Below are positions 1-64,000 of a stretch of DNA of 64,000 bases, in pieces. The stretch is from Flavobacterium commune (GTDB lineage Bacteria; Bacteroidota; Bacteroidia; Flavobacteriales; Flavobacteriaceae). The DNA is taken from assembly GCF_001857965.1 (NCBI RefSeq), contig NZ_CP017774.1, positions 1,178,001 through 1,242,000 of the forward strand, read 5' to 3'. A program made the translations under genes and the position numbers. The notes beneath the pieces are model-generated. The model ran no database searches. It was given only the letters and a program-made list of their open reading frames with translations, and was not told where the DNA came from. Numbering within the stretch: position 1 is the stretch's first letter; each line of letters begins with the position of its first letter.

Positions 1-4362
<4,362 letters not shown>

Positions 4363-4413
4363 TTATTACATTCCGAATCCTGCTTTGATGTAATAGATTT
4401 TAGAATAAAATAG

Positions 4414-4421
4414 CAAATCTA
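4414..4421 (-). promoter_or_regulatory. -7 box of the BNR-4/GH2 operon (candidate)
   Basis: Read on the minus strand this is TAGATTTG, which fits the Bacteroidota -7 consensus TAnnTTTG, about 50 nt before the BNR-4 start codon. No good -33 TTTG was found at the normal distance, so the promoter may depend on an activator or be chance. Confidence 0.35.
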
Positions 4422-4455
4422 TTTTTTTTTAATGTCTTTTTTATGGAGTAATCAA

Positions 4456-4476
4456 CAAATGTATGTACAACATTTG
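4456..4476. promoter_or_regulatory. Palindromic operator candidate
   Basis: Perfect 7-bp arms CAAATGT and ACATTTG flank a 7-bp centre that contains the self-complementary TGTACA. The site lies just upstream of a -7-like box for the leftward operon and 198 bp before the GntR gene. A symmetric site in a divergent gap next to a GntR-family gene is the usual place for its operator. That this regulator binds it is inference. Confidence 0.45.
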
Positions 4477-4673
4477 CAAAAACAAACCAGTACCAACCAG
4501 TTTTTAGATTTATCTACCAGATAAATAAGCAACTACAACATAAAACTCAAATGCAACACAGAATTCATTAATAAATAATCTGAGAAATCAGTAGTTTTTA
4601 AAATCCTGTCTAAAAAACCATACCACTATATACCAGTTATTTTACATATATTTATCGCCTTATATTTTGAAGC

Positions 4674-5672
4674 ATGAAAATAATATCCATCAACAAAAGG
4701 CAAAATCTCCCAAAATACAAGCAGATTATTTTGTCTATAGAAATATCTATAGCCGAAAAAAGGTTAAAAAGAGGAGATAAACTACCGTCTGTTAATAAAG
4801 TATCTCTTGAATTTGGAATTTCGAGAGACACGGTTTTACTGGCTTATGATGAACTTAAGAAAAGAGGGATTATTTATGCGATATTAGGCAAAGGCTATTA
4901 TGTAAAAAGTGAAGATTTCAGTTTTCAACAACGCATTTTCTTATTATTCGACGAATTAAACGCCTTCAAGGAAGACCTCTACAATTCGTTCATGGAAACC
5001 ATCAACCGGAATGCAGAAATAGATATTTTTTTCCATTATTTCAATCCCGAAGTTTTTAAAAAACTCATCCATGACAATAATGGAAATTATTCCAAGTACA
5101 TCATCATGCCTACCAATTTGGTCAATGCCGCATCCATAATTAAAACATTACCTGAAGAAGATGTTTTTATTCTGGATCAGACTAACCTGGAACTAAAAGA
5201 CTATCCTTCGGTACATCAAAATCACGCTAAAGACACTTACAACGCCTTAGAATCGGGCAAAAATAAGATTGAAAAATACAAAAAACTCATTTTGATTTTC
5301 TCCAGTTACAAACAACCTATCGGAATGAGGGATGGCTTTATTGATTTTTGCAAAAAACATCAGTTTTATTACGATATCATTTCAAATTTCGAAAACAACG
5401 AAATCCAGAAAGGAGATCTTTACATCATCCCCGATGATCGCCATCTGGTAAATGTTATCGAACAATCTAAAAAGCAAAAATTAGTCATTGGTCAGGACGT
5501 AGGCATCATCTCTTACAATGATACCCCACTAAAAAAAGTAGTTGCAGAAGGAATCACAACCATATCCACCGACTTTAACGAAATGGGACGCATCCTTGCC
5601 GAATTAATCCTCAATAATAAAAAAGAACAAATAGAAAATAAAAGCAGTCTTATAGTAAGAGGGTCTTTGTAA
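4674..5672 (+). CDS. GntR-family regulator with LacI-type sugar-sensing domain
   Basis: 332 residues. Residues 1-75 form the GntR winged helix (LPKYKQIILSIE, RGDKLPSVNKVS, GISRDTVLLAYDEL, GKGYYV). From about residue 90 to 325 there is a periplasmic-binding-protein-like effector domain ending in the VGIISYNDTPL and GRILAELIL motifs typical of the LacI/GalR sensor fold. Such hybrids control sugar loci in Bacteroidota, usually from a neighbouring operator. It is divergent from the BNR-4/GH2 operon, so it probably represses or activates it in response to a sugar released by those enzymes. There is no export signal, so it acts in the cytoplasm. The effector is unknown. Confidence 0.88.
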   Translation: MKIISINKRQNLPKYKQIILSIEISIAEKRLKRGDKLPSVNKVSLEFGISRDTVLLAYDELKKRGIIYAILGKGYYVKSEDFSFQQRIFLLFDELNAFKEDLYNSFMETINRNAEIDIFFHYFNPEVFKKLIHDNNGNYSKYIIMPTNLVNAASIIKTLPEEDVFILDQTNLELKDYPSVHQNHAKDTYNALESGKNKIEKYKKLILIFSSYKQPIGMRDGFIDFCKKHQFYYDIISNFENNEIQKGDLYIIPDDRHLVNVIEQSKKQKLVIGQDVGIISYNDTPLKKVVAEGITTISTDFNEMGRILAELILNNKKEQIENKSSLIVRGSL

Positions 5673-6009
5673 AAATAAAAGAATTAACATTCCACGGATA
5701 TGCACGAAGATAAAATTGAGGCAAATTAGTGTAATTCGTGGCAAAAATAAAACTCATGTATTTGTCCTGATGACACAGATAATAATCTATATTTATTTTT
5801 TATATTTGTGAATATCAAAAGCATTCCTAAATGGTAATTTTGATTTAAAAAAAACAACCATCCTACAAGGTTCTATTACTTAAACACCGTATCATAAATT
5901 TCAAAATTTATTAAGTAATTCAAATTCTGATATAGCAATCCCCTTGTTTAGATAGCTATCTAAAACCAACCCTATACTATTTTATCCTTTTTAAAATAAT
6001 TGAAATTTT
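5673..6009. other. Gap between GntR and hybrid sensor genes
   Basis: 337 bp with no supported gene. It contains a dispersed-repeat-like hairpin segment at 5692-5746, a TATATTTG -7-like box at 5801-5808 without a clear -33 partner, and the word CCTACAAGG at 5872-5880, which recurs at 8819-8827 on the other side of the sensor gene. Confidence 0.4.
5692..5746. repeat. Dispersed non-coding repeat, CACGGAT...ATTCGTGG type
   Basis: The segment begins CCACGGATATGCACGAA and ends TTCGTGG, so its ends can pair. The wording (cacggat, cacgaa, attcgtgg) resembles a second segment at 29326-29400. Similar short degenerate repeats are common in gaps of Flavobacterium genomes (recollection, not searched). 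Confidence 0.4.
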
Positions 6010-8757
6010 ATGTCAAAAACACATATAATCACAATCATACTATTTATTGGAAATTTCTTAAGCTCATGTGATTCCACTCATGAAAAAAAAGATTCAATAT
6101 CTATTGGTTTTTCTCAAATTATCAATAATGATATGTGGCGAAAATCGATGGATCATGCTATGAAAGTTGAGGCCTCACTGCACCCGGAAGTTAAGTTAAC
6201 GATTTACAATGCTGATCGAGAAGTAAAAAAACAAATCCAGGATATTGAAAAAATGATTGAGCAAGATATGGATGTAATCATAATTGCACCTTATGAATCT
6301 GATTCAATTGTTCCTGTAATTGAAAAAGCAAATTTAAAAGGGATACCTGTCATTATTGTTGACAGAAAAGTAAATACATCAAATTACACTGCATTTTTAG
6401 GAGCTGATAATATTGAGGTAGGCAGAATTGCCGGTAAACAAATAGTTTCATTATCCAAAGGCCGTGCTAACGTTGTTGAAATTAGAAGTGAATCTGTAAC
6501 ATCTCCAGGCACCGAAAGAAGCTTAGGTTTTAAACAAATAATAGATCAATTTCCTGATATCGATAGAATAAGCATTGATGCGGATGATTTTAATTCAACA
6601 AACAGTAAGTATGTCAAAATATTAGATAGCATTCCAAATATTGATTATGTTTTTGCATTTAATGATGTTATAGCATATAATGCCTGGAAAATTTCTAAAA
6701 AGAAGAAACCAAATAATAAAATTAAATTTATAGGTGTAGATGGACTTAATGTACCAAATGGAGGCTTACAATTTGTTAAAGACGGAATTTTGACAGCTAC
6801 AGTATTATATCCAACAGGCGGAGCTGAAGCCATTAAGTTAGCATTAAGAATAAGCAATAAAGAAATAGTTCCCAAAAACAACAAGCTTAATACTACATTA
6901 ATTGACTCTCTAAATGCAGAAATTATGAGTAGTCAATTTGACAAAATATCGCTTCAGCAATCCGATATCGAAAACCAACAAAATTTCATAAAAGATCAAT
7001 CAGAAAAATACAGTAGTCAAAGAAATCTTTTAAAAATCTCAATCACTTTGAGTCTGCTATTATTTTTATTTGCTGCCCATAGTATCTATTCACGCATCAT
7101 AATAAGCAGAAAGAAGAAAGAACTTGAAAAAACGAATGCAAAGATTATAAGCCAAAGAAATGAAATAGAAAAATTTGCGGAGCAAATAAAGCAGAGCAAT
7201 GAAAACAGACTTAATTTTTTCACAGGGCTTTCTCATGAATTCAAAACCCCAATAACCCTGATTATGAGTTACGTAGAATCTTTAATAGAAAACAAAAAAA
7301 TTAAAGAAACTAAACTAATCGACGAAGTAAAATTGATTCATAAAAATTCCAACCGATTATTACGACTAATTAATCAGTTGCTCGATTTTAGAAAAATAGA
7401 AGAACAAAAGTTTACTTTAAAAGCTTCGAACACTAAAATCTATGATTTTACAAATGAAGTAATGAGTAATTTTAAAGGAGAAGCAGCTCGTAGAAATATT
7501 GATTTTAAGCTAATTTGTAAAAACAAAAAATTAGAACTCTTTATTGATAAAGAATTAATGGATAAGGTTTATTTTAATTTACTTTCAAATGCCTTTAAAT
7601 TCACCCCCGACAACGGAAAAATAAGTATCTCAATAACAGAAAGTCAGGACAATACGGTAAAAATAGGATTTAAAGATTCCGGAATTGGAATACCCGAAGA
7701 GGAATTAGATACTGTTTTTAGTCCATTCTTCAGAGCTTCAAACAATGATAAAAACAGTTCCGGAATTGGACTCCATTTGTCAAAAGAATTTGTGCTTTTG
7801 CATCATGGAACAATTGAATTAAAATCAAAACATGGCAGCGAATTTGTAATCACTTTATTAAAAGGAAACAGCCATTTGCAAACTTCGGAAATCAGTAACA
7901 AATTAGACGTTCAAAACAATTTTAATAATTTAATAACTGATAATTCTGATTTAGATACTGATTTAGATGCTGATTTTAAAGAGGAAAATCTAATTTCCGA
8001 ATCGGAAAAACCCTCTCTTTTACTGATTGAGGACAATACAGACTTAGTTTATTTTTTAAGAACTAAATTATCAAATGAATTTGTAGTTCATACTTCTGAC
8101 GGCAGTGATGCCATCGAAAAAGCAACTGAAATTGTTCCGGACATCATCATTTGTGATATTAATTTAGTGGACAAAGATGGTTATGAAATAAGCACAGTAT
8201 TAAAAAAAGATTTACGCACTTCTCATATTCCAATTATTATTTTAACAGCACAAAGCAATAAAGAATCCGTTTTAAAAGGTCTACAAATTGGAGTAGATCA
8301 GTATCTGACAAAACCATTTAGCCTTTCTATTTTAAAGCAATCTATTTCAAGTTTACTATTCAACAGAGAAAAACTACGCTACTATTATACTAACAATATT
8401 TACCTTGTCGAAGCTGAATCCAGATTTGGAAATCAAGAACAATCCTTCATTACAAAGATGAATAATATGATTACGATGAATATCGAAGACCCTAAATTCT
8501 CTGTTGAAGATTTAGCTGAGAAATTAGGTATTTCCAGAGTACAATTGTATCGAAAGGTAAAAGCCATTATAGGAATTAATATTAGTGACCATATCAATAA
8601 TATAAAATTAGAGAAAGCTGCCGAGCTTTTAAAAGCCAATGAAATGAATATTACAGAGATCGCTTATTCTCTAGGATTTTCTTCTTCCAACTACTTTTCT
8701 ACAGCTTTTAAGAATAAATTTGGAATTTCACCAAAGGAATACAAATCCAATCTATAA
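6010..8757 (+). CDS. Hybrid two-component system with periplasmic sugar-binding domain (probable fructose sensor of the fructan locus)
   Basis: 915 residues uniting a whole signalling pathway. N-terminal signal with a lipobox (FLSSC), then a type-1 periplasmic binding protein domain (about 30-310) as in ribose-binding proteins, a transmembrane segment (about 340-360), a coiled linker, HisKA with the phospho-acceptor H409 in LSHEFKTP, a HATPase domain (NLLSNAFKFTP, DSGIGIP, GIGLHLSKEF), a receiver with phospho-acceptor D716 (IIICDINLVDKDG), and an AraC-type helix-turn-helix (about 820-915, ending NYFSTAFKNKFGISPKEYK). This is the layout of Bacteroides BT1754, whose periplasmic domain binds fructose. 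It lies upstream of a fructan operon in the same direction, so it is probably that operon's activator. Unusual: both a lipobox and a membrane span would anchor the sensor domain at both ends. Confidence 0.93.
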   Translation: MSKTHIITIILFIGNFLSSCDSTHEKKDSISIGFSQIINNDMWRKSMDHAMKVEASLHPEVKLTIYNADREVKKQIQDIEKMIEQDMDVIIIAPYESDSIVPVIEKANLKGIPVIIVDRKVNTSNYTAFLGADNIEVGRIAGKQIVSLSKGRANVVEIRSESVTSPGTERSLGFKQIIDQFPDIDRISIDADDFNSTNSKYVKILDSIPNIDYVFAFNDVIAYNAWKISKKKKPNNKIKFIGVDGLNVPNGGLQFVKDGILTATVLYPTGGAEAIKLALRISNKEIVPKNNKLNTTLIDSLNAEIMSSQFDKISLQQSDIENQQNFIKDQSEKYSSQRNLLKISITLSLLLFLFAAHSIYSRIIISRKKKELEKTNAKIISQRNEIEKFAEQIKQSNENRLNFFTGLSHEFKTPITLIMSYVESLIENKKIKETKLIDEVKLIHKNSNRLLRLINQLLDFRKIEEQKFTLKASNTKIYDFTNEVMSNFKGEAARRNIDFKLICKNKKLELFIDKELMDKVYFNLLSNAFKFTPDNGKISISITESQDNTVKIGFKDSGIGIPEEELDTVFSPFFRASNNDKNSSGIGLHLSKEFVLLHHGTIELKSKHGSEFVITLLKGNSHLQTSEISNKLDVQNNFNNLITDNSDLDTDLDADFKEENLISESEKPSLLLIEDNTDLVYFLRTKLSNEFVVHTSDGSDAIEKATEIVPDIIICDINLVDKDGYEISTVLKKDLRTSHIPIIILTAQSNKESVLKGLQIGVDQYLTKPFSLSILKQSISSLLFNREKLRYYYTNNIYLVEAESRFGNQEQSFITKMNNMITMNIEDPKFSVEDLAEKLGISRVQLYRKVKAIIGINISDHINNIKLEKAAELLKANEMNITEIAYSLGFSSSNYFSTAFKNKFGISPKEYKSNL

Positions 8758-8988
8758 TTCCAGGTTCAAAACCGACACATTTTAAGTAACAATTTCGTAG
8801 CAAAAGTAACAATATCAAACCTACAAGGTTTTCGTAAATAAAAAAGAAAACCGCTAAAGTCCTGAAAACAAAGATACTCGCGTAAAAATATCAAAACACC
8901 AGTATTTCTCTAATTAAATTGTAACATCGTTAAAAATAAGTTGTTTTTATTGAATATATCTTAGCAACAAGTTTTTAATACATGTACA

Positions 8989-10344
8989 ATGAATAAGATA
9001 TTACTTTGGTCTGTTACTGCTGCACTGGCAGGTTTTCTTTTCGGTTTTGATACCGTAGTTATTTCTGGAGCTGATAAACAATTACAGCTTTTATGGCAAT
9101 CATCTGATGCTTTTCATGGATCTGTTGTTATGGCAATGGCACTTTGGGGAACAGTTATAGGAGCCATTTTTGGTGGAATTCCTACTAATAAAATAGGTCG
9201 TAAAAAGACCCTATTCTGGATTGGGATTTTATATTTTGTCTCGGCAATAGGTGCTGCTTTTGCAAATGATCCTTATGTATTTGCTGCATTTCGATTTATT
9301 GGAGGTCTTGGTGTTGGGGCTTCAACTATTGCTGCTCCAGCTTATGTTTCAGAAATTGCTCCCGCAGATAAACGTGGCCGCTTAGTAGCTTTATACCAAT
9401 TCAACATCGTTTTAGGGATTTTGATTGCTTTTATATCCAATTACTTTTTAAAAGATATTGGAGAAAATGCCTGGCGATGGATGGTAGGTGTTCAGGCTTT
9501 TCCATCACTGATTTATATTCTTTTCATAATTACAATTCCAGAAAGTCCAAGATGGTTGCTATCTAAAAATCGTGATGAAGAAGCACGCAAAGTGTTATTT
9601 GAAATTGATCCATCTGCAAAATTGAGTGACATTATGGATGACTCCAGAGAAAATGGTATTAACAAACATGAAAACATTTTCATGAAAAAATACCGTTTCC
9701 CATTAATGCTTGCTTTTCTAATTGCCTTTTTTAATCAATTCTCCGGAATTAACGCATTCCTGTATTACGCACCCAGAATTTTTGAAGAAGCCGGTTTAGG
9801 ACAAAATACCGCCTTATTAAGCAGTATTGGAATCGGGATTACTAATCTAATATTTACTTTAATTGGTGTTGCATTAATTGACAAATTAGGAAGGAAGTTG
9901 TTAATGTACATTGGTTCTATTGGATATATTATTTCTCTTGGATTAGTTTCTGCTTCTTTTTATTACGATTGGGGAGGACTATCAGTACCTGGTTTTCTTT
10001 TCTTGTTTATCGCTTCACATGCCATTGGTCAGGGAGCTGTAATCTGGGTCTTTATTTCTGAAATTTTCCCAAATCACATTCGTGCTTCAGGACAGGCTTT
10101 TGGAAGTTCAGTACACTGGGTTCTGGCAGCGATTATTCCGTCATTGATTCCGATGCTATTTTCAGAAATCGGACCAGAAGTAGTCTTCTTAATCTTTACC
10201 ATCATGATGGTACTGCAGCTGTTATTCGTAATATTTATGATGCCCGAAACTAAAGGAATTTCTTTAGAAACTTTAAGCGAAAATCTAACCAATAAAAAAA
10301 CCAAAGATGAAATTAAAGAAACAGCTACCGCTAGTATTTTGTAG
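8989..10344 (+). CDS. Major facilitator sugar porter (probable fructose permease)
   Basis: 451 residues with twelve predicted membrane spans and the sugar-porter signatures: NKIGRKKTLF after span 2, PESPRWLLSKNR before the central loop, DKLGRKLLMYIG in the second half and PETKGISLE at the end. It would import a monosaccharide, probably with protons, across the inner membrane. It is the first gene of the fructan operon, matching the position of the fructose importer BT1758 in the B. thetaiotaomicron locus. Its last 38 bp overlap the start of the GH32 gene in another frame. Substrate is inferred from context. Confidence 0.9.
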   Translation: MNKILLWSVTAALAGFLFGFDTVVISGADKQLQLLWQSSDAFHGSVVMAMALWGTVIGAIFGGIPTNKIGRKKTLFWIGILYFVSAIGAAFANDPYVFAAFRFIGGLGVGASTIAAPAYVSEIAPADKRGRLVALYQFNIVLGILIAFISNYFLKDIGENAWRWMVGVQAFPSLIYILFIITIPESPRWLLSKNRDEEARKVLFEIDPSAKLSDIMDDSRENGINKHENIFMKKYRFPLMLAFLIAFFNQFSGINAFLYYAPRIFEEAGLGQNTALLSSIGIGITNLIFTLIGVALIDKLGRKLLMYIGSIGYIISLGLVSASFYYDWGGLSVPGFLFLFIASHAIGQGAVIWVFISEIFPNHIRASGQAFGSSVHWVLAAIIPSLIPMLFSEIGPEVVFLIFTIMMVLQLLFVIFMMPETKGISLETLSENLTNKKTKDEIKETATASIL

Positions 10345-11905
10345 TGTAGTATTGCTATCAATAGCAAGTTGCAAAAGCACTTCAGCTGTAGCGCAAACTA
10401 ATACTGTTGTAACTACAATGGAGGAACAAATGTACCGTCCTAATTTTCATTACACTCCAAAAAAAGGCTGGATGAATGACCCTAATGGAATGTTCTATCT
10501 CAATGGTACGTACCATTTGTTTTTCCAGCATACGCCGTTTCAAAGTGTTCCGGATTTTAGCAAAATGCATTGGGGACACGCCATAAGTAAAGATCTTATA
10601 AAATGGGAAGAATTGACTCCGGCACTTGCTTATGATGAGAAAGGTGCGATATTCTCAGGGAGTGCTGTTGTGGATAAAGATAATACATCAGGTTTTGGTG
10701 ATGGAAAAAATGTACCCTTGGTAGCAATTTTTACCTACCACAATATGAAAAAAGAGCAAGCGGGAGAAATTGACGCACAATCTCAGGCAATAGCTTATTC
10801 ATTAGACAACGGAAAAACCTGGACTAAATACAGCAACAATCCTGTATTGAAAAATCCGGGAATTAAAGATTTCCGAGATCCTAAAGTTTTTTGGGATGCT
10901 AAAAGAGAACAATGGGTAATGGGATTAGCAGCACAGGACAGACAGCATTTTTATGCCTCGAAAAACCTGAAAGACTGGACTTTTCTTTCAGAATTTGGCA
11001 AAGATGTCGGTGGACACGGCGGCGTTTGGGAATGTCCGGATCTTTTCCCAATAAAAGTAAACGGAACTAATGAAGAAAAATGGGTACTTATCGTGAACAT
11101 TAATCCGGGTGGTCCCAATGGCGGTTCTGCTGCACAATATTTTGTAGGCGATTTTGACGGGAAAACTTTTAAGATGGATGCTATTTTTACAAAGCAACTC
11201 GAAAAAGAAAAAGTCGCTTGGCTGGATTGGGGGCGTGATAATTATGCAAGTGTGTCTTTTGATAATGTTCCTGATAACAAAAGAATCATTATCGGATGGA
11301 TGTCTAATTGGGATTATGCATCGCAAGTTCCCACATTTGACTGGAGAGGAAGCACTACTATTGCGCGTGAAATCCAATTAATCAAAAAAGGAAATAAATA
11401 TAGTCTGATTAATAAGCCCGTAAAAGAAATCAACAAGTACATTTCTAAAACCATTAAAGAAAAGTCATTAAAAGGAAAAGGAAAATTAGCTCTTGTCCCA
11501 ACTGCTAAAATAGATTTGACTAAAGCAATTGTCAATTTTGATTTAAAAAATCTACAACAAGACACTTATACTTTTACGCTTTCTAATGCTGTAGGTGAAT
11601 CTTTGACTTTCGGAATTAATAATTCAGATCATTATTTGTTTTTAGACAGAACAAAATCCGGGAAAACTGATTTCTCTGAAAAATTTGCTTCTACAATTAC
11701 TAAAGCACCATTAGACGGAAACCAAAAAGAAGCTGCTTTTAAAATCATTTTGGATAAAACATCTATTGAAATTTTTTATAACAATGGCGAAAAAGTAATG
11801 ACTGAGCTCTTCTTCCCTAACCAGCCATTTACTGAACTTTCTGTTTCTTCAAGTCAAAAAATAGAATTGAATAATCTTGTAATTAACCAATTAAATATAA
11901 ACTAA
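10307..11905 (+). CDS. GH32 lipoprotein, exo-beta-fructosidase (levanase/inulinase/invertase type)
   Basis: 532 residues. A lipoprotein signal (VVLLSIASC) makes this start convincing although it lies inside the permease gene. The five-bladed propeller carries all three GH32 signatures: nucleophile D58 in WMNDPNG, the transition-state stabiliser D191 in FRDP, and acid/base E242 in ECPD. A C-terminal beta-sandwich follows (about 365-530; SIEIFYNNGEKVMTE). It should release fructose from fructans, levan- or inulin-derived oligosaccharides, or sucrose in the periplasm or at the cell surface. SusC follows 19 bp later. Linkage preference cannot be read from the sequence. Confidence 0.95.
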   Translation: MKLKKQLPLVFCSVVLLSIASCKSTSAVAQTNTVVTTMEEQMYRPNFHYTPKKGWMNDPNGMFYLNGTYHLFFQHTPFQSVPDFSKMHWGHAISKDLIKWEELTPALAYDEKGAIFSGSAVVDKDNTSGFGDGKNVPLVAIFTYHNMKKEQAGEIDAQSQAIAYSLDNGKTWTKYSNNPVLKNPGIKDFRDPKVFWDAKREQWVMGLAAQDRQHFYASKNLKDWTFLSEFGKDVGGHGGVWECPDLFPIKVNGTNEEKWVLIVNINPGGPNGGSAAQYFVGDFDGKTFKMDAIFTKQLEKEKVAWLDWGRDNYASVSFDNVPDNKRIIIGWMSNWDYASQVPTFDWRGSTTIAREIQLIKKGNKYSLINKPVKEINKYISKTIKEKSLKGKGKLALVPTAKIDLTKAIVNFDLKNLQQDTYTFTLSNAVGESLTFGINNSDHYLFLDRTKSGKTDFSEKFASTITKAPLDGNQKEAAFKIILDKTSIEIFYNNGEKVMTELFFPNQPFTELSVSSSQKIELNNLVINQLNIN

Positions 11906-11924
11906 AAACCAAAACTATTAACTT

Positions 11925-14900
11925 ATGAAAAGTAAAATTATTTATTTTCTGTTTTTCTTCTTTCCAGTGCTGCTATTATCGGCTCAGGAAGGCGGAATTA
12001 AAGGAACGGTAATTTCGTCTGATGACGGAATGCCATTACCAGGAGCAACTGTCCTTATTTCAGGAACTACCAGCAGTACAGTTACTGATTTAGACGGAAA
12101 TTTCTCTTTCCAAAAAATAAATCCCGATGCTACTATTGTAGTTTCTTTTGTCGGATTTGCTCCACAATCTATAGCCGTAAAAGGTCAAAAAGTAATCAAT
12201 ATAACTTTAAAAACAGATGACAATAAACTAAACGAAGTTGTGGTTACCGGATACTCAAAACAAAAGAAGGCCGATATTACAGGAGCTGTCGCTGTTGTGG
12301 ATATGAAGGATCTTATGAAACAACCTGAACCTAACCCAATTAAAGCTTTACAGGGAAGAATTGCCGGGGTTAAAGTTTCATCAGACGGTTCTCCGAGTGG
12401 AGGAAATACTAAAGTGGTTATTCGTGGAGTAGGAACCCTGAATAATACCGATCCTCTTTATGTAATTGACGGAGTGCCAACAAAATCAGGAATGCACGAA
12501 TTGAATCCGAATGATATTGAAACGATTCAGGTTTTAAAAGATGCCTCGTCAGCGAGTATTTATGGATCTCGGGCTTCAAACGGGGTAATTATTATTACTA
12601 CCAAAAAAGGAAAGGCGGGCAAAATGAGAATTAATTTTAACGCCTATACTTCTTTTTCTGATTATTCAAGAAAACTAAGTGTTTTAAATGCAGATCAATT
12701 TGGACAAGCCCTTTGGCAGGCTAATATTAATGATGGATTAAATCCAAACAACAACAATTTGCGTTATCAATTTGATTGGTCGGTAGTAGATAATAAGCCT
12801 CAATTAAACAAGGTTTTAGTTCCGGAATATTTAGATGCTAATCAAACACTGAAATCAGCTAATACAAACTGGTATGATGAAGTTTCGCAAACAGGTGTAG
12901 CTAATTCTTATGATTTATCAGTTTCAAACGCATCAGAAAGAGGGAATTATGTATTTTCATTGGGTTATTACGGTAACCAAGGTGTTGTTAAAACTACCGA
13001 TTTTGAAAGAATTACTGCCAGAATGAATGGTTCTTATAAATATCTTGATGGAAAATTAGTTATTGGCGAAAATTTCAGCTTCAATCGTACTAATGAAGTT
13101 ACTGATCCGGGTGTTTTAGATCCAGCGCTGCGTGCATTACCTATAATTCCGGTGCGTACTGTTGATGGAAAAGGCTGGGGTGGTCCAGTAGGCGGAATGA
13201 ACGACAGACAAAATCCGGTTCGTCTTTTAGAATACAATAAAGACAATAAATACGATTATTTACGTCTTTTCGGAAACATGTATGCCGATTTAGAATTAGT
13301 TAAAAATTTACACATCAAAACTAGTTTTGGTATTGATTATGGTTTTTTCAAAAAGCGTAGTTTACAAAGAAGTTATCAATCAGGTTATTTGCAAAATGAC
13401 CAAACTTCAGTGAGTATTGATCAATCCGTTAGTGATAAATGGACTTGGACCAATACCGCTATTTATAGTTTAAATTTTGGAAAAAGCAATTTGAATTTGA
13501 TGGCAGGAACTGAGATGTATAAAGAAGTTTTTGACAATGTAGGTTTGCGTAAAAATGACTTTTTAATTGAAACTCCTGACTATATGTATCCCGATGCCGG
13601 AACAGGAGAATCTTTTACCAGCGGAACTTCAACATCCTATTCACTATTGTCTTATTTTGGAAAAGCAGATTATGAGTTCGATAACCGTTATTTGCTTTCG
13701 GCTACAATTCGTAGAGATGGTTCTTCTCGTTTTGGAAAGAATAATCAATTTGGAGTATTTCCGGCAGTTTCTGCAGGTTGGAGAATAAGTAATGAAAATT
13801 TTATAAAAGACAATGCTCCCGTTATTTCTGATTTAAAATTAAGAGCAGGATGGGGACAAACTGGTAATCAGGAAATTAGTAATACAGCTGTTTACTCTCT
13901 TTATTTAGCCAGTTATGCTGGTGGGAATCCTACATGGAATACTTCTTTTGGAACAGCTTATGATATTGCCGGAAACGGAAATGGTTTACTGCCATCAGGT
14001 TTTATTGCAACGCAATCCGGGAATGATGACTTAAAATGGGAAACAACTACTCAAACTAACATTGGTTTGGATTTTGGATTATTCGACCAAAAATTAAGTG
14101 GTTCGGTTGATTACTACATCAAAAAAACAGAAGATATTTTGGTTTTGCCACCTTATTTAGGAGTAATTGGCGAAGGAGGAAATCGTTGGGTAAATGGGGC
14201 ATCGATGGAAAATGAAGGATGGGAAGTTTCTTTAGGATACCATGATGAGACTTCATTTGGATTGAAATATGATATTTCAGCTAATATTTCGGGCAATAAA
14301 AATAAAATCACACAATTACCGGATGAAGTAAAAAACAATTATGGAGGCGATGGTCTAGAAGACAACATTTTGGGTCGTCCTATAAATTCTATGTATGGTT
14401 ATGTTGCTGATGGTTTGTTTAAAAGTCAGGACGAAGTTGATCTTTGGGCTGATCAGGATGGGAAAGGACTTGGACGTATTCGTTACAAAGATTTAAACGG
14501 AGACGGAGTGATTACAGACAAGGATCGTACATGGATAGGAAATCCAAATCCAGGTTTGATTTATGGATTTAATTTAGGACTAGGATATAAAAATTTCGAT
14601 TTTTCAACTTTTTGGGAAGGAACAGCAAATGTTGATGTAATTAATAATACCAAATATCAAACTGATTTTTGGAGTGTTGATGATGTAGGGTCAAACAAAG
14701 GAACACGTTTGTTAAATGCCTGGTCTTTAGATAATCCAAATTCTACTATTCCGGCATTAACAACAGTGGATAGAAATGCCGAATCGAGATTCTCCACTTA
14801 TTTTGTTGAGAACGGAAGCTATCTTAAACTTCGCGTTTTACAACTTGGATATAGTTTTCCAAAAGATTTATTGGAAAAATTAAGTTTAGAAACTTTTAGA

Positions 14901-15029
14901 TTTTACATCAGCGGACAAAATTTATTAATCCTTGATGCTAAAAACTTTACAGGTGTAGATCCTGAAAATGCAGGATTTGGATATCCGCAGCCTACCACTT
15001 TTACAGCGGGTCTTAATTTTACATTTTAA
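11925..15029 (+). CDS. SusC-like TonB-dependent fructan-oligosaccharide transporter
   Basis: 1034 residues. Signal peptide to about SAQ22, a carboxypeptidase-regulatory-like domain (GIKGTVISSDDGMPLPGA...), a TonB-interaction segment (LNEVVVTGYSKQKK), a plug domain (VIRGVGTLNNTDPLYVIDG, SSASIYGSRASNGVIIITTKKG) and a beta-barrel ending in the aromatic outer-membrane signal NFTF. It forms the outer-membrane pore that imports oligosaccharides using TonB energy, capped by the SusD lipoprotein encoded 23 bp downstream. Substrate is assigned from the flanking GH32 and fructokinase genes. Confidence 0.95.
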   Translation: MKSKIIYFLFFFFPVLLLSAQEGGIKGTVISSDDGMPLPGATVLISGTTSSTVTDLDGNFSFQKINPDATIVVSFVGFAPQSIAVKGQKVINITLKTDDNKLNEVVVTGYSKQKKADITGAVAVVDMKDLMKQPEPNPIKALQGRIAGVKVSSDGSPSGGNTKVVIRGVGTLNNTDPLYVIDGVPTKSGMHELNPNDIETIQVLKDASSASIYGSRASNGVIIITTKKGKAGKMRINFNAYTSFSDYSRKLSVLNADQFGQALWQANINDGLNPNNNNLRYQFDWSVVDNKPQLNKVLVPEYLDANQTLKSANTNWYDEVSQTGVANSYDLSVSNASERGNYVFSLGYYGNQGVVKTTDFERITARMNGSYKYLDGKLVIGENFSFNRTNEVTDPGVLDPALRALPIIPVRTVDGKGWGGPVGGMNDRQNPVRLLEYNKDNKYDYLRLFGNMYADLELVKNLHIKTSFGIDYGFFKKRSLQRSYQSGYLQNDQTSVSIDQSVSDKWTWTNTAIYSLNFGKSNLNLMAGTEMYKEVFDNVGLRKNDFLIETPDYMYPDAGTGESFTSGTSTSYSLLSYFGKADYEFDNRYLLSATIRRDGSSRFGKNNQFGVFPAVSAGWRISNENFIKDNAPVISDLKLRAGWGQTGNQEISNTAVYSLYLASYAGGNPTWNTSFGTAYDIAGNGNGLLPSGFIATQSGNDDLKWETTTQTNIGLDFGLFDQKLSGSVDYYIKKTEDILVLPPYLGVIGEGGNRWVNGASMENEGWEVSLGYHDETSFGLKYDISANISGNKNKITQLPDEVKNNYGGDGLEDNILGRPINSMYGYVADGLFKSQDEVDLWADQDGKGLGRIRYKDLNGDGVITDKDRTWIGNPNPGLIYGFNLGLGYKNFDFSTFWEGTANVDVINNTKYQTDFWSVDDVGSNKGTRLLNAWSLDNPNSTIPALTTVDRNAESRFSTYFVENGSYLKLRVLQLGYSFPKDLLEKLSLETFRFYISGQNLLILDAKNFTGVDPENAGFGYPQPTTFTAGLNFTF

Positions 15030-15052
15030 TACAAAAGATTAAATCGAAAAAC

Positions 15053-16744
15053 ATGAAAAAGATAGTATATATAATTGGGTTTTTAGTGCTGGGAGTTTTT
15101 GCTTCCTGCTCGGATTTTCTGGAAAATAACCCTCGTGGTGTATTGTCAGAAGAAGATATTGTTACTCCTCAATCTATAGAAGGTTTTATGAATGCGGCTT
15201 ATGCTCAATTAGGAAATGATCATTATGATTCGCCTTATAGTTTGTGGCCTTTTGGAAATGTTCGTTCTGACGATGCCTATAAAGGAGGTAGTGGAACTAA
15301 TGATATTCAGAATTTTCACTTTTTTGAAGTTTCTAATAATATCAGACCTGATTTTGGCGAATTAGATAATTTCTGGTACATCAGTTATGTGGGGGTTTCA
15401 AGAGCCAATAAAGCATTGAAAGCCTTAGAACAAATTTCGGAAGCAGATTATCCATTGAAAAAAACACGTATGGCTGAGATGCGTTTTTTAAGAGGGCATT
15501 TTTACTTTATGTTAAAAATTATGTTCCGAAGTGTGCCTTACATTACAGAAGATATTCCTGTTGAAGATTACAAAACCATTTCGAACAAACAATTTTCAAA
15601 TGAGGAACTTTGGAATAAAATAGCCGAAGATTTTGAGGCTGCAGCCAATGATTTACCGGAAACACAGCCACAAGCGGGACGTGCTACACAAAAAGCGGCT
15701 TATGCTTATTTAGCAAAAACACGTTTGTATCAAGCCTATACACAAGATGAAACTTATACAGTTACAGGAACAAATACGCAACATTTACAAGAAGTAATTG
15801 CAGCTACAGATAAAGTAATAGGAAAAGCGAGTTTAGAGCCAGATTTTGCGAATAACTTTTTACCGGGGACTTATGAAAACGGAGCAGAATCCATTTTTTC
15901 TATTCAGTTTTCAGATAATGATGGCACTTTGTATGGAAGATTAAATTTCTCCGATGTTCTTTCAACTCCTCAAGGTTTAGGTTGTTGTGATTTTCATAAA
16001 CCAAGTCAAAACTTAGTGAATGCTTTTAAAACCGGAGCTAATGGTTTACCTGAATTTGACACTTACAACGATACCGATTTTGATTATAAAAATATAGATG
16101 CAAATACTGTTGATCCTAGATTGTATCATACTGTTGCAATGCCTGGTTTGCCTTATAAATATGATCCGGAATTTTTATATGTTGAAGCATGGGTACGTTC
16201 TCCGGGAACTTATGGATACTATGCTTCGTTAAAAGAAAATGTAGCGCCAAATTGTAGTTGTGTAGTCAATATTGATCCTTTTTATGGTAATTCAAAAAAC
16301 AGAATCCAAATTCGTTATGCCGATGTGATTTTGATGCGCGCTGAAGCCTTGATTGAGTTAGGAAGACAATCAGAAGCTTTACCATTAATCAATGAAATTA
16401 GAGAAAGAGCTGCGCAAAGCACAGGAAGACTTCCGTATGTGAATAACTTTAAAATCAATACTTATGTGGACGGAACGAATTGTAACTGGACACAGGAATT
16501 TGCTCGAAAAGCTTTGCGTTGGGAACGTCGTTTAGAATTAGCAATGGAAGGAAGCCGCTTTTTCGACTTGGTTCGTTGGGGTGTTACTGATGAGGTAATG
16601 AATGCGTTTTATGCTGAAGAAAAAACAAAAAGAGCGTATTATCAAGATGCTTTCTTTGACGCCAATAAGGAAGAATATTGTCCAATTCCGTTGAAGCAAA
16701 TTAATTTCAGTCAAGGATTGTACAAACAAAATCTGGATTATTAA
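15053..16744 (+). CDS. SusD-like outer-membrane glycan-binding lipoprotein
   Basis: 563 residues with a lipoprotein signal (VFASC19) and the RagB/SusD fold: N-terminal SDFLENNPRG, TPR-like helices (AKTRLYQAYTQDE, ADVILMRAEALIELGR) and the C-terminal ALRWERRLELAMEGSRFFDLVRWG motif. It acts as the lid of the SusC channel and captures glycan on the cell surface. It sits between susC and the SusE-position lipoprotein with 19-23 bp gaps, so it is in the same transcript. Confidence 0.95.
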   Translation: MKKIVYIIGFLVLGVFASCSDFLENNPRGVLSEEDIVTPQSIEGFMNAAYAQLGNDHYDSPYSLWPFGNVRSDDAYKGGSGTNDIQNFHFFEVSNNIRPDFGELDNFWYISYVGVSRANKALKALEQISEADYPLKKTRMAEMRFLRGHFYFMLKIMFRSVPYITEDIPVEDYKTISNKQFSNEELWNKIAEDFEAAANDLPETQPQAGRATQKAAYAYLAKTRLYQAYTQDETYTVTGTNTQHLQEVIAATDKVIGKASLEPDFANNFLPGTYENGAESIFSIQFSDNDGTLYGRLNFSDVLSTPQGLGCCDFHKPSQNLVNAFKTGANGLPEFDTYNDTDFDYKNIDANTVDPRLYHTVAMPGLPYKYDPEFLYVEAWVRSPGTYGYYASLKENVAPNCSCVVNIDPFYGNSKNRIQIRYADVILMRAEALIELGRQSEALPLINEIRERAAQSTGRLPYVNNFKINTYVDGTNCNWTQEFARKALRWERRLELAMEGSRFFDLVRWGVTDEVMNAFYAEEKTKRAYYQDAFFDANKEEYCPIPLKQINFSQGLYKQNLDY

Positions 16745-16763
16745 TCTATTTACGAAAACGAAT

Positions 16764-18161
16764 ATGAAAAATTTTATATATAAGTCTTGGACAAAATGGT
16801 CTTTGATACTGGCATTGATTTTTATGGTTTCTGCCTGCGAAGACAGTTTCGATACTAATGGTCTTGATGTCGATTCGCCTTCTAATGTGACTTCCTTTGA
16901 GATAAACGGAGTTGCTGGAACTATTGATCAAAAAACAGCAACAATTGCAGTAACCTTGCCTTATGGCACCGATATTACAGCGGTAAATCCTGAAATTATT
17001 TTAGAGGAAGGAGCAACATCAAATTTGATTTTAAACTCCCCTATTAATTTTACAAACGCAGTAAAATTTAGAGTTATAAATGGTAATTTATACAAAGATT
17101 ATACTGTAAATGTTACGGTTTTAAGTCCAATAAAGAGTTTTAAAATCAATAATGTAGCGGCAACAATCAATGATGTTAGCAAAACCATTACGCTGGTATT
17201 ACCTGAGGATACTAATCTTACAGCATTGCAACCTGTAATAGAATTGACTCAGGGAGTTTCTATTTCGCCAGCATCAGGAACTACCATTAATTTTACTAAT
17301 GCTGTAACTTTTGTAATTACTGCAAATGGAAAAACGGTAAATTATACTGCTAATGTGGGAGTTCCTGTTAGTGGTTTGACTGTAGCCTTTTTAGGAACTG
17401 CTGCAACAAGAGCAGAAATTACTAATATGGACGAAATTACAGCTGCAAACTGGCTGTTTGCTAATTTCACAGGAGCCAAATACATCTCTTTTGACAGTGT
17501 TTTAAATGGTGCCGATTTAAGTAATGTGGATGTAATTTGGTGGCATTTTGATTCTGCTACAAATTTACCTGCTGTGGCCTATAATCCGGCAGTGACTACA
17601 GCTCTTAAAAACTTTAGAACTAATGGAGGAAACTTATTGCTGACTTCTTTTGCTTCACAATATGTAGATGCTTTAGGAATTGTTCCTTCCGGGAAAGGAC
17701 CAAATAATGTTTTTGGAGACTTTTTGCCAGCAGGATGGGTTGATGGAAATTCATGGGGAATGTCTTTTAGAAGTCATGAATCACATCCTATTTTTAATGG
17801 TCTTACCACTTATGAAACAGGAAAAGCCTACTTACTTCAAAGTGGAACTTATAGATTAAACCATACTGCCTGGTGGTTTGTACCGGAATGGGGCGGATAT
17901 GTAAATGGAGCTGGATGGAGAGATCAAACAGGTGGTACAAACTTAGCCAGTGAAGGTTGGGATGATAATTTAGACGGTCGTGTAACTATTGCAGAATGGC
18001 CAAATAACAATGCTAATAAAAATGTAATAGTAATCTCGATGGGAGCTTATGATTGGTACAATGAAACCAATGGTAGCGGAGTTCCTAGCCAAGCCAATGA
18101 ATTCATAGGTAATATCAAACTTTTGACTCAAAACAGCATCAATTATTTAGCGGGCAATTAA
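16764..18161 (+). CDS. SusE-position surface glycan-binding lipoprotein (DUF5018-like repeats plus DUF4960-like domain)
   Basis: 465 residues with a lipobox (FMVSAC). Two tandem beta-sandwich repeats of about 85 residues each (VTSFEINGVAGTIDQKTATI... and IKSFKINNVAATINDVSKTI...) resemble DUF5018. They are followed by an alpha/beta domain (about 205-465; LTVAFLGTAATRAEI, VDVIWWHFD, GGNLLLTSFASQYVDALG) resembling DUF4960, with a glutamine-amidotransferase-like core. DUF4960 proteins occur in fructan loci of Bacteroides (recollection). Its place after SusD is that of surface glycan-binding proteins. Domain names rest on pattern recognition. Confidence 0.8.
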   Translation: MKNFIYKSWTKWSLILALIFMVSACEDSFDTNGLDVDSPSNVTSFEINGVAGTIDQKTATIAVTLPYGTDITAVNPEIILEEGATSNLILNSPINFTNAVKFRVINGNLYKDYTVNVTVLSPIKSFKINNVAATINDVSKTITLVLPEDTNLTALQPVIELTQGVSISPASGTTINFTNAVTFVITANGKTVNYTANVGVPVSGLTVAFLGTAATRAEITNMDEITAANWLFANFTGAKYISFDSVLNGADLSNVDVIWWHFDSATNLPAVAYNPAVTTALKNFRTNGGNLLLTSFASQYVDALGIVPSGKGPNNVFGDFLPAGWVDGNSWGMSFRSHESHPIFNGLTTYETGKAYLLQSGTYRLNHTAWWFVPEWGGYVNGAGWRDQTGGTNLASEGWDDNLDGRVTIAEWPNNNANKNVIVISMGAYDWYNETNGSGVPSQANEFIGNIKLLTQNSINYLAGN

Positions 18162-18180
18162 CCTCATTAAAATCAACAAA

Positions 18181-19737
18181 ATGAACTATAGAAATATAAT
18201 TACAATAGCTTCCATTTTCTTTTCGTTATTGTCTTGTAATCAGGATGATACTTATATTGGAGGCTCTATTTCGGGTGGAGAATCAGAAATAGCCAATATT
18301 TTTCCAGTACCGCCATCACTATGGATTGGAGGAGGAAGTGAACCGTATTACAGTGCGGGTTATACCGGTGATATTATGCCATTTTTCGACAATGGAAAAT
18401 TCCATATTTACTTTCTCCATGATGCCAAAAATAAACCGGCAGGAAAAGGATTTCATGATATCCACGAATTTCAAAGTACTGATTTGGCTCATTTCAGCTA
18501 CGAAGGGCAAGTCATTCCTTATGGAACAACTACCGATGCTGATTTTGGCATCGGTACTGGTTCTGTTGTTAAAGTGGGAAATCTCTATTACTTTTATTAC
18601 ACAGGACACAATGGAACTCCTGCTTTTTTACAATCTAACGCAAGAGAAAGTGTCTTATGTGCTACAAGTCCGGATTTAAAAACATGGACAAAAATACCTT
18701 CGTTTAAAATTACGGCACCTGCCGGATATTATAATTTTGATTTTAGAGATCCACATGTTTTTTACAATGAAGAGTTGAGCAAATATTCGATGTTGGTAAG
18801 TACACAAACGGAACCAGGCCGAAAAGCGGTGTTGTTGCATTTTACAACTGCTAATCCAGCTTCTGGAAATTGGGATGTTCAGGCACCTATTTATACCACA
18901 ACTCCACAGGAAAATTATTTGATGATGGAATGTGCTGATATTTTTAAAATGGGGAATTATTGGTATTTAATGTTTTCTGAGAACTGGAGTACTACTAAAG
19001 GAACACATTATAAGATGGCAACTTCTATCAACGGACCTTGGACAACACCGCAAAATGATAGAATTGATGGAGAATATTTTTATGCCGGAAAAACAGCTTC
19101 TGATGGAAATAAAAGATATGTTTTTGGTTGGAATGCCAGAAAAACACCCGAAACTGATTTAGGCAATAAAGATTGGGCTGGAAATATGGTCATCCATGAG
19201 TTAATACAAAATTCAGATGGAACTTTAGGAACTCAGGCGCCACAAGCAGTAAAAAGCTTCTTTTCTAAAAATAGCACTATTGAGGTCGATGCTACTTTAG
19301 GAGGTGTTACTGTAAATAATGGTAGTTATAGTTTGAGTAGCACTACCAATAAAGCTATGGTCACTTTTAAGCCTGTTGGTAAAAGAGCCAAAATAAATGC
19401 GGAACTTACTTTGACAACTACAACTGGAACTACTGGATTTGTTTTTCATACTAATAATACAGGAAGTTATTATAAAATTGTTTTAGATGCTACAAAAAAT
19501 GCCATCATAGGATACAATTCAGCTTCACAGGAAACAACCAGAATACCATTTGGATTGCAAGTAAATACAAAATACGATGTGGAAATAATTACCGAAGGCA
19601 GTGTAGTGGTATTTTATATTAATGGAAAAGTAGCCTTAACAAACCGTATTTACGGAAGAGATAAGTACAATTGGGGAATTATTGCTGAAGGACAAAGTGC
19701 TACAGTTAGTAATCTTCAACTTACACAAGCTGAGTAA
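18181..19737 (+). CDS. Divergent GH32-like lipoprotein with C-terminal beta-sandwich
   Basis: 518 residues, lipobox FSLLSC. The propeller retains the GH32 positions but with altered wording: D64 in TGDIMPFFDNG in place of the usual WMNDPNG, D190 in FRDPHVF, and E250 in MECADIF. A C-terminal beta-sandwich (about 355-518; VTFKPVGKRAKINAEL, GFVFHTNNTGSYYKIV, VVFYINGKVALTNR) looks like a binding or DUF4975-type module. It may be the surface enzyme that makes the first cuts in the fructan, or a binding protein derived from GH32. All three acidic residues are present, so activity is plausible. It is 20 bp before fructokinase. Confidence 0.82.
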   Translation: MNYRNIITIASIFFSLLSCNQDDTYIGGSISGGESEIANIFPVPPSLWIGGGSEPYYSAGYTGDIMPFFDNGKFHIYFLHDAKNKPAGKGFHDIHEFQSTDLAHFSYEGQVIPYGTTTDADFGIGTGSVVKVGNLYYFYYTGHNGTPAFLQSNARESVLCATSPDLKTWTKIPSFKITAPAGYYNFDFRDPHVFYNEELSKYSMLVSTQTEPGRKAVLLHFTTANPASGNWDVQAPIYTTTPQENYLMMECADIFKMGNYWYLMFSENWSTTKGTHYKMATSINGPWTTPQNDRIDGEYFYAGKTASDGNKRYVFGWNARKTPETDLGNKDWAGNMVIHELIQNSDGTLGTQAPQAVKSFFSKNSTIEVDATLGGVTVNNGSYSLSSTTNKAMVTFKPVGKRAKINAELTLTTTTGTTGFVFHTNNTGSYYKIVLDATKNAIIGYNSASQETTRIPFGLQVNTKYDVEIITEGSVVVFYINGKVALTNRIYGRDKYNWGIIAEGQSATVSNLQLTQAE

Positions 19738-19757
19738 CATTAAAAAACAGAATAGAA

Positions 19758-20663
19758 ATGAATAAAGGAAAAAACCTTAAGGCGGTAGCTTATGGAGAGG
19801 TGCTTTGGGATGTTTTTGGCAATGAAAAAAAGATTGGTGGAGCACCACTAAATGTAGCTTTACGCATGAAAACATTAGGTTGTGAAGTAGGAATGATTAG
19901 TTGCGTAGGGAATGATGAGGATGGAGAAGCTATAATCAATCAAGTTAAAAGTTTAGGGCTTGAAACCGATGCTATTATTAAATCGGAAGATTTTCCAACA
20001 GGATTGGTTAATGTAACTTTAAACGAACGTGGTTCGGCTAGTTATGAAATTGCATATCCATCGGCTTGGGATAAAATTGTACTGAATGATTTAGCTAAAA
20101 ATTTAGTTTCAGAAGCTGATGTTTTAATTTACGGGAGTTTAATTTGTAGAGACCAGGTGTCAAGACAAGCACTTGAAGAATTGCTGCAAATGGATGTGTA
20201 CAAAGTATTTGATGTTAATTTAAGAAAACCACATTATAACTACGAAATTCTAGCACAGTTAATGAATTCGGCCAATTTCATTAAGTTCAATGATGAGGAA
20301 TTGTTAGAAATAGCCTCAGCCATTAATTCTCCTTTTGAAACTCTGGAAGAAAATATGCTTTTTTTCGCTGAAAAAACGAAAGCTACTGCCATGTGTGTTA
20401 CTAAAGGGAAACATGGTGCTATATTATTATGGGAAGGACAACTTTATAAAAACGAAGGTTATGCTGTTGTAGTTTCGGATACTGTTGGAGCAGGAGATTC
20501 TTTTTTAGCTGCTTTAATTACATCCTTATTAACTGGTAAAGCACCACAAGAATCAATTGATTTTGCTTGCGCAATAGGAGCCTTAGTAGCTCAGGCGCCA
20601 GGTGCTAATCCTGATATTTCACTTTCAGCTATTGAGGATTTAATGGCTATGGTAAAAGTGTAA
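19758..20663 (+). CDS. scrK: Fructokinase, PfkB family
   Basis: 301 residues with PfkB signatures: KIGGAPLNVALRMKTLG near the N-terminus and DTVGAGDSFLAALI with the catalytic base D247. It phosphorylates imported fructose to fructose 6-phosphate in the cytoplasm, the last step of the locus. It is the last gene of the operon, 20 bp after the second GH32 gene and just before a strong terminator. B. thetaiotaomicron BT1757 holds the same role in its fructan locus. Confidence 0.93.
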   Translation: MNKGKNLKAVAYGEVLWDVFGNEKKIGGAPLNVALRMKTLGCEVGMISCVGNDEDGEAIINQVKSLGLETDAIIKSEDFPTGLVNVTLNERGSASYEIAYPSAWDKIVLNDLAKNLVSEADVLIYGSLICRDQVSRQALEELLQMDVYKVFDVNLRKPHYNYEILAQLMNSANFIKFNDEELLEIASAINSPFETLEENMLFFAEKTKATAMCVTKGKHGAILLWEGQLYKNEGYAVVVSDTVGAGDSFLAALITSLLTGKAPQESIDFACAIGALVAQAPGANPDISLSAIEDLMAMVKV

Positions 20664-20671
20664 TTTATGCA

Positions 20672-20709
20672 AAAAGGTTGTCTGAAAAGTAGTTTTCAGA
20701 CAACCTTTT
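20672..20709 (+). terminator. Rho-independent terminator of the fructan operon
   Basis: A perfect 17-bp stem, AAAAGGTTGTCTGAAAA, pairs with its complement at 20693-20709 around the loop GTAG. T residues follow. It lies 9 bp after the fructokinase stop codon. Confidence 0.92.
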
Positions 20710-20783
20710 ATTATTGTAATCTAATTTTATAGGTGTAAAACTGGGTGTAAAAACCACAAAACCCTAATAATCAGACAATATCG

Positions 20784-20870
20784 CAGAGAGAAAGGGATTC
20801 GAACCCTCGATGCAGTTACCCACATACTAGCTTTCCAGGCTAGCTCCTTCAACCACTCGGACACCTCTCT
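20784..20870 (-). tRNA. tRNA-Ser (GGA anticodon)
   Basis: An 87-nt class II tRNA on the minus strand. The acceptor AGAGAGG pairs with TCTCTCT followed by discriminator G. The D arm begins TCCGAGTGG, the anticodon loop reads CTGGAAA (anticodon GGA), there is a long variable arm (TGGGTAACTGCA), and the T arm is GAGGGTTCGAATCCCTT. CCA is not encoded. Confidence 0.95.
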
Positions 20871-20928
20871 ATTTCGGTTTGCAAATAACACAAAAAAATC
20901 TGAGTTACAAAAGCCAAATTGCAATTAA

Positions 20929-21957
20929 TTACATCATTTCTCCTCTTAAAGAAGTTTCAAATACAGTTTGAAAATCTTTGGACGGAATATTTTGGCTTAA
21001 TAAGAACATCAATTTGGTAATTGCAGCTTCGGTAGTGATGTCTTTTCCTGAAATCACTCCTATTTGCTTCATTGCCGAACTCGTTTCATATTGCCCCATA
21101 TTAACACTTCCGCTCGTGCATTGGGTAACATTCACAATATACAAACCCTTAGCAATGGCTTTTTCTATTACATTCAAGAACCAATCTTCTGTTGGCGCAT
21201 TTCCCGAACCGTAGGTTTCTAAGACAACTCCTTTCAAATTTGGAATTTCAAGCAACGTAGAAAAAACCGTTTCTCCTATTCCGGGAAACATTTTTATGAT
21301 TACCACATTCGTATCTAAAACAGAATGGAGCTTTAACCCTTTAGTACTGCCTTTCGACAAAAGCAATTCTGATTTAAAATTCAAATTCACACCCGATTCC
21401 ACCAAAGCCGGATAATTTGGCGAAGCAAAAGCATTAAAATGCTCTGCATTTATCTTAGTTGTTCTGTTTCCCCGATACAATTTGTGTTCAAAATAAAGGC
21501 AAACTTCAGCAATAACAGGGGTGTTATTTTCCTGTAAAGATGCTATCTGAATGGCCGTTATCAAATTTTCTTTAGCATCAGTGCGCAAATCACCAATAGG
21601 CAATTGCGAACCCGTAAGAATAACCGGTTTGGATAAATTTTCGAGCATATAACTCAAAGCCGAAGCCGTGTACGACATGGTATCAGAACCATGAAGCACC
21701 ACAAAACCATCAAATCCTGAATAATTGGATTCAATTATAAAGGCAATTTCGGCCCAATTTGCCGGATTCATATTTGAAGAATCAATTGGATTCTGAAACG
21801 AAATGGTTTCAATCTCACAATCCAATTGTTTCAACTCAGGAATTCTTTGTAATAATTTACTAAAGTTAAAAACCTTTAATGCTCCGGTATTAAAATCCTT
21901 GCGCATTCCAATGGTTCCTCCAGTATAAATTAAAAGAATTTTAGTCCTTGAGTTCAT
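20929..21957 (-). CDS. ansA: Type I (cytoplasmic) L-asparaginase
   Basis: 342 residues without a signal peptide. The two asparaginase threonine motifs are present: YTGGTIGM near residue 12 and HGSDTMSYTASAL near residue 90. It hydrolyses L-asparagine to aspartate and ammonia. The start overlaps the end of the acyltransferase gene by 17 bp, so the two are translated from one transcript. Lack of an export signal supports AnsA rather than periplasmic AnsB. Confidence 0.92.
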   Translation of the reverse strand: MNSRTKILLIYTGGTIGMRKDFNTGALKVFNFSKLLQRIPELKQLDCEIETISFQNPIDSSNMNPANWAEIAFIIESNYSGFDGFVVLHGSDTMSYTASALSYMLENLSKPVILTGSQLPIGDLRTDAKENLITAIQIASLQENNTPVIAEVCLYFEHKLYRGNRTTKINAEHFNAFASPNYPALVESGVNLNFKSELLLSKGSTKGLKLHSVLDTNVVIIKMFPGIGETVFSTLLEIPNLKGVVLETYGSGNAPTEDWFLNVIEKAIAKGLYIVNVTQCTSGSVNMGQYETSSAMKQIGVISGKDITTEAAITKLMFLLSQNIPSKDFQTVFETSLRGEMM

Positions 21958-23083
21958 GGGTGTATTTCAGTTTATTGACTACCGGATTGGCATACATAGC
22001 CAATATTCCCTGCAATGCAATAGGATTTTCTGCATCGATTCGTTTTTCTAATCTTCGTTCGAAAACTGCTTTTTCGTTTTCAGTATATAAATGCGAATAT
22101 TTATCGGTTTTATGTAAAATATCGTAAGCAATATAATTAGTAGGCCACAATTTATAGCTGGTCAAAATCGAATCGTCTATGGCTTGCGCCAAAGCCTGAA
22201 TTTGTTTATTTACATTATCGTTTTCTGCTTTTATGGCATCAATTTCAGTATCTAAAACTTTCCCTATATGGATAAAAATTCGTTTTTTAGGTCCTAAAGC
22301 ACCACTCAAAATGGTCATAAAATCTTCATTCTCTTCTTTGACATAGACTTCATTATTGGCTTCCGCCAATAATTGAGGCATTTTTAAAGCATCGGTAGGA
22401 TCATATTCATAAGAAATAGAAACAGGAACAATCTTCAATTTTTTGAAGTAATCCATCAAATTAGCTTCATCCGAAGCCATTCCTATCATTTTCAATACTC
22501 CCGGATTGGTCGCATCATTTCCATCTTTGGTTCGTCCTTCACGTTGTGCAATCCAAACCGAACGGTTCTCGTGTTGCAACAACTGACTGATATATTCTGA
22601 CAATGTTTTAGAACTCTGCAACATCTCTCTTGGTCCTAAACCGCGCTGAACCAGGAAATTTCGATTCAATTTAGCCAACACATTCAAAAAAGGTTGTTTA
22701 ACCAAATTATCCCCAATAGCCGAAGCAGTCATTACCAAATCGTGCTCAAACAAAGTGGCATTCAACAAAGTGGTATCTAATAAAATATCTCTGTGATTAG
22801 AGATAAACAAATAAGGAGTATTAGGCTCTAAGTGTTCAAAGCCCGCAGTCATCAAGCCTTCTGAACTTTTTTCTAATACTTTTTGAACCGACTGGTATAT
22901 AAAATTACATTGGAAATCACGAATAGAATGCGTTTTTAGCAATTGTTCTTTCCAAACTTCATCGGCTACATCAGGAAAAGAAAAATTCATCAATGACTTC
23001 AACATCGGGTGATGAAGCACTTTTTTTATCGCTTTATTTATTTCGGAATCATAATAAGGCCGAATCTCGTCAAACTTTTGCAT
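21941..23083 (-). CDS. PlsC/PlsB-like phospholipid acyltransferase family protein
   Basis: 380 residues from the start at 23083 (MQKFDEIRPYY); an in-frame ATG at 23113 would add ten unlikely residues. The acyltransferase block I is SNHRDILLDTTLL, with H and D spaced by five residues rather than the common four. A later block reads REGRTKDGND, like block III of PlsB. It probably transfers acyl chains to glycerol-phosphate or another acceptor at the inner membrane. The spacing change leaves the exact acceptor open. Part of the TatD-acyltransferase-asparaginase leftward run. Confidence 0.8.
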   Translation of the reverse strand: MQKFDEIRPYYDSEINKAIKKVLHHPMLKSLMNFSFPDVADEVWKEQLLKTHSIRDFQCNFIYQSVQKVLEKSSEGLMTAGFEHLEPNTPYLFISNHRDILLDTTLLNATLFEHDLVMTASAIGDNLVKQPFLNVLAKLNRNFLVQRGLGPREMLQSSKTLSEYISQLLQHENRSVWIAQREGRTKDGNDATNPGVLKMIGMASDEANLMDYFKKLKIVPVSISYEYDPTDALKMPQLLAEANNEVYVKEENEDFMTILSGALGPKKRIFIHIGKVLDTEIDAIKAENDNVNKQIQALAQAIDDSILTSYKLWPTNYIAYDILHKTDKYSHLYTENEKAVFERRLEKRIDAENPIALQGILAMYANPVVNKLKYTHELKD

Positions 23084-23143
23084 TTTGGTACTATTAGAAA
23101 AACAAATGAACAAAAAAAATATTAAATTTTAGCGAATTCTGCT

Positions 23144-23923
23144 TTAAATCCCAAAAATTGCTTTCGAATTTTCAGTAGTGATTTTCGCTATTTCCTCTGC
23201 TGAAATTCCGTAAATATGTGATAACTTATCAATTACATTCACCAGATAACTACTTTCGTTTCTTTTCCCTCTAAAAGGAACCGGAGCCAGATAAGGCGCA
23301 TCGGTTTCTAAAACAATGTGTTTTAAATCTATTTTATTCAAAAACTGGTCTATCTTACCATTTTTAAAAGTCACTACACCACCAATTCCCAATTTCATAT
23401 TATAAGACAAAGCTTGCAAAGACTGCTCGTAAGTCCCCGAAAAACAATGAAAAATTCCAAACAAATCAGCCGATTTTTCTTCTTCTAAAACTGCAAAAAC
23501 TTCATCAAAGGCATCACGACAATGAATCACAATAGGTAATTGGTATTCTTTTGCCAGTTGGATTTGGCGTTTGAAAGCCAATTGCTGCTCTTTTAAATGG
23601 GTTTTATCCCAATATAAATCGACTCCAATTTCTCCAATAGCATAGAATTTTCTCTTCTTTAATTCCTCTTCAACAAATTGCAATTCGTCCAGATAATTAT
23701 CCTTCACATGCGTAGGATGCACTCCAGTCATTAAAAAAACATTTTCGGGATATTTTTGTTCCAAATCATACATGGCTTCAGTATAAGCCGAATCGATTGC
23801 CGGAATAAAAAAACGAGTCACACCAGCCGCTAAGGCGCGTTGCATCATTTCGTCTCTGTCCTGATCAAATTCTTCGCTGTATAAATGTGCGTGGGTATCG
23901 GTAATTATGGGTTTTGTTTCCAA
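23144..23923 (-). CDS. tatD: TatD-family metal-dependent hydrolase/deoxyribonuclease
   Basis: 259 residues, the normal TatD length. The metal ligands are seen in TDTHAHLY, GEIGVDLYWD, VIHCRDAF, FHCFSGT and LETDAPYL. Enzymes of this family are 3'-5' DNases or D-aminoacyl deacylases in the cytoplasm. First gene of a leftward run with the acyltransferase (60 bp gap) and asparaginase. Confidence 0.92.
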   Translation of the reverse strand: METKPIITDTHAHLYSEEFDQDRDEMMQRALAAGVTRFFIPAIDSAYTEAMYDLEQKYPENVFLMTGVHPTHVKDNYLDELQFVEEELKKRKFYAIGEIGVDLYWDKTHLKEQQLAFKRQIQLAKEYQLPIVIHCRDAFDEVFAVLEEEKSADLFGIFHCFSGTYEQSLQALSYNMKLGIGGVVTFKNGKIDQFLNKIDLKHIVLETDAPYLAPVPFRGKRNESSYLVNVIDKLSHIYGISAEEIAKITTENSKAIFGI

Positions 23924-23968
23924 TTGTAATTTTTAAAAACGCAAAGTTCTAAAGTTTTTTAAAATTTA

Positions 23969-24081
23969 AACACAAAAGACACAAAAGTTTCGCCTCAATT
24001 ATATTTAAAAACAAAAGACACAAAGAGTAATCTATTTTACCCTTTGTGTCTTTTGTACTTTTTCTTTGTGTCTTTTGTGTT
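23969..24081. repeat. Nested perfect inverted repeats with CAAAAGACACAAAG core
   Basis: Outer 17-bp arms AACACAAAAGACACAAA (23969-23985) and their exact complement (24065-24081) enclose inner 15-bp arms ACAAAAGACACAAAG (24011-24025) and their exact complement (24042-24056). All four arms are copies of one word. It lies between two same-strand genes, tatD and the anti-sigma gene, and could act as a terminator or be a repeat remnant. Confidence 0.75.
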
Positions 24082-24089
24082 GAATCCTT

Positions 24090-24812
24090 TTAATCCAACT
24101 TATCCAATAATTCCTGAACCTTATCATAATTCTCATAATCGGGAGGAATCGTCAACAGGATTTCTTTACAAGCCTTATAGTTTTTTTGTTTTAATTTGAC
24201 CAAAGCCAAAGCATAAATCGCCTTGTTTTTATAAATAGAATTCCCTGATTTTATCGAGTTAAACTCAGCCTCGGCTTGCTTAATTTGATTGTTTTCCAAT
24301 AAAGAAATCCCATAAAAATACTGAACTTCTACGGTTTTATTTTCTCTCAAAATAGCCTCAAAAAACGGAATCGCAGCTTTGTAATTCTTAGCATTAAAAG
24401 CTTCTTCAGCCTTTTTTAGATTATCAACTCCTTCGCTTCTTTCGGTCAAATAAGCGTTTTCATATTGATTGTAATCTTCAAAATTGGGGTCAGAAGGATT
24501 AAACAAAAATAATCCAAACAAAATCGCCACCGAGGCAGCAACCAGATAAGCCCAGGGTTTAATTGAAATCACCTTCGATTTATCTGCTTTAAAATGTTCT
24601 TTCGAAATCACTTTTAGATTTGCTGTGAAAGCCTCTCTGTCAGCTGCGAAATCAAATTTTGTTTCTAACTGTATTTGTACTTCTTTGAAAGTTTCAAATT
24701 CCGATGCCAGTTCTTCATTTTCTGAAAGCTGTTTTTCAAAATCCAATCGGGCTTCGTCCGACAATTCGCCTTGAAGGTATTGATCGAATACTATATATTT
24801 CTCTTCTTTCAT
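24090..24812 (-). CDS. TPR membrane protein, probable anti-sigma factor of the adjacent ECF sigma
   Basis: 240 residues. The N-terminal 80 are acidic and helical (QYLQGELSDEARLDFEKQLSENEE), as in the cytoplasmic sigma-binding segment of many Bacteroidota anti-sigma proteins, but without a zinc motif. One transmembrane segment (about 86-104) is followed by a C-terminal region with TPR-like helices (AEEAFNAKNYKAAIPFFEAIL, KQAEAEFNSI) that would face the periplasm. It starts 6 bp after the sigma gene stop, so the pair is co-translated. The anti-sigma role is inferred from this pairing and layout. Confidence 0.72.
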   Translation of the reverse strand: MKEEKYIVFDQYLQGELSDEARLDFEKQLSENEELASEFETFKEVQIQLETKFDFAADREAFTANLKVISKEHFKADKSKVISIKPWAYLVAASVAILFGLFLFNPSDPNFEDYNQYENAYLTERSEGVDNLKKAEEAFNAKNYKAAIPFFEAILRENKTVEVQYFYGISLLENNQIKQAEAEFNSIKSGNSIYKNKAIYALALVKLKQKNYKACKEILLTIPPDYENYDKVQELLDKLD

Positions 24813-24818
24813 GGCTCC

Positions 24819-25400
24819 TTAAATTTTTAATGTTTTAAAACTACTGTGTTCCTGAATCCATTGGGTAAGCTGACCCGTACACAAGGATTTTTTCTTCCTA
24901 ACATAACCATAGGTTACGTTAAGTTTCATGGCTACTTCTTCCATGGATTTCAAAGTAAAACTCCACTTTAAAACTTCCTGGCATTTTTCGCCTAATCTTT
25001 GAAACATCATATCAAAAAGCTGTTGTTTTTCTTCAAATATTTCTGTTTGTGTCACCATCTCTTCCGTGGGTTCATTAGTAGATGTCAAATCATCCTGAAT
25101 TGTTACCCCTTTATTCGACGCTTTTTTTAATTCGTTAAGCCATTTTCTTTTGCACAACAAAAAAAAGTAAGCATCAAAAGGACAACTCAGTTGTAGCTGC
25201 TTTGCTTTTGCCTGATTAAACAACAAAATTAGGATCTCCTGGACCACATCCTGAGCCTGATCTTCATCGCCCGAATTGTTCCTGATATAGGAAACCACTT
25301 TGGGAACAAACTTTTTGTAAATAGACCGAATAATCGCCGAATCATTATTCGCTAATCCTTCGATAAAATACTGATCCGGATGAATTTTGTTTTCTGACAT
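24819..25400 (-). CDS. ECF-type RNA polymerase sigma factor
   Basis: 193 residues with sigma region 2 (IRSIYKKFVPKVVSYIRNN, DQAQDVVQEILILLFNQ, AYFFLLCKRKWLNELKK) and region 4 (FQRLGEKCQEVLKWSF, SMEEVAMKLNVTYGYVRKKK). It should direct RNA polymerase to promoters of its own regulon, held in check by the TPR membrane protein encoded next. It is divergent from a run of envelope and protease genes preceded by four copies of a shared bipartite motif (GGGTAAC-N17-GATATA), the probable target promoters. Confidence 0.92.
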   Translation of the reverse strand: MSENKIHPDQYFIEGLANNDSAIIRSIYKKFVPKVVSYIRNNSGDEDQAQDVVQEILILLFNQAKAKQLQLSCPFDAYFFLLCKRKWLNELKKASNKGVTIQDDLTSTNEPTEEMVTQTEIFEEKQQLFDMMFQRLGEKCQEVLKWSFTLKSMEEVAMKLNVTYGYVRKKKSLCTGQLTQWIQEHSSFKTLKI

Positions 25401-25457
25401 AGGAAAAAAATTGAACTGCTAATGTAGAAAAGAATCTGAAATAAAAATCGGTTTAAT

Positions 25458-25487
25458 GGGTAACAAATATAAAATCAAGTGGATATA
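25458..25487 (+). promoter_or_regulatory. ECF-type promoter candidate, copy 1 (before the 99-residue gene)
   Basis: GGGTAAC at 25458-25464, exactly 17 nt, then GATATA at 25482-25487, ending 28 bp before the ATG at 25516. Three further copies with the same spacing lie at 25973-26146. The GTAAC-type -35 resembles those read by ECF sigma factors. Use by the divergent sigma gene is inferred. Confidence 0.68.
25464..25471 (-). promoter_or_regulatory. -7 box of the sigma/anti-sigma operon (candidate)
   Basis: On the minus strand this reads TATATTTG, a full match to TAnnTTTG, 63 nt before the sigma start codon. It shares one base with the ECF-type -35 GGGTAAC of the divergent promoter. No -33 TTTG at the standard distance was found. 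Confidence 0.4.
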
Positions 25488-25515
25488 GATGTGAAACCTT
25501 TCAAATTGATAAATC

Positions 25516-25815
25516 ATGAAAAATGAACAATTATCCTCTCCAATCATTATTGATAGTTTTTCTGAAAAACTTTCGAATAAAATTCAGGCGGGTTTTAAAA
25601 TCTCCGAATACAACGCCAAATTGCCTTATGTGGTTTTGACAAAAGAGCAAAAAAGCATCAATCATACTTTACATCTTCAACTCTTTTGCATCACATTCGG
25701 GATCTGGTCCGTGGTCTGGATTTATTTGACATTAACCCATACTCCAAAAAAAGAAATCCTAATTGCTATTGATGAAGACGGAAATGTGTTTGAAGAAAAA
25801 TGCCTACTCAATTAA
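25516..25815 (+). CDS. Small membrane protein of unknown function, in the ECF locus
   Basis: 99 residues, not recognised as a named family. The N-terminal half is polar, one transmembrane segment spans about residues 55-74 (LQLFCITFGIWSVVWIYLTL), and a short charged tail (KKEILIAIDEDGNVFEEK) follows. It starts 28 bp after ECF-type promoter copy 1 and is the first rightward gene opposite the sigma factor, which suggests it belongs to the sigma regulon, perhaps in feedback or envelope sensing. Coding is supported by the upstream promoter and natural composition. Confidence 0.72.
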   Translation: MKNEQLSSPIIIDSFSEKLSNKIQAGFKISEYNAKLPYVVLTKEQKSINHTLHLQLFCITFGIWSVVWIYLTLTHTPKKEILIAIDEDGNVFEEKCLLN

Positions 25816-25940
25816 AAAGCCTGTTTGAATGTTTAAAGAAAAAAACCAGCTGTTAGAAACCGGGAAAATTTCTTAAAACGCATCAAAATTACACCCTTTA
25901 GGGTTGGGGAAATAATTTTGATAAATTTCAAACAGGCTTT
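25816..25940 (+). ncRNA. Structured element with three-way-junction potential
   Basis: Three nested inverted repeats fit one fold: P1 pairs 25816-25829 (AAAGCCTGTTTGAA) with 25927-25940 perfectly (14 bp); P2 pairs 25831-25841 with 25869-25879 (10 of 11); P3 pairs 25882-25891 (ATCAAAATTA) with 25913-25922 perfectly (10 bp), with an inner CCC/GGG hairpin. Only one to four bases separate the helices at the junction. It overlaps the stop of the 99-residue gene. It could be a 3' UTR structure, terminator, small RNA or palindromic mobile repeat. Confidence 0.5.
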
Positions 25941-25972
25941 AAAAAAATAATCTGAAATAAATTCAAATTAAA

Positions 25973-26004
25973 GGGTAACAATTCAAAACCCATATTGATA
26001 TACC
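25973..26004 (+). promoter_or_regulatory. ECF-type promoter candidate, copy 2
   Basis: GGGTAAC (25973-25979), 17 nt, GATATACC (25997-26004). First of three tandem units upstream of the lipoprotein gene; the next begins 72 bp later. The spacer shares the AAAAC...ATT wording of the other copies, so the units look duplicated. Confidence 0.65.
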
Positions 26005-26044
26005 AATAGAAACCCGAAGTACTAAAAAAATATTTTGGAAACTG

Positions 26045-26076
26045 GGGTAACAAATTAAAACAAGAATTGATATAAC
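26045..26076 (+). promoter_or_regulatory. ECF-type promoter candidate, copy 3
   Basis: GGGTAAC (26045-26051), 17 nt, GATATAAC (26069-26076). It is preceded by ACTG like copy 4, and the unit repeats 70 bp later. Confidence 0.65.
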
Positions 26077-26114
26077 AACAGAATCAGAAACAATTAAAAA
26101 AAATTAAAATACTG

Positions 26115-26146
26115 GGGTAACAATTTAAAACCCGAATTGATATAAC
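26115..26146 (+). promoter_or_regulatory. ECF-type promoter candidate, copy 4 (proximal)
   Basis: GGGTAAC (26115-26121), 17 nt, GATATAAC (26139-26146). It ends 50 bp before the lipoprotein start codon at 26197, a suitable distance for the functional promoter. Confidence 0.68.
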
Positions 26147-26196
26147 AGTATAAAACAAGTAAAAACCATTTTAACCATAATTAAAATCAAGAAATC

Positions 26197-27171
26197 ATGA
26201 GAACAAATTTTAAAACCATCGGACTTTTATTTTTAGCGGCAATTTCATTCGTAAGTTGCGAAAACGAGAACATCGAAAACACGCCGGCAACAGCAGCAGA
26301 ATTTGCAAATGTCAGAGAAGCAGCCTTAGAAAAAATCACTCAGGAATTTACTATTACTGCCGAAGATGGCGCTACAACCCTAACTTCTGAAAACGGAGTG
26401 AAAATTACCATCAACGGAAGTTGCTTGACTAAAGACGGAAATCCTGTAACCGGCGATGTACAAATTGAGTATGTAGAACTTTTCGACAAAGGAAACATGT
26501 TAGTAACTAACAAACCAACAATGGGAATCATGCCCGATGGAAACCGAAATCTACTAATCTCTGGAGGAGAATTCTTCATCAAAGCAACTCAAAATGGCAA
26601 AGAATTAGCAACCACTTGCAACATTACTTTATTAGTTCCTGCCAGCCTTACTGATGGCGTTGACAATATGATGACTTTATGGAAAGGAATCATCGATGAC
26701 GAAGGAAACTTAGCCTGGGAAGATGCCCGTAAAGCCGATGGAACTAATGGTGGAAAAGGTGGCGTTCAAGCCGAAGGGAACAACTACTATGTGAGTTTTG
26801 GAAACTTTGGATGGACAAATGTGGATAAATTCTACAGCGATCCAAGACCTAAAACTACTATTCTTGTTGATGCTCCCGAAGGATACGACAACAACAACTG
26901 TGCAATCTATTTATCTTATGACGGCGAAGGAACTAACGCTTTAGCAAAACTTGATACTTACACAGCCGAAGGTTTATTCAGCGAACACTACGGTCAAATT
27001 CCAGTAGGCCTTGCTTGTCACATCATCTTTGCGACCGAAGACAATGGAAACTGGAGATACGCCATCAAAGGAGTAACCGTTCAGGCCAATGACGTTTACA
27101 CTTTCACAATGGCTGAAACCACTGTAGGTACCGAAGCTCAATTAATTGCCGCAATCAATGCGATCCAATAA
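26197..27171 (+). CDS. Lipoprotein of unknown function, preceded by three tandem ECF-type promoters
   Basis: 324 residues with a clear lipobox (ISFVSC). The mature part is beta-rich. An N-terminal region (about 50-165; GVKITINGSCLTKDGNPVTGD, NLLISGGEFFIKA) recalls ZU5-like extracellular modules, but this is only a resemblance. The C-terminal half has repeated short strands and many glycine and tyrosine residues. It probably sits in the outer membrane. Three upstream copies of the ECF-type motif suggest high or graded expression under the divergent sigma factor. Confidence 0.82.
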   Translation: MRTNFKTIGLLFLAAISFVSCENENIENTPATAAEFANVREAALEKITQEFTITAEDGATTLTSENGVKITINGSCLTKDGNPVTGDVQIEYVELFDKGNMLVTNKPTMGIMPDGNRNLLISGGEFFIKATQNGKELATTCNITLLVPASLTDGVDNMMTLWKGIIDDEGNLAWEDARKADGTNGGKGGVQAEGNNYYVSFGNFGWTNVDKFYSDPRPKTTILVDAPEGYDNNNCAIYLSYDGEGTNALAKLDTYTAEGLFSEHYGQIPVGLACHIIFATEDNGNWRYAIKGVTVQANDVYTFTMAETTVGTEAQLIAAINAIQ

Positions 27172-27269
27172 AGATTCCCAAATTTAATTTCTGAAAAAAG
27201 TGGTGATTTGCTCATCGCTTTTTTCTATTTTTAAAAGATTTTTAACCGTTAACCAAATAAGAATTAGTA

Positions 27270-27342
27270 GCTTATTCCTGCTGTCCGCTATATCTCTTGC
27301 GGCGAACACCGCCACAAGAGGATGCCGCTACCATCAGGGCTA
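27270..27342 (+). repeat. Dispersed palindromic repeat, copy 1 (GCT...CCGCT...GGGCTA family)
   Basis: The segment runs from GCTTATTCCTGCTGTCCGCT through an internal stem (CTCTTGCGGCG / CGCCACAAGAG) to CCATCAGGGCTA. It matches, as complement, the element at 35505-35579 at both ends while the central stems differ. It ends 15 bp before the start codon of the PKD/barrel gene. Confidence 0.7.
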
Positions 27343-27357
27343 AAACCAGATTTGATT

Positions 27358-29313
27358 ATGAAACCACTAGCATCTATTTTCTTTATTCTGCTTTCTGTTG
27401 TCTCCTTTTCACAAAAAAAAGTCAAAGATACCGTTACCCGAAGAGCCGCAATAAACTACAGTCAAAATGCGAATACGGTTTCATACAAACCCGAAACGCC
27501 ACCATTAATTCCTATTGCTGGCGCACCAAAACCTAGTTTTTCCTATCTATGGGAATTTGGAGATGGCAACTACAGCAAAGCCGCCGAACCTAAACATACT
27601 TATAAAAACAAAGGAACCTACACTACCCGATTGACTGTTACCAATAATTACGACAACGGAAAACCACCCGCTACCCGACCAAAAAAAGTAGTAATTAACG
27701 AAGTATCAGATAAAAATTTTGACGAAATCGCATCCGTTGCTGACCAAAATGGTTTTGCTCTTCAAAAAAACTGCGACCCTATTCCCGACCAGGAAATGGA
27801 AGTAATCCTGAGCTATCAAAACTTGGAAAACTATGTCGCCAATGGAAAAATCTATCTTTTTTACAACGAAACGCAATTCAAGGACAACAACTTTCAATTA
27901 GCTGATTTTCGAACTTATGCAGGAGAAAGAACAGTCACAGAAAACACTTTTGCCGCTATCAACGATATTGACCAATCCAATTCATATTTGGCATCCAACA
28001 ATACTTATTTACCAATAAGAAAATACGAGAACACCACCACCGAAGAAGATTTAGACGCCACTCTGGCCGAAGCGCATAAAACGTTCAAAAACGTTTCCAT
28101 CTTAGAATTTGACGATGCTAATCCGCAGGAAACCCGCAATGTTTTTTACACTTTCAAGACTACTCCCGAAATGCTCAAAGACACCAGCGCGACAATTACT
28201 ATGCGAGGTATTTATGTCCCAAATCGTAGTTATAAAAACCACAAAGTAAAAAATCTGGAAATGGAAATTGTCACTTCCCACGACCCTAACAAAATGGGAT
28301 CTAACGGAAGTTTTATGAATTATCGATTCGTTCGTTTTAAAAGAGTGAATTTCAAAACCCGTTTTCAAAACAACGGTGAAGGTCCTGCAAGAATAATTCG
28401 TCTGGAAACCGATATTCCGGATATGTTTGACAAGAAAACATTTCAAATTGAAGACATGTATCCTAAATGTCCTATTTGTCCAAAAGGCGAAATCCCAACT
28501 ACTAGCTGTCTGGATACAATAATTAAGCAAAACCAAATCTTCTTTACCTTCAAAAACATTTATCTGCCGGGAAGCGAACAGAAAAATGTAAAAGAAAAAG
28601 ACAGTACCAAAGGTTTTGTAAAATACTCTTTGAAATTCAACAAAGACTTTCATAAAATAAACACCCGAAGCAGAACCGCAATTATTTTCGACAAAAACGA
28701 ACCTATTATAACCAATTACGCCACCACCCGATTCCTTCCCGGAATTTCTATTGGTGCTAAAGCAGGTTATAATTATTACCCAAATTTAGACAAATCCAGA
28801 AGCTATTTTGTGGGCGCGACCATTTCTCCATATAAATCCTATCGTTTGTATTGGCAAGCCGAATTAATCAATAGTGTTCATGATTTCAATTCAACCACCT
28901 CAATCACCAATGGTTTCACTACCACTGCTAACGGAGTCCGCCAAGCTACACGTACTAGCAAAACTACAAGTTATTCAAATTTTAATAATGAGGTTCCATT
29001 ACTCCTTCGTTACAACATCAACAATTTCATCGGTATTGGAGCGGGTGTCCAAGCCAATATTAATGCTTCGGAAAAACAGGAACAACACACTAAAATTGAA
29101 TATTTCGAATCAGAAAAACCAGATTCTCCAATTATCAAAACCGAAGAAAGCAGCAGTTCCGACAGCAAAACTTTCAGCAATTTCAAATCGGGATTATTGT
29201 TTGATTTAACGTTGGGTTTCGCCCGCATCGGCCCTAGTTTAGGCGCCCGTTATGTGATGAATTTCAAAGAGAATTTCAATTATTTTCAAGTGTATGGAAT
29301 ATGGAAGTTTTAA
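27358..29313 (+). CDS. Exported PKD-domain protein with C-terminal outer-membrane beta-barrel
   Basis: 651 residues from the ATG at 27358, chosen because a signal peptide (MKPLASIFFILLSVVSFSQ) starts there; an ATG at 27322 lies in the upstream repeat. A PKD domain (about 50-110; YLWEFGDGNYSKAAEPKHTYKNKG) is followed by a long beta-rich middle with a small CPICP cysteine pair. The C-terminal region from about residue 460 (GISIGAKAGYNYYP, SYFVGATISPY, GIGAGVQANI, ending VYGIWKF) has alternating strands and a terminal aromatic, like 8-stranded outer-membrane barrels. It lies in the run controlled by the ECF locus, before the CHAT protease gene. Confidence 0.82.
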   Translation: MKPLASIFFILLSVVSFSQKKVKDTVTRRAAINYSQNANTVSYKPETPPLIPIAGAPKPSFSYLWEFGDGNYSKAAEPKHTYKNKGTYTTRLTVTNNYDNGKPPATRPKKVVINEVSDKNFDEIASVADQNGFALQKNCDPIPDQEMEVILSYQNLENYVANGKIYLFYNETQFKDNNFQLADFRTYAGERTVTENTFAAINDIDQSNSYLASNNTYLPIRKYENTTTEEDLDATLAEAHKTFKNVSILEFDDANPQETRNVFYTFKTTPEMLKDTSATITMRGIYVPNRSYKNHKVKNLEMEIVTSHDPNKMGSNGSFMNYRFVRFKRVNFKTRFQNNGEGPARIIRLETDIPDMFDKKTFQIEDMYPKCPICPKGEIPTTSCLDTIIKQNQIFFTFKNIYLPGSEQKNVKEKDSTKGFVKYSLKFNKDFHKINTRSRTAIIFDKNEPIITNYATTRFLPGISIGAKAGYNYYPNLDKSRSYFVGATISPYKSYRLYWQAELINSVHDFNSTTSITNGFTTTANGVRQATRTSKTTSYSNFNNEVPLLLRYNINNFIGIGAGVQANINASEKQEQHTKIEYFESEKPDSPIIKTEESSSSDSKTFSNFKSGLLFDLTLGFARIGPSLGARYVMNFKENFNYFQVYGIWKF

Positions 29314-29325
29314 ATTTATGGAACA

Positions 29326-29400
29326 CGGATTAAACAGATTGACACAGATTTTTTTAATAATTTCTTCGTGAATCTCCGTGAAATGCTTTGCGTATCTTTG
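29326..29400. repeat. Dispersed non-coding repeat, CACGGATTAAACAGATT...CTTTGTG type
   Basis: Between the PKD/barrel gene and the CHAT gene. It contains CACGGATTAAACAGATT, GACACAGATT, a CGTGAA duplicate and GCGTATCTTTGTG, the wording of short degenerate repeats scattered in Flavobacterium genomes (recollection). Its TATCTTTG (29393-29400) also matches the -7 consensus and could start transcription of the CHAT gene. Confidence 0.45.
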
Positions 29401-29414
29401 TGAAACAACTCTTT

Positions 29415-32015
29415 ATGAAAAAACTTTTTTGCTATTTTCTTCTAGTTTCTTCCCTGATTCTTTTCGGACAAAAGCCACTTACTCAAGAAGACAAAATCTA
29501 CAATGCGGTAGATACTTTTGTAGCAAATCCAACAACAGAAAATTTAAAAAACCTCAATAGTACCGAACACGCATTCTGGAAAAATCCAACGCCGAAAACT
29601 AAAAACGAACTGCTGGCAATTGTTATTTTAAATTGCAACAAAGCCTATTATGAAAACCAATTCAACAAAGTCCAGGAAGCAGTTAGCAGTTATGAAAAAG
29701 CCTGGAAAATACATCAAAAATACCGTCTCAACAATTACGACATTGTAGAATATTGCCTGAAACCTTTGGGGAATTTATACACCATTCTGGGCGATTACGA
29801 CAATGCCGAAAATACCATCAAACAGTATTATTACATTTCCAATCAGGAAAAAAATCAGGATGAAAAAATAGCAGCGATACTTAATTTATCGAATGTATAT
29901 CAAAACTCGGGCAGAAACCACCAAGCAATTGATTTACTTGAAAAAACAATTAAAACACAGCCCATTTCTGACATCCAAAAAGGAATTTTATTAAACAATT
30001 TAGGAAACAGTTATCTTTTAAGAGGAATAAATGATGATGAATTGAGTGCCGAAAATACTTTTATTGCAGCAATTCCATTATTAAAAAAAGATAAATCCCA
30101 ACAGGAATATTTATTAAATGCCTATCTCAATTTATACAAATTCAATATTAGTAATCCTCGGAATGTAGCATTTAATTATTACGAAAAAGCAAGAACTATT
30201 TTTGAAAAGCTACCCAACAAAAACCCTAGAAGTAAAGCCCAATTTTATCTAGAGAAGATTATTTTATTACTCAATCAGAATAAATTAACCGAAGCTCAAA
30301 CAGTACTTAAAACCGTTTATAAAACCTTAATTCCAAATTATCCTAGTCAAAAAGACATTCTCCCTAAAGAAAAAGACCTCTATGCAGAAACCATTTTACT
30401 TGATGCCTTAGACTTTCAAGCTGACTTATTTACAATTCAAAATCAACCCCAAAAGGCTTTAGACAGTTACGCTCTTGCTTTTCACATTGAAGATTTATTT
30501 CAAAATCTAATTGTGTATGAAAACTCAAAAATTATTACGCAAACCAGAAACCGGAAACGCATTGAAAAATGTATTAGTATTTATCAATCTTTATTTGAAA
30601 AAGAAAAAAAATCGATTTACATAGAAAAAGCATTTCAACTCGTTGAAAAAACAAAATCGATTGTATTAAAAGAGCGATTGTTCAATAATCAAAAGAGTTC
30701 AAAACAAAAAAAATCCCTTATAGAACAACTCGAAAACCAAAATACTATTATTGTTAAAGAACAACAAAAAGGGGATTTAGCTGATATCCAAAAAATCAAC
30801 AAAGCCATTAAAACACAAAATGAGTTGATGTTGCAAATCAAGCAAATACAATCAAAAACCGAAAACAAATCAAATAACGACATTAATTTGAATGATTTAT
30901 ATGCCCGATTAGAAAAAGAGGATGCCATTATGGTTGAATATTTTTGGGGTACTAAAAACATATTTTCGTTTACAATTCAAAATGGCAAAATTTCGCTAAA
31001 ATCATTTTGCATTGGTTCTATGTGTGGAGAATCAGTATTCACATTTATAGGATTTTTTCATGATGCCAGTGCCATTACAAACCTTCTTGATTTATTCAAA
31101 AAAGATGCTTTTTCTGCTTATCGTTATTTACAATTACCGAAAAAATCAAACTACAAAAACCTCATCATCATCCCTGATGGTCTTCTTTGTTTGATGCCTT
31201 TTGAAGCCTTAATTACTAAAGAATCCAACACAACTAATTTTGCTCAAATGCATTATTTGTTGAATGATTACAATATTGGGTATCAGAATTCGGCGCAATT
31301 TTATTTGTCCTTCGACAAGCTCAGGATGACAAATGAATATAAAACTGTTTTAGGAATTTTTCCAGTTTTCGAAAACACGCCTTACACACTGACTTATTCC
31401 AAAGACGAGTTGCATTCGATTCAAAAAAACTTCAAAGGGAAATATTTAGAGAATACCGAAGCTACTTTCGATAATTTTAAAAAAAATGCAGCTGATTATT
31501 CCATTCTGCATCTGTCCACTCATGCTGATGCTGGCGATGTAGTTAGTCCGGCAAGTATAAAATTTTACGATCAGGAAATCCTGTATTCCGAATTGTATCA
31601 TTTAAATATCAATCCTGATTTGGTCGTTTTGAGTGCTTGCGAAACTGGCATTGGTAAACTCTATAAATCCGAAGGCGCCATGAGTATTGCCCGCGGATTT
31701 CAATTGGCTGGAGCGCAAAATCTGTTATTTTCACTATGGAAAGTTAATGATTATACGACCTCAGTTTTTATGGATTCTTTTTACCAAAATATCAAAAACG
31801 GTCAATCTTATTTGGAAGCCAATGCTAATGCCAAACGTGATTTCTTAAAAAATCCGGATATTTCCAATGCTAAAAAATCACCTTATTACTGGAGTACTTT
31901 TATTTATTATGGTGATTTACAAACCACCAAAGAGTCAATTAGTTATATTTTTTATATATTTGGTATATTGATTCTAATTGCTTTACTTTTGGTTTTCAAT
32001 CGCTATCGAAAATGA
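29415..32015 (+). CDS. Exported TPR-CHAT domain cysteine protease with C-terminal membrane anchor
   Basis: 866 residues from the ATG at 29415, where a signal peptide begins (MKKLFCYFLLVSSLILFGQ); an ATG at 29388 is upstream. TPR-like helices fill about residues 35-440 (ALDSYALAFHIEDLFQ, VEKTKSIVLKERLF), then a coiled coil (about 445-490) and a CHAT caspase-like domain (about 540-830). The catalytic dyad is intact: H703 in LHLSTHADAG and C742 in VVLSACETGIGK. A transmembrane helix (about 841-860) ends the protein, so the body should be periplasmic. It is coupled by a 4-bp stop/start overlap to a retropepsin-like gene. An in-frame dispersed repeat at 31304-31333 encodes LSFDKLRMTN inside the CHAT region. 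Target unknown. Confidence 0.9.
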   Translation: MKKLFCYFLLVSSLILFGQKPLTQEDKIYNAVDTFVANPTTENLKNLNSTEHAFWKNPTPKTKNELLAIVILNCNKAYYENQFNKVQEAVSSYEKAWKIHQKYRLNNYDIVEYCLKPLGNLYTILGDYDNAENTIKQYYYISNQEKNQDEKIAAILNLSNVYQNSGRNHQAIDLLEKTIKTQPISDIQKGILLNNLGNSYLLRGINDDELSAENTFIAAIPLLKKDKSQQEYLLNAYLNLYKFNISNPRNVAFNYYEKARTIFEKLPNKNPRSKAQFYLEKIILLLNQNKLTEAQTVLKTVYKTLIPNYPSQKDILPKEKDLYAETILLDALDFQADLFTIQNQPQKALDSYALAFHIEDLFQNLIVYENSKIITQTRNRKRIEKCISIYQSLFEKEKKSIYIEKAFQLVEKTKSIVLKERLFNNQKSSKQKKSLIEQLENQNTIIVKEQQKGDLADIQKINKAIKTQNELMLQIKQIQSKTENKSNNDINLNDLYARLEKEDAIMVEYFWGTKNIFSFTIQNGKISLKSFCIGSMCGESVFTFIGFFHDASAITNLLDLFKKDAFSAYRYLQLPKKSNYKNLIIIPDGLLCLMPFEALITKESNTTNFAQMHYLLNDYNIGYQNSAQFYLSFDKLRMTNEYKTVLGIFPVFENTPYTLTYSKDELHSIQKNFKGKYLENTEATFDNFKKNAADYSILHLSTHADAGDVVSPASIKFYDQEILYSELYHLNINPDLVVLSACETGIGKLYKSEGAMSIARGFQLAGAQNLLFSLWKVNDYTTSVFMDSFYQNIKNGQSYLEANANAKRDFLKNPDISNAKKSPYYWSTFIYYGDLQTTKESISYIFYIFGILILIALLLVFNRYRK
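31304..31333 (+). repeat. Dispersed repeat in frame inside the CHAT gene
   Basis: The 30-bp palindromic segment begins TTTGTC, ends GACAAA and contains CTTCGACAAGCTCAGGATG. A near copy in opposite orientation lies at 34179-34204. Its length keeps the frame open and adds LSFDKLRMTN to the protein. Confidence 0.75.
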
Positions 32016-32449
32016 AAAATCTTCAGGAAATCCTAAAAAAGCATCAATATAAAAAAGTAAAATTTAAAATTACCAAAACACAACATCTGTTGGTAAAAGC
32101 CAAAATCAATGGCGTGAAAGGTAATTTTATTTTAGATACGGGAGCTTCTAATAGTTGTGTAGGCTTTGAACACATTGCATTATTTAATTTAAACGCCGAA
32201 GATTCTAAGACCATGGCTTCTGGAGCCGGAGCAACAGGAATGCTCACCCAAACGGCCAGAGCAAATAAATTACAACTTGGTTCTTGGAAAAATAATAATT
32301 TCGATTTGATCATATTTGATATGTCACATGTCAATGAAGCCTTGACGGCTTACAAATCAAAAACTGTTGACGGAATCATTGGAGCCGATATTTTACTAAA
32401 AGGCAAAGCCATAATTGATTACTACAACAATTGCTTATATTTACAATAA
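32012..32449 (+). CDS. Retropepsin-like aspartic protease, coupled to the CHAT gene
   Basis: 145 residues with the clan AA signature: catalytic D42 in FILDTGASNSC, a flap-like glycine region (ASGAGATGM) and the C-terminal hydrophobic-glycine motif VDGIIGADILLKGKAIIDY. One such domain per chain implies an active dimer. There is no signal peptide, so it seems cytoplasmic, unlike its CHAT partner. The ATG overlaps the CHAT stop by 4 bp (ATGA), which suggests translational coupling. Its substrate is unknown. Confidence 0.85.
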   Translation: MKNLQEILKKHQYKKVKFKITKTQHLLVKAKINGVKGNFILDTGASNSCVGFEHIALFNLNAEDSKTMASGAGATGMLTQTARANKLQLGSWKNNNFDLIIFDMSHVNEALTAYKSKTVDGIIGADILLKGKAIIDYYNNCLYLQ

Positions 32450-32470
32450 CCAACAGAAAACCAAAACATT

Positions 32471-33226
32471 ATGATAAAATTCTACAAAGCAGCCTGTCTT
32501 GCTCTGGGAATGTTACTATTCTCCTGTTCCACCCAAGACTTAACAGAAGATAGTCAAAATTCTACAGCAGCATCTAATACGAATTCTTCCGAAACGTCAA
32601 AAACCACCCCTGTTAAAAACAATATTTCTAAATTTTGGGATTTTAACAACTTAGATGAATGGGATGATGCTACTCAGGTGGGTGAAGCTAATTATTTTAT
32701 CGAAAATGGAAATTTACGCCTGTTTACCAATGCTAATACTTGGGATCGAACTAAAATAAAATCGATTGCTACTTATGCTACAGGAACGTATTCCTGGCGC
32801 GTTTTTGTCCCTGAAATGGGAGTGGGCGATTGTGCCAGCATAGGTGCTTTTTTATACAGTGATGATACCCACGAACTCGATTTTGAAATTGGCTATGGCA
32901 AAGAAACTGTTCGTCAGGGACTGAATGCTGCATCCGATGATCTTATTGTTTATGCCACTTCGCAAGCTAATCCAAGCCATTCTTTTCAAAGCAAAATCAA
33001 AAGAAATCAATGGTACACTTTTACAATAACATTAGCTTTAAATACAAAGAAAAAATATGTGGCAACCTGGAAAATTGACAACCAAAACCTAACAAGCAAA
33101 ACACTTACTTACGGCACAGCCACTAAATTTAAAATCTTTTGCAGTGTCGAAAATCTGAGTTTTATAGGCGATCATATTCCTGCTACACAAAATTATGCTT
33201 TATTTGACTGGGTAGAATTCAAATAA
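32471..33226 (+). CDS. Lipoprotein with GH16-like concanavalin fold
   Basis: 251 residues, lipobox (LLFSC). After a Ser/Thr/Asn-rich linker, the rest (about 55-251) is a beta jelly roll. HELDFEIGYG matches the GH16 active-site pattern ExDxE, and the C-terminal strand reads YALFDWVEFK, as in GH16-like folds. It may cleave or bind a beta-glucan or galactan at the cell surface, but the match is short and a lectin role is possible. It starts 21 bp after the protease gene and is probably in the same operon. Confidence 0.7.
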   Translation: MIKFYKAACLALGMLLFSCSTQDLTEDSQNSTAASNTNSSETSKTTPVKNNISKFWDFNNLDEWDDATQVGEANYFIENGNLRLFTNANTWDRTKIKSIATYATGTYSWRVFVPEMGVGDCASIGAFLYSDDTHELDFEIGYGKETVRQGLNAASDDLIVYATSQANPSHSFQSKIKRNQWYTFTITLALNTKKKYVATWKIDNQNLTSKTLTYGTATKFKIFCSVENLSFIGDHIPATQNYALFDWVEFK

Positions 33227-33241
33227 AATGATGTCCTCTAA

Positions 33242-33291
33242 TTAACCGCAGATTCGCAGATTAAAAAAAAATTCTGTGAATCTGCGGTTAA
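33242..33291. repeat. Dispersed hairpin repeat, CCGCAGATTCGCAGA type, copy 1
   Basis: Arms TTAACCGCAGATTCGCAGA (33242-33260) and 33273-33291 are complementary at 18 of 19 positions. The same arm sequence forms a hairpin at 56735-56780. Placed between converging genes, it may serve as a terminator in both directions. Confidence 0.75.
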
Positions 33292-33303
33292 CTCATTTTA
33301 AGC

Positions 33304-34095
33304 CTATTTGCTTTTGATTCTTTTTTTCGAATGAGACTCTTTTGGATTTTCACCTAATGCCCATAAAAGTCCACCTGTAAGATGCTGAATAAACACAGGA
33401 TCGACATAATCCTTACTATCATGTCCTAAAGCAGTATAAAACACTCTACCGCCTTCAAACTCATGACACCAGGCCAATGGTAAGTAATCTCCAAAAGTAC
33501 GTCCCGGATAGACTTCTTTTTCGCTGTCTATCACCGTTCGCATATCGGCGGCTAAAAGTACATGAGTATTAGGATTGAATTCATTCATATAATAACACTC
33601 ATCTTCTTTTCTCCATGTTTCCCCTAGCATCGAAGTCGAAGGATGGTTTTTATCAATCACTTTTATTTCGAAAGACTGAAAAGCAGGATGTCTTTTAAAC
33701 CTACCACCTACCAAGGTTGCAAACCAAGGCCAGTCTTTTTCAGAATCAGACGCACTATGAACTCCTACAAATGCGCCACCAGCATGAATATAATCCACAA
33801 GAGCTTGCTTTTGTTCTTCGGTATCAAAGATATCATTACAGGTATTAGAAAAAACCAGACAGCTATACTTTGCCAGATTTTCGGTGGTCATTACCGCCGG
33901 ATCATCAGAAACATCAACAATTAAGTTGTTGGCTTCTCCAATTTTCTTCCAGGCTTCCACACTGAAAGGAATATTTTTATGCACATAACCTTTGCCGTTT
34001 TTAGTGTAAACTAAAATACGTTTTTTAGCTAGTGGATTGGCAAAAACAGAACCTAAACCAAAAACAATTGTAAGCAACATTAATTTTATTTTCAT
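33304..34095 (-). CDS. Secreted ThuA-domain protein
   Basis: 263 residues with a signal peptide (MKIKLMLLTIVFGLGSVFA). It matches the ThuA fold, a class I glutamine-amidotransferase-like domain of trehalose/sugar metabolism: ILVYTKNGKGYVHKNI, HAGGAFVGVHSASDSEKDWPWF, LVGGRFKRHPAF, PLAWCHEFEGGRVFYTALGHD. No catalytic cysteine triad is apparent, as is usual. Such proteins occur with sugar-breakdown genes in Bacteroidota; here it is alone. Function unknown. Confidence 0.85.
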   Translation of the reverse strand: MKIKLMLLTIVFGLGSVFANPLAKKRILVYTKNGKGYVHKNIPFSVEAWKKIGEANNLIVDVSDDPAVMTTENLAKYSCLVFSNTCNDIFDTEEQKQALVDYIHAGGAFVGVHSASDSEKDWPWFATLVGGRFKRHPAFQSFEIKVIDKNHPSTSMLGETWRKEDECYYMNEFNPNTHVLLAADMRTVIDSEKEVYPGRTFGDYLPLAWCHEFEGGRVFYTALGHDSKDYVDPVFIQHLTGGLLWALGENPKESHSKKRIKSK

Positions 34096-34127
34096 AATTT
34101 TCTATTTATTTCTCGAATATAAAAAGA

Positions 34128-34173
34128 AAATCCCAAACTCCAATCCCGAAGCATCGGGAGGAATTTGGGATTT
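34128..34173. terminator. Bidirectional-type hairpin terminator between sucB and the ThuA gene
   Basis: Arms AAATCCCAAA (34128-34137) and TTTGGGATTT (34164-34173) enclose a second stem TCCCGA/TCGGGA (34144-34149 and 34154-34159). It lies downstream of sucB and upstream of the ThuA gene on the minus strand, so it most likely ends the sucB transcript. Confidence 0.75.
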
Positions 34174-34178
34174 ATATG

Positions 34179-34204
34179 TTTGTCAGACTGAGCTTGTCGA
34201 AGTC
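34179..34204 (-). repeat. Dispersed repeat copy touching the sucB stop codon
   Basis: TTTGTCAGACTGAGCTTGTC with the following GAAGTC is the complement of the repeat inside the CHAT gene, with a few changes. Its last base is the first plus-strand base of the sucB stop codon (34204-34206). Confidence 0.65.
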
Positions 34205-35436
34205 TACAATTCAAAAGCTTTTTTAGGATTTCCACCACAAAGCAATTCTACTGGGTTTTCTAAAGCTTCTTTTACAGCAACTAAGAAACCAACAGACTCA
34301 CGACCATCGATAATTCTGTGGTCATAAGATAAAGCGATGTACATCATTGGGTGGATTTCAACCTTACCGTTTACAGCGATAGGACGCTCGATAATGTTGT
34401 GCATTCCAAGGATTCCAGACTGTGGAGGGTTGATAATTGGAGTTGACAACATAGATCCAAATACACCACCATTAGTGATTGTAAAAGTACCACCAGTCAT
34501 ATCATCAACAGTAATTTGACCATCACGAGCTCTTAAAGCTAATCTTTTGATTTCAGCCTCAATTCCACGGAAAGTTAAGTTTTCAGCATTACGAACTACA
34601 GGAACCATTAATCCTTTTGGTCCTGAAACTGCGATAGAGATATCAGCAAAATCAAAAGCAATTTTGTGATCTCCGTCCATCATAGAGTTTACATCAGGGA
34701 ACAATTCTAAAGCTCTTGTTACCGCTTTTGTAAAGAATGACATATATCCTAAACCAATACCACCGTGTTTTGCTTTGAATGCATCTTTGTATTCATTACG
34801 CAAAATGTTAATAGGCGTCATGTTTACTTCGTTGAAAGTAGTCAACATTGCAGTTTCGTTTTTAGCAGAAACTAAACGCTCAGCTACTTTACGACGCAAC
34901 ATAGACAATTTAGTACGCTCTACTCCACGGCTTCCTCCTGTAGGAGTTCCCATTGATGGAACAGCATTTACTGCATCATCTTTAGTGATTCTTCCACCTT
35001 TACCAGTTCCTGTTACAGCTGCTGGTGAAATGTTTTTCTCATCTAATATTTTTTTAGCTGCCGGAGATGGAGTTCCAGTTGCATAAGTAGCTGCTGGTGC
35101 TGCAGGAGCCGCTGGCGCAGGTGCTGCTTTTGGTGCTTCAGCTACTGGAGCTGGAGCTGCTGCAGGCGCTGCCGCTGGTGCTGATCCTGATGGTTTAGCA
35201 GCTGCAGTGTCAATATGACAAACTACTGCTCCTACTGCTACTGCATCACCTTCTTCTGCTTTTAGGGTAATGATACCACTAGCTTCAGCTGGTAATTCTA
35301 ATGTAGCTTTGTCTGAATCTACTTCAGCAATTGCTTGATCTTTTTCAACATAATCCCCATCTTTTACTAACCAAGTGGCGATTTCAACTTCTTTAATAGA
35401 TTCCCCTGGTGATGGAACTTTCATTTCTAAAATCAT
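34204..35436 (-). CDS. sucB: Dihydrolipoyllysine-residue succinyltransferase, E2 of 2-oxoglutarate dehydrogenase
   Basis: 410 residues. The N-terminal lipoyl domain carries the lipoylated K43 in [12 protein letters not shown]. An Ala/Pro-rich linker (about 85-120), a peripheral-subunit-binding domain ([18 protein letters not shown]) and the catalytic acyltransferase domain with [15 protein letters not shown] near the C-terminus follow. It transfers the succinyl group from E1 to CoA in the TCA cycle. It follows sucA on the same strand after a 190-bp gap filled by two repeat elements. Confidence 0.96.
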
Positions 35437-35504
35437 GTCGTAAATATTTTAAATTTATGAATTTTATTTTTTAATGTATGAATCGTTATTCTTATTTTTA
35501 AATC

Positions 35505-35579
35505 TAGCCCCGATAGAAGTGGAAATCCTTTTTATTTTTCTTTAAAATAAAAAGATTGCAACGAATAGCGGGAAATAGC
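35505..35579 (-). repeat. Dispersed palindromic repeat, copy 2 (sucA-sucB gap)
   Basis: Read on the minus strand it runs GCTATTTCCCGCTATTCG ... AAAAGGATTTCCACTTCTATCGGGGCTA, matching the ends of the element at 27270-27342, with its own A/T-rich central stem. Confidence 0.65.
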
Positions 35580-35601
35580 TTCTGGAAAAAATATTTTTAA
35601 T

Positions 35602-35627
35602 GAGATTGCTTCGTACCTCGCAATGAC
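35602..35627 (+). repeat. Short dispersed repeat, GAGATTGCTTCG...CTCGCAATGAC type
   Basis: GAGATTGCTTCGTACCTCGC plus AATGAC. This wording is frequent in gaps of Bacteroidota genomes (recollection). Its last base is the first plus-strand base of the sucA stop codon (35627-35629). Confidence 0.5.
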
Positions 35628-38419
35628 TATCTAAATAAATTTTTATCAAATACCATTCTGATTGCATCAGCATGACGGCGTTTTGCTCTGGTGTAACTTC
35701 CTGCTGCCGGTGCTGAGTATGCTTTTAATGAAGCCAATCTCCATTTAACCAAATCAAAGTTAGCTAACATATAGGTGTAAGCTCCCATGTTTTTAGGCTC
35801 TTCCTGTGCCCAAACATAATCATCAGCATTTGGATATTGTGCAATAATCGCTTTTAATTGTTCTACCGGTAATGGGAACAATTGCTCGATACGAACTACA
35901 GCTACATCTTTACGACCGTTGTTTTCTCTTTCGGCAGTAATATCATAATAGAATTTACCTGTACAGAAAACTAATGTTTTCACGTCTTTCTTGTTTACTG
36001 TAGTATCATCAATTGTTTCCTGGAAACCTCCTGAAGTGAAATCTTCAATTGGAGATACACATCTTGGATCACGCAACAAACTTTTTGGAGAGAAAACAAC
36101 TAATGGTTTACGGAAAGTAGTTTTCATTTGTCTTCTCAACAAGTGGAAGAAGTTAGCTGGCGTTGTACAATCGGCAACATACATATTGTGACGTGCACAT
36201 AATTGTAAGTAACGCTCCATACGTGCAGAAGAGTGCTCAGCTCCCTGACCTTCGTAACCGTGTGGCAACAACATTACTAATCCGTTTTGATTGTTCCATT
36301 TGTCTTCTCCACAAGAGATGTATTGGTCAATCATAATTTGGGCACCATTAGAGAAATCTCCGAATTGTGCTTCCCAAATTGTTAAAGCATTTGGATTAGC
36401 CAAAGCATAACCATAATCAAATCCTAATACTCCGTATTCAGACAAGAATGAGTTAAAGATACGGAAGTTTCCTTTTTTGTTCTCGATGTTATTTAACAAA
36501 ACAACTTCTTCTTCAGAATCTTCTACTTTTACAACAGCATGACGATGTGAGAAAGTACCACGTTCAACGTCCTGACCTGAAATACGAATATCAAATCCTT
36601 CAGTCAAAAGTGAACCGTAAGCTAATGTTTCAGCAGTTCCCCAATCGATAGTGTTATTATCGTATCCTGTTTTTCTATCAGTAACAATCTTAGTGATTTT
36701 GTTAATGAATTTTTTATCAGATGGTAAGCTAGAAACTGTTTTAATGATAGAATCTAAAGTTGATTTTTCAACAGTAGTTTCAAATTTTTGCAACATTACA
36801 TCATCAGAAACCTGCTCAAATCCCTTCCATTCATTTTGCATAAACGGAGTAATGATTGTCAAATCTTTTTTACGGGAAGCTTCTAAGTTATGATCTAAAT
36901 CGTCTTTGTATTCTTTCTCTAAAGTTTTTACCAAATTAGCATCGATAATTCCTTCAGACAATAATTTTTCAGCATAAATATCTCTTGGATTTTGATGCTT
37001 AGCAATGATTTTATATAATAATGGTTGTGTAAAACGAGGCTCATCTCCTTCGTTATGACCATATTTTCTATATCCTAATAAGTCAATAAATACGTCACGC
37101 CCGAATTGCATTCTGAAATCCAATGCAAATTGCATAGCGTGTACTACAGATTCTGCATCATCAGCATTAACGTGTAAAACCGGAGATAAAGTTACTTTAG
37201 CAACGTCAGTACAATAAGTAGAAGAACGAGCGTCTAAGTAATTCGTTGTAAAACCTACCTGGTTATTGATTACAATATGGATAGTACCACCTGTTTTGTA
37301 ACCATCTAACTGCGCCATTTGGATAATTTCATAAAGAATACCTTGTCCTGCAATTGCAGCATCACCGTGAACGGCGATAGGCAATACTTTAGAGAAATCA
37401 TCTGCAAAATATTTATCTTGTTTTGCTCTGGTAATACCCTCGATAACTGCACCTACAGTTTCTAAGTGCGAAGGGTTTGGAGCTAAGTTGATGTTGATTT
37501 TCTTTCCTGACTTAGTAATTTTATCAGCAGTAAGACCTAAGTGGTATTTTACGTCACCGTCAAAATATTCCTGATCGTAATCTTTTCCGTCAAATTCAGA
37601 GAAAATATCCTGAGTAGATTTACCAAAAATATTAGCCAAAACGTTCAAACGACCACGGTGAGCCATCCCCATTACAAATTGTTCCACCCCTTTTTCGGCA
37701 GCTCTTTCAATTAAAGCGTCCAAAGCCGGAATAACAGTTTCTCCTCCTTCAAGAGAGAAACGTTTTTGACCTACATATTTAGTATGCAGGAAGTTCTCGA
37801 AAGAAACTGCCTGATTTAATTTATTTAAAATTCCTTTTTTCTCATCAGCTGAGAAAGTAGGGCGGTTTTCATTCACATTCAATCTGTCCTGAATCCATTC
37901 TACAACTTCCGGACGACGAATATACATGTATTCGATACCAATATGCTGACAATAAACTGTAGTTAAATGATTAACAATTTGAGACAAAGTAGAAGGCTGT
38001 AAACCTAATATTTTTGCTGCATCAAAAGTAGTATTCAAATCAGCTGAACTCAAACCGAAATTTTCCAAATCTAAATTTGGAGAAAAAGTTCTACGCTCTC
38101 TAACCGGGTTTGTCTTAGTGAACAAGTGCCCTCTAGAACGGTATCCATCAATCAATTTAACAACTTTAAATTCTTTTTGAAGTTGCTCTGAAATTTTACT
38201 ATTATCTACAGCAGAAGCCGAAGACACTGAAGTTGAAGGAGCTACTTCTCTGATGTATTGAACTGGATTTTCCTCATTATAAGTTTCCATTCCAAAATCG
38301 AAACCCTGAAAAAAACTTCTCCAGCTAGGCTCTACGCTGTCTGGACTATGTAAATATTGTTCGTATAATTGTGCAAAAAACTCGGTATGCGCTGCATTTA
38401 AAAATGAAAACCTATCCAT
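35627..38419 (-). CDS. sucA: 2-oxoglutarate dehydrogenase E1 component
   Basis: 930 residues from the ATG at 38419 (MDRFSFLNAAHTEFFAQLY); the in-frame ATG at 38467 lies upstream of the -7 box and is rejected. The N-terminal E2-binding helix, LDYGYRSRGH-like KLIDGYRSRGHLF segment, thiamine-diphosphate sites (MAHRGRLNVLANIFGK, GDAAIAGQGILYE, GYRKYGHNEGDEPRFTQP) and the transketolase C-terminal half are all present at normal length. It decarboxylates 2-oxoglutarate in the TCA cycle with SucB. Confidence 0.97.
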   Translation of the reverse strand: MDRFSFLNAAHTEFFAQLYEQYLHSPDSVEPSWRSFFQGFDFGMETYNEENPVQYIREVAPSTSVSSASAVDNSKISEQLQKEFKVVKLIDGYRSRGHLFTKTNPVRERRTFSPNLDLENFGLSSADLNTTFDAAKILGLQPSTLSQIVNHLTTVYCQHIGIEYMYIRRPEVVEWIQDRLNVNENRPTFSADEKKGILNKLNQAVSFENFLHTKYVGQKRFSLEGGETVIPALDALIERAAEKGVEQFVMGMAHRGRLNVLANIFGKSTQDIFSEFDGKDYDQEYFDGDVKYHLGLTADKITKSGKKININLAPNPSHLETVGAVIEGITRAKQDKYFADDFSKVLPIAVHGDAAIAGQGILYEIIQMAQLDGYKTGGTIHIVINNQVGFTTNYLDARSSTYCTDVAKVTLSPVLHVNADDAESVVHAMQFALDFRMQFGRDVFIDLLGYRKYGHNEGDEPRFTQPLLYKIIAKHQNPRDIYAEKLLSEGIIDANLVKTLEKEYKDDLDHNLEASRKKDLTIITPFMQNEWKGFEQVSDDVMLQKFETTVEKSTLDSIIKTVSSLPSDKKFINKITKIVTDRKTGYDNNTIDWGTAETLAYGSLLTEGFDIRISGQDVERGTFSHRHAVVKVEDSEEEVVLLNNIENKKGNFRIFNSFLSEYGVLGFDYGYALANPNALTIWEAQFGDFSNGAQIMIDQYISCGEDKWNNQNGLVMLLPHGYEGQGAEHSSARMERYLQLCARHNMYVADCTTPANFFHLLRRQMKTTFRKPLVVFSPKSLLRDPRCVSPIEDFTSGGFQETIDDTTVNKKDVKTLVFCTGKFYYDITAERENNGRKDVAVVRIEQLFPLPVEQLKAIIAQYPNADDYVWAQEEPKNMGAYTYMLANFDLVKWRLASLKAYSAPAAGSYTRAKRRHADAIRMVFDKNLFR

Positions 38420-38456
38420 AATGTTAGTGAATATACTTTTTGTTAAAATAGTTTGG

Positions 38457-38464
38457 CAAAAGTA
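38457..38464 (-). promoter_or_regulatory. -7 box of sucA (candidate)
   Basis: On the minus strand TACTTTTG, a full match to TAnnTTTG, 38 nt before the sucA ATG at 38419. No -33 TTTG at 19-20 nt. It supports the shorter sucA start. Confidence 0.45.
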
Positions 38465-38535
38465 CAATAATCAACTAAATTTACTTGAAAATTAAAACAC
38501 TTTTAACTGTTAAAATGTTAAATACCTCAATACTT

Positions 38536-39081
38536 ATGAGAAAAAAATACGCTTCAATCGTTTCAAAATCAATTTTAACTGCCTTATTAGTATTCATTTC
38601 TACTCAATTATCCGCTCAATATCAAAATTCAGGCTTTAAATCAAATAGTGATTTCTGGCAAAAAGTACAATTTGGAGGCGGATTAGGATTAAGTTTCGGC
38701 AACAGATACACCGATATATCAGTAGCACCGAGTGCCATTTACAATGTCAACGAATATTTCGCAGTAGGTCTTGGCGCACAATATACTTATGTAAAACAAA
38801 AAGATTTTTACAATTCCAATCTATACGGCGGAAGCCTGATTACCTTATTCAACCCTATTCCTGAAGTCCAGCTTTCGGCCGAACTGGAACAATTAAGAGT
38901 CAATGTAAAAGGGATTGGCGACAACAATTTCAGCAGCAACTTCTGGAATACCGGTTTGTTTTTAGGAGCGGGTTATCGCAGTGGAAATGTAACTATAGGC
39001 GCTAGATACAATGTTTTACACGATGAAAACAAAAGCGCTTACAGCGATGCCTTTATGCCTTTTGTGAGGTTTTATTTTTAG
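38536..39081 (+). CDS. Small outer-membrane beta-barrel protein
   Basis: 181 residues from the ATG at 38536, where a signal peptide begins (MRKKYASIVSKSILTALLVFISTQLSAQ). The mature part alternates glycine and aromatic strands (FGGGLGLSFGNRYTDISVAPSA, FLGAGYRSGNVTIGARYN) and ends FMPFVRFYF with a terminal phenylalanine, so it is an eight-stranded barrel. It is divergent from sucA. Homologues beside sucA are sometimes labelled alpha-ketoglutarate decarboxylase (recollection), which nothing in this sequence supports. Confidence 0.82.
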   Translation: MRKKYASIVSKSILTALLVFISTQLSAQYQNSGFKSNSDFWQKVQFGGGLGLSFGNRYTDISVAPSAIYNVNEYFAVGLGAQYTYVKQKDFYNSNLYGGSLITLFNPIPEVQLSAELEQLRVNVKGIGDNNFSSNFWNTGLFLGAGYRSGNVTIGARYNVLHDENKSAYSDAFMPFVRFYF

Positions 39082-39156
39082 AAAAGGAACTGAGTAGTAA
39101 GTAGCTAAGACTCTAAAACAATTGCAATATTTTTAATTGAAGCAAAACAAAGTACC

Positions 39157-39513
39157 TTACTTAAAATTATTTCTAAACCACACCTTTTGCCATTCTCTTT
39201 TTAGGATTAAAAAAGAAACCTGTTCAGCCAGAATAACCAAATCAGAACCGTCAAGTTTTTTAACCTCTTCTTCCGAAACATCAATCACATACAGCAGATT
39301 CAGATATTCAGCAAACTTGTACTGAATCAATCGATAGATTTTTTCATGCAACTGGATTTTCAATTCCTCAGGAGAAATACTCATAGGAAAATCAACTCCT
39401 TCATTAGCCAGATTAAAATCCTTATTTAATTGTTCGATTAATTTAAGATACAGATTTTCATCTTTGGCTTCACAAAGCAATAAATCGGAATTTTTTGGTG
39501 CTACGAAATTCAT
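39157..39513 (-). CDS. Conserved-looking cytoplasmic protein of unknown function
   Basis: 118 residues, no signal peptide or membrane span. Mostly helical and charged (EAKDENLYLKLIEQLNKDF, PEELKIQLHEKIYRLIQYKFAEYLNLLYVIDVSEEEVKKL). Not recognised. It lies 6 bp after the membrane-protein gene on the same strand and is probably co-transcribed with it. Confidence 0.72.
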   Translation of the reverse strand: MNFVAPKNSDLLLCEAKDENLYLKLIEQLNKDFNLANEGVDFPMSISPEELKIQLHEKIYRLIQYKFAEYLNLLYVIDVSEEEVKKLDGSDLVILAEQVSFLILKREWQKVWFRNNFK

Positions 39514-39519
39514 ATTATT

Positions 39520-40248
39520 TTACTTTACTTTTTTATTTTCCCAGGTTTTTACAATCTTTGCCAGCAACACATCGCCTCCTGCATAGAAAAAAACCGCTCC
39601 CATAGGAGGATTAGAAGTTGGAATACACCCAAAAATATCAGGAACCCAGGTCCAACATTTAAAATAAGTCCCAACCAATTCAATAAACACCACACAAAGT
39701 GCTATAAAACAATACAGATTCTGCCAACGCTTTCTCTTTAAAAGCACAAAAAACAGCAATCCAAACATCATTGAAAAAAAATCCTTCAAGAACAGCCCTA
39801 CACCCAAAAACAAAAGAGCAAAAAACCAAAGAAAATATTTCCGCAGATGCAATTCTTTTTCTAATGACCAAACAGCATGAGCATACACATAACCGGAAGC
39901 ATATACAACAGCATGACCAAAAGGCACATATAAAGGAATCATAGGTGTACGATATTCATACATCCCGAGTAACTTACAAAAAATCAACTCGCCTATATAC
40001 GACAAACCAAGCATTACCAGCATCAATCTTCGCAATGTAAGATTGGATACCGAATAAAAACCAAGAAAATAAAGAACCGCTAAAACATTAGTAATCTGCC
40101 TTCCGTCAAAATACTGATTAGTAAATGAAACCGAATCAATTCCTAACGCCAAAATCGTAAAAAAAGGAAAACAGCAAGCATAAACCAATTGCAGTTTTGT
40201 ACTTACAGAAGTTTTTTGATTGTTAAGAGTCGTTATAAATTCACCCAC
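39520..40248 (-). CDS. Multi-spanning membrane protein of unknown function
   Basis: 242 residues with about seven hydrophobic spans (LVYACCFPFFTILALGI, VLAVLYFLGFYSV, LMLVMLGLSYIGELIF, YFLWFFALLFLGVGLF, FGLLFFVLL, NLYCFIALCVVFIELVG). A conserved-looking loop YRTPMIPLYVPFGHAVVYASGY contains a histidine between spans. Not assigned to a family. It lies between the polyprenyl synthase gene and a small hypothetical gene, 25 bp from the former, in one leftward run. Confidence 0.78.
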   Translation of the reverse strand: MGEFITTLNNQKTSVSTKLQLVYACCFPFFTILALGIDSVSFTNQYFDGRQITNVLAVLYFLGFYSVSNLTLRRLMLVMLGLSYIGELIFCKLLGMYEYRTPMIPLYVPFGHAVVYASGYVYAHAVWSLEKELHLRKYFLWFFALLFLGVGLFLKDFFSMMFGLLFFVLLKRKRWQNLYCFIALCVVFIELVGTYFKCWTWVPDIFGCIPTSNPPMGAVFFYAGGDVLLAKIVKTWENKKVK

Positions 40249-40273
40249 AAAACCTGATTAAACTATTAGCTAA

Positions 40274-41248
40274 CTAAACTTTTCTTCCCATCAACCTTTG
40301 CCCAAAAGCCCTCAAGATTTCCCTCTTATCTTCTTTAATCTTCATTTGATCTAATAATTCAAAAGCCTTAAAAGTATATGCTTCAATTGCTTTTTGTGTT
40401 GCTACAGCAGCACCTGAATTCACAAACAACTCTTTTGTTTGCTCAATCTTAACCGAATTATCAATAACTTTATTCGAAAACAAATCACTTAGTTTTTGCT
40501 TATCGGCTTCATCGGCAAATTCCATCGTTTTTAAATACAAATAGGTTTTTTTATTCTCAATGATATCACCACCCACTTGTTTTCCAAAAGTTTCCGGATC
40601 ACCAAAAGCATCTAAATAATCGTCTTGTAACTGGAAAGCCAAACCTAAATGCAATCCGAAATCATAAATCAAATCGGAATTTTCAGTGGAAGCTTCCGCA
40701 ATAATGGCACCCATTTTTATAGCTGCTGCCACAAGAACTGCGGTTTTGTATTCAATCATTTTCATGTATTCGGGAATCGTCACATCCTGACGCGTCTCAA
40801 AATCCACATCCAGCTGCTGACCTTCGCAAACCTGCAAAGCCGTTTTACTAAATAATTTAGCTAATTTTCTAAAAATCTTTGGCTCGTAGTATTCAAAATA
40901 TTGGTAAGCCAAAATTAACATGGCATCCCCTGATAAAATAGCTGTATTAGTATCCCATTTTTCGTGCACCGTAGTATTTCCTCTTCTCAATGGCGCATCA
41001 TCCATAATATCATCATGCACCAACGAAAAGTTATGAAAAACCTCAACCGCCAATGCTGCCGGCAAAGCTTTTTTATAAGAAACATCAAAAATTTCAGCAC
41101 TCATAATCGTTAAAACAGGACGAATTCTTTTGCCCCCAAGTCCTAATATATAATGTATAGGTTCGTATAAATTTTTAGGCTCTTTAATTTCTAATTGTGA
41201 CTGAAGATATTCTATTACAAATTCTTGATATTGACTAACGGAGTGCAT
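40274..41248 (-). CDS. Polyprenyl (farnesyl/geranylgeranyl-type) diphosphate synthase
   Basis: 324 residues with both aspartate-rich motifs: DDIMDDAPLRRG (residues 79-90) and QLQDDYLDAFGD around residue 212, plus GGKRIRPVL near the N-terminus. It condenses isopentenyl diphosphate with allylic diphosphates in the cytoplasm to supply quinone side chains or undecaprenyl precursors. Residues before the first motif (FHNFSLVH) are moderately bulky, but chain length cannot be fixed. First gene of a leftward run with two unknown genes. Confidence 0.93.
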   Translation of the reverse strand: MHSVSQYQEFVIEYLQSQLEIKEPKNLYEPIHYILGLGGKRIRPVLTIMSAEIFDVSYKKALPAALAVEVFHNFSLVHDDIMDDAPLRRGNTTVHEKWDTNTAILSGDAMLILAYQYFEYYEPKIFRKLAKLFSKTALQVCEGQQLDVDFETRQDVTIPEYMKMIEYKTAVLVAAAIKMGAIIAEASTENSDLIYDFGLHLGLAFQLQDDYLDAFGDPETFGKQVGGDIIENKKTYLYLKTMEFADEADKQKLSDLFSNKVIDNSVKIEQTKELFVNSGAAVATQKAIEAYTFKAFELLDQMKIKEDKREILRAFGQRLMGRKV

Positions 41249-41345
41249 AAACTTAATTTTGGGGCTAATTTACAGCATTAACACTGGATTACAAACTTCG
41301 TTTATAAATGAAATGTTAAATTATCTTAAATACATTGGAAACTGT

Positions 41346-41376
41346 TTTGGTGTTTAAAGTTTCCGTTCTATATTTG
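41346..41376 (+). promoter_or_regulatory. Promoter of the YceI-TetR-RND efflux operon
   Basis: TTTG at 41346-41349, 19 nt, then TATATTTG at 41369-41376, an exact match to the Bacteroidota housekeeping pattern. It lies 69 bp before the YceI start codon. Confidence 0.72.
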
Positions 41377-41445
41377 CACAGAATTTAACAATCAAATTCG
41401 TTAGCTAAAAACAAAATTATTGAATACGACAAATAAAGAAGAAGC

Positions 41446-41967
41446 ATGAAAACAAAATGGAAAGTCAATTCAAATCAATCCGATGTTTTAATCAGAATGA
41501 AACATTCAATAATTGCTTACCTCGGAGGAACAGTGAATAATTTTCAGGGGCATGCCGATTTTCACAACAATGAAATTGAAGACGCTGTAATAGCCTTTTC
41601 ATTGGACGTAAAAAACAGAGAATCAAAGCTGGAGCAGTTTAGCAACTATTTAAAACTAAACGATTTTTTTGATGTAAATCAATATCCAACCATCAGTTTT
41701 AAATCGACCTCATTTCAAAAAATCAATAAAAACATCAACTTTTTAAAAGGCGATTTAACTATTAAGGACATCACTAAAACTGTTGAACTTGACGTAGAAT
41801 TGATAGAAACCGATTCATTAGACGGAAATAAAAAACTGGCATTTGAGCTCACCGCCGATATTAACAGAAAAGATTTTGGATTAGCATCTAATTCTTTTCA
41901 TTCCAATAACGGATTAACAACAGGACAAGACATCAAACTAGTAGCTAATGTTGAATTTGGAATTTAA
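41446..41967 (+). CDS. YceI-family lipid-binding protein
   Basis: 173 residues, matching the lipocalin-like YceI fold (WKVNSNQSDVLIRMKHSIIAYLGGTV, FSLDVKNRES, FFDVNQYPTISFKSTSF, LKGDLTIKDITKTVELDVEL, DIKLVANVEF). YceI proteins bind isoprenoid or other lipids. This one lacks a signal peptide, so it may be cytoplasmic. It opens an operon with a TetR regulator and an RND efflux system, 30 bp before the regulator. Confidence 0.9.
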   Translation: MKTKWKVNSNQSDVLIRMKHSIIAYLGGTVNNFQGHADFHNNEIEDAVIAFSLDVKNRESKLEQFSNYLKLNDFFDVNQYPTISFKSTSFQKINKNINFLKGDLTIKDITKTVELDVELIETDSLDGNKKLAFELTADINRKDFGLASNSFHSNNGLTTGQDIKLVANVEFGI

Positions 41968-41997
41968 CAAAAAAATATAATTATTGATTAAGAGAAA

Positions 41998-42597
41998 ATG
42001 AAAGAGAAAATTATAGCCAAAGCAAGTGAAATGTTTTTAAAACTGGGGTTTAAAAGCATCACAATGGACGACATTGCAGGAGAAATGTGTATTTCTAAAA
42101 AAACCATTTACAAATATTTTTGCAATAAAGAAGTACTGATTCAAGAAAGCACCGAACTCGTCCATAAACAAGTACACGAGTTAATCGACACCATAGTAGC
42201 TAAAAACTACAACGCCATTCATGAAAATTTTGAAATCCGAAAAACATTTGGCGAACTTTTTAACAACAGTGCCGACAGCTCACCTATTTTCCAATTAAAA
42301 AAGCATTATCCCGAAATCTATCAAAGAGTATTAGAACAGGAAGTCAACCAATGCGAATATTGTTTTAGACAAAATATAGAAAAAGGAATTGCAGAAGGTT
42401 TGTATCGAAAAAACCTTGATATTGAAACCTATGTAAAATTTTACTATATTTTAATCTTCCATATTAACGAAAATACAAGCTCTGAAAAAGAGGCAAAAAG
42501 AATTGAACTCGAAGCACTGGAATACCACACCAGAGCTATGGCAACACCAGCAGGAATTATCGAATTAGAAAAAAATTTACTTAATATAACTAAATAA
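41998..42597 (+). CDS. TetR/AcrR-family regulator of the efflux operon
   Basis: 199 residues. The N-terminal helix-turn-helix is typical (FKSITMDDIAGEMCISKKTIYKYFCNKEVLIQE). The C-terminal ligand-binding part is helical and has two cysteines (CEYC). It probably represses the operon it lies in and releases it on binding a drug or lipid. Its stop overlaps the start of the tolC-like gene by one base (TAATG). Confidence 0.92.
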   Translation: MKEKIIAKASEMFLKLGFKSITMDDIAGEMCISKKTIYKYFCNKEVLIQESTELVHKQVHELIDTIVAKNYNAIHENFEIRKTFGELFNNSADSSPIFQLKKHYPEIYQRVLEQEVNQCEYCFRQNIEKGIAEGLYRKNLDIETYVKFYYILIFHINENTSSEKEAKRIELEALEYHTRAMATPAGIIELEKNLLNITK

Positions 42598-43937
42598 TGA
42601 AGCAATTACTGATAATAACCATTCTAACATTTGCAAGTATTGTAAATGCACAGGAAAAAACATCGCTAACACTCAAAGATGCGATTAAATATGCCCTTGA
42701 AAACAAGGCAGATGCTAAAAAAGCCAAATTAAAAATTGAAAACAGCGAGTACCAAATTCAGGAAGTACGTTCCAGAGCTTTACCACAAATTTCAGCCAAC
42801 GGAAACATGACTTACAATCCGGTAATCCAGACAACTGTTATTGACGGAGCAGCTTTTAATGCCCCTGGAACAACTATCCAGGCGGCTTTTGGACAAAAAT
42901 GGACTTCTACAGCAGGAGTTTCTTTAACACAAGCTTTGTTTGATCAATCGGTTTTTACAGGTTTAAAAGCAGCCAGAACCACTCGTGAATTTTACCAAAT
43001 TAACAATCAATTAACCGAAGAAGAAGTAATTGAAAGAGTAGCCAACAATTACTATCAGGTCTATGTGTTGCGTCAAAAATTAGCTTTGGTCGAAACAAAT
43101 TTAAAAACAACAACTAAAGTACGTGATATTGTTAAAGGTCAATTTGATAATGGTTTAGCTAAAAAAATTGACTTAGACCGAATGACGGTAAACTTGTCTA
43201 ACATCAACACTCAAAAACAGCAAATAATCAATTCGGTTCAACTACAGGAAAATGCTCTAAAATTCTATATCGGAATGCCTATTGATGCTCTAATAGAGAT
43301 TCCACAATCAGAATTTGAAGTAACTCCGGCAGCCTTTACTGAAGCTCCAAATGTGACTAACAGAACTGAATTTTTAATATTGAAAAAACAGGAAGAATTA
43401 CTAGAACTGCAAAAAAAATCAGTAATTGCGGGTTACTACCCTACACTTTCTCTTTCTGCAAACTACAATTACATTGGTCAGGGAGCTGAAATGCCTTTAT
43501 TTGCAAAACCTTCTAATGGTGTTTATTGGTCTGATTTCTCTTCTATAGGACTGAACTTAAGAGTGCCTATTTTCTCCGGTTTTGGAACCAGAGCTAAGGT
43601 AAGACAGGCTGATGTGGAACTAAGAACAATTCAGGAAGATATTAAAGACACTCAATTAGCATTGGATTTGGATTATAAAAATGCCAAAACCCAAATTGAA
43701 AACAGCATCATCACACTTCAAAATCAAAAAGAAAACATGAGACTGGCTGATGAAATCCTGAAAAACATCAACAACAATTACTTACAAGGTCTGGCATCAT
43801 TAACCGATTTATTGGATGCTGAAAATGCTTCAATCGAAGCTCAGAACAATTATACTGCTGCCACTTTAGATTACAAACTGGCAGAAATCAAACTTATCAA
43901 ATCAAAAGGCGAACTAAAAACTCTTATAAATAAATAA
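42597..43937 (+). CDS. TolC-family outer-membrane efflux channel
   Basis: 446 residues with a signal peptide (MKQLLIITILTFASIVNAQ) and the two OEP repeats of the TolC fold (LTLKDAIKYALENKADAKKAKLKIEN; GVYWSDFSSIGLNLRVPIFSGF; LADEILKNINNNYLQGLASLTDLLDAENA). It forms the outer-membrane exit duct for the RND pump encoded downstream. Gap to the adaptor gene is 1 bp. Confidence 0.93.
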   Translation: MKQLLIITILTFASIVNAQEKTSLTLKDAIKYALENKADAKKAKLKIENSEYQIQEVRSRALPQISANGNMTYNPVIQTTVIDGAAFNAPGTTIQAAFGQKWTSTAGVSLTQALFDQSVFTGLKAARTTREFYQINNQLTEEEVIERVANNYYQVYVLRQKLALVETNLKTTTKVRDIVKGQFDNGLAKKIDLDRMTVNLSNINTQKQQIINSVQLQENALKFYIGMPIDALIEIPQSEFEVTPAAFTEAPNVTNRTEFLILKKQEELLELQKKSVIAGYYPTLSLSANYNYIGQGAEMPLFAKPSNGVYWSDFSSIGLNLRVPIFSGFGTRAKVRQADVELRTIQEDIKDTQLALDLDYKNAKTQIENSIITLQNQKENMRLADEILKNINNNYLQGLASLTDLLDAENASIEAQNNYTAATLDYKLAEIKLIKSKGELKTLINK

Positions 43938-43938
43938 C

Positions 43939-45006
43939 ATGAAAAAATACATAACTACCGGAATTGTCATTATAGCTTCATTAGCTCTAATAGGATTTAT
44001 TTTAACTAAGAATAAAGCCGAAAACGAAGCAAAAATTGCTATTGTTGCCGAGAAAAACGCCAGCGTATCCGTAAAAGTGGCTGCTGTAAAAACGGAAGAA
44101 GTTTCACTGGATTTTGTTGCCAACGGAAATTTTGAACCCAAACAAGAACTAAGCTTAGAAGCTGAAAATTCAGGAAAAGTAATTAAAGTTTTGGCTAAAG
44201 AAGGAGATCGCGTAACGGTAGGACAAACATTAGCCATCATGAGAGGTGATGCTATTAATGTTAATGCTCAGGCCGCCGAAGCTGCTTACCAAAATGCAAA
44301 ATCTGATTACAACCGCTTTGATAATGCTTATAAAACAGGCGGTGTTACTAAACAACAACTCGATCAGGCAAAAGTAGCTTTGACTAACGCTGAAGCTAAC
44401 TACAAACAAGCTAAAATTAATGTAGGTGACACCCGAATTAAAGCTCCTATAAGCGGAATCATTAATGCAAAATTGATCGAACCGGGTTCAATGCTTGCTG
44501 CTATGCCTCCTACTAAAATGTTCGAAATTGTAAACGTAAATACTTTAAAATTAAAAGTAACAGTAAACGAAGCACAGGTAGCTAATTTAAGAACAGGCAA
44601 TAATATTACTGTAACCAGCAGTGTTTATCCCGACAAAGAATTCTCTGGAAAAATTACTTTTATCGCTGCTAAAGCCGACAGCAGTCTGAATTTCCCGGTT
44701 GAAATTGAAATTACAAACAATGCCAACAACGACCTTAAAGCGGGTATGTATGGAACTGCCGTTTTCAAATCGGCACAACAAAAACAAACCATGAAGGTAG
44801 TACCAAGAACAGCTTTTGTAGGTAGTGTGAGCAGTAATCAGGTTTTTGTAGCCGAAAATGGAATTGCTAAATTAAAAACAGTTACTGCGGGAAGAATTCT
44901 AGGTGACAAAGTAGAGATTCTAAACGGTTTATCAGATGGTGAAACGGTTATTACAACGGGACAAATCAACTTACAGGAAGGAAGTAAAATAGAGGTTATT
45001 AAGTAA
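43939..45006 (+). CDS. RND efflux periplasmic adaptor (HlyD/AcrA family)
   Basis: 355 residues. An N-terminal membrane anchor (about 5-23), a lipoyl/biotinyl-like hairpin (GNFEPKQELSLEAENSGKVIKVLAKEGDRVTVGQ), a coiled-coil hairpin (AAYQNAKSDYNRFDNAYKTG; ANYKQAKINVGDTRIKAPISG) and beta-barrel domains follow in order. It joins the RND pump to the TolC channel. Confidence 0.93.
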   Translation: MKKYITTGIVIIASLALIGFILTKNKAENEAKIAIVAEKNASVSVKVAAVKTEEVSLDFVANGNFEPKQELSLEAENSGKVIKVLAKEGDRVTVGQTLAIMRGDAINVNAQAAEAAYQNAKSDYNRFDNAYKTGGVTKQQLDQAKVALTNAEANYKQAKINVGDTRIKAPISGIINAKLIEPGSMLAAMPPTKMFEIVNVNTLKLKVTVNEAQVANLRTGNNITVTSSVYPDKEFSGKITFIAAKADSSLNFPVEIEITNNANNDLKAGMYGTAVFKSAQQKQTMKVVPRTAFVGSVSSNQVFVAENGIAKLKTVTAGRILGDKVEILNGLSDGETVITTGQINLQEGSKIEVIK

Positions 45007-45015
45007 TTCGTACAA

Positions 45016-45090
45016 AGTCCTTAGTCCTTAGTACCTAGTAAAATATCTAAGTACTCAATACAAAGAACTGGGGACTAAAAACTAAGGACT
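45016..45090. repeat. Inverted repeat AGTCCTTAGT between adaptor and pump genes
   Basis: AGTCCTTAGT (45016-45025, with a further copy of the word) pairs exactly with ACTAAGGACT (45081-45090). A related gagtagtaagtagctaagactc stretch lies near 39090-39112. It interrupts an efflux operon without ending it, so it is probably a dispersed repeat. Confidence 0.5.
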
Positions 45091-45113
45091 CCATAAAAAT
45101 ATAAAAGAAACAT

Positions 45114-48100
45114 ATGAAATTAGCCGAAATATCCATAAAACGTCCTTCGTTAGTTATCGTTCTCTTTACGATACTAATCCTTGGAGGACTATTCAGTTAT
45201 AGCCAGCTGGGCTATGAATTGATTCCAAAATTTGAAATGAATGTAATTACAGTTTCAACAGTTTATCCCGGAGCTTCTCCCAGTGAAGTTGAAAACACAG
45301 TTACCAAGAAAATGGAGGATGCCATCGCATCTTTAGAAAACATCAAGAAAATTGACTCTAAATCATACGAAAGTCTTTCGGTGGTTTCTATCACATTAAC
45401 TTCGAATGCGAATGTGGATGTCTCGATGAACGATGCCCAACGAAAAATCAACGCCATTTTAAGTGACTTACCCGATGATGCCAAAACACCTTCATTGAAT
45501 AAATTCTCGCTGAGTGATATGCCAATTATTACTATTGGTGCTAACGGGAAAATGGATGAGGCTGCTTTTTATGACTTAATTGATAAAAAAATTGCCCCTG
45601 TTTTATCGCGTGTTCAAGGGGTAGCGCAAGTAAATATTATTGGTGGTCAGGAACGTGAAATCCAGGTAAATCTTGACGCCACTAAAATGCAGGGTTACGG
45701 TTTATCGGTTCCACAAGTACAACAAATCATTTTAGCATCTAACCTTGATTTCCCTACCGGAAACATCCAAACCCGTGAGCAAAAAATTCTAATTCGTTTA
45801 GCGGGTAAATACAAAAGTGTTGACGAATTAAGAAACCTGGTAGTTTCTTCTAAAAACGGAATTCAGATTCGTTTACAGGATATTGCCGATGTACAGGACA
45901 CTCAAAAAATTGCTGAAAAAATTGCACGTGTCGATCAAAAAAGTGCCATTGTATTGCAAATTGTGAAACAATCAGATGCTAATGCCGTAGCGGTGAGTGA
46001 ACTGGTTGCAAAAACCGTTGAGAAATTAGAAAGTGATTATAAGGTAAATGATTTACAGTTAGAAACGGCTAAAGACAGTACTATTTTCACATTGGAAGCA
46101 GCCGACTCTGTACTACATGATTTATTAATTGCCGTAATCCTGGTGGCATTAGTAATGTTATTCTTCCTGCACAGTATTAGAAACTCATTAATTGTAATGA
46201 TTTCTATTCCGGCTTCTTTGATTGCTACTTTTATTGGTATCTATCTTTTAGGATACACCTTAAACTTAATGAGTTTATTAGGATTATCTTTGGTAGTAGG
46301 TATTCTGGTGGATGATGCCATTGTGGTATTGGAAAACATTTACAGGCACATGGAAATGGGTAAAAGCCGTATTCGCGCCTCTTTTGACGGAACTGCCGAA
46401 ATTGGTGGAACAGTAACTTCGATTACCTTAGTAATTGTGGTGGTATTTTTACCTATCGCTATGAGTAGCGGATTAGTATCGAATATTATTACACAGTTCT
46501 GTATGACGGTGGTAATTTCTACTTTATTATCACTTTTAGCATCGTTTACCATCATTCCATGGTTGTCTTCCCGTTTTGGAAAACTGGAACATATTGAAGG
46601 AAAAAATCTTTTTGGAAGAATTATTCTTGGTTTCGAAAGTTTGTTAACTCGTTTTACCAATTGGGTGACTGAAATTCTAGAATGGAGTTTAAACCATTAC
46701 ATCAAAACCATCCTGATTGTATTAGTATTATTCATTACTTCTACATTTGGATTAATGGGTGGTGGTTTTATTGGAGGAGAATTCTTTGCTGCCTCAGATA
46801 GTGGAGAGTTTTTAGTGCAAATAGAAATGCCTAAAGATGCTTCATTGGAACAAACTAACTTCATGACGCAAAAAGCAGAAGCTTATTTGAAACAACAAAA
46901 ATATGTTCATAGCCAAATTACAACTGTAGGTCAAACTTCAGAAGGAATGGGAGCTTCTCAGGCAACCACTTACAAGGCGGAGATTGATGTAAAAATGATT
47001 GATCAGTCAGAACGTACTGATGAAGCATCCGTTTATGCTGCTAAAATGAAACGCCAATTAGAAAAAGTATTAGTTGGTGCCAAAGTAAAAACGGTTCCTG
47101 TAGGTATTATGGGATCTGCCGAAGATGCAACTCTTGGATTAATTGTTACCGGGCCTAATGTGGAAAGTGCTATGAAATTTGCCAAATTAGCCGAAGCTGA
47201 ATTAAGAACCATCCCGGGAACTACCGAAATTAAATTAACGGTTGAAGATGGAAATCCGGAAATTAACGTTCAGGTGGATCGCGATAAAATGGCCGCACTT
47301 GGATTATCATTACAAACGGTTGGTATGACCATGCAAACAGCTTACAGCGGAAATACTGACGGTAAGTTTAGAGCCGGAGAATACGAATACGACATCAACA
47401 TTAAATACAATGCTTTTGACAGAAAAAACATTACTGATGTAAGTAATTTAATTTTCATCAATGATTTAGGACAACAAATTAAATTATCTCAATTTGCTAC
47501 AATTACCGAAGGTTCAGGTCCAAGTAAACTGGAACGTAGAGATAAAACAGCTTCGGTTACGGTTCAGGGTCAAAACATTGGAGTTCCGGCAGGAACTATT
47601 GTACAAAAATGGGAAGAAAAATTACAAAAGTTAGAAAAACCTACCGGTGTAAGTTACATTTGGGGAGGTGATCAGGAAAACCAATCGGAAGGTTTTGGTA
47701 CACTTGGAATTGCATTATTAGCCGCGATTATCTTAGTTTACTTAGTAATGGTAGGATTGTATGACAGTTTTGTTCACCCGTTTGTGGTATTGTTTGCCAT
47801 TCCACTTTCGTTTATTGGAGCAATGCTGGCATTGGCTTTAACAAACAACTCATTAAACATCTTTACCATTTTAGGTATCATTATGTTGATTGGATTGGTT
47901 TGTAAAAATGCAATTATGTTGGTGGATTATACCAACCAGCGAAGAGCTGCAGGAGAATCAATCAGAACGGCATTAATTCAGGCTAACCACGCCCGTTTAC
48001 GTCCAATTTTGATGACAACTATTGCGATGGTTTTTGGTATGTTCCCAATTGCATTAGCATCAGGAGCCGGAGCCGAATGGAAAAACGGATTAGCCTGGGT

Positions 48101-48290
48101 AATTATTGGTGGATTAATTTCTTCTTTATTCCTAACCCTGATTATTGTTCCGGTGATTTATGAAATCATGGAGAAAATCATTGCTAAATTCTCTAAAGGA
48201 GAAAAAATCGATTACGAAGCCGAAATGGTTGCCGATTACGAACATAAAGAATTAAGTGAAGACGGTTTTAACCCTAAACATAGCATGTAA
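45114..48290 (+). CDS. RND efflux pump, HAE1/AcrB-like family
   Basis: 1058 residues, the normal size. The first span begins IKRPSLVIVLFTILILGGL. The proton-relay aspartates are in span 4 (GILVDDAIVVLENIYRHM). Two large periplasmic loops and the second repeat (TILGIIMLIGLVCKNAIMLVDYTNQ) are present. It exports drugs, lipids or other hydrophobic compounds with the adaptor and TolC partners of the same operon. Confidence 0.95.
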   Translation: MKLAEISIKRPSLVIVLFTILILGGLFSYSQLGYELIPKFEMNVITVSTVYPGASPSEVENTVTKKMEDAIASLENIKKIDSKSYESLSVVSITLTSNANVDVSMNDAQRKINAILSDLPDDAKTPSLNKFSLSDMPIITIGANGKMDEAAFYDLIDKKIAPVLSRVQGVAQVNIIGGQEREIQVNLDATKMQGYGLSVPQVQQIILASNLDFPTGNIQTREQKILIRLAGKYKSVDELRNLVVSSKNGIQIRLQDIADVQDTQKIAEKIARVDQKSAIVLQIVKQSDANAVAVSELVAKTVEKLESDYKVNDLQLETAKDSTIFTLEAADSVLHDLLIAVILVALVMLFFLHSIRNSLIVMISIPASLIATFIGIYLLGYTLNLMSLLGLSLVVGILVDDAIVVLENIYRHMEMGKSRIRASFDGTAEIGGTVTSITLVIVVVFLPIAMSSGLVSNIITQFCMTVVISTLLSLLASFTIIPWLSSRFGKLEHIEGKNLFGRIILGFESLLTRFTNWVTEILEWSLNHYIKTILIVLVLFITSTFGLMGGGFIGGEFFAASDSGEFLVQIEMPKDASLEQTNFMTQKAEAYLKQQKYVHSQITTVGQTSEGMGASQATTYKAEIDVKMIDQSERTDEASVYAAKMKRQLEKVLVGAKVKTVPVGIMGSAEDATLGLIVTGPNVESAMKFAKLAEAELRTIPGTTEIKLTVEDGNPEINVQVDRDKMAALGLSLQTVGMTMQTAYSGNTDGKFRAGEYEYDINIKYNAFDRKNITDVSNLIFINDLGQQIKLSQFATITEGSGPSKLERRDKTASVTVQGQNIGVPAGTIVQKWEEKLQKLEKPTGVSYIWGGDQENQSEGFGTLGIALLAAIILVYLVMVGLYDSFVHPFVVLFAIPLSFIGAMLALALTNNSLNIFTILGIIMLIGLVCKNAIMLVDYTNQRRAAGESIRTALIQANHARLRPILMTTIAMVFGMFPIALASGAGAEWKNGLAWVIIGGLISSLFLTLIIVPVIYEIMEKIIAKFSKGEKIDYEAEMVADYEHKELSEDGFNPKHSM

Positions 48291-48309
48291 TCTTACTTAT
48301 TTTTAATAA

Positions 48310-48347
48310 AAAGAAACCACCTGAAACTTGTTTTAGGTGGTTTCTTT
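48310..48347 (+). terminator. Terminator of the efflux operon
   Basis: AAAGAAACCACCT (48310-48322) pairs perfectly with AGGTGGTTTCTTT (48335-48347), and a T-rich stretch follows. It lies 20 bp after the pump stop codon. Confidence 0.9.
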
Positions 48348-48418
48348 GTTTTTTGTAGGAATGGATTTATTATATTAGCAAAAAATATAAAGCGAAACAA
48401 ACCTTCGCCAATAAACGA

Positions 48419-48427
48419 GTTAGGCGC
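48419..48427 (+). other. Integron attC-like R' core, left edge of cassette 1
   Basis: GTTAGGCGC fits the GTTRRRY recombination core. It is the exact complement of GCGCCTAAC at 49412-49420, the R'' core at the other end of the same putative cassette, as required when a cassette circularises. Confidence 0.6.
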
Positions 48428-48442
48428 AAGTTAACCCAAAAC

Positions 48443-49408
48443 ATGAGAAAAGCAGTTTTAGAAGCCCGAAGAAAATCTGAAAAGAAAGAACGTATTTGTA
48501 TGTTTAATGGCTGTACGCACAAAACAATCAAATCCCATGTTTTACAAAAAAATGGAATTCTTAGAGAAATATCTGTAAACAATCATTTAATCCAAATGAT
48601 ACCAACTAATCCCTTTGAAATGACTGAAAAGGGAATTTCAGATTTTAAATTAGTGGGAATAAACGACGTATATACTTTTCAAGGATTTTGTGCAATACAT
48701 GATTCCAATGTTTTTAAATTAATAGAAACGGAATCCACTTTAAACTTCTATGACAAAAACCAACAAGCACTTTTTTGTTATCGTGGATTATGCCAAGAAA
48801 TTAGACGAAAAGAAATTGCAAACGAATGGATTGTCGAATTAAAACCCCATTTTCCTCCTCCTTTTTTACCATTAGTTGAATCACTAATTGACGGGTATAA
48901 TGATGGCATTGAAAATCTGAACCTATTTAAAACTGAATTAGAGAAAAATATAATTTCTGAAAACTCAGATTCATTTTATTTTGAAACAATAAAAATTCCA
49001 AAAATAGAATTATGTATTTCAGTTCCTTTAAATATAGGAGAATTGAACATCCCCAAAGATTCAAATTATAAAAAGTGGAGAGAAGAAAAACAAATTATGC
49101 CTACATCATTTATAAATGTTTTCCCGAAAGAAAATGAAAGTTATGTAATAGTTGGGTTTCATAAAGACTATCCTTGCGATTGGACAATCAATTTTATTAA
49201 AAAAATGAAATCAGAAAACAAAAAAGAAATTTTCAAAGAACTAAGTGATTTAGTAACATTAAGACTTGAATTTTGGTCAATGTCAAAATTTATTTTCGAC
49301 CAAATTCCTCAAATAAAAATTGCTGAATTCAAATTCTTGTTTTCTCAAAATGTATATAACCATAGTCCAAAATTAGAAACAGAATTGAATCTATTTGAAA
49401 ACATATAA
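48443..49408 (+). CDS. Cassette-borne zinc-finger/HNH-like protein of unknown function
   Basis: 321 residues, not recognised as a named family. The N-terminal part has spaced metal-ligand residues: C19 and C24 (RICMFNGC), H32 (IKSHVLQKNG), then C83 and H86 (FQGFCAIHD), which could bind zinc in an HNH- or treble-clef-like fold. The rest is helical with several aromatic residues and no membrane span. The gene starts 23 bp after a GTTAGGC core and ends just before an attC-like site, so it looks like an integron cassette gene. It has no homologous neighbours here. A nuclease or defence role is possible but unproven. Confidence 0.75.
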   Translation: MRKAVLEARRKSEKKERICMFNGCTHKTIKSHVLQKNGILREISVNNHLIQMIPTNPFEMTEKGISDFKLVGINDVYTFQGFCAIHDSNVFKLIETESTLNFYDKNQQALFCYRGLCQEIRRKEIANEWIVELKPHFPPPFLPLVESLIDGYNDGIENLNLFKTELEKNIISENSDSFYFETIKIPKIELCISVPLNIGELNIPKDSNYKKWREEKQIMPTSFINVFPKENESYVIVGFHKDYPCDWTINFIKKMKSENKKEIFKELSDLVTLRLEFWSMSKFIFDQIPQIKIAEFKFLFSQNVYNHSPKLETELNLFENI

Positions 49409-49411
49409 CCA

Positions 49412-49548
49412 GCGCCTAACAGCCACTACAACGGATTTGGGCATTAGGCTTAATGGAAAAGTTGGTTTTGTATTTGGGAGATTTGGCAAATCCGAAGAAT
49501 AGGCTTAATTTAATCCCAAACCTCGTGTAGCAAGGGAACGTTAGCTGC
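49412..49548 (+). other. Integron attC-like site between cassettes 1 and 2
   Basis: 137 bp from R'' GCGCCTAAC to R' GTTAGCTGC. The inner arms CTACA (49426-49430) and TGTAG (49526-49530) pair, as do TTTGGG and CCCAAA nearer the centre. The R'' matches cassette 1's own left core and the R' matches cassette 2's own right core, the pattern expected at a junction of two inserted cassettes. The length is in the known attC range. Confidence 0.65.
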
Positions 49549-49571
49549 AACTTATTTGACATCACACCCGA

Positions 49572-50246
49572 ATGAAACATAGAAAAAGATTGAAAACATA
49601 CTTACTTATAGCAATACCGCTAAGTATAGTCTTTTACTTTATTATTTATATCCGAACGAACACACACCATTCAAGTTGGGACAACCAGAAGGAGTATTTA
49701 TGGCTGTTTACCGACTCCGCTATTAATGATATTGACCCACATTTTCAAGGAAGTTGGGTTAAGAACAATGATATTCTCTGCCATTTTATTTACAAGGAAC
49801 ATTTTCTAGTTTCAATTTGGCACTTTGACGATCTTGACAAAATTAAATTGACCGATGCAGTTATCAATTATGACAAATCAACTCAAGACATAGATATCAT
49901 GTATGGAAAAGGAGAAGTTCTCAACTCTACGAGTAGTCCCCAGACTGCTGTGCGTTTTGGAAGAAATTTTGACAATAGAATAAATGTTAATTTATCTAAG
50001 AACTCAACCATCCAAGACACATTTCAAAGTTCTTCATACAAGGGCTTCTTGGGTACTATTGACGGAATGAGTTTTACAAATAGCAAGTTTGAAGACTATA
50101 TATACTTTCGATATCCTGATGGCAGGATGCAAACTTTACTGGTTCTTTATAAAAGTGCCAGAGGTTTTTTCATAATTCAAGTAGAAACTAATGACCCTGA
50201 AATATCCATTAATAAAGAATTAGTAAATATTTTCAATCTGACATAA
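49572..50246 (+). CDS. Cassette-borne membrane-anchored protein of unknown function
   Basis: 224 residues, not recognised. One transmembrane helix near the N-terminus (LKTYLLIAIPLSIVFYFIIYI, about 8-28), then a mostly beta-stranded extracytoplasmic domain (SSWDNQKEYLWLFTDSA, GFLGTIDGMSFTNSKFEDYIYFRYPDG). The gene fills the second putative cassette: it begins 31 bp after the GTTAGCTGC core and ends 4 bp before the matching GCAGCTAAC. Confidence 0.72.
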   Translation: MKHRKRLKTYLLIAIPLSIVFYFIIYIRTNTHHSSWDNQKEYLWLFTDSAINDIDPHFQGSWVKNNDILCHFIYKEHFLVSIWHFDDLDKIKLTDAVINYDKSTQDIDIMYGKGEVLNSTSSPQTAVRFGRNFDNRINVNLSKNSTIQDTFQSSSYKGFLGTIDGMSFTNSKFEDYIYFRYPDGRMQTLLVLYKSARGFFIIQVETNDPEISINKELVNIFNLT

Positions 50247-50249
50247 GCT

Positions 50250-50270
50250 GCAGCTAACACACGCTACAAG
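50250..50270 (+). other. attC-like half-site at the end of cassette 2
   Basis: GCAGCTAAC (50250-50258) is the exact complement of the GTTAGCTGC core at 49540-49548, followed by the L''-like ACACGCTACAAG. The rest of an attC site is missing: the third gene starts at once, so the junction looks truncated. Confidence 0.55.
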
Positions 50271-50273
50271 CAT

Positions 50274-50801
50274 ATGACAAATAAAATGACTGAAACAGAA
50301 ATAAAAAATATAATTTTAAGAATCTTTAACGAAGAAAGGCAAAAGCCTGATGCTGACTTTTCGGCATCTCATTTTCTTGACTTTCTTACATTTCCAGCTC
50401 ATTCAAAAAATACAATAAAAAATACGTTTAAAGGCGTTAGACGATATTATCGATTTATGGGTAAACTTGAACTCGAGTTTGGAATTTGTTTTTCAATTCC
50501 CGATCTAGACAAGTATTATTCTATTGACAGTATTACAAAAAAAGTGATAGAAAGAATAAATAAAAGGCGTGGAAATTTAATGATTTTAAAACGACGTAAT
50601 GAAGAAAAAGATAAATACGGTTTTGAAATAACAATGACTATATTATTAATTCTAATCTATATTTTGCTTGGATTAAATTTAATGTCAATAACTCTAACTA
50701 TTTTTATAGGTATTGCTATCTATTGGATATTAAGTAGCAAAATTCACGATAAACAACATAATAAAAAACTAACGAAAAAAATATTAGGAACAGAAGAATA
50801 A
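50274..50801 (+). CDS. Cassette-borne protein with C-terminal membrane hairpin, unknown function
   Basis: 175 residues (start at 50274 or the in-frame ATG at 50286). A polar helical N-terminal region (about 1-110) contains a short aromatic motif (FKGVRRYYRFMGKLELEFGICFSIPDLDKYY). Two hydrophobic helices (about 119-136 and 138-153) form a membrane hairpin, and a lysine-rich tail ends it. Not recognised. It lies directly after the cassette 2 half-site and before another attC-like sequence. Confidence 0.7.
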   Translation: MTNKMTETEIKNIILRIFNEERQKPDADFSASHFLDFLTFPAHSKNTIKNTFKGVRRYYRFMGKLELEFGICFSIPDLDKYYSIDSITKKVIERINKRRGNLMILKRRNEEKDKYGFEITMTILLILIYILLGLNLMSITLTIFIGIAIYWILSSKIHDKQHNKKLTKKILGTEE

Positions 50802-50862
50802 CAGCCACTAACACACTCTACAACGGATTTAGGCAATAGGCTTAATGAAAAGCTTGGTGTTG
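50802..50862 (+). other. attC-like remnant after cassette 3, homologous to the 49412 site
   Basis: CACTAAC (50806-50812) followed by CTCTACAACGGATTTAGGC and AATAGGCTTAATGAAAAG matches the first half of the 49412-49548 site closely over about 45 bp. No R' half was found downstream, so the site seems cut short. Confidence 0.55.
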
Positions 50863-50974
50863 CTTCATACGAATTGAAACAATTAATAAAAGAAAATATC
50901 GATTTTCGAAAAAATCATATTTTGAGCAAATAGCTCCTGACTTCTCCACAATTATATTTTAACACAACAAAAAA

Positions 50975-51016
50975 ACGAGAATCAAAATGAAGAATTATTC
51001 TTTATTTGATTCTCGT
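50975..51016 (-). terminator. Terminator of the AhpD-like/68-residue gene pair
   Basis: ACGAGAATCAAA (50975-50986) pairs perfectly with TTTGATTCTCGT (51005-51016). On the minus strand a run of T follows. The stem includes the last codons of the 68-residue gene. Confidence 0.8.
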
Positions 51017-51201
51017 TCTCTAAGCTTATCAGCTGCTCTATCGTAGTTAGCAACTAACTGTTTCAACTGTTGGATAGCCTCAGCTGTAAGTTCGCCTTTG
51101 GCGCCTTCAGCCACCCAGCGTGCTGCCGAAATCAAAGTAGCTAATTCGTAGCCGCTGAGCATAATATGAAAAACCAGATTGTTTTTTTTCTCAATGTGCA
51201 T
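50995..51201 (-). CDS. Small helical protein of unknown function
   Basis: 68 residues: MHIEKKNNLVFHIMLSGYEL then AATLISAARWVAEG and an amphipathic helix rich in Gln, Lys and Arg. Not recognised. It overlaps the end of the AhpD-like gene by 11 bp and ends in a terminator, which supports its being a real coupled gene. It may be a partner or regulator of that protein. Confidence 0.65.
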   Translation of the reverse strand: MHIEKKNNLVFHIMLSGYELATLISAARWVAEGAKGELTAEAIQQLKQLVANYDRAADKLRERESNKE

Positions 51202-51601
51202 GTTGTGCCATATTTTCTTTCACATAATTACCTATCTGTTTCAATTCACCGGCAAACTCGTCATAATCGGTTTGCATGCCATTAAGATAGGCACTCCAGC
51301 CAAGCGACATTTTTGCATAATGAGCCGCTTCCTGTATTTCTGCATCTGTTGCACCAAAGAGTTTTGCTGTCTCCGTATGAAACAAGGTACAATATCTGCA
51401 TTTAGTTTCTGAATGTAAGGCTACCCCCATTAATTCTTTGTATTTATTAGGGATAAGCGTTTCACCTAATTGAAGGCTTTTGAATAATTCCCATTCAAAA
51501 TCTAAATAAGCATCGGGAATATCTTTCATAAATCCCGGAATAATGCCTAAATACTCTCTGATTTCGGCTTCTACTTCTGAACGATTCCTTGCTATTGCCA
51601 T
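51191..51601 (-). CDS. AhpD/carboxymuconolactone decarboxylase-family protein
   Basis: 136 residues. The redox motif CxxCxxxH is present in ETKCRYCTLFHTETAKLFGA, preceded by the family's glutamate. Such proteins reduce peroxides or act as small redox partners. It is first of a two-gene leftward unit with the 68-residue gene, beside the siderophore receptor operon, which might link it to oxidative or iron stress. Confidence 0.87.
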   Translation of the reverse strand: MAIARNRSEVEAEIREYLGIIPGFMKDIPDAYLDFEWELFKSLQLGETLIPNKYKELMGVALHSETKCRYCTLFHTETAKLFGATDAEIQEAAHYAKMSLGWSAYLNGMQTDYDEFAGELKQIGNYVKENMAQHAH

Positions 51602-51997
51602 TTTTAGTTGATTTTAAAATTATTTACAACCATCTGGATTTCATAAAAATTTGACCTATAAATTTACGAAAAAAAGCCCAAAATAAAAATCAAAATACTG
51701 AAAAACAATAAGTTAAAAAACAAACGAGAATAAAATATTGATAGCCCTGAATGTTCTTTCTTTCTCTTAGCCCGACAGAAACAAATTGTTTACTAAACAG
51801 CTTTTTACATAAAAAACATAATTATTTTGGAATCAAACCTAAATTAAACAAAACGGTAACACAATAAAGCCTGTAGGTGGATATACAGACTTTATTTTGA
51901 TTCAAAAAACTTCTTTTTATTTAGAATGAATTAAAATTATTTGTTTTATAACAATATAGCTTTTACTTTTGCGCTATCAAAAACAATTCTAAATAAG
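51602..51997. promoter_or_regulatory. Upstream region of the siderophore receptor operon
   Basis: 396 bp without a gene. It contains a hairpin at 51864-51895 (ATAAAGCCTGTA with its near-complement, 11 of 12), a consensus promoter at 51940-51971, and inverted half-sites ATTTAGAAT (51919-51927) and ATTCTAAAT (51986-51994), which resemble Fur-box halves and flank the promoter. The Fur reading is inference. Confidence 0.5.
51940..51971 (+). promoter_or_regulatory. Promoter of the siderophore receptor operon
   Basis: TTTG at 51940-51943, 20 nt, then TACTTTTG at 51964-51971, an exact Bacteroidota promoter. It lies upstream of the ATG at 51998 and thereby excludes the longer frame starting at 51941. 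Confidence 0.75.
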
Positions 51998-54457
51998 ATG
52001 AAAATAAAATCTACCCTAGCTATTTTATGCTTATTCTTCGTTCTGTCATCAGGTACAAACTGGGCACAGGAAAAAGGGACTATCAAAGGACAAATTACAT
52101 TAAATGACAAACAATCTCCAGAAAACATTTCTGTAATTTTAAAAGGTACAGGCTTAGGAACAATAACTGATTCCAAAGGAAATTATAAGCTAAAAAACAT
52201 CAAAACCGGAAATTACACCTTAAAAATTTCGGCAATTGGATACATCACCAAAGAACTTAAAATAAGTTTAACTAAAGGTCAGGAACTGACACAAGATGCT
52301 ACTATCATTGCAAATTCAGAAGAACTAAGCGAAGTGCTTATCAACGGAGGCAAAAAAAATCATTTTGCTAAAAAAGAAAATCAGCAAGTATCAAGATTAG
52401 CACTTAAAAATCTTGAAAACCCGCAGGTTTATACCACTATCTCATCTGAATTACTAAAAGAACAGGTGGTTACCAATATTGATGACGCACTAAAAAATGC
52501 TCCGGGAATACAACCGCTTTGGACTTCAACAGGTCGTGGAAGTGATGGTGCGGGATATTTTTCACTACGTGGATTTGCTGTACAGCCTAGAGCACTTAAT
52601 GGGCTACCAGGCATCTCAAACGGTAGTTTAGATCCTGCTAACATTGATAAAATTGAAGTAATCAAAGGCCCATCGGGAACTTTATTTGGAAGCACCATCG
52701 TTTCATACGGAGGCTTAATTAACATTACCACTAAAACTCCTTATGAGCGTTTTGGAGGAGAAATTAATTACACTACAGGTTCATACGGATTAAACCGGGT
52801 AACAGCCGATATCAACACTCCGCTCAACGAAGACAAAACGGTTAATTTTAGAATCAACACTGCTTACCATAGCGAAAACAGTTTTCAGGATGCCGGATTC
52901 AGAAAAGCTTTATTTGTAGCTCCATCCTTGTCATACAAAGCTTCAGACAGACTTTCTTTCTTAATTAACACCGAATTTTTAAGTAATGAAGCGACTAATG
53001 CTACCATGTTATTCTTAACCCGTTCGACTCCATTAAGAGTTAACAATATTGATGAATTAGGATATGACAACAAACGTTCTTACACCAGCAACAACCTGTC
53101 AATCAAAACACCTTCATTCAATTTACAAGGACAAATGTTCTATAAAATAAATGATTCCTGGACTTCACAAACAGCAATTTCAAAAACATCAGCAAAATCA
53201 GAAGGATATTACAGCTACTTGTTTGAAGGAACTACATCGTTCCCTGCTATTACTGAAGGAGTAGTATTTGCCCGTTATATTAATTATCAAAACTCAACAA
53301 CTTTAGCAACAGATATCCAACAAAACTTTATCGGAGATTTCAAAATTGGAAACATGAGAAACCGAATTGTTGCTGGATTGGATTATTTTAATCGTCAAAT
53401 TATTGACAACGGTACCGGCTACATTGTTAACGGACGCATATATATTGGAAATGATGATTTACAAACTGTAAACGAAAATGTTTTTGGAATAACTAATCCG
53501 GCTCAATACATTACTACAGGAGACAACGGCAAATTAAGTAAAAATGCAACTGATGCCTTATTAGCCGGAGCAACTGTAAACAATAGCAAAACAAAACAAG
53601 AGGTTTATAGTGCTTATGTTTCAAACGTAATCAACTTTTTACCAAGTTTATCTGCCATGGCAAGTTTACGTGTAGATCGTTTTATGAATGCACAAAATGG
53701 CACTTACAATCAAACAGCACTTTCACCAAAATTTGGTATGGTTTTCCAGCCTATTTTAGACAAAGTTTCCCTTTTTGCCAACTACATGAACGGATTTACA
53801 AACGTTGCTCCTGCAGAAGATATCAATGGAACAACAAGAACGCCACGTGTTTTTAATCCGGAACATGCTGACCAGTTAGAATTTGGAACAAAATTGAATT
53901 TATTTGGAGATAAATTATATGGTACTTTTAATTACTACAAGATAAAAGTAACAGACCGCGTTTATAACATCCGAAATTCTGCTACTGATATTACTTATTT
54001 CCAAAATGGTGCTCAAAAAAATGAAGGCTTTGAAGCAGAAATTATAGCAAATCCAATCTCAGGATTCAATATTGTAGCCGGATATAGCTATGTTGATGCA
54101 AATGTAACCAAAGGTGATGCTACTACAGTGGGTTACAGACCAACCAGTGCAGGCGCATACAATACCGCAAATTTATGGGCAAGCTACCGTTTTCAGGAAA
54201 ATACTTTAAAAGGATTCGGAATCGGTTTTGGAGGTAACTATTCAGGAGAAAACAAAATTACTCATGGAGCAGTAACAGGGACTTTTACAATTCCTGAATA
54301 CACTGTATTGAATTCGTCAATTTTCTATGGAAATGACAAATTCAATTTAACTTTAAAAATTGACAATATTGCCAATGTAGATACCTATGATGGATGGTCA
54401 ACTATTCACCCTAGAAATATGAGGAGTGCCTCTGCCAGTTTCTCTTATAAATTCTAA
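51998..54457 (+). CDS. TonB-dependent siderophore receptor
   Basis: 819 residues. Signal peptide (MKIKSTLAILCLFFVLSSGTNWAQ cut as usual after AQ), a carboxypeptidase-regulatory-like N-terminal domain (GTIKGQITLNDKQSPENISV), a plug (SSELLKEQVVTNIDDALKNAPG; IEVIKGPSGTLFG), and a barrel ending SASFSYKF. The plug wording GPSGTLFG and ARG-rich loops fit ferric-siderophore receptors rather than SusC. It lies upstream of three membrane genes of the PepSY type, which points to reductive iron release. Confidence 0.92.
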   Translation: MKIKSTLAILCLFFVLSSGTNWAQEKGTIKGQITLNDKQSPENISVILKGTGLGTITDSKGNYKLKNIKTGNYTLKISAIGYITKELKISLTKGQELTQDATIIANSEELSEVLINGGKKNHFAKKENQQVSRLALKNLENPQVYTTISSELLKEQVVTNIDDALKNAPGIQPLWTSTGRGSDGAGYFSLRGFAVQPRALNGLPGISNGSLDPANIDKIEVIKGPSGTLFGSTIVSYGGLINITTKTPYERFGGEINYTTGSYGLNRVTADINTPLNEDKTVNFRINTAYHSENSFQDAGFRKALFVAPSLSYKASDRLSFLINTEFLSNEATNATMLFLTRSTPLRVNNIDELGYDNKRSYTSNNLSIKTPSFNLQGQMFYKINDSWTSQTAISKTSAKSEGYYSYLFEGTTSFPAITEGVVFARYINYQNSTTLATDIQQNFIGDFKIGNMRNRIVAGLDYFNRQIIDNGTGYIVNGRIYIGNDDLQTVNENVFGITNPAQYITTGDNGKLSKNATDALLAGATVNNSKTKQEVYSAYVSNVINFLPSLSAMASLRVDRFMNAQNGTYNQTALSPKFGMVFQPILDKVSLFANYMNGFTNVAPAEDINGTTRTPRVFNPEHADQLEFGTKLNLFGDKLYGTFNYYKIKVTDRVYNIRNSATDITYFQNGAQKNEGFEAEIIANPISGFNIVAGYSYVDANVTKGDATTVGYRPTSAGAYNTANLWASYRFQENTLKGFGIGFGGNYSGENKITHGAVTGTFTIPEYTVLNSSIFYGNDKFNLTLKIDNIANVDTYDGWSTIHPRNMRSASASFSYKF

Positions 54458-54467
54458 AAAAACAAAA

Positions 54468-54502
54468 AAACAGCTTTCTTATTCATGCAAAGAAAGCTGT
54501 TT
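54468..54502 (+). terminator. Hairpin after the receptor gene
   Basis: AAACAGCTTTCTT (54468-54480) pairs perfectly with AAGAAAGCTGTTT (54490-54502), followed by TCTTAATTT. It may lower read-through from the receptor gene into the membrane genes. Confidence 0.75.
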
Positions 54503-54518
54503 CTTAATTTAAATAATT

Positions 54519-54848
54519 ATGATTTCATTAGTTAGCTTAACTGTATTTTTTGCTTTTTATGTTTTGTACAATACCTCTAAAAAAGCAACTTTATCAACTA
54601 ACTTTCCAATAGAAAGATGGATTCAACAAAATGCAAAGCCTTCCCGTTTTATTGGACTAGGAATTTTAATAATTGCCTATAGCACTTTAATTTCATTAAA
54701 AGCTACAGGAGTTTCAACACTTATTTTCCTAATCCAAATCATGACTATAGGAAGTCTGGTTGTAATTTTAGCTCCTTTGAAAATCATCAGTCATCGATTT
54801 ATTTTAGGAATACTTTTACTTGCTCTATTTTTCGAAATTTATTCTTAA
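54519..54848 (+). CDS. Small membrane protein of the siderophore-iron operon
   Basis: 109 residues with about four hydrophobic spans (MISLVSLTVFFAFYVLY, FIGLGILIIAYSTLISL, TLIFLIQIMTIGSLVVILA, FILGILLLALFFEIY). Not recognised with certainty; DUF3325-like proteins occupy this place in similar operons of other bacteria (recollection). It lies 13 bp before the next small membrane gene. Confidence 0.72.
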   Translation: MISLVSLTVFFAFYVLYNTSKKATLSTNFPIERWIQQNAKPSRFIGLGILIIAYSTLISLKATGVSTLIFLIQIMTIGSLVVILAPLKIISHRFILGILLLALFFEIYS

Positions 54849-54861
54849 CACACTTTAAAAA

Positions 54862-55164
54862 ATGCCGGCTAATCCAAAATATTTAACGCAATCCAAATGG
54901 CAACGTTTTGCCAAAATAACCGCAGCTATTTTAGGCGGTTATTTGGTTTCCATTAGTTTTCATCTGGCACTGGCTAGTTGGTTTAACAAAGCCAATATTA
55001 TCATCACAATGGCTTTTAGTGGTTTTATAGTTTGGGTCGCTTTGATGGTAATCGCTTTTTTGGCTAAAAATGGCTGGAAAATTTGGTTAATCTATTTAGG
55101 CCTAAGTCTATTTTTTTCAGGACTACTATACTTAGGACAAAGCTATAATCCGATAACAAAATAA
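54862..55164 (+). CDS. Small membrane protein of the siderophore-iron operon (DUF3649-like)
   Basis: 100 residues, three spans (AAILGGYLVSISFHLALASW, IIITMAFSGFIVWVALMVIAFLA, IWLIYLGLSLFFSGLLYLG). The place between a siderophore receptor and a PepSY protein, and the pattern of spans, fit DUF3649-type iron uptake proteins. It is 3 bp from the PepSY gene. Confidence 0.75.
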   Translation: MPANPKYLTQSKWQRFAKITAAILGGYLVSISFHLALASWFNKANIIITMAFSGFIVWVALMVIAFLAKNGWKIWLIYLGLSLFFSGLLYLGQSYNPITK

Positions 55165-55167
55165 ACC

Positions 55168-56727
55168 ATGAGTAATAGAAATTACAACATCTTTTTTCAC
55201 ACCCACACCGTTAGTGGAATTGTTATCAGCGTTGTTTTGTATGTGATTTTTTTCGCGGGTTCATTCTCTTTTTTCAGAGATGATATTGCCAGTTGGGAAC
55301 GTGGAGAATCGGCAGTAATTTCAAATGAAATACAATTAAATTACGACCACGCAATAAAAGTACTCGATACAGCTTACGACTTACAAGGCAGAAAAATAAC
55401 TATTTCTCAGACTCACAACGAAAAAAACATTGCTGCCCGTCTTGAAGCTACTAAAGATAGTCTGGCCACAAAAAAAGCCAGAGAAAGTCAGTTTTTATAC
55501 CTGAACAATACTACCTATAAGACTACAACCTATGTTGATTCATACAATCTGGGTGAATTCATTTATCGCTTGCATTTTCTGGCACAAATTCCCTACCCGG
55601 TTGGTTATTACTTATCCGGATTTATTGCTTTATTTTTTCTGTTTGCCATTATAACCGGAGTTTTATTGCATTGGAAAAAAATTATATCTAATTTTTATGT
55701 TTTCAGACCTAAAGAAAAACTAAAAACCTGGTGGACTGATGCGCATACTTCACTGGGAATGTTGGGATTACCTTTTCAATTTGTATATGCGGTTACCGGT
55801 GCTTTTTTTATGATTAAATTACTTATTGTTGCACCCGCTGTTCAATTTTTATACCAAGGCGATCAGGATCAATTATACAAAGAACTGGAATACACAACAG
55901 GTGAATATGAATTTGCAAACAAACCGCTAACGAAACATTTCAGTATTAACGAAATAGTTGCTGCAACTAAAAATAACTGGAATGATTTTGACATCACCCG
56001 TGTAGAAATTCAAAACTACGGCGATGCAAATATGCATGTTTTAGTAGAAGGCGAAATCCAATACAACAAGAAATTTACCGGAATTGGCAAAATAGTTTAT
56101 AAAATTGCTACTGGCGAAATAGTTGCTAAAAAAGACCCTTATACACAAACGACTTATTTGGATAGTGTAAAAAACATATTGTACCGCATCCATTATGGTG
56201 ATTATGGAGGTTATGGATTAAAAATTATCAGTTTTGTATTAGGAATCCTAAGTTGTTTTGTAATTATTTCGGGAGTAATGATTTGGCTGGTTGCCCGAGA
56301 CAAAAAAAATGTTCCTGAGAAAAAAAGACGTTTTAATGAAGGAGTTGTTCGCATATATCTGGCCATTTGTCTGAGTATGTTTCCGGTTACGGCCATGAGT
56401 TTTATTGCTGCCAAAGTATTTTATCCATTAGGACAAGACAACATATACAGTATCTATTTTATTAGTTGGTTGTTATTGTCTATCTTTTTTATTCTAAAGA
56501 AAAACAATCGTTTTACCAATCAGGCTTGTTTACTTTCAGGAAGTATTTTGGGTTTTATCATTCCAATTGCCAACGGACTAACAACCGGGAATTGGTTTTG
56601 GATTTCATTTGGCAATCATCAATTTCAATTGTTTTTTGTAGATGTTTTTTGGATTGTTATTTCCGCTGTAACATTCTATGCCGGATTTAAAATAAACTGC
56701 CTCGGGGCAGAGCCCACTAGGTATTAG
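55168..56727 (+). CDS. PepSY-associated membrane protein, probable ferric-siderophore reductase component
   Basis: 519 residues with the PepSY-TM pattern: span 1 (about 15-35), PepSY-like periplasmic domains, spans near residues 148-168 and 195-225, later spans at 355-375 and four at the C-terminus. Histidines in and near the spans (FHTHTVSG, RLHFLAQIP, LLHWKK, DAHTSLGMLG, RIHYGDYGGYG) could hold haem, as in siderophore-iron reductases FoxB/FegB. The last nine residues (CLGAEPTRY) appear to be read from a repeat-like hairpin, so the original end may have been altered. Confidence 0.85.
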   Translation: MSNRNYNIFFHTHTVSGIVISVVLYVIFFAGSFSFFRDDIASWERGESAVISNEIQLNYDHAIKVLDTAYDLQGRKITISQTHNEKNIAARLEATKDSLATKKARESQFLYLNNTTYKTTTYVDSYNLGEFIYRLHFLAQIPYPVGYYLSGFIALFFLFAIITGVLLHWKKIISNFYVFRPKEKLKTWWTDAHTSLGMLGLPFQFVYAVTGAFFMIKLLIVAPAVQFLYQGDQDQLYKELEYTTGEYEFANKPLTKHFSINEIVAATKNNWNDFDITRVEIQNYGDANMHVLVEGEIQYNKKFTGIGKIVYKIATGEIVAKKDPYTQTTYLDSVKNILYRIHYGDYGGYGLKIISFVLGILSCFVIISGVMIWLVARDKKNVPEKKRRFNEGVVRIYLAICLSMFPVTAMSFIAAKVFYPLGQDNIYSIYFISWLLLSIFFILKKNNRFTNQACLLSGSILGFIIPIANGLTTGNWFWISFGNHQFQLFFVDVFWIVISAVTFYAGFKINCLGAEPTRY

Positions 56728-56734
56728 AAAAACA

Positions 56735-56780
56735 ACCGCAGATTCGCAGATTTTCATATTATAATCTACGAATCTGCGGT
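56735..56780. repeat. Dispersed hairpin repeat, CCGCAGATTCGCAGA type, copy 2
   Basis: ACCGCAGATTCGCAGATT (56735-56752) pairs with 56763-56780 at 17 of 18 positions. The arm is the same as at 33242-33260. Confidence 0.75.
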
Positions 56781-56860
56781 AAAAAACGAAGCAGAGCTTC
56801 GAGGAATTAAACCTAAAGAGATTAAAAACCAACAACAAAACAGACCATTAATCCCATAAA

Positions 56861-56897
56861 AAAAGGCTTTTCCGAAATATTTCAGGAAAAGCCTTTT
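56861..56897. terminator. Bidirectional terminator between converging genes
   Basis: AAAAGGCTTTTCC (56861-56873) pairs perfectly with GGAAAAGCCTTTT (56885-56897). It has A-rich and T-rich flanks, between the converging PepSY and MORN genes. Confidence 0.85.
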
Positions 56898-56918
56898 CAT
56901 AATTAACAATTGTAATTT

Positions 56919-57266
56919 TTAATCCGCATTAACTATTGCTTCTTTTTTCCAATTTTTCACAGAAGCAATTTGGTTATTAGAATAATCCACCTCACTCAAA
57001 GTAGAATCTTTCCAGAAAAACCATTTCCCTACTTTCTCACCATTATTATATTCAGCAATAGCTAATTTGTTTCCATCCTGATCGTAAGAAGTCCATTTTC
57101 CTTCTAATTTTCCGTTTTTAAAGAAACCTGTTTGCTGAACCTTTCCATTTTCATGAAAATAAGTTGCTTTTACTTTATTTCCAACGGCTTCTAATTGAGG
57201 TTTTGGGGTTTGTGCAAAAATCATTCCTGTGATTAATAATGCTCCGATAATTATATATTTTTTCAT
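56919..57266 (-). CDS. Exported small MORN-repeat protein
   Basis: 115 residues from the ATG at 57266, where a signal peptide begins (MKKYIIIGALLITGMIFAQ); a longer frame from 57329 lacks support. Three MORN-like repeats follow (YFHENGKVQQTGFFKNGKLEGKW, SYDQDGNKLAIAEYNNGEKVGKW, SNNQIASVKNW). Such proteins are common in Bacteroidota envelopes and some act as antitoxin-like or binding modules. Function here is unknown. Confidence 0.82.
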   Translation of the reverse strand: MKKYIIIGALLITGMIFAQTPKPQLEAVGNKVKATYFHENGKVQQTGFFKNGKLEGKWTSYDQDGNKLAIAEYNNGEKVGKWFFWKDSTLSEVDYSNNQIASVKNWKKEAIVNAD

Positions 57267-57442
57267 AATGTAAAATTTTAAGTGGTTTCTTTTATCAAAT
57301 TTAGATATTAATTTACATTTAAAAAACAATTTGGTAACAATTTAATAACACAGAACGAAAACTTAACATTGGAAATAAAAACCGGAAATCAAAGCCAGCA
57401 TTAAAAATTCAATTTTCTCAATTTAATGTACATAATTAGTTC

Positions 57443-57450
57443 TAAATTTG
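57443..57450 (+). promoter_or_regulatory. -7 box of aspS (candidate)
   Basis: TAAATTTG fits TAnnTTTG, 51 nt before the aspS ATG. The -33 is weak. Confidence 0.45.
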
Positions 57451-57501
57451 CAGCCGTGTCTTTTTTTAGACTTATAAACCAAATAATTAAATTTTTCGAT
57501 A

Positions 57502-59250
57502 ATGTACAGAAGTCATAATTGTGGCGAGTTAAACGCCTCACATATCAATACCGAAGTAACACTTGCAGGTTGGGTTCAAAAATCACGTGATAAAGGATTC
57601 ATGAATTGGGTCGATTTAAGAGACCGTTATGGAATTACACAATTAATTTTTGACGAAAGTCGTACTAAAAAAACAGTATTCGAATTAGCAAAAACACTTG
57701 GACGCGAATTTGTAATTCAGGTTAAGGGAACCGTTATCGAAAGAGAAGCTAAAAATAAAAATATCCCAACAGGTGAAATAGAAATTTTAGTTTCTGAACT
57801 AAACATATTAAATAGTGCTCTGACTCCTCCATTTACTATCGAAGATGAAACAGACGGCGGTGAAGACATTAGAATGAAATATCGTTACCTAGATATTAGA
57901 AGAAATCCGGTAAAAAACAGTTTGCTATTCCGTCACAAAGTAGCAATGGAAGTTCGTAAATATTTATCAGATTTGGATTTCTGCGAAGTAGAAACGCCTT
58001 ATCTAATCAAATCAACTCCTGAAGGAGCGAGAGATTTCGTTGTACCAAGCCGTATGAACGAAGGACAATTTTATGCCTTGCCACAATCGCCACAAACTTT
58101 CAAACAATTATTAATGGTAGGTGGAATGGATAAATATTTCCAAATTGTGAAATGTTTCCGTGACGAGGATTTACGTGCTGACCGCCAGCCAGAGTTTACA
58201 CAAATTGACTGCGAAATGGCATTTGTAGAACAAGAAGACATCCTGAACATTTTCGAAGGGCTAACACGTCATTTACTAAAAGAAATCAAAGGAATCGAAG
58301 TTGACAAATTCCCTCGCATGACATACGATCACGCGATGAAAACATACGGAAATGACAAACCGGACATACGTTTTGGGATGGAATTTGGCGAATTGAACGA
58401 ATTTGCACAACACAAAGAATTCCCTGTATTCAACGCTGCTGAATTAGTAGTAGGAATTGCAGTTCCGGGAGCCGGAAATTATACCCGTAAAGAAATTGAT
58501 GCGTTAATTGACTGGGTAAAACGTCCGCAAGTAGGAGCATCAGGAATGGTGTATGTAAAATGCAACGAAGACGGTACTTTTAAATCATCAGTAGATAAAT
58601 TCTACGATCAGGAAGATATAGCCAATTGGGCAAAAACAACCGGCGCTAAAGCAGGCGATATGATTTTTGTGCTTTCGGGTCCATCTAATAAAACGAGAGC
58701 ACAAATGAGTGCTTTAAGAATGGAATTAGCCACTCGTTTAGGATTACGTAATCCGGAAGTATTCGCTCCGCTTTGGGTTGTTGATTTCCCATTGTTGGAA
58801 TTTGATGAAGAAAGCGGTCGTTACCACGCCATGCACCATCCATTTACTTCCCCAAAACCGGAAGATATTGCCTTATTAGAAACCAAACCGGGAGAAGTTC
58901 GCGCTAATGCTTACGACATGGTTTTAAACGGAAATGAAATTGGAGGAGGTTCTATTCGTATTCACGATAAAGCAACCCAACAATTAATGTTTAAATATTT
59001 AGGATTCTCTGAAGAAGAAGCAAAAGCGCAGTTCGGATTCCTAATGGATGCTTTCCAGTTTGGAGCTCCTCCTCATGGTGGATTAGCTTTTGGACTAGAT
59101 AGATTAGTTGCCATTTTAGGAGGTCAGGAAACTATCAGAGATTTCATCGCTTTCCCTAAAAACAACTCCGGTAGAGACGTGATGATTGACGCTCCGTCAG
59201 CCATTGATAATGCTCAATTAAACGAATTACACATACAGCTAGATTTATAA
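57502..59250 (+). CDS. aspS: Aspartyl-tRNA synthetase
   Basis: 582 residues, bacterial-type class II enzyme. Order: OB-fold anticodon-binding domain ([23 protein letters not shown]), catalytic domain with motif 2 ([19 protein letters not shown]), a GAD insertion (about 285-400), and motif 3 ([14 protein letters not shown]). It charges tRNA-Asp in the cytoplasm. Single gene, no operon partners obvious. Confidence 0.97.
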
Positions 59251-59341
59251 TAAATATCTTTCGAAAAGCCTTGAATACACTGAATATCAATTATTTTATG
59301 AAAAAAGTTGCTATTAATCATTTTCGTATGTAATTAAACAT

Positions 59342-59349
59342 TACATTTG
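59342..59349 (+). promoter_or_regulatory. -7 box of the cold-shock gene (candidate)
   Basis: TACATTTG fits TAnnTTTG, 29 nt before the ATG at 59379. The 5' leader is short and AT-rich, unlike the long E. coli cspA leader. Confidence 0.5.
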
Positions 59350-59378
59350 CCTTATTATAAATTATTATTACTATTACA

Positions 59379-59573
59379 ATGCGTACAGGTACAGTTAAAT
59401 TTTTCAATGAATCAAAAGGTTACGGATTCATTACAGACGAAGAAACAGGAAAAGACATTTTTGTTCATGCTTCAGGAATCAGCGCGGAAGAATTACGCGA
59501 AGGTGACAGAGTTAGCTACGAAGAAGAAGAAGGAAGAAAAGGAAAAGTTGCTGCTAAAGTTGCAGTTATCTAA
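59379..59573 (+). CDS. Cold-shock domain protein
   Basis: 64 residues, one cold-shock domain with RNP1 (KGYGFI) and RNP2 (DIFVHAS). It binds single-stranded nucleic acid and acts as an RNA chaperone. It has its own promoter and terminator, so it is monocistronic. Confidence 0.95.
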   Translation: MRTGTVKFFNESKGYGFITDEETGKDIFVHASGISAEELREGDRVSYEEEEGRKGKVAAKVAVI

Positions 59574-59600
59574 ACAAAATATTTTTTTGTTACCGAATGC

Positions 59601-59630
59601 AAAGCGTCCCGATAATTATCGGGACGCTTT
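59601..59630 (+). terminator. Rho-independent terminator of the cold-shock gene
   Basis: A perfect palindrome: AAAGCGTCCCGAT pairs with ATCGGGACGCTTT around AATT, and a run of T follows. Confidence 0.93.
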
Positions 59631-59749
59631 TTTTATAATGAAAAGTTAAAATTTTAGTTTTTTTTAAGAAAACCTAAAAAAGCTTATTTATAATCATTAA
59701 AAACTAGAAAAAAACACCTTAAAACCAACCACTAATTTTGATTGTCTAC

Positions 59750-59780
59750 TTGTGTTTTATAACATTGAAGCATATCTTTG
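59750..59780 (+). promoter_or_regulatory. Promoter of the nuo operon (candidate)
   Basis: TTG (59750-59752, three of four -33 bases), 20 nt, then TATCTTTG (59773-59780), a full -7 match, 28 nt before the nuoA start. Confidence 0.6.
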
Positions 59781-59808
59781 TGACTTATTTTAGCGAAAAA
59801 ATATTATT

Positions 59809-60174
59809 ATGCAAACGGAACAATTCAATTATCTTCCAATACTAATGCAAGCTTTACTTGCTATCGGTTTTGTTGTAACAACTATCTTCATTTCAGGAAA
59901 ATTAGGCCCTAAAAGAAAGTCAGAAGCTAAAGACAAGAATTTTGAATGTGGAATTGAATCTGTCGGAAATGCACGTATTCCTTTCTCAGTAAAATATTTC
60001 CTGGTTGCTATCTTGTTTGTATTGTTTGATATTGAGGTTATTTTCCTTTATCCATGGGCAATCAACTTCAAAGAACTGGGAATGGAAGGAATGATAAAAA
60101 TGATTGTGTTTATGGCTTTGCTTTTAGTTGGTTTTTTCTATATCATCAAAAAGAAAGCATTACAATGGGAATAA
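59809..60174 (+). CDS. nuoA: NADH-quinone oxidoreductase subunit A
   Basis: 121 residues, three transmembrane spans and the conserved loop KNFECGIESVGNARIPFSVKYFLVAILFVLFDIEVIFLYPWA. It is a membrane-arm subunit of complex I near the quinone site. First gene of nuoABCDEF. A 160-bp repeat-bearing gap follows before nuoB. Confidence 0.95.
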   Translation: MQTEQFNYLPILMQALLAIGFVVTTIFISGKLGPKRKSEAKDKNFECGIESVGNARIPFSVKYFLVAILFVLFDIEVIFLYPWAINFKELGMEGMIKMIVFMALLLVGFFYIIKKKALQWE

Positions 60175-60177
60175 AAA

Positions 60178-60330
60178 AAGAATTTAGATTTCAGATTTTA
60201 GATTTTAGATTACATGAATTTAGAATTTCAGATTTGAAAGCAAACTTCTTAAATTAAAAATTGATATAAAAATTGATTTTGTTTTTAGGATTTACAACAA
60301 TCTAAAATCGAAATCAGAAATCTAAGAATA
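60178..60330. repeat. Repeat-bearing gap, TTTTAGATTTCAGATT type, nuoA-nuoB
   Basis: The gap holds several copies of TTAGATT/CAGATT near 60184-60234, and their complement near 60300-60325 (AATCTAAAATCGAAATCAG), so the ends can pair. A shorter copy of the same wording occupies the nuoD-nuoE gap. Confidence 0.55.
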
Positions 60331-60334
60331 AAAA

Positions 60335-60883
60335 ATGAGCGATTCAAAAGTAAATATGGTTGCACCACCAGAAGGAGTTGTTGGCGAAGGCTTCTTTGCC
60401 ACAAAACTAAATGACGTTGTAGGTTTGGCTCGTGCCAATTCACTTTGGCCATTGCCTTTTGCAACTTCTTGTTGTGGTATTGAATTTATGGCCACAATGG
60501 CATCTCATTATGACTTGGCACGTTTTGGTTCTGAACGTGTAAGTTTCTCTCCTCGTCAAGCCGATATGTTAATGGTTATGGGAACTATTTCTAAAAAAAT
60601 GGCTCCTATCTTACGTCAGGTTTACGAACAAATGTCAGAGCCTAGATGGGTAATCTCTGTAGGTGCCTGTGCCTGTTCAGGTGGAATTTTCGATACTTAC
60701 TCTGTTCTTCAGGGAATTGACAAAGTAATTCCGGTTGACGTTTATGTTCCAGGCTGTCCGCCAAGACCGGAGCAAATTGTTGATGGTGTGATGAAATTAC
60801 AGGAATTGGTAAAATCAGAATCGGTAAGAAGAAGAAGTTCGCCTGAGTATCAAGAATTATTAGCTTCTTATAATATCAAATAA
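60335..60883 (+). CDS. nuoB: NADH-quinone oxidoreductase subunit B
   Basis: 182 residues. Ligands of iron-sulfur cluster N2 are present: the CC pair in FATSCCGIEFM, C in GACACSGG and C in VPGCPPRPEQ. It carries electrons to quinone in the peripheral arm of complex I. One base separates it from nuoC. Confidence 0.96.
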   Translation: MSDSKVNMVAPPEGVVGEGFFATKLNDVVGLARANSLWPLPFATSCCGIEFMATMASHYDLARFGSERVSFSPRQADMLMVMGTISKKMAPILRQVYEQMSEPRWVISVGACACSGGIFDTYSVLQGIDKVIPVDVYVPGCPPRPEQIVDGVMKLQELVKSESVRRRSSPEYQELLASYNIK

Positions 60884-60884
60884 A

Positions 60885-61406
60885 ATGGCATTAGAAAACA
60901 CAGCTATTCAAGAAAAATTAACAGCAACATTTGCAGAAGAAGTTTTCAATTTCCAACAGGAAAGAGACGTTTTTTCTTTTGAAATCAATGCTAACAACAA
61001 TACCGCTATCATTTTATTCTTAAAAAACGACCCTGAATTGCGTTTTCATTTCTTAACTGACTTATGCGGGATTCACTATCCGGATAATCCGGCAGAGAAA
61101 CAATTTGCGGTTGTATATCATATGCACAATTGGTACGAAAACAAACGCATCAGAATCAAAGCTTTTCTTAATGCAGAAAACCCTGAAATCAAAACGGTAT
61201 CTAATATTTTCCTGACATCAAACTGGATGGAAAGAGAAACATACGATTTCTTCGGCATCAATTTTATTGGTCATCCACAGTTGAAACGCATTTTGAATAT
61301 GGATGAAATGATTTCTTTCCCAATGCGTAAAGAATTCCCAATGGAAGATGGCGGAAGAACAGACAAAGACGACCGTTTCTTCGGAAGAACAATAGACAAT
61401 TGCTAA
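60885..61406 (+). CDS. nuoC: NADH-quinone oxidoreductase subunit C
   Basis: 173 residues with the 30-kDa subunit signature (ERETYDFFGINFIGHPQLKRILNMDE, FPMRKEFPMED). It is a separate gene, not fused to nuoD as in E. coli. It binds NuoD in the quinone-binding module. Confidence 0.95.
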   Translation: MALENTAIQEKLTATFAEEVFNFQQERDVFSFEINANNNTAIILFLKNDPELRFHFLTDLCGIHYPDNPAEKQFAVVYHMHNWYENKRIRIKAFLNAENPEIKTVSNIFLTSNWMERETYDFFGINFIGHPQLKRILNMDEMISFPMRKEFPMEDGGRTDKDDRFFGRTIDNC

Positions 61407-61438
61407 AAAAACAATATATAATTTTTCACATTCTATAA

Positions 61439-62677
61439 ATGTCAGAACTATTATTACCACCAGAGCATCGCTATGCTAAAATAATAAAGGAGCGATCAAA
61501 TGAAGACGGAAGCGAGCTTTCTATCCTGAATTTAGGTCCTACTCACCCGGCTACTCACGGAATTTTCCAAAACATTCTGTTGATGGATGGAGAGCGAATT
61601 TTAGATGCCGAACCAACTATCGGTTACATCCATCGTGCTTTTGAAAAAATTGCCGAAAATCGACCTTTCTATCAAATCACTCCACTTACTGACCGTATGA
61701 ACTATTGCTCCTCTCCTATCAACAACATGGGATGGTGGATGACTTTAGAAAAATTACTAAATATTGAAGTTCCTAAACGAGCGCAGTATTTAAGAGTTAT
61801 TGTAATGGAATTAGCAAGGATTACCGATCACTTGATTTGTAATTCGATTTTAGGAGTTGATACAGGTGCTTATACTGGTTTCCTTTATGTTTTTCAATTT
61901 AGAGAAAAAGTATATGAAATCTACGAAGAAATCTGTGGAGCTCGTTTAACAACTAACATGGGAAGAATTGGTGGTTTTGAAAGAGACTGGTCGCCAAAAG
62001 CTTTTGAATTGTTAAACACTTTTCTTGAAGAATTCCCTCCTGCCTGGAAAGAATTTGAAAACCTGTTCGAGAGAAACAGAATTTTTATTGACAGAACCGT
62101 TAATGTAGGAGCAATTTCGGCTGAAAAAGCTATGGCTTACGGTTTTACAGGACCTAATTTACGTGCTGCCGGTGTTGATTATGATGTTCGTGTTGCACAG
62201 CCTTATAGTTCTTATGAAGATTTCGATTTTATAATCCCAGTAGGGAAATCGGGAGATACTTATGATCGTTTTTGCGTGCGTAATGCCGAAGTTTGGGAAA
62301 GTTTAAGCATTATTCGTCAAGCTTTAGAAAAAATGCCGGAAGGAAATGAATACCATGCTGAAGTTCCTGATTACTACTTGCCTCCAAAAGAAGATGTTTA
62401 CCACAATATGGAGTCTTTAATCTATCATTTCAAAATTGTAATGGGAGAAGTTCCTGTTCCGGTTGCCGAAATCTATCATCCGGTAGAAGGTGGAAATGGA
62501 GAATTAGGCTTTTATCTGGTTACTGACGGAAGTAGAACCCCTTACAGACTTCACTTTAGAAGACCTTGTTTTATCTACTACCAGGCTTACCCAGAAATGA
62601 TAAAAGGTGCATTACTATCTGATGCCATTGTTATTTTATCCAGTTTAAATGTAATTGCCGGAGAATTAGACGCATAA
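61439..62677 (+). CDS. nuoD: NADH-quinone oxidoreductase subunit D
   Basis: 412 residues. The 49-kDa subunit motifs are seen: LGPTHPATHGIFQNILLMDGE, GYIHRAFEKIAENR, the DRMNYCSSP segment and GELGFYLVTDGSRTPYRLHFR. It forms the quinone site with NuoB. Next gene nuoE after a 50-bp repeat-bearing gap. Confidence 0.96.
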   Translation: MSELLLPPEHRYAKIIKERSNEDGSELSILNLGPTHPATHGIFQNILLMDGERILDAEPTIGYIHRAFEKIAENRPFYQITPLTDRMNYCSSPINNMGWWMTLEKLLNIEVPKRAQYLRVIVMELARITDHLICNSILGVDTGAYTGFLYVFQFREKVYEIYEEICGARLTTNMGRIGGFERDWSPKAFELLNTFLEEFPPAWKEFENLFERNRIFIDRTVNVGAISAEKAMAYGFTGPNLRAAGVDYDVRVAQPYSSYEDFDFIIPVGKSGDTYDRFCVRNAEVWESLSIIRQALEKMPEGNEYHAEVPDYYLPPKEDVYHNMESLIYHFKIVMGEVPVPVAEIYHPVEGGNGELGFYLVTDGSRTPYRLHFRRPCFIYYQAYPEMIKGALLSDAIVILSSLNVIAGELDA

Positions 62678-62718
62678 GGATTTCAGATTGTTGATTAACG
62701 ATTTTAGATTTCAGATTT
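62678..62718 (+). repeat. Repeat-bearing gap, GATTTTAGATTTCAGATT type, nuoD-nuoE
   Basis: GGATTTCAGATTGTTGATT and GATTTTAGATTTCAGATT repeat the wording of the nuoA-nuoB gap. Both lie inside one operon. Confidence 0.5.
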
Positions 62719-62727
62719 AAAAGAAAA

Positions 62728-63258
62728 ATGGAAAGAAAACATTACGAACAAGAAATAAATATGACGGAATCATTGATGAATCGCATCAATGAATTAATTA
62801 GTCATTATCCTGAAGATAAAAGAAAATCAGCTTTATTACCTGTTTTACACGAAGTTCAGGATGCTCACGACAACTGGCTTAGTATCGAACTTATGGATAA
62901 GGTTGCCGATATTCTTGGAATTTTACCTATTGAAGTTTATGAAGTTGCGACTTTCTATACTATGTACAACTTAAAACCAATTGGGAAATACATGTTTGAA
63001 TTTTGCCAAACTTCATGCTGCTGTCTAAACGGAGTAGAAGATTTGATGGATTACACCTGTGAAAAACTAGGAGTTGGCATTGGTGAAACTACTGCTGACG
63101 GACTTTTTGAAGTAAGAGGCGTAGAATGTTTAGGAGCTTGTGGTTACGCTCCAATGATGCAATTAGGAGATTTCTACAAAGAGCATTTGACCAGAGAAAA
63201 AATCGATCAGTTAATTGCTGATTGCCGAGATAATAAAATAATATTACACGATAAATAA
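62728..63258 (+). CDS. nuoE: NADH-quinone oxidoreductase subunit E
   Basis: 176 residues (M12 at 62761 is an alternative start). The 2Fe-2S thioredoxin-like domain has its cysteines in FCQTSCC and [10 protein letters not shown]. It sits beside NuoF in the NADH-oxidising module. Confidence 0.95.
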
Positions 63259-63259
63259 G

Positions 63260-64000
63260 ATGTCAAAGAAAATATTATTAGACAAAATCAACGTTCCGGG
63301 CATTAAAACCTACGAAGTGTATCGCAGAGAAGGCGGTTATGCTTCAGTAGAAAAAGCCATAAAATCAATGACTCCTGATGAAGTGGTTGAGGAAGTAAAG
63401 AAATCAGGACTTCGTGGTCGTGGTGGAGCTGGTTTCCCTGCCGGAATGAAGTGGAGTTTTATTGACAAAAAATCAGGTAAGCCAAGACATTTGGTTTGCA
63501 ATGCCGACGAATCAGAACCGGGAACTTTCAAAGACCGATATTTGATGGAATTTATTCCTCATTTATTAATCGAAGGAATGATTACCTCGAGTTTTGCTTT
63601 GGGAGCAAACCGCTCGTACATCTACATTCGTGGAGAATACATGTGGGTTTTCAAAATATTAGAAAGAGCCATTGCCGAAGCAAAAGCTGCGGGATGGTTA
63701 GGAAAAAATATCTTAGGTTCAGGTTACGATTTAGAATTACACGTTCACTGCGGAGCAGGAGCATATATCTGTGGAGAAGAAACCGCTTTAATCGAATCGT
63801 TAGAAGGTAAAAGAGGAAATCCACGTATCAAACCGCCATTTCCTGCTGTTTCCGGGCTTTGGGCTAACCCAACAGTGGTAAACAACGTAGAAACTATTGC
63901 AGCAGTGCCTTGGATTGTAAACAATTCAGGTGATGATTATGCTAAAATTGGTATTGGAAGATCAACAGGAACTAAATTAATTTCGGCTTCAGGAAATATT
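63260..64000 (+). CDS. nuoF: NADH-quinone oxidoreductase subunit F (3' part beyond window)
   Basis: The frame opens at the ATG at 63260, one base after nuoE, and is still open at the window end (247 codons). The NADH-binding [16 protein letters not shown] and the FMN-binding [22 protein letters not shown] motifs are present. The cluster N3 cysteines lie beyond the window. It oxidises NADH via FMN. Confidence 0.95.

Follow-up and report, generated by a model that had tools for sequence, protein, structure and literature searches.

The window, a stretch of 64,000 nt from the genome of Flavobacterium commune, contains a locus of eight genes in which an ECF sigma factor gene and the gene of a TPR anti-sigma candidate, separated by 6 nt, are divergent from six further genes (Table 1). 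Every gene of this set was found where the original prediction had placed it (ORF coordinates, Pfam and NCBIfam), and the two family collections back the assignments of the ECF sigma factor, the TPR protein, the PKD-DUF7619-DUF7849 protein, the TPR-CHAT protein and the aspartic protease. The start of the retropepsin gene overlaps the end of the CHAT gene by ATGA, and its D42 lies within LDTGAS. The locus also carries copies of a promoter-like motif, GGGTAACA-N16-GATAT, which the original prediction did not mention.

Table 1. Genes and sequence features of the locus (positions in the window)
Feature	Position (nt)	Strand	Size, support or remark
TPR anti-sigma candidate	24090..24812	-	240 codons; TPR_19 E 1.9e-9 (Pfam)
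ECF sigma factor	24819..25400	-	sigma70-ECF TIGR02937 and Sigma70_r2, both over cut-off
Promoter-like motif GGGTAACA-N16-GATATA, 5' of small protein	25458..25487	+	
Small protein, one predicted transmembrane helix, accessory	25516..25815	+	hydropathy
Promoter-like motif, tandem copy 1 of 3	25973..26002	+	
Promoter-like motif, tandem copy 2 of 3	26045..26074	+	
Promoter-like motif, tandem copy 3 of 3	26115..26144	+	ends 53 nt 5' of lipoprotein ATG
Lipoprotein, predicted ZU5/GAIN-like and transthyretin/CnaB-like domains	26197..27171	+	
Terminator-like hairpin 3' of lipoprotein gene	27193..27225	+	
PKD-DUF7619-DUF7849 protein	ORF 27322-29313; signal peptide suggests start 27358	+	Pfam
TPR-CHAT protein	29388 (TTG) or 29415 (ATG) to 32015	+	CHAT E 3e-43, TPR_12 2.9e-10 (Pfam)
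Retropepsin-like aspartic protease	32012..32449	+	Asp_protease_2 8.4e-14 (Pfam); no signal peptide
Lipoprotein originally labelled GH16-like	32471..33226	+	flank, not core

The caspase-like TPR-CHAT protein is composed of a signal peptide, a TPR array, a CHAT domain, a C-terminal transmembrane helix and a short basic tail (signal peptide and helix from hydropathy and from inspection of the protein ends by eye), and it looks like a periplasm-facing protein anchored in the inner membrane. With a CHAT domain (PF12770) and a His/Cys dyad following the TPR array, it is by sequence a TPR-CHAT protein and a predicted protease. The intact His703/Cys742 dyad of the original prediction is numbered correctly from the ATG at 29415 and corresponds to H712/C751 from the TTG start. 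Both residues are conserved without exception (41 of 41 orthologues, 20 of 20 distant homologues), which suggests catalysis. The predicted structure (model pLDDT 88) has Csx29 as its closest solved fold in a fold search. Comparing the single CHAT sequence with PDB sequences returned TPR matches only, and it took profiles built from the CHAT region to detect its homology to the TPR-CHAT region of DdvA. Named relatives of the protein are mostly from Flavobacterium, with orthologues in F. palustre and F. glycines among them, and the 3.85 Mb single-contig genome holds one CHAT match at E ≤ 0.001. A PADLOC scan of the eight proteins returned no family besides TPR and the uncharacterised PDC-M08B, and none of the eight matched a Cas family.

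The ECF sigma factor scores 54.1 bits against TIGR02937 (cut-off 42.9). For the adjoining TPR protein, hydropathy predicts a cytoplasmic N-terminal part, one helix at about residues 80-98 and a periplasmic C-terminal TPR domain, and the architecture appeared alike by eye in 29 aligned homologues. Its match to the anti-sigma family NF052375 is weak (E 7e-4, 19.6 bits, below the cut-off of 100), and we regard it as an anti-sigma candidate on the basis of this match and of its gene position. In all 39 complete loci a membrane anti-sigma candidate adjoins the ECF sigma factor, and in three genomes (G168, G195 and G214), which have no CHAT orthologue, the sigma residues up to about 128 are fused in frame to the anti-sigma helix and TPR domain. 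The PKD protein matches PKD_4 (1.4e-11), DUF7619 (9.3e-14) and DUF7849 (5.6e-71), the last being the part that had been described as a barrel; it is probably exported, with a C-terminal outer-membrane barrel, as its C-terminal Phe suggests. For the lipoprotein, in which ZU5/GAIN-like (47-214) and transthyretin/CnaB-like (218-310) domains are predicted, we found no Pfam family above cut-off and no match of its profile to PDB sequences at E ≤ 1, and the GAIN/ZU5 fold, taken from a fold search, is suggestive only.

We analyzed the distribution of the genes by searching for CHAT homologues at three taxonomic levels: 47 of 121 Flavobacterium genomes matched at E ≤ 1e-20, 56 of 120 genomes of the family at E ≤ 1e-5 and 61 of 158 genomes of the phylum. 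From these matches we compared a subset: 40 orthologous loci, 20 that are more distant and a further 20 picked from the matches in the phylum. Among the 121 Flavobacterium genomes we counted 44 with a CHAT orthologue, leaving out three with only distant matches, and 47 with the TPR anti-sigma candidate, leaving out one distant match. Both genes occur in 43 genomes, CHAT only in one, the anti-sigma candidate only in four and neither in 73, counts that span related species and are not independent events. The single genome with CHAT only (G150) is split into 590 contigs; of the four with the anti-sigma candidate only, three are the fusion bearers, and in the fourth, a genome 75% complete, the gene lies on a 7 kb contig.

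The order anti-sigma/ECF sigma, divergent from lipoprotein/PKD-barrel/TPR-CHAT/retropepsin, recurs in the 40 related loci, so that gene order, whose non-conservation had been named as a refutation, is kept. Within these 40 loci the PKD-barrel gene is present in 40, sigma and anti-sigma in 39 each, the lipoprotein in 38, the retropepsin in 37 and the small protein in 16, and TatD was seen in 32; the only locus without the sigma/anti-sigma pair (L071) runs into a contig end. In the 20 distant loci of the family an ECF gene lies within 2 kb of CHAT in 17 cases and within the stretch in 18, and in the 20 phylum loci within 2 kb in 7 and within the stretch in 14. The control stretches, retrieved for unrelated purposes (295 kb in total, each shorter than the test loci), contain ECF genes in 0 of 42. 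An ECF gene is missing from two CHAT loci (L118 and L121) and, within the stretch, from 6 of the 20 phylum loci. Taken together, the conserved order and the controls confirm that the gene linkage is real and not due to chance.

The distant loci fall into three arrangements: the sigma/anti-sigma pair divergent from a small exported protein and CHAT (6 loci), CHAT convergent with anti-sigma and sigma (10 loci) and a single operon (1 locus). Mapped onto the phylogenies of CHAT, of the anti-sigma candidate and of sigma, the arrangement changes 5, 4 and 4 times, respectively, among the matches listed, compared to a shuffled mean of about 17. In three loci (L111, L113 and L116) CHAT groups, among the matches listed, with the opposite arrangement to that of their sigma and anti-sigma, and the pairing of CHAT and sigma is thus not strict. 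Three genomes (G093, G091 and G179) each hold one orthologous and one convergent locus.

The original prediction had included the coupled retropepsin-like protease and the GH16-like lipoprotein in the system, and neither assignment was borne out. The retropepsin occurs in 102 of 121 Flavobacterium genomes, with or without CHAT, and directly adjoins TatD in 10 of 10 fetched loci that lack CHAT. For this reason we rejected it as a dedicated part of the module, and the module lies between TatD and a retropepsin that is independent of it. The GH16-labelled lipoprotein is present in 2 of the 40 loci and adjoins the retropepsin also in a genome without CHAT (G124). Its label was likewise rejected, as neither a Pfam match suggesting GH16 (E ≤ 1) nor any match among PDB sequences (E ≤ 10) was found; an ELDFE motif, noticed by eye, is the sole feature that recalls it. 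Of the proposed link between proteolysis and an ECF factor there remains the part carried by sigma, TPR anti-sigma and CHAT, which recur together in three arrangements and have a promoter-like motif of their own.

In the window GGGTAACA-N16-GATATA occurs in four copies, compared to 0.01 expected from window shuffles. Applying the pattern GGGTAACN{16,18}GATATA to the whole genome gave five matches, four of them at the locus, and the reversed control gave 0; the fifth starts 54 nt 5' of an exported ORF of 250 residues. A copy lies between the sigma and PKD genes in 38 of 39 relatives with sigma. In a comparison of 60 selected genomes, the 40 module-bearing ones contain 94 matches (67 at the locus and 27 elsewhere, counted from the listed matches) versus 19 for the control, and the 20 without it contain 6 versus 9. 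The motif was found facing the sigma gene in 0 of 39 loci, directly 5' of CHAT in 0 of 40, directly 5' of the retropepsin in 0 of 37 and 5' of the PKD gene in 3 of 40. The motif matrix was built from the same loci, so that high scores at the small protein and lipoprotein are circular and only low scores elsewhere are informative. A hairpin with a T-tract is present in 24 of 39 gaps between lipoprotein and PKD genes, compared to 5% in shuffles. As the motif is missing 5' of CHAT and a hairpin follows the lipoprotein gene, control of CHAT by the sigma factor would require read-through or a further promoter. In the 20 distant loci we saw no copy of the motif as locus promoter, and in the main text of an F. 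psychrophilum promoter map with six motifs, as far as that source was available, GTAAC was not found and GGGTAAC not seen.

Outside the locus, 15 of 19 N16 sites in module-bearing genomes are intergenic and 5' of an ORF with a signal-peptide-like start, as assigned by a crude hydropathy rule, compared to 1 of 14 comparison sites, which are N16 sites of module-less genomes plus sites with N15 or N17 (Fisher p 5.9e-5); the off-locus sites were taken in two batches, the consensus-like ones first and then the remainder, and the 15 are not independent, since six belong to orthologous L,D-transpeptidases. The predicted targets, named by eye, include lipoproteins, the L,D-transpeptidase, a barrel protein and a curlin-like protein, and suggest an envelope response. 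Of 16 L,D-transpeptidase orthologues, 14 have GGTAACA 185-206 nt upstream and seven have the strict motif. Among the three genomes with the fusion, G168 has retained the strict motif at this site and the other two carry a changed version; since the sigma gene of G168 is fused and shortened, such sites could be read by a different sigma factor. The best L,D-transpeptidase homologue of the window genome (43% identical) has no motif upstream and is therefore no predicted target there. We consider it very probable that the ECF sigma factor of the locus reads the GGGTAACA-N16-GATAT motif.

CHAT, sigma and anti-sigma probably constitute an envelope-to-gene signalling switch in Flavobacterium and many relatives, and we are highly confident that the three form one functional unit. 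We propose that the cytoplasmic part of the TPR protein would retain its sigma partner at the inner membrane and expose its TPR domain to the periplasm, and that the exported TPR-CHAT protein, anchored by its C-terminal helix, would lie on the same side. It would read an envelope cue, perhaps relayed by the PKD-barrel protein, a natural candidate for the outer-membrane input, and act on the periplasmic TPR domain of the anti-sigma factor, most likely by cutting. Once free, the sigma factor would initiate transcription from the GGGTAACA-N16-GATAT motif, acting on the genes of the small protein and the lipoprotein and also, in several species, on genes for further exported proteins. That CHAT acts on the anti-sigma factor is likely, given that both are predicted on the same side of the membrane, that DdvA joins both in one chain and that cleavage of the inhibitor by Csx29 frees an ECF-type sigma factor. 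If CHAT gates at all, cleavage is the mode that we favour, although the claim that it acts on the anti-sigma factor by proteolysis falls somewhat short of an even chance. The model as a whole, with signalling across the membrane and the ECF sigma factor gated from the periplasm by TPR-CHAT, appears to us evenly balanced between right and wrong.

The TPR domains on both partners, and the position of the TPR-CHAT region of DdvA inside the anti-sigma protein itself, would also fit a CHAT protein that gates without cutting, as a sensory co-receptor that binds the TPR domain of the anti-sigma factor and uses its dyad for self-processing or ligand binding; the fused TPR-CHAT region of DdvA may act in this way, and we found no statement on catalytic activity of DdvA in the openly licensed literature searched. 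However, the invariance of the dyad in orthologues and distant homologues suggests catalysis, and we consider gating without cutting rather unlikely. CHAT could also be an output instead of a regulator, one of the envelope proteases produced when the anti-sigma TPR domain alone senses envelope stress, as the CHAT gene lies downstream of sigma-type promoters and the other predicted targets are exported proteins. But the convergent loci encode CHAT tail to tail with the anti-sigma-sigma pair, the motif was not seen as locus promoter in the 20 distant loci, and for a plain target it would be unexpected that the sigma gene stays next to it across the phylum, so that this role for CHAT is unlikely.

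A defence or cell-death system akin to Craspase or CHAT-gasdermin is highly improbable: CHAT effectors do act in defence and the closest solved fold is Csx29, but the PADLOC matches are limited to the two families named above, the module occupies one housekeeping position (TatD was seen in 32 of 40 loci) and its predicted targets belong to the envelope. The preferred model, gating of the sigma factor by a periplasmic CHAT protein, can be extended tentatively, as a possible rather than a probable reading, to a CRISPR-free, phylum-wide envelope signalling system of Bacteroidota, in which CHAT, anchored in the inner membrane and facing the periplasm, would be the site-1 protease for the TPR anti-sigma factor, the PKD-barrel protein the upstream sensor and ZU5/GAIN-like lipoproteins and cell-wall enzymes the regulon; it would represent a split DdvA and an independent parallel to Craspase. 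If true, a split periplasmic module that is widespread in Bacteroidota would suggest that CHAT-gated sigma control is old and general and no speciality of CRISPR, and CHAT may be the activator of a Bacteroidota envelope response. The module comes with a sharp promoter-like motif and a list of candidate targets.

The original prediction knew of no described system with this gene set. For the module itself this holds as far as we searched: no description of a CHAT/anti-sigma module in Bacteroidota was found in the openly licensed literature, and the available parts of two F. johnsoniae envelope papers contain nothing on this locus; DdvA, a transmembrane anti-sigma factor with a TPR-CHAT region, is already known, as is the ECF54-CHAT context (PMC8999054). 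The context of the ECF54 group includes CHAT, carboxypeptidase or subtilase proteins, with a link proposed to be proteolytic; the genomic link of ECF sigma and CHAT is shared, whereas ECF54 is described, in the part of that source available, without an anti-sigma factor, which is present here in 39 of 39 complete loci (PMC8999054). Neighbourhoods of caspase/TRADD-N (EACC2) hold an ECF sigma factor and a TPR protein and thus share the combination of a predicted caspase fold, ECF and TPR, but have other domain sets, and the part of the source available describes no CHAT or membrane anti-sigma protein in them (PMC8195603). The Dma anti-sigma factors of Bacteroides (Dma1/Das1 and Dma2/Das2) combine an anti-sigma domain, a helix, a tether and a C-terminal barrel in one chain, and share with our locus sigma control across the envelope of Bacteroidota with an outer-membrane barrel (PMC13088901). 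In our locus the anti-sigma candidate (240 codons) ends in TPR, the barrel protein is separate and a CHAT protein is added. Dma3 has a sigma domain in the same chain, which recalls the sigma2-TPR fusions of G168, G195 and G214 (PMC13088901).

In DdvA a TPR-CHAT region lies inside an anti-sigma factor, and in Craspase a TPR-CHAT protease releases an ECF-type sigma factor. Craspase, of type III-E CRISPR, comprises the TPR-CHAT protein Csx29, Csx30 and CASP-sigma; Csx29 operates together with Cas7-11 and, once RNA is bound, cleaves Csx30. The sigma factor is released as Csx29 cuts its inhibitor (PMC10028731). Craspase needs Cas7-11 and CRISPR partner genes, whereas no Cas family is found among the eight proteins here. 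Its TPR-CHAT protein is soluble and cytoplasmic, whereas here it has a signal peptide and a C-terminal helix (hydropathy, by eye) and both partners are membrane proteins with predicted periplasmic domains. The DdvA of the PDB is presumably that of the DdvS-DdvA pair known from Myxococcus xanthus. Its deposition (PDB 8rot, 8rw5) describes a transmembrane anti-sigma factor whose single chain also includes a TPR-CHAT region. Shared with this pair are the ECF sigma factor beside a membrane anti-sigma candidate (39 of 39 complete loci) and a TPR-CHAT region homologous to that of DdvA in profile and fold searches. In contrast to the single polypeptide of DdvA, anti-sigma and TPR-CHAT are encoded here by two genes (in the window and 39 loci), CHAT having its own signal peptide and C-terminal helix, and the ddvS promoter depends on DdvS, whereas here no motif copy faces the sigma gene. 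Taken together, the Flavobacterium module would resemble Craspase and DdvA in its working, yet it is neither of them: it lacks the Cas component among its eight proteins and keeps the anti-sigma factor and the CHAT protein separate.

Three Flavobacterium genomes (G168, G195 and G214) carry open reading frames in which sigma region 2 is joined in-frame to the anti-sigma helix and the TPR part. All three fusions are intact, with about 320 codons, and adjoin the retropepsin gene; these genomes carry no CHAT orthologue. In some Bacteroidota, CHAT genes occur in tandem (fetched loci L212, L238 and L240).

Coordinates of the fusion ORFs and of the window genes discussed
Feature	Source	Coordinates
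Sigma–anti-sigma fusion ORF	G168	L126:5005-5976
Sigma–anti-sigma fusion ORF	G195	L127:5083-6051
Sigma–anti-sigma fusion ORF	G214	L128:4339-5292
Core lipoprotein gene	window	26197-27171(+)
Retropepsin-like gene	window	32012-32449(+)

Variable exported or lipoprotein genes were observed between the sigma and PKD genes in L073, L088, L091, L097, L101, L104 and L105. They are placed between the sigma and core lipoprotein genes and most are preceded by their own copy of the promoter-like motif (GGGTAAC-type element, N16, GATAT); in L073 an OmpA-like protein replaces the core lipoprotein. Outside the module, the motif also lies 185-206 nt upstream of an L,D-transpeptidase gene (loci L138-L141, L149, L150 and L157-L172), and GGTAACA is kept in 14 of 16 orthologues. 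This position suggests that in the larger genomes of Flavobacterium the response includes a branch concerned with the cell wall. The sole copy outside the locus in the F. commune genome (coordinate 2694777; loci L036 and L146) is upstream of a gene for an exported 250-residue protein.

By eye, the alignment of the core lipoprotein contains a GWTN/GWSN strand within residues 197-212, at the position where FIIND/ZU5 domains carry the self-cleavage Ser. Since Gly or another residue occupies the Ser position, self-cleavage looks unlikely from the sequence. Among the PADLOC defence families, the retropepsin-like protein matches the candidate group PDC-M08B (E 2.9e-9); because its gene, adjoining the TatD gene, is nearly universal in the genus, this group may contain housekeeping proteins.
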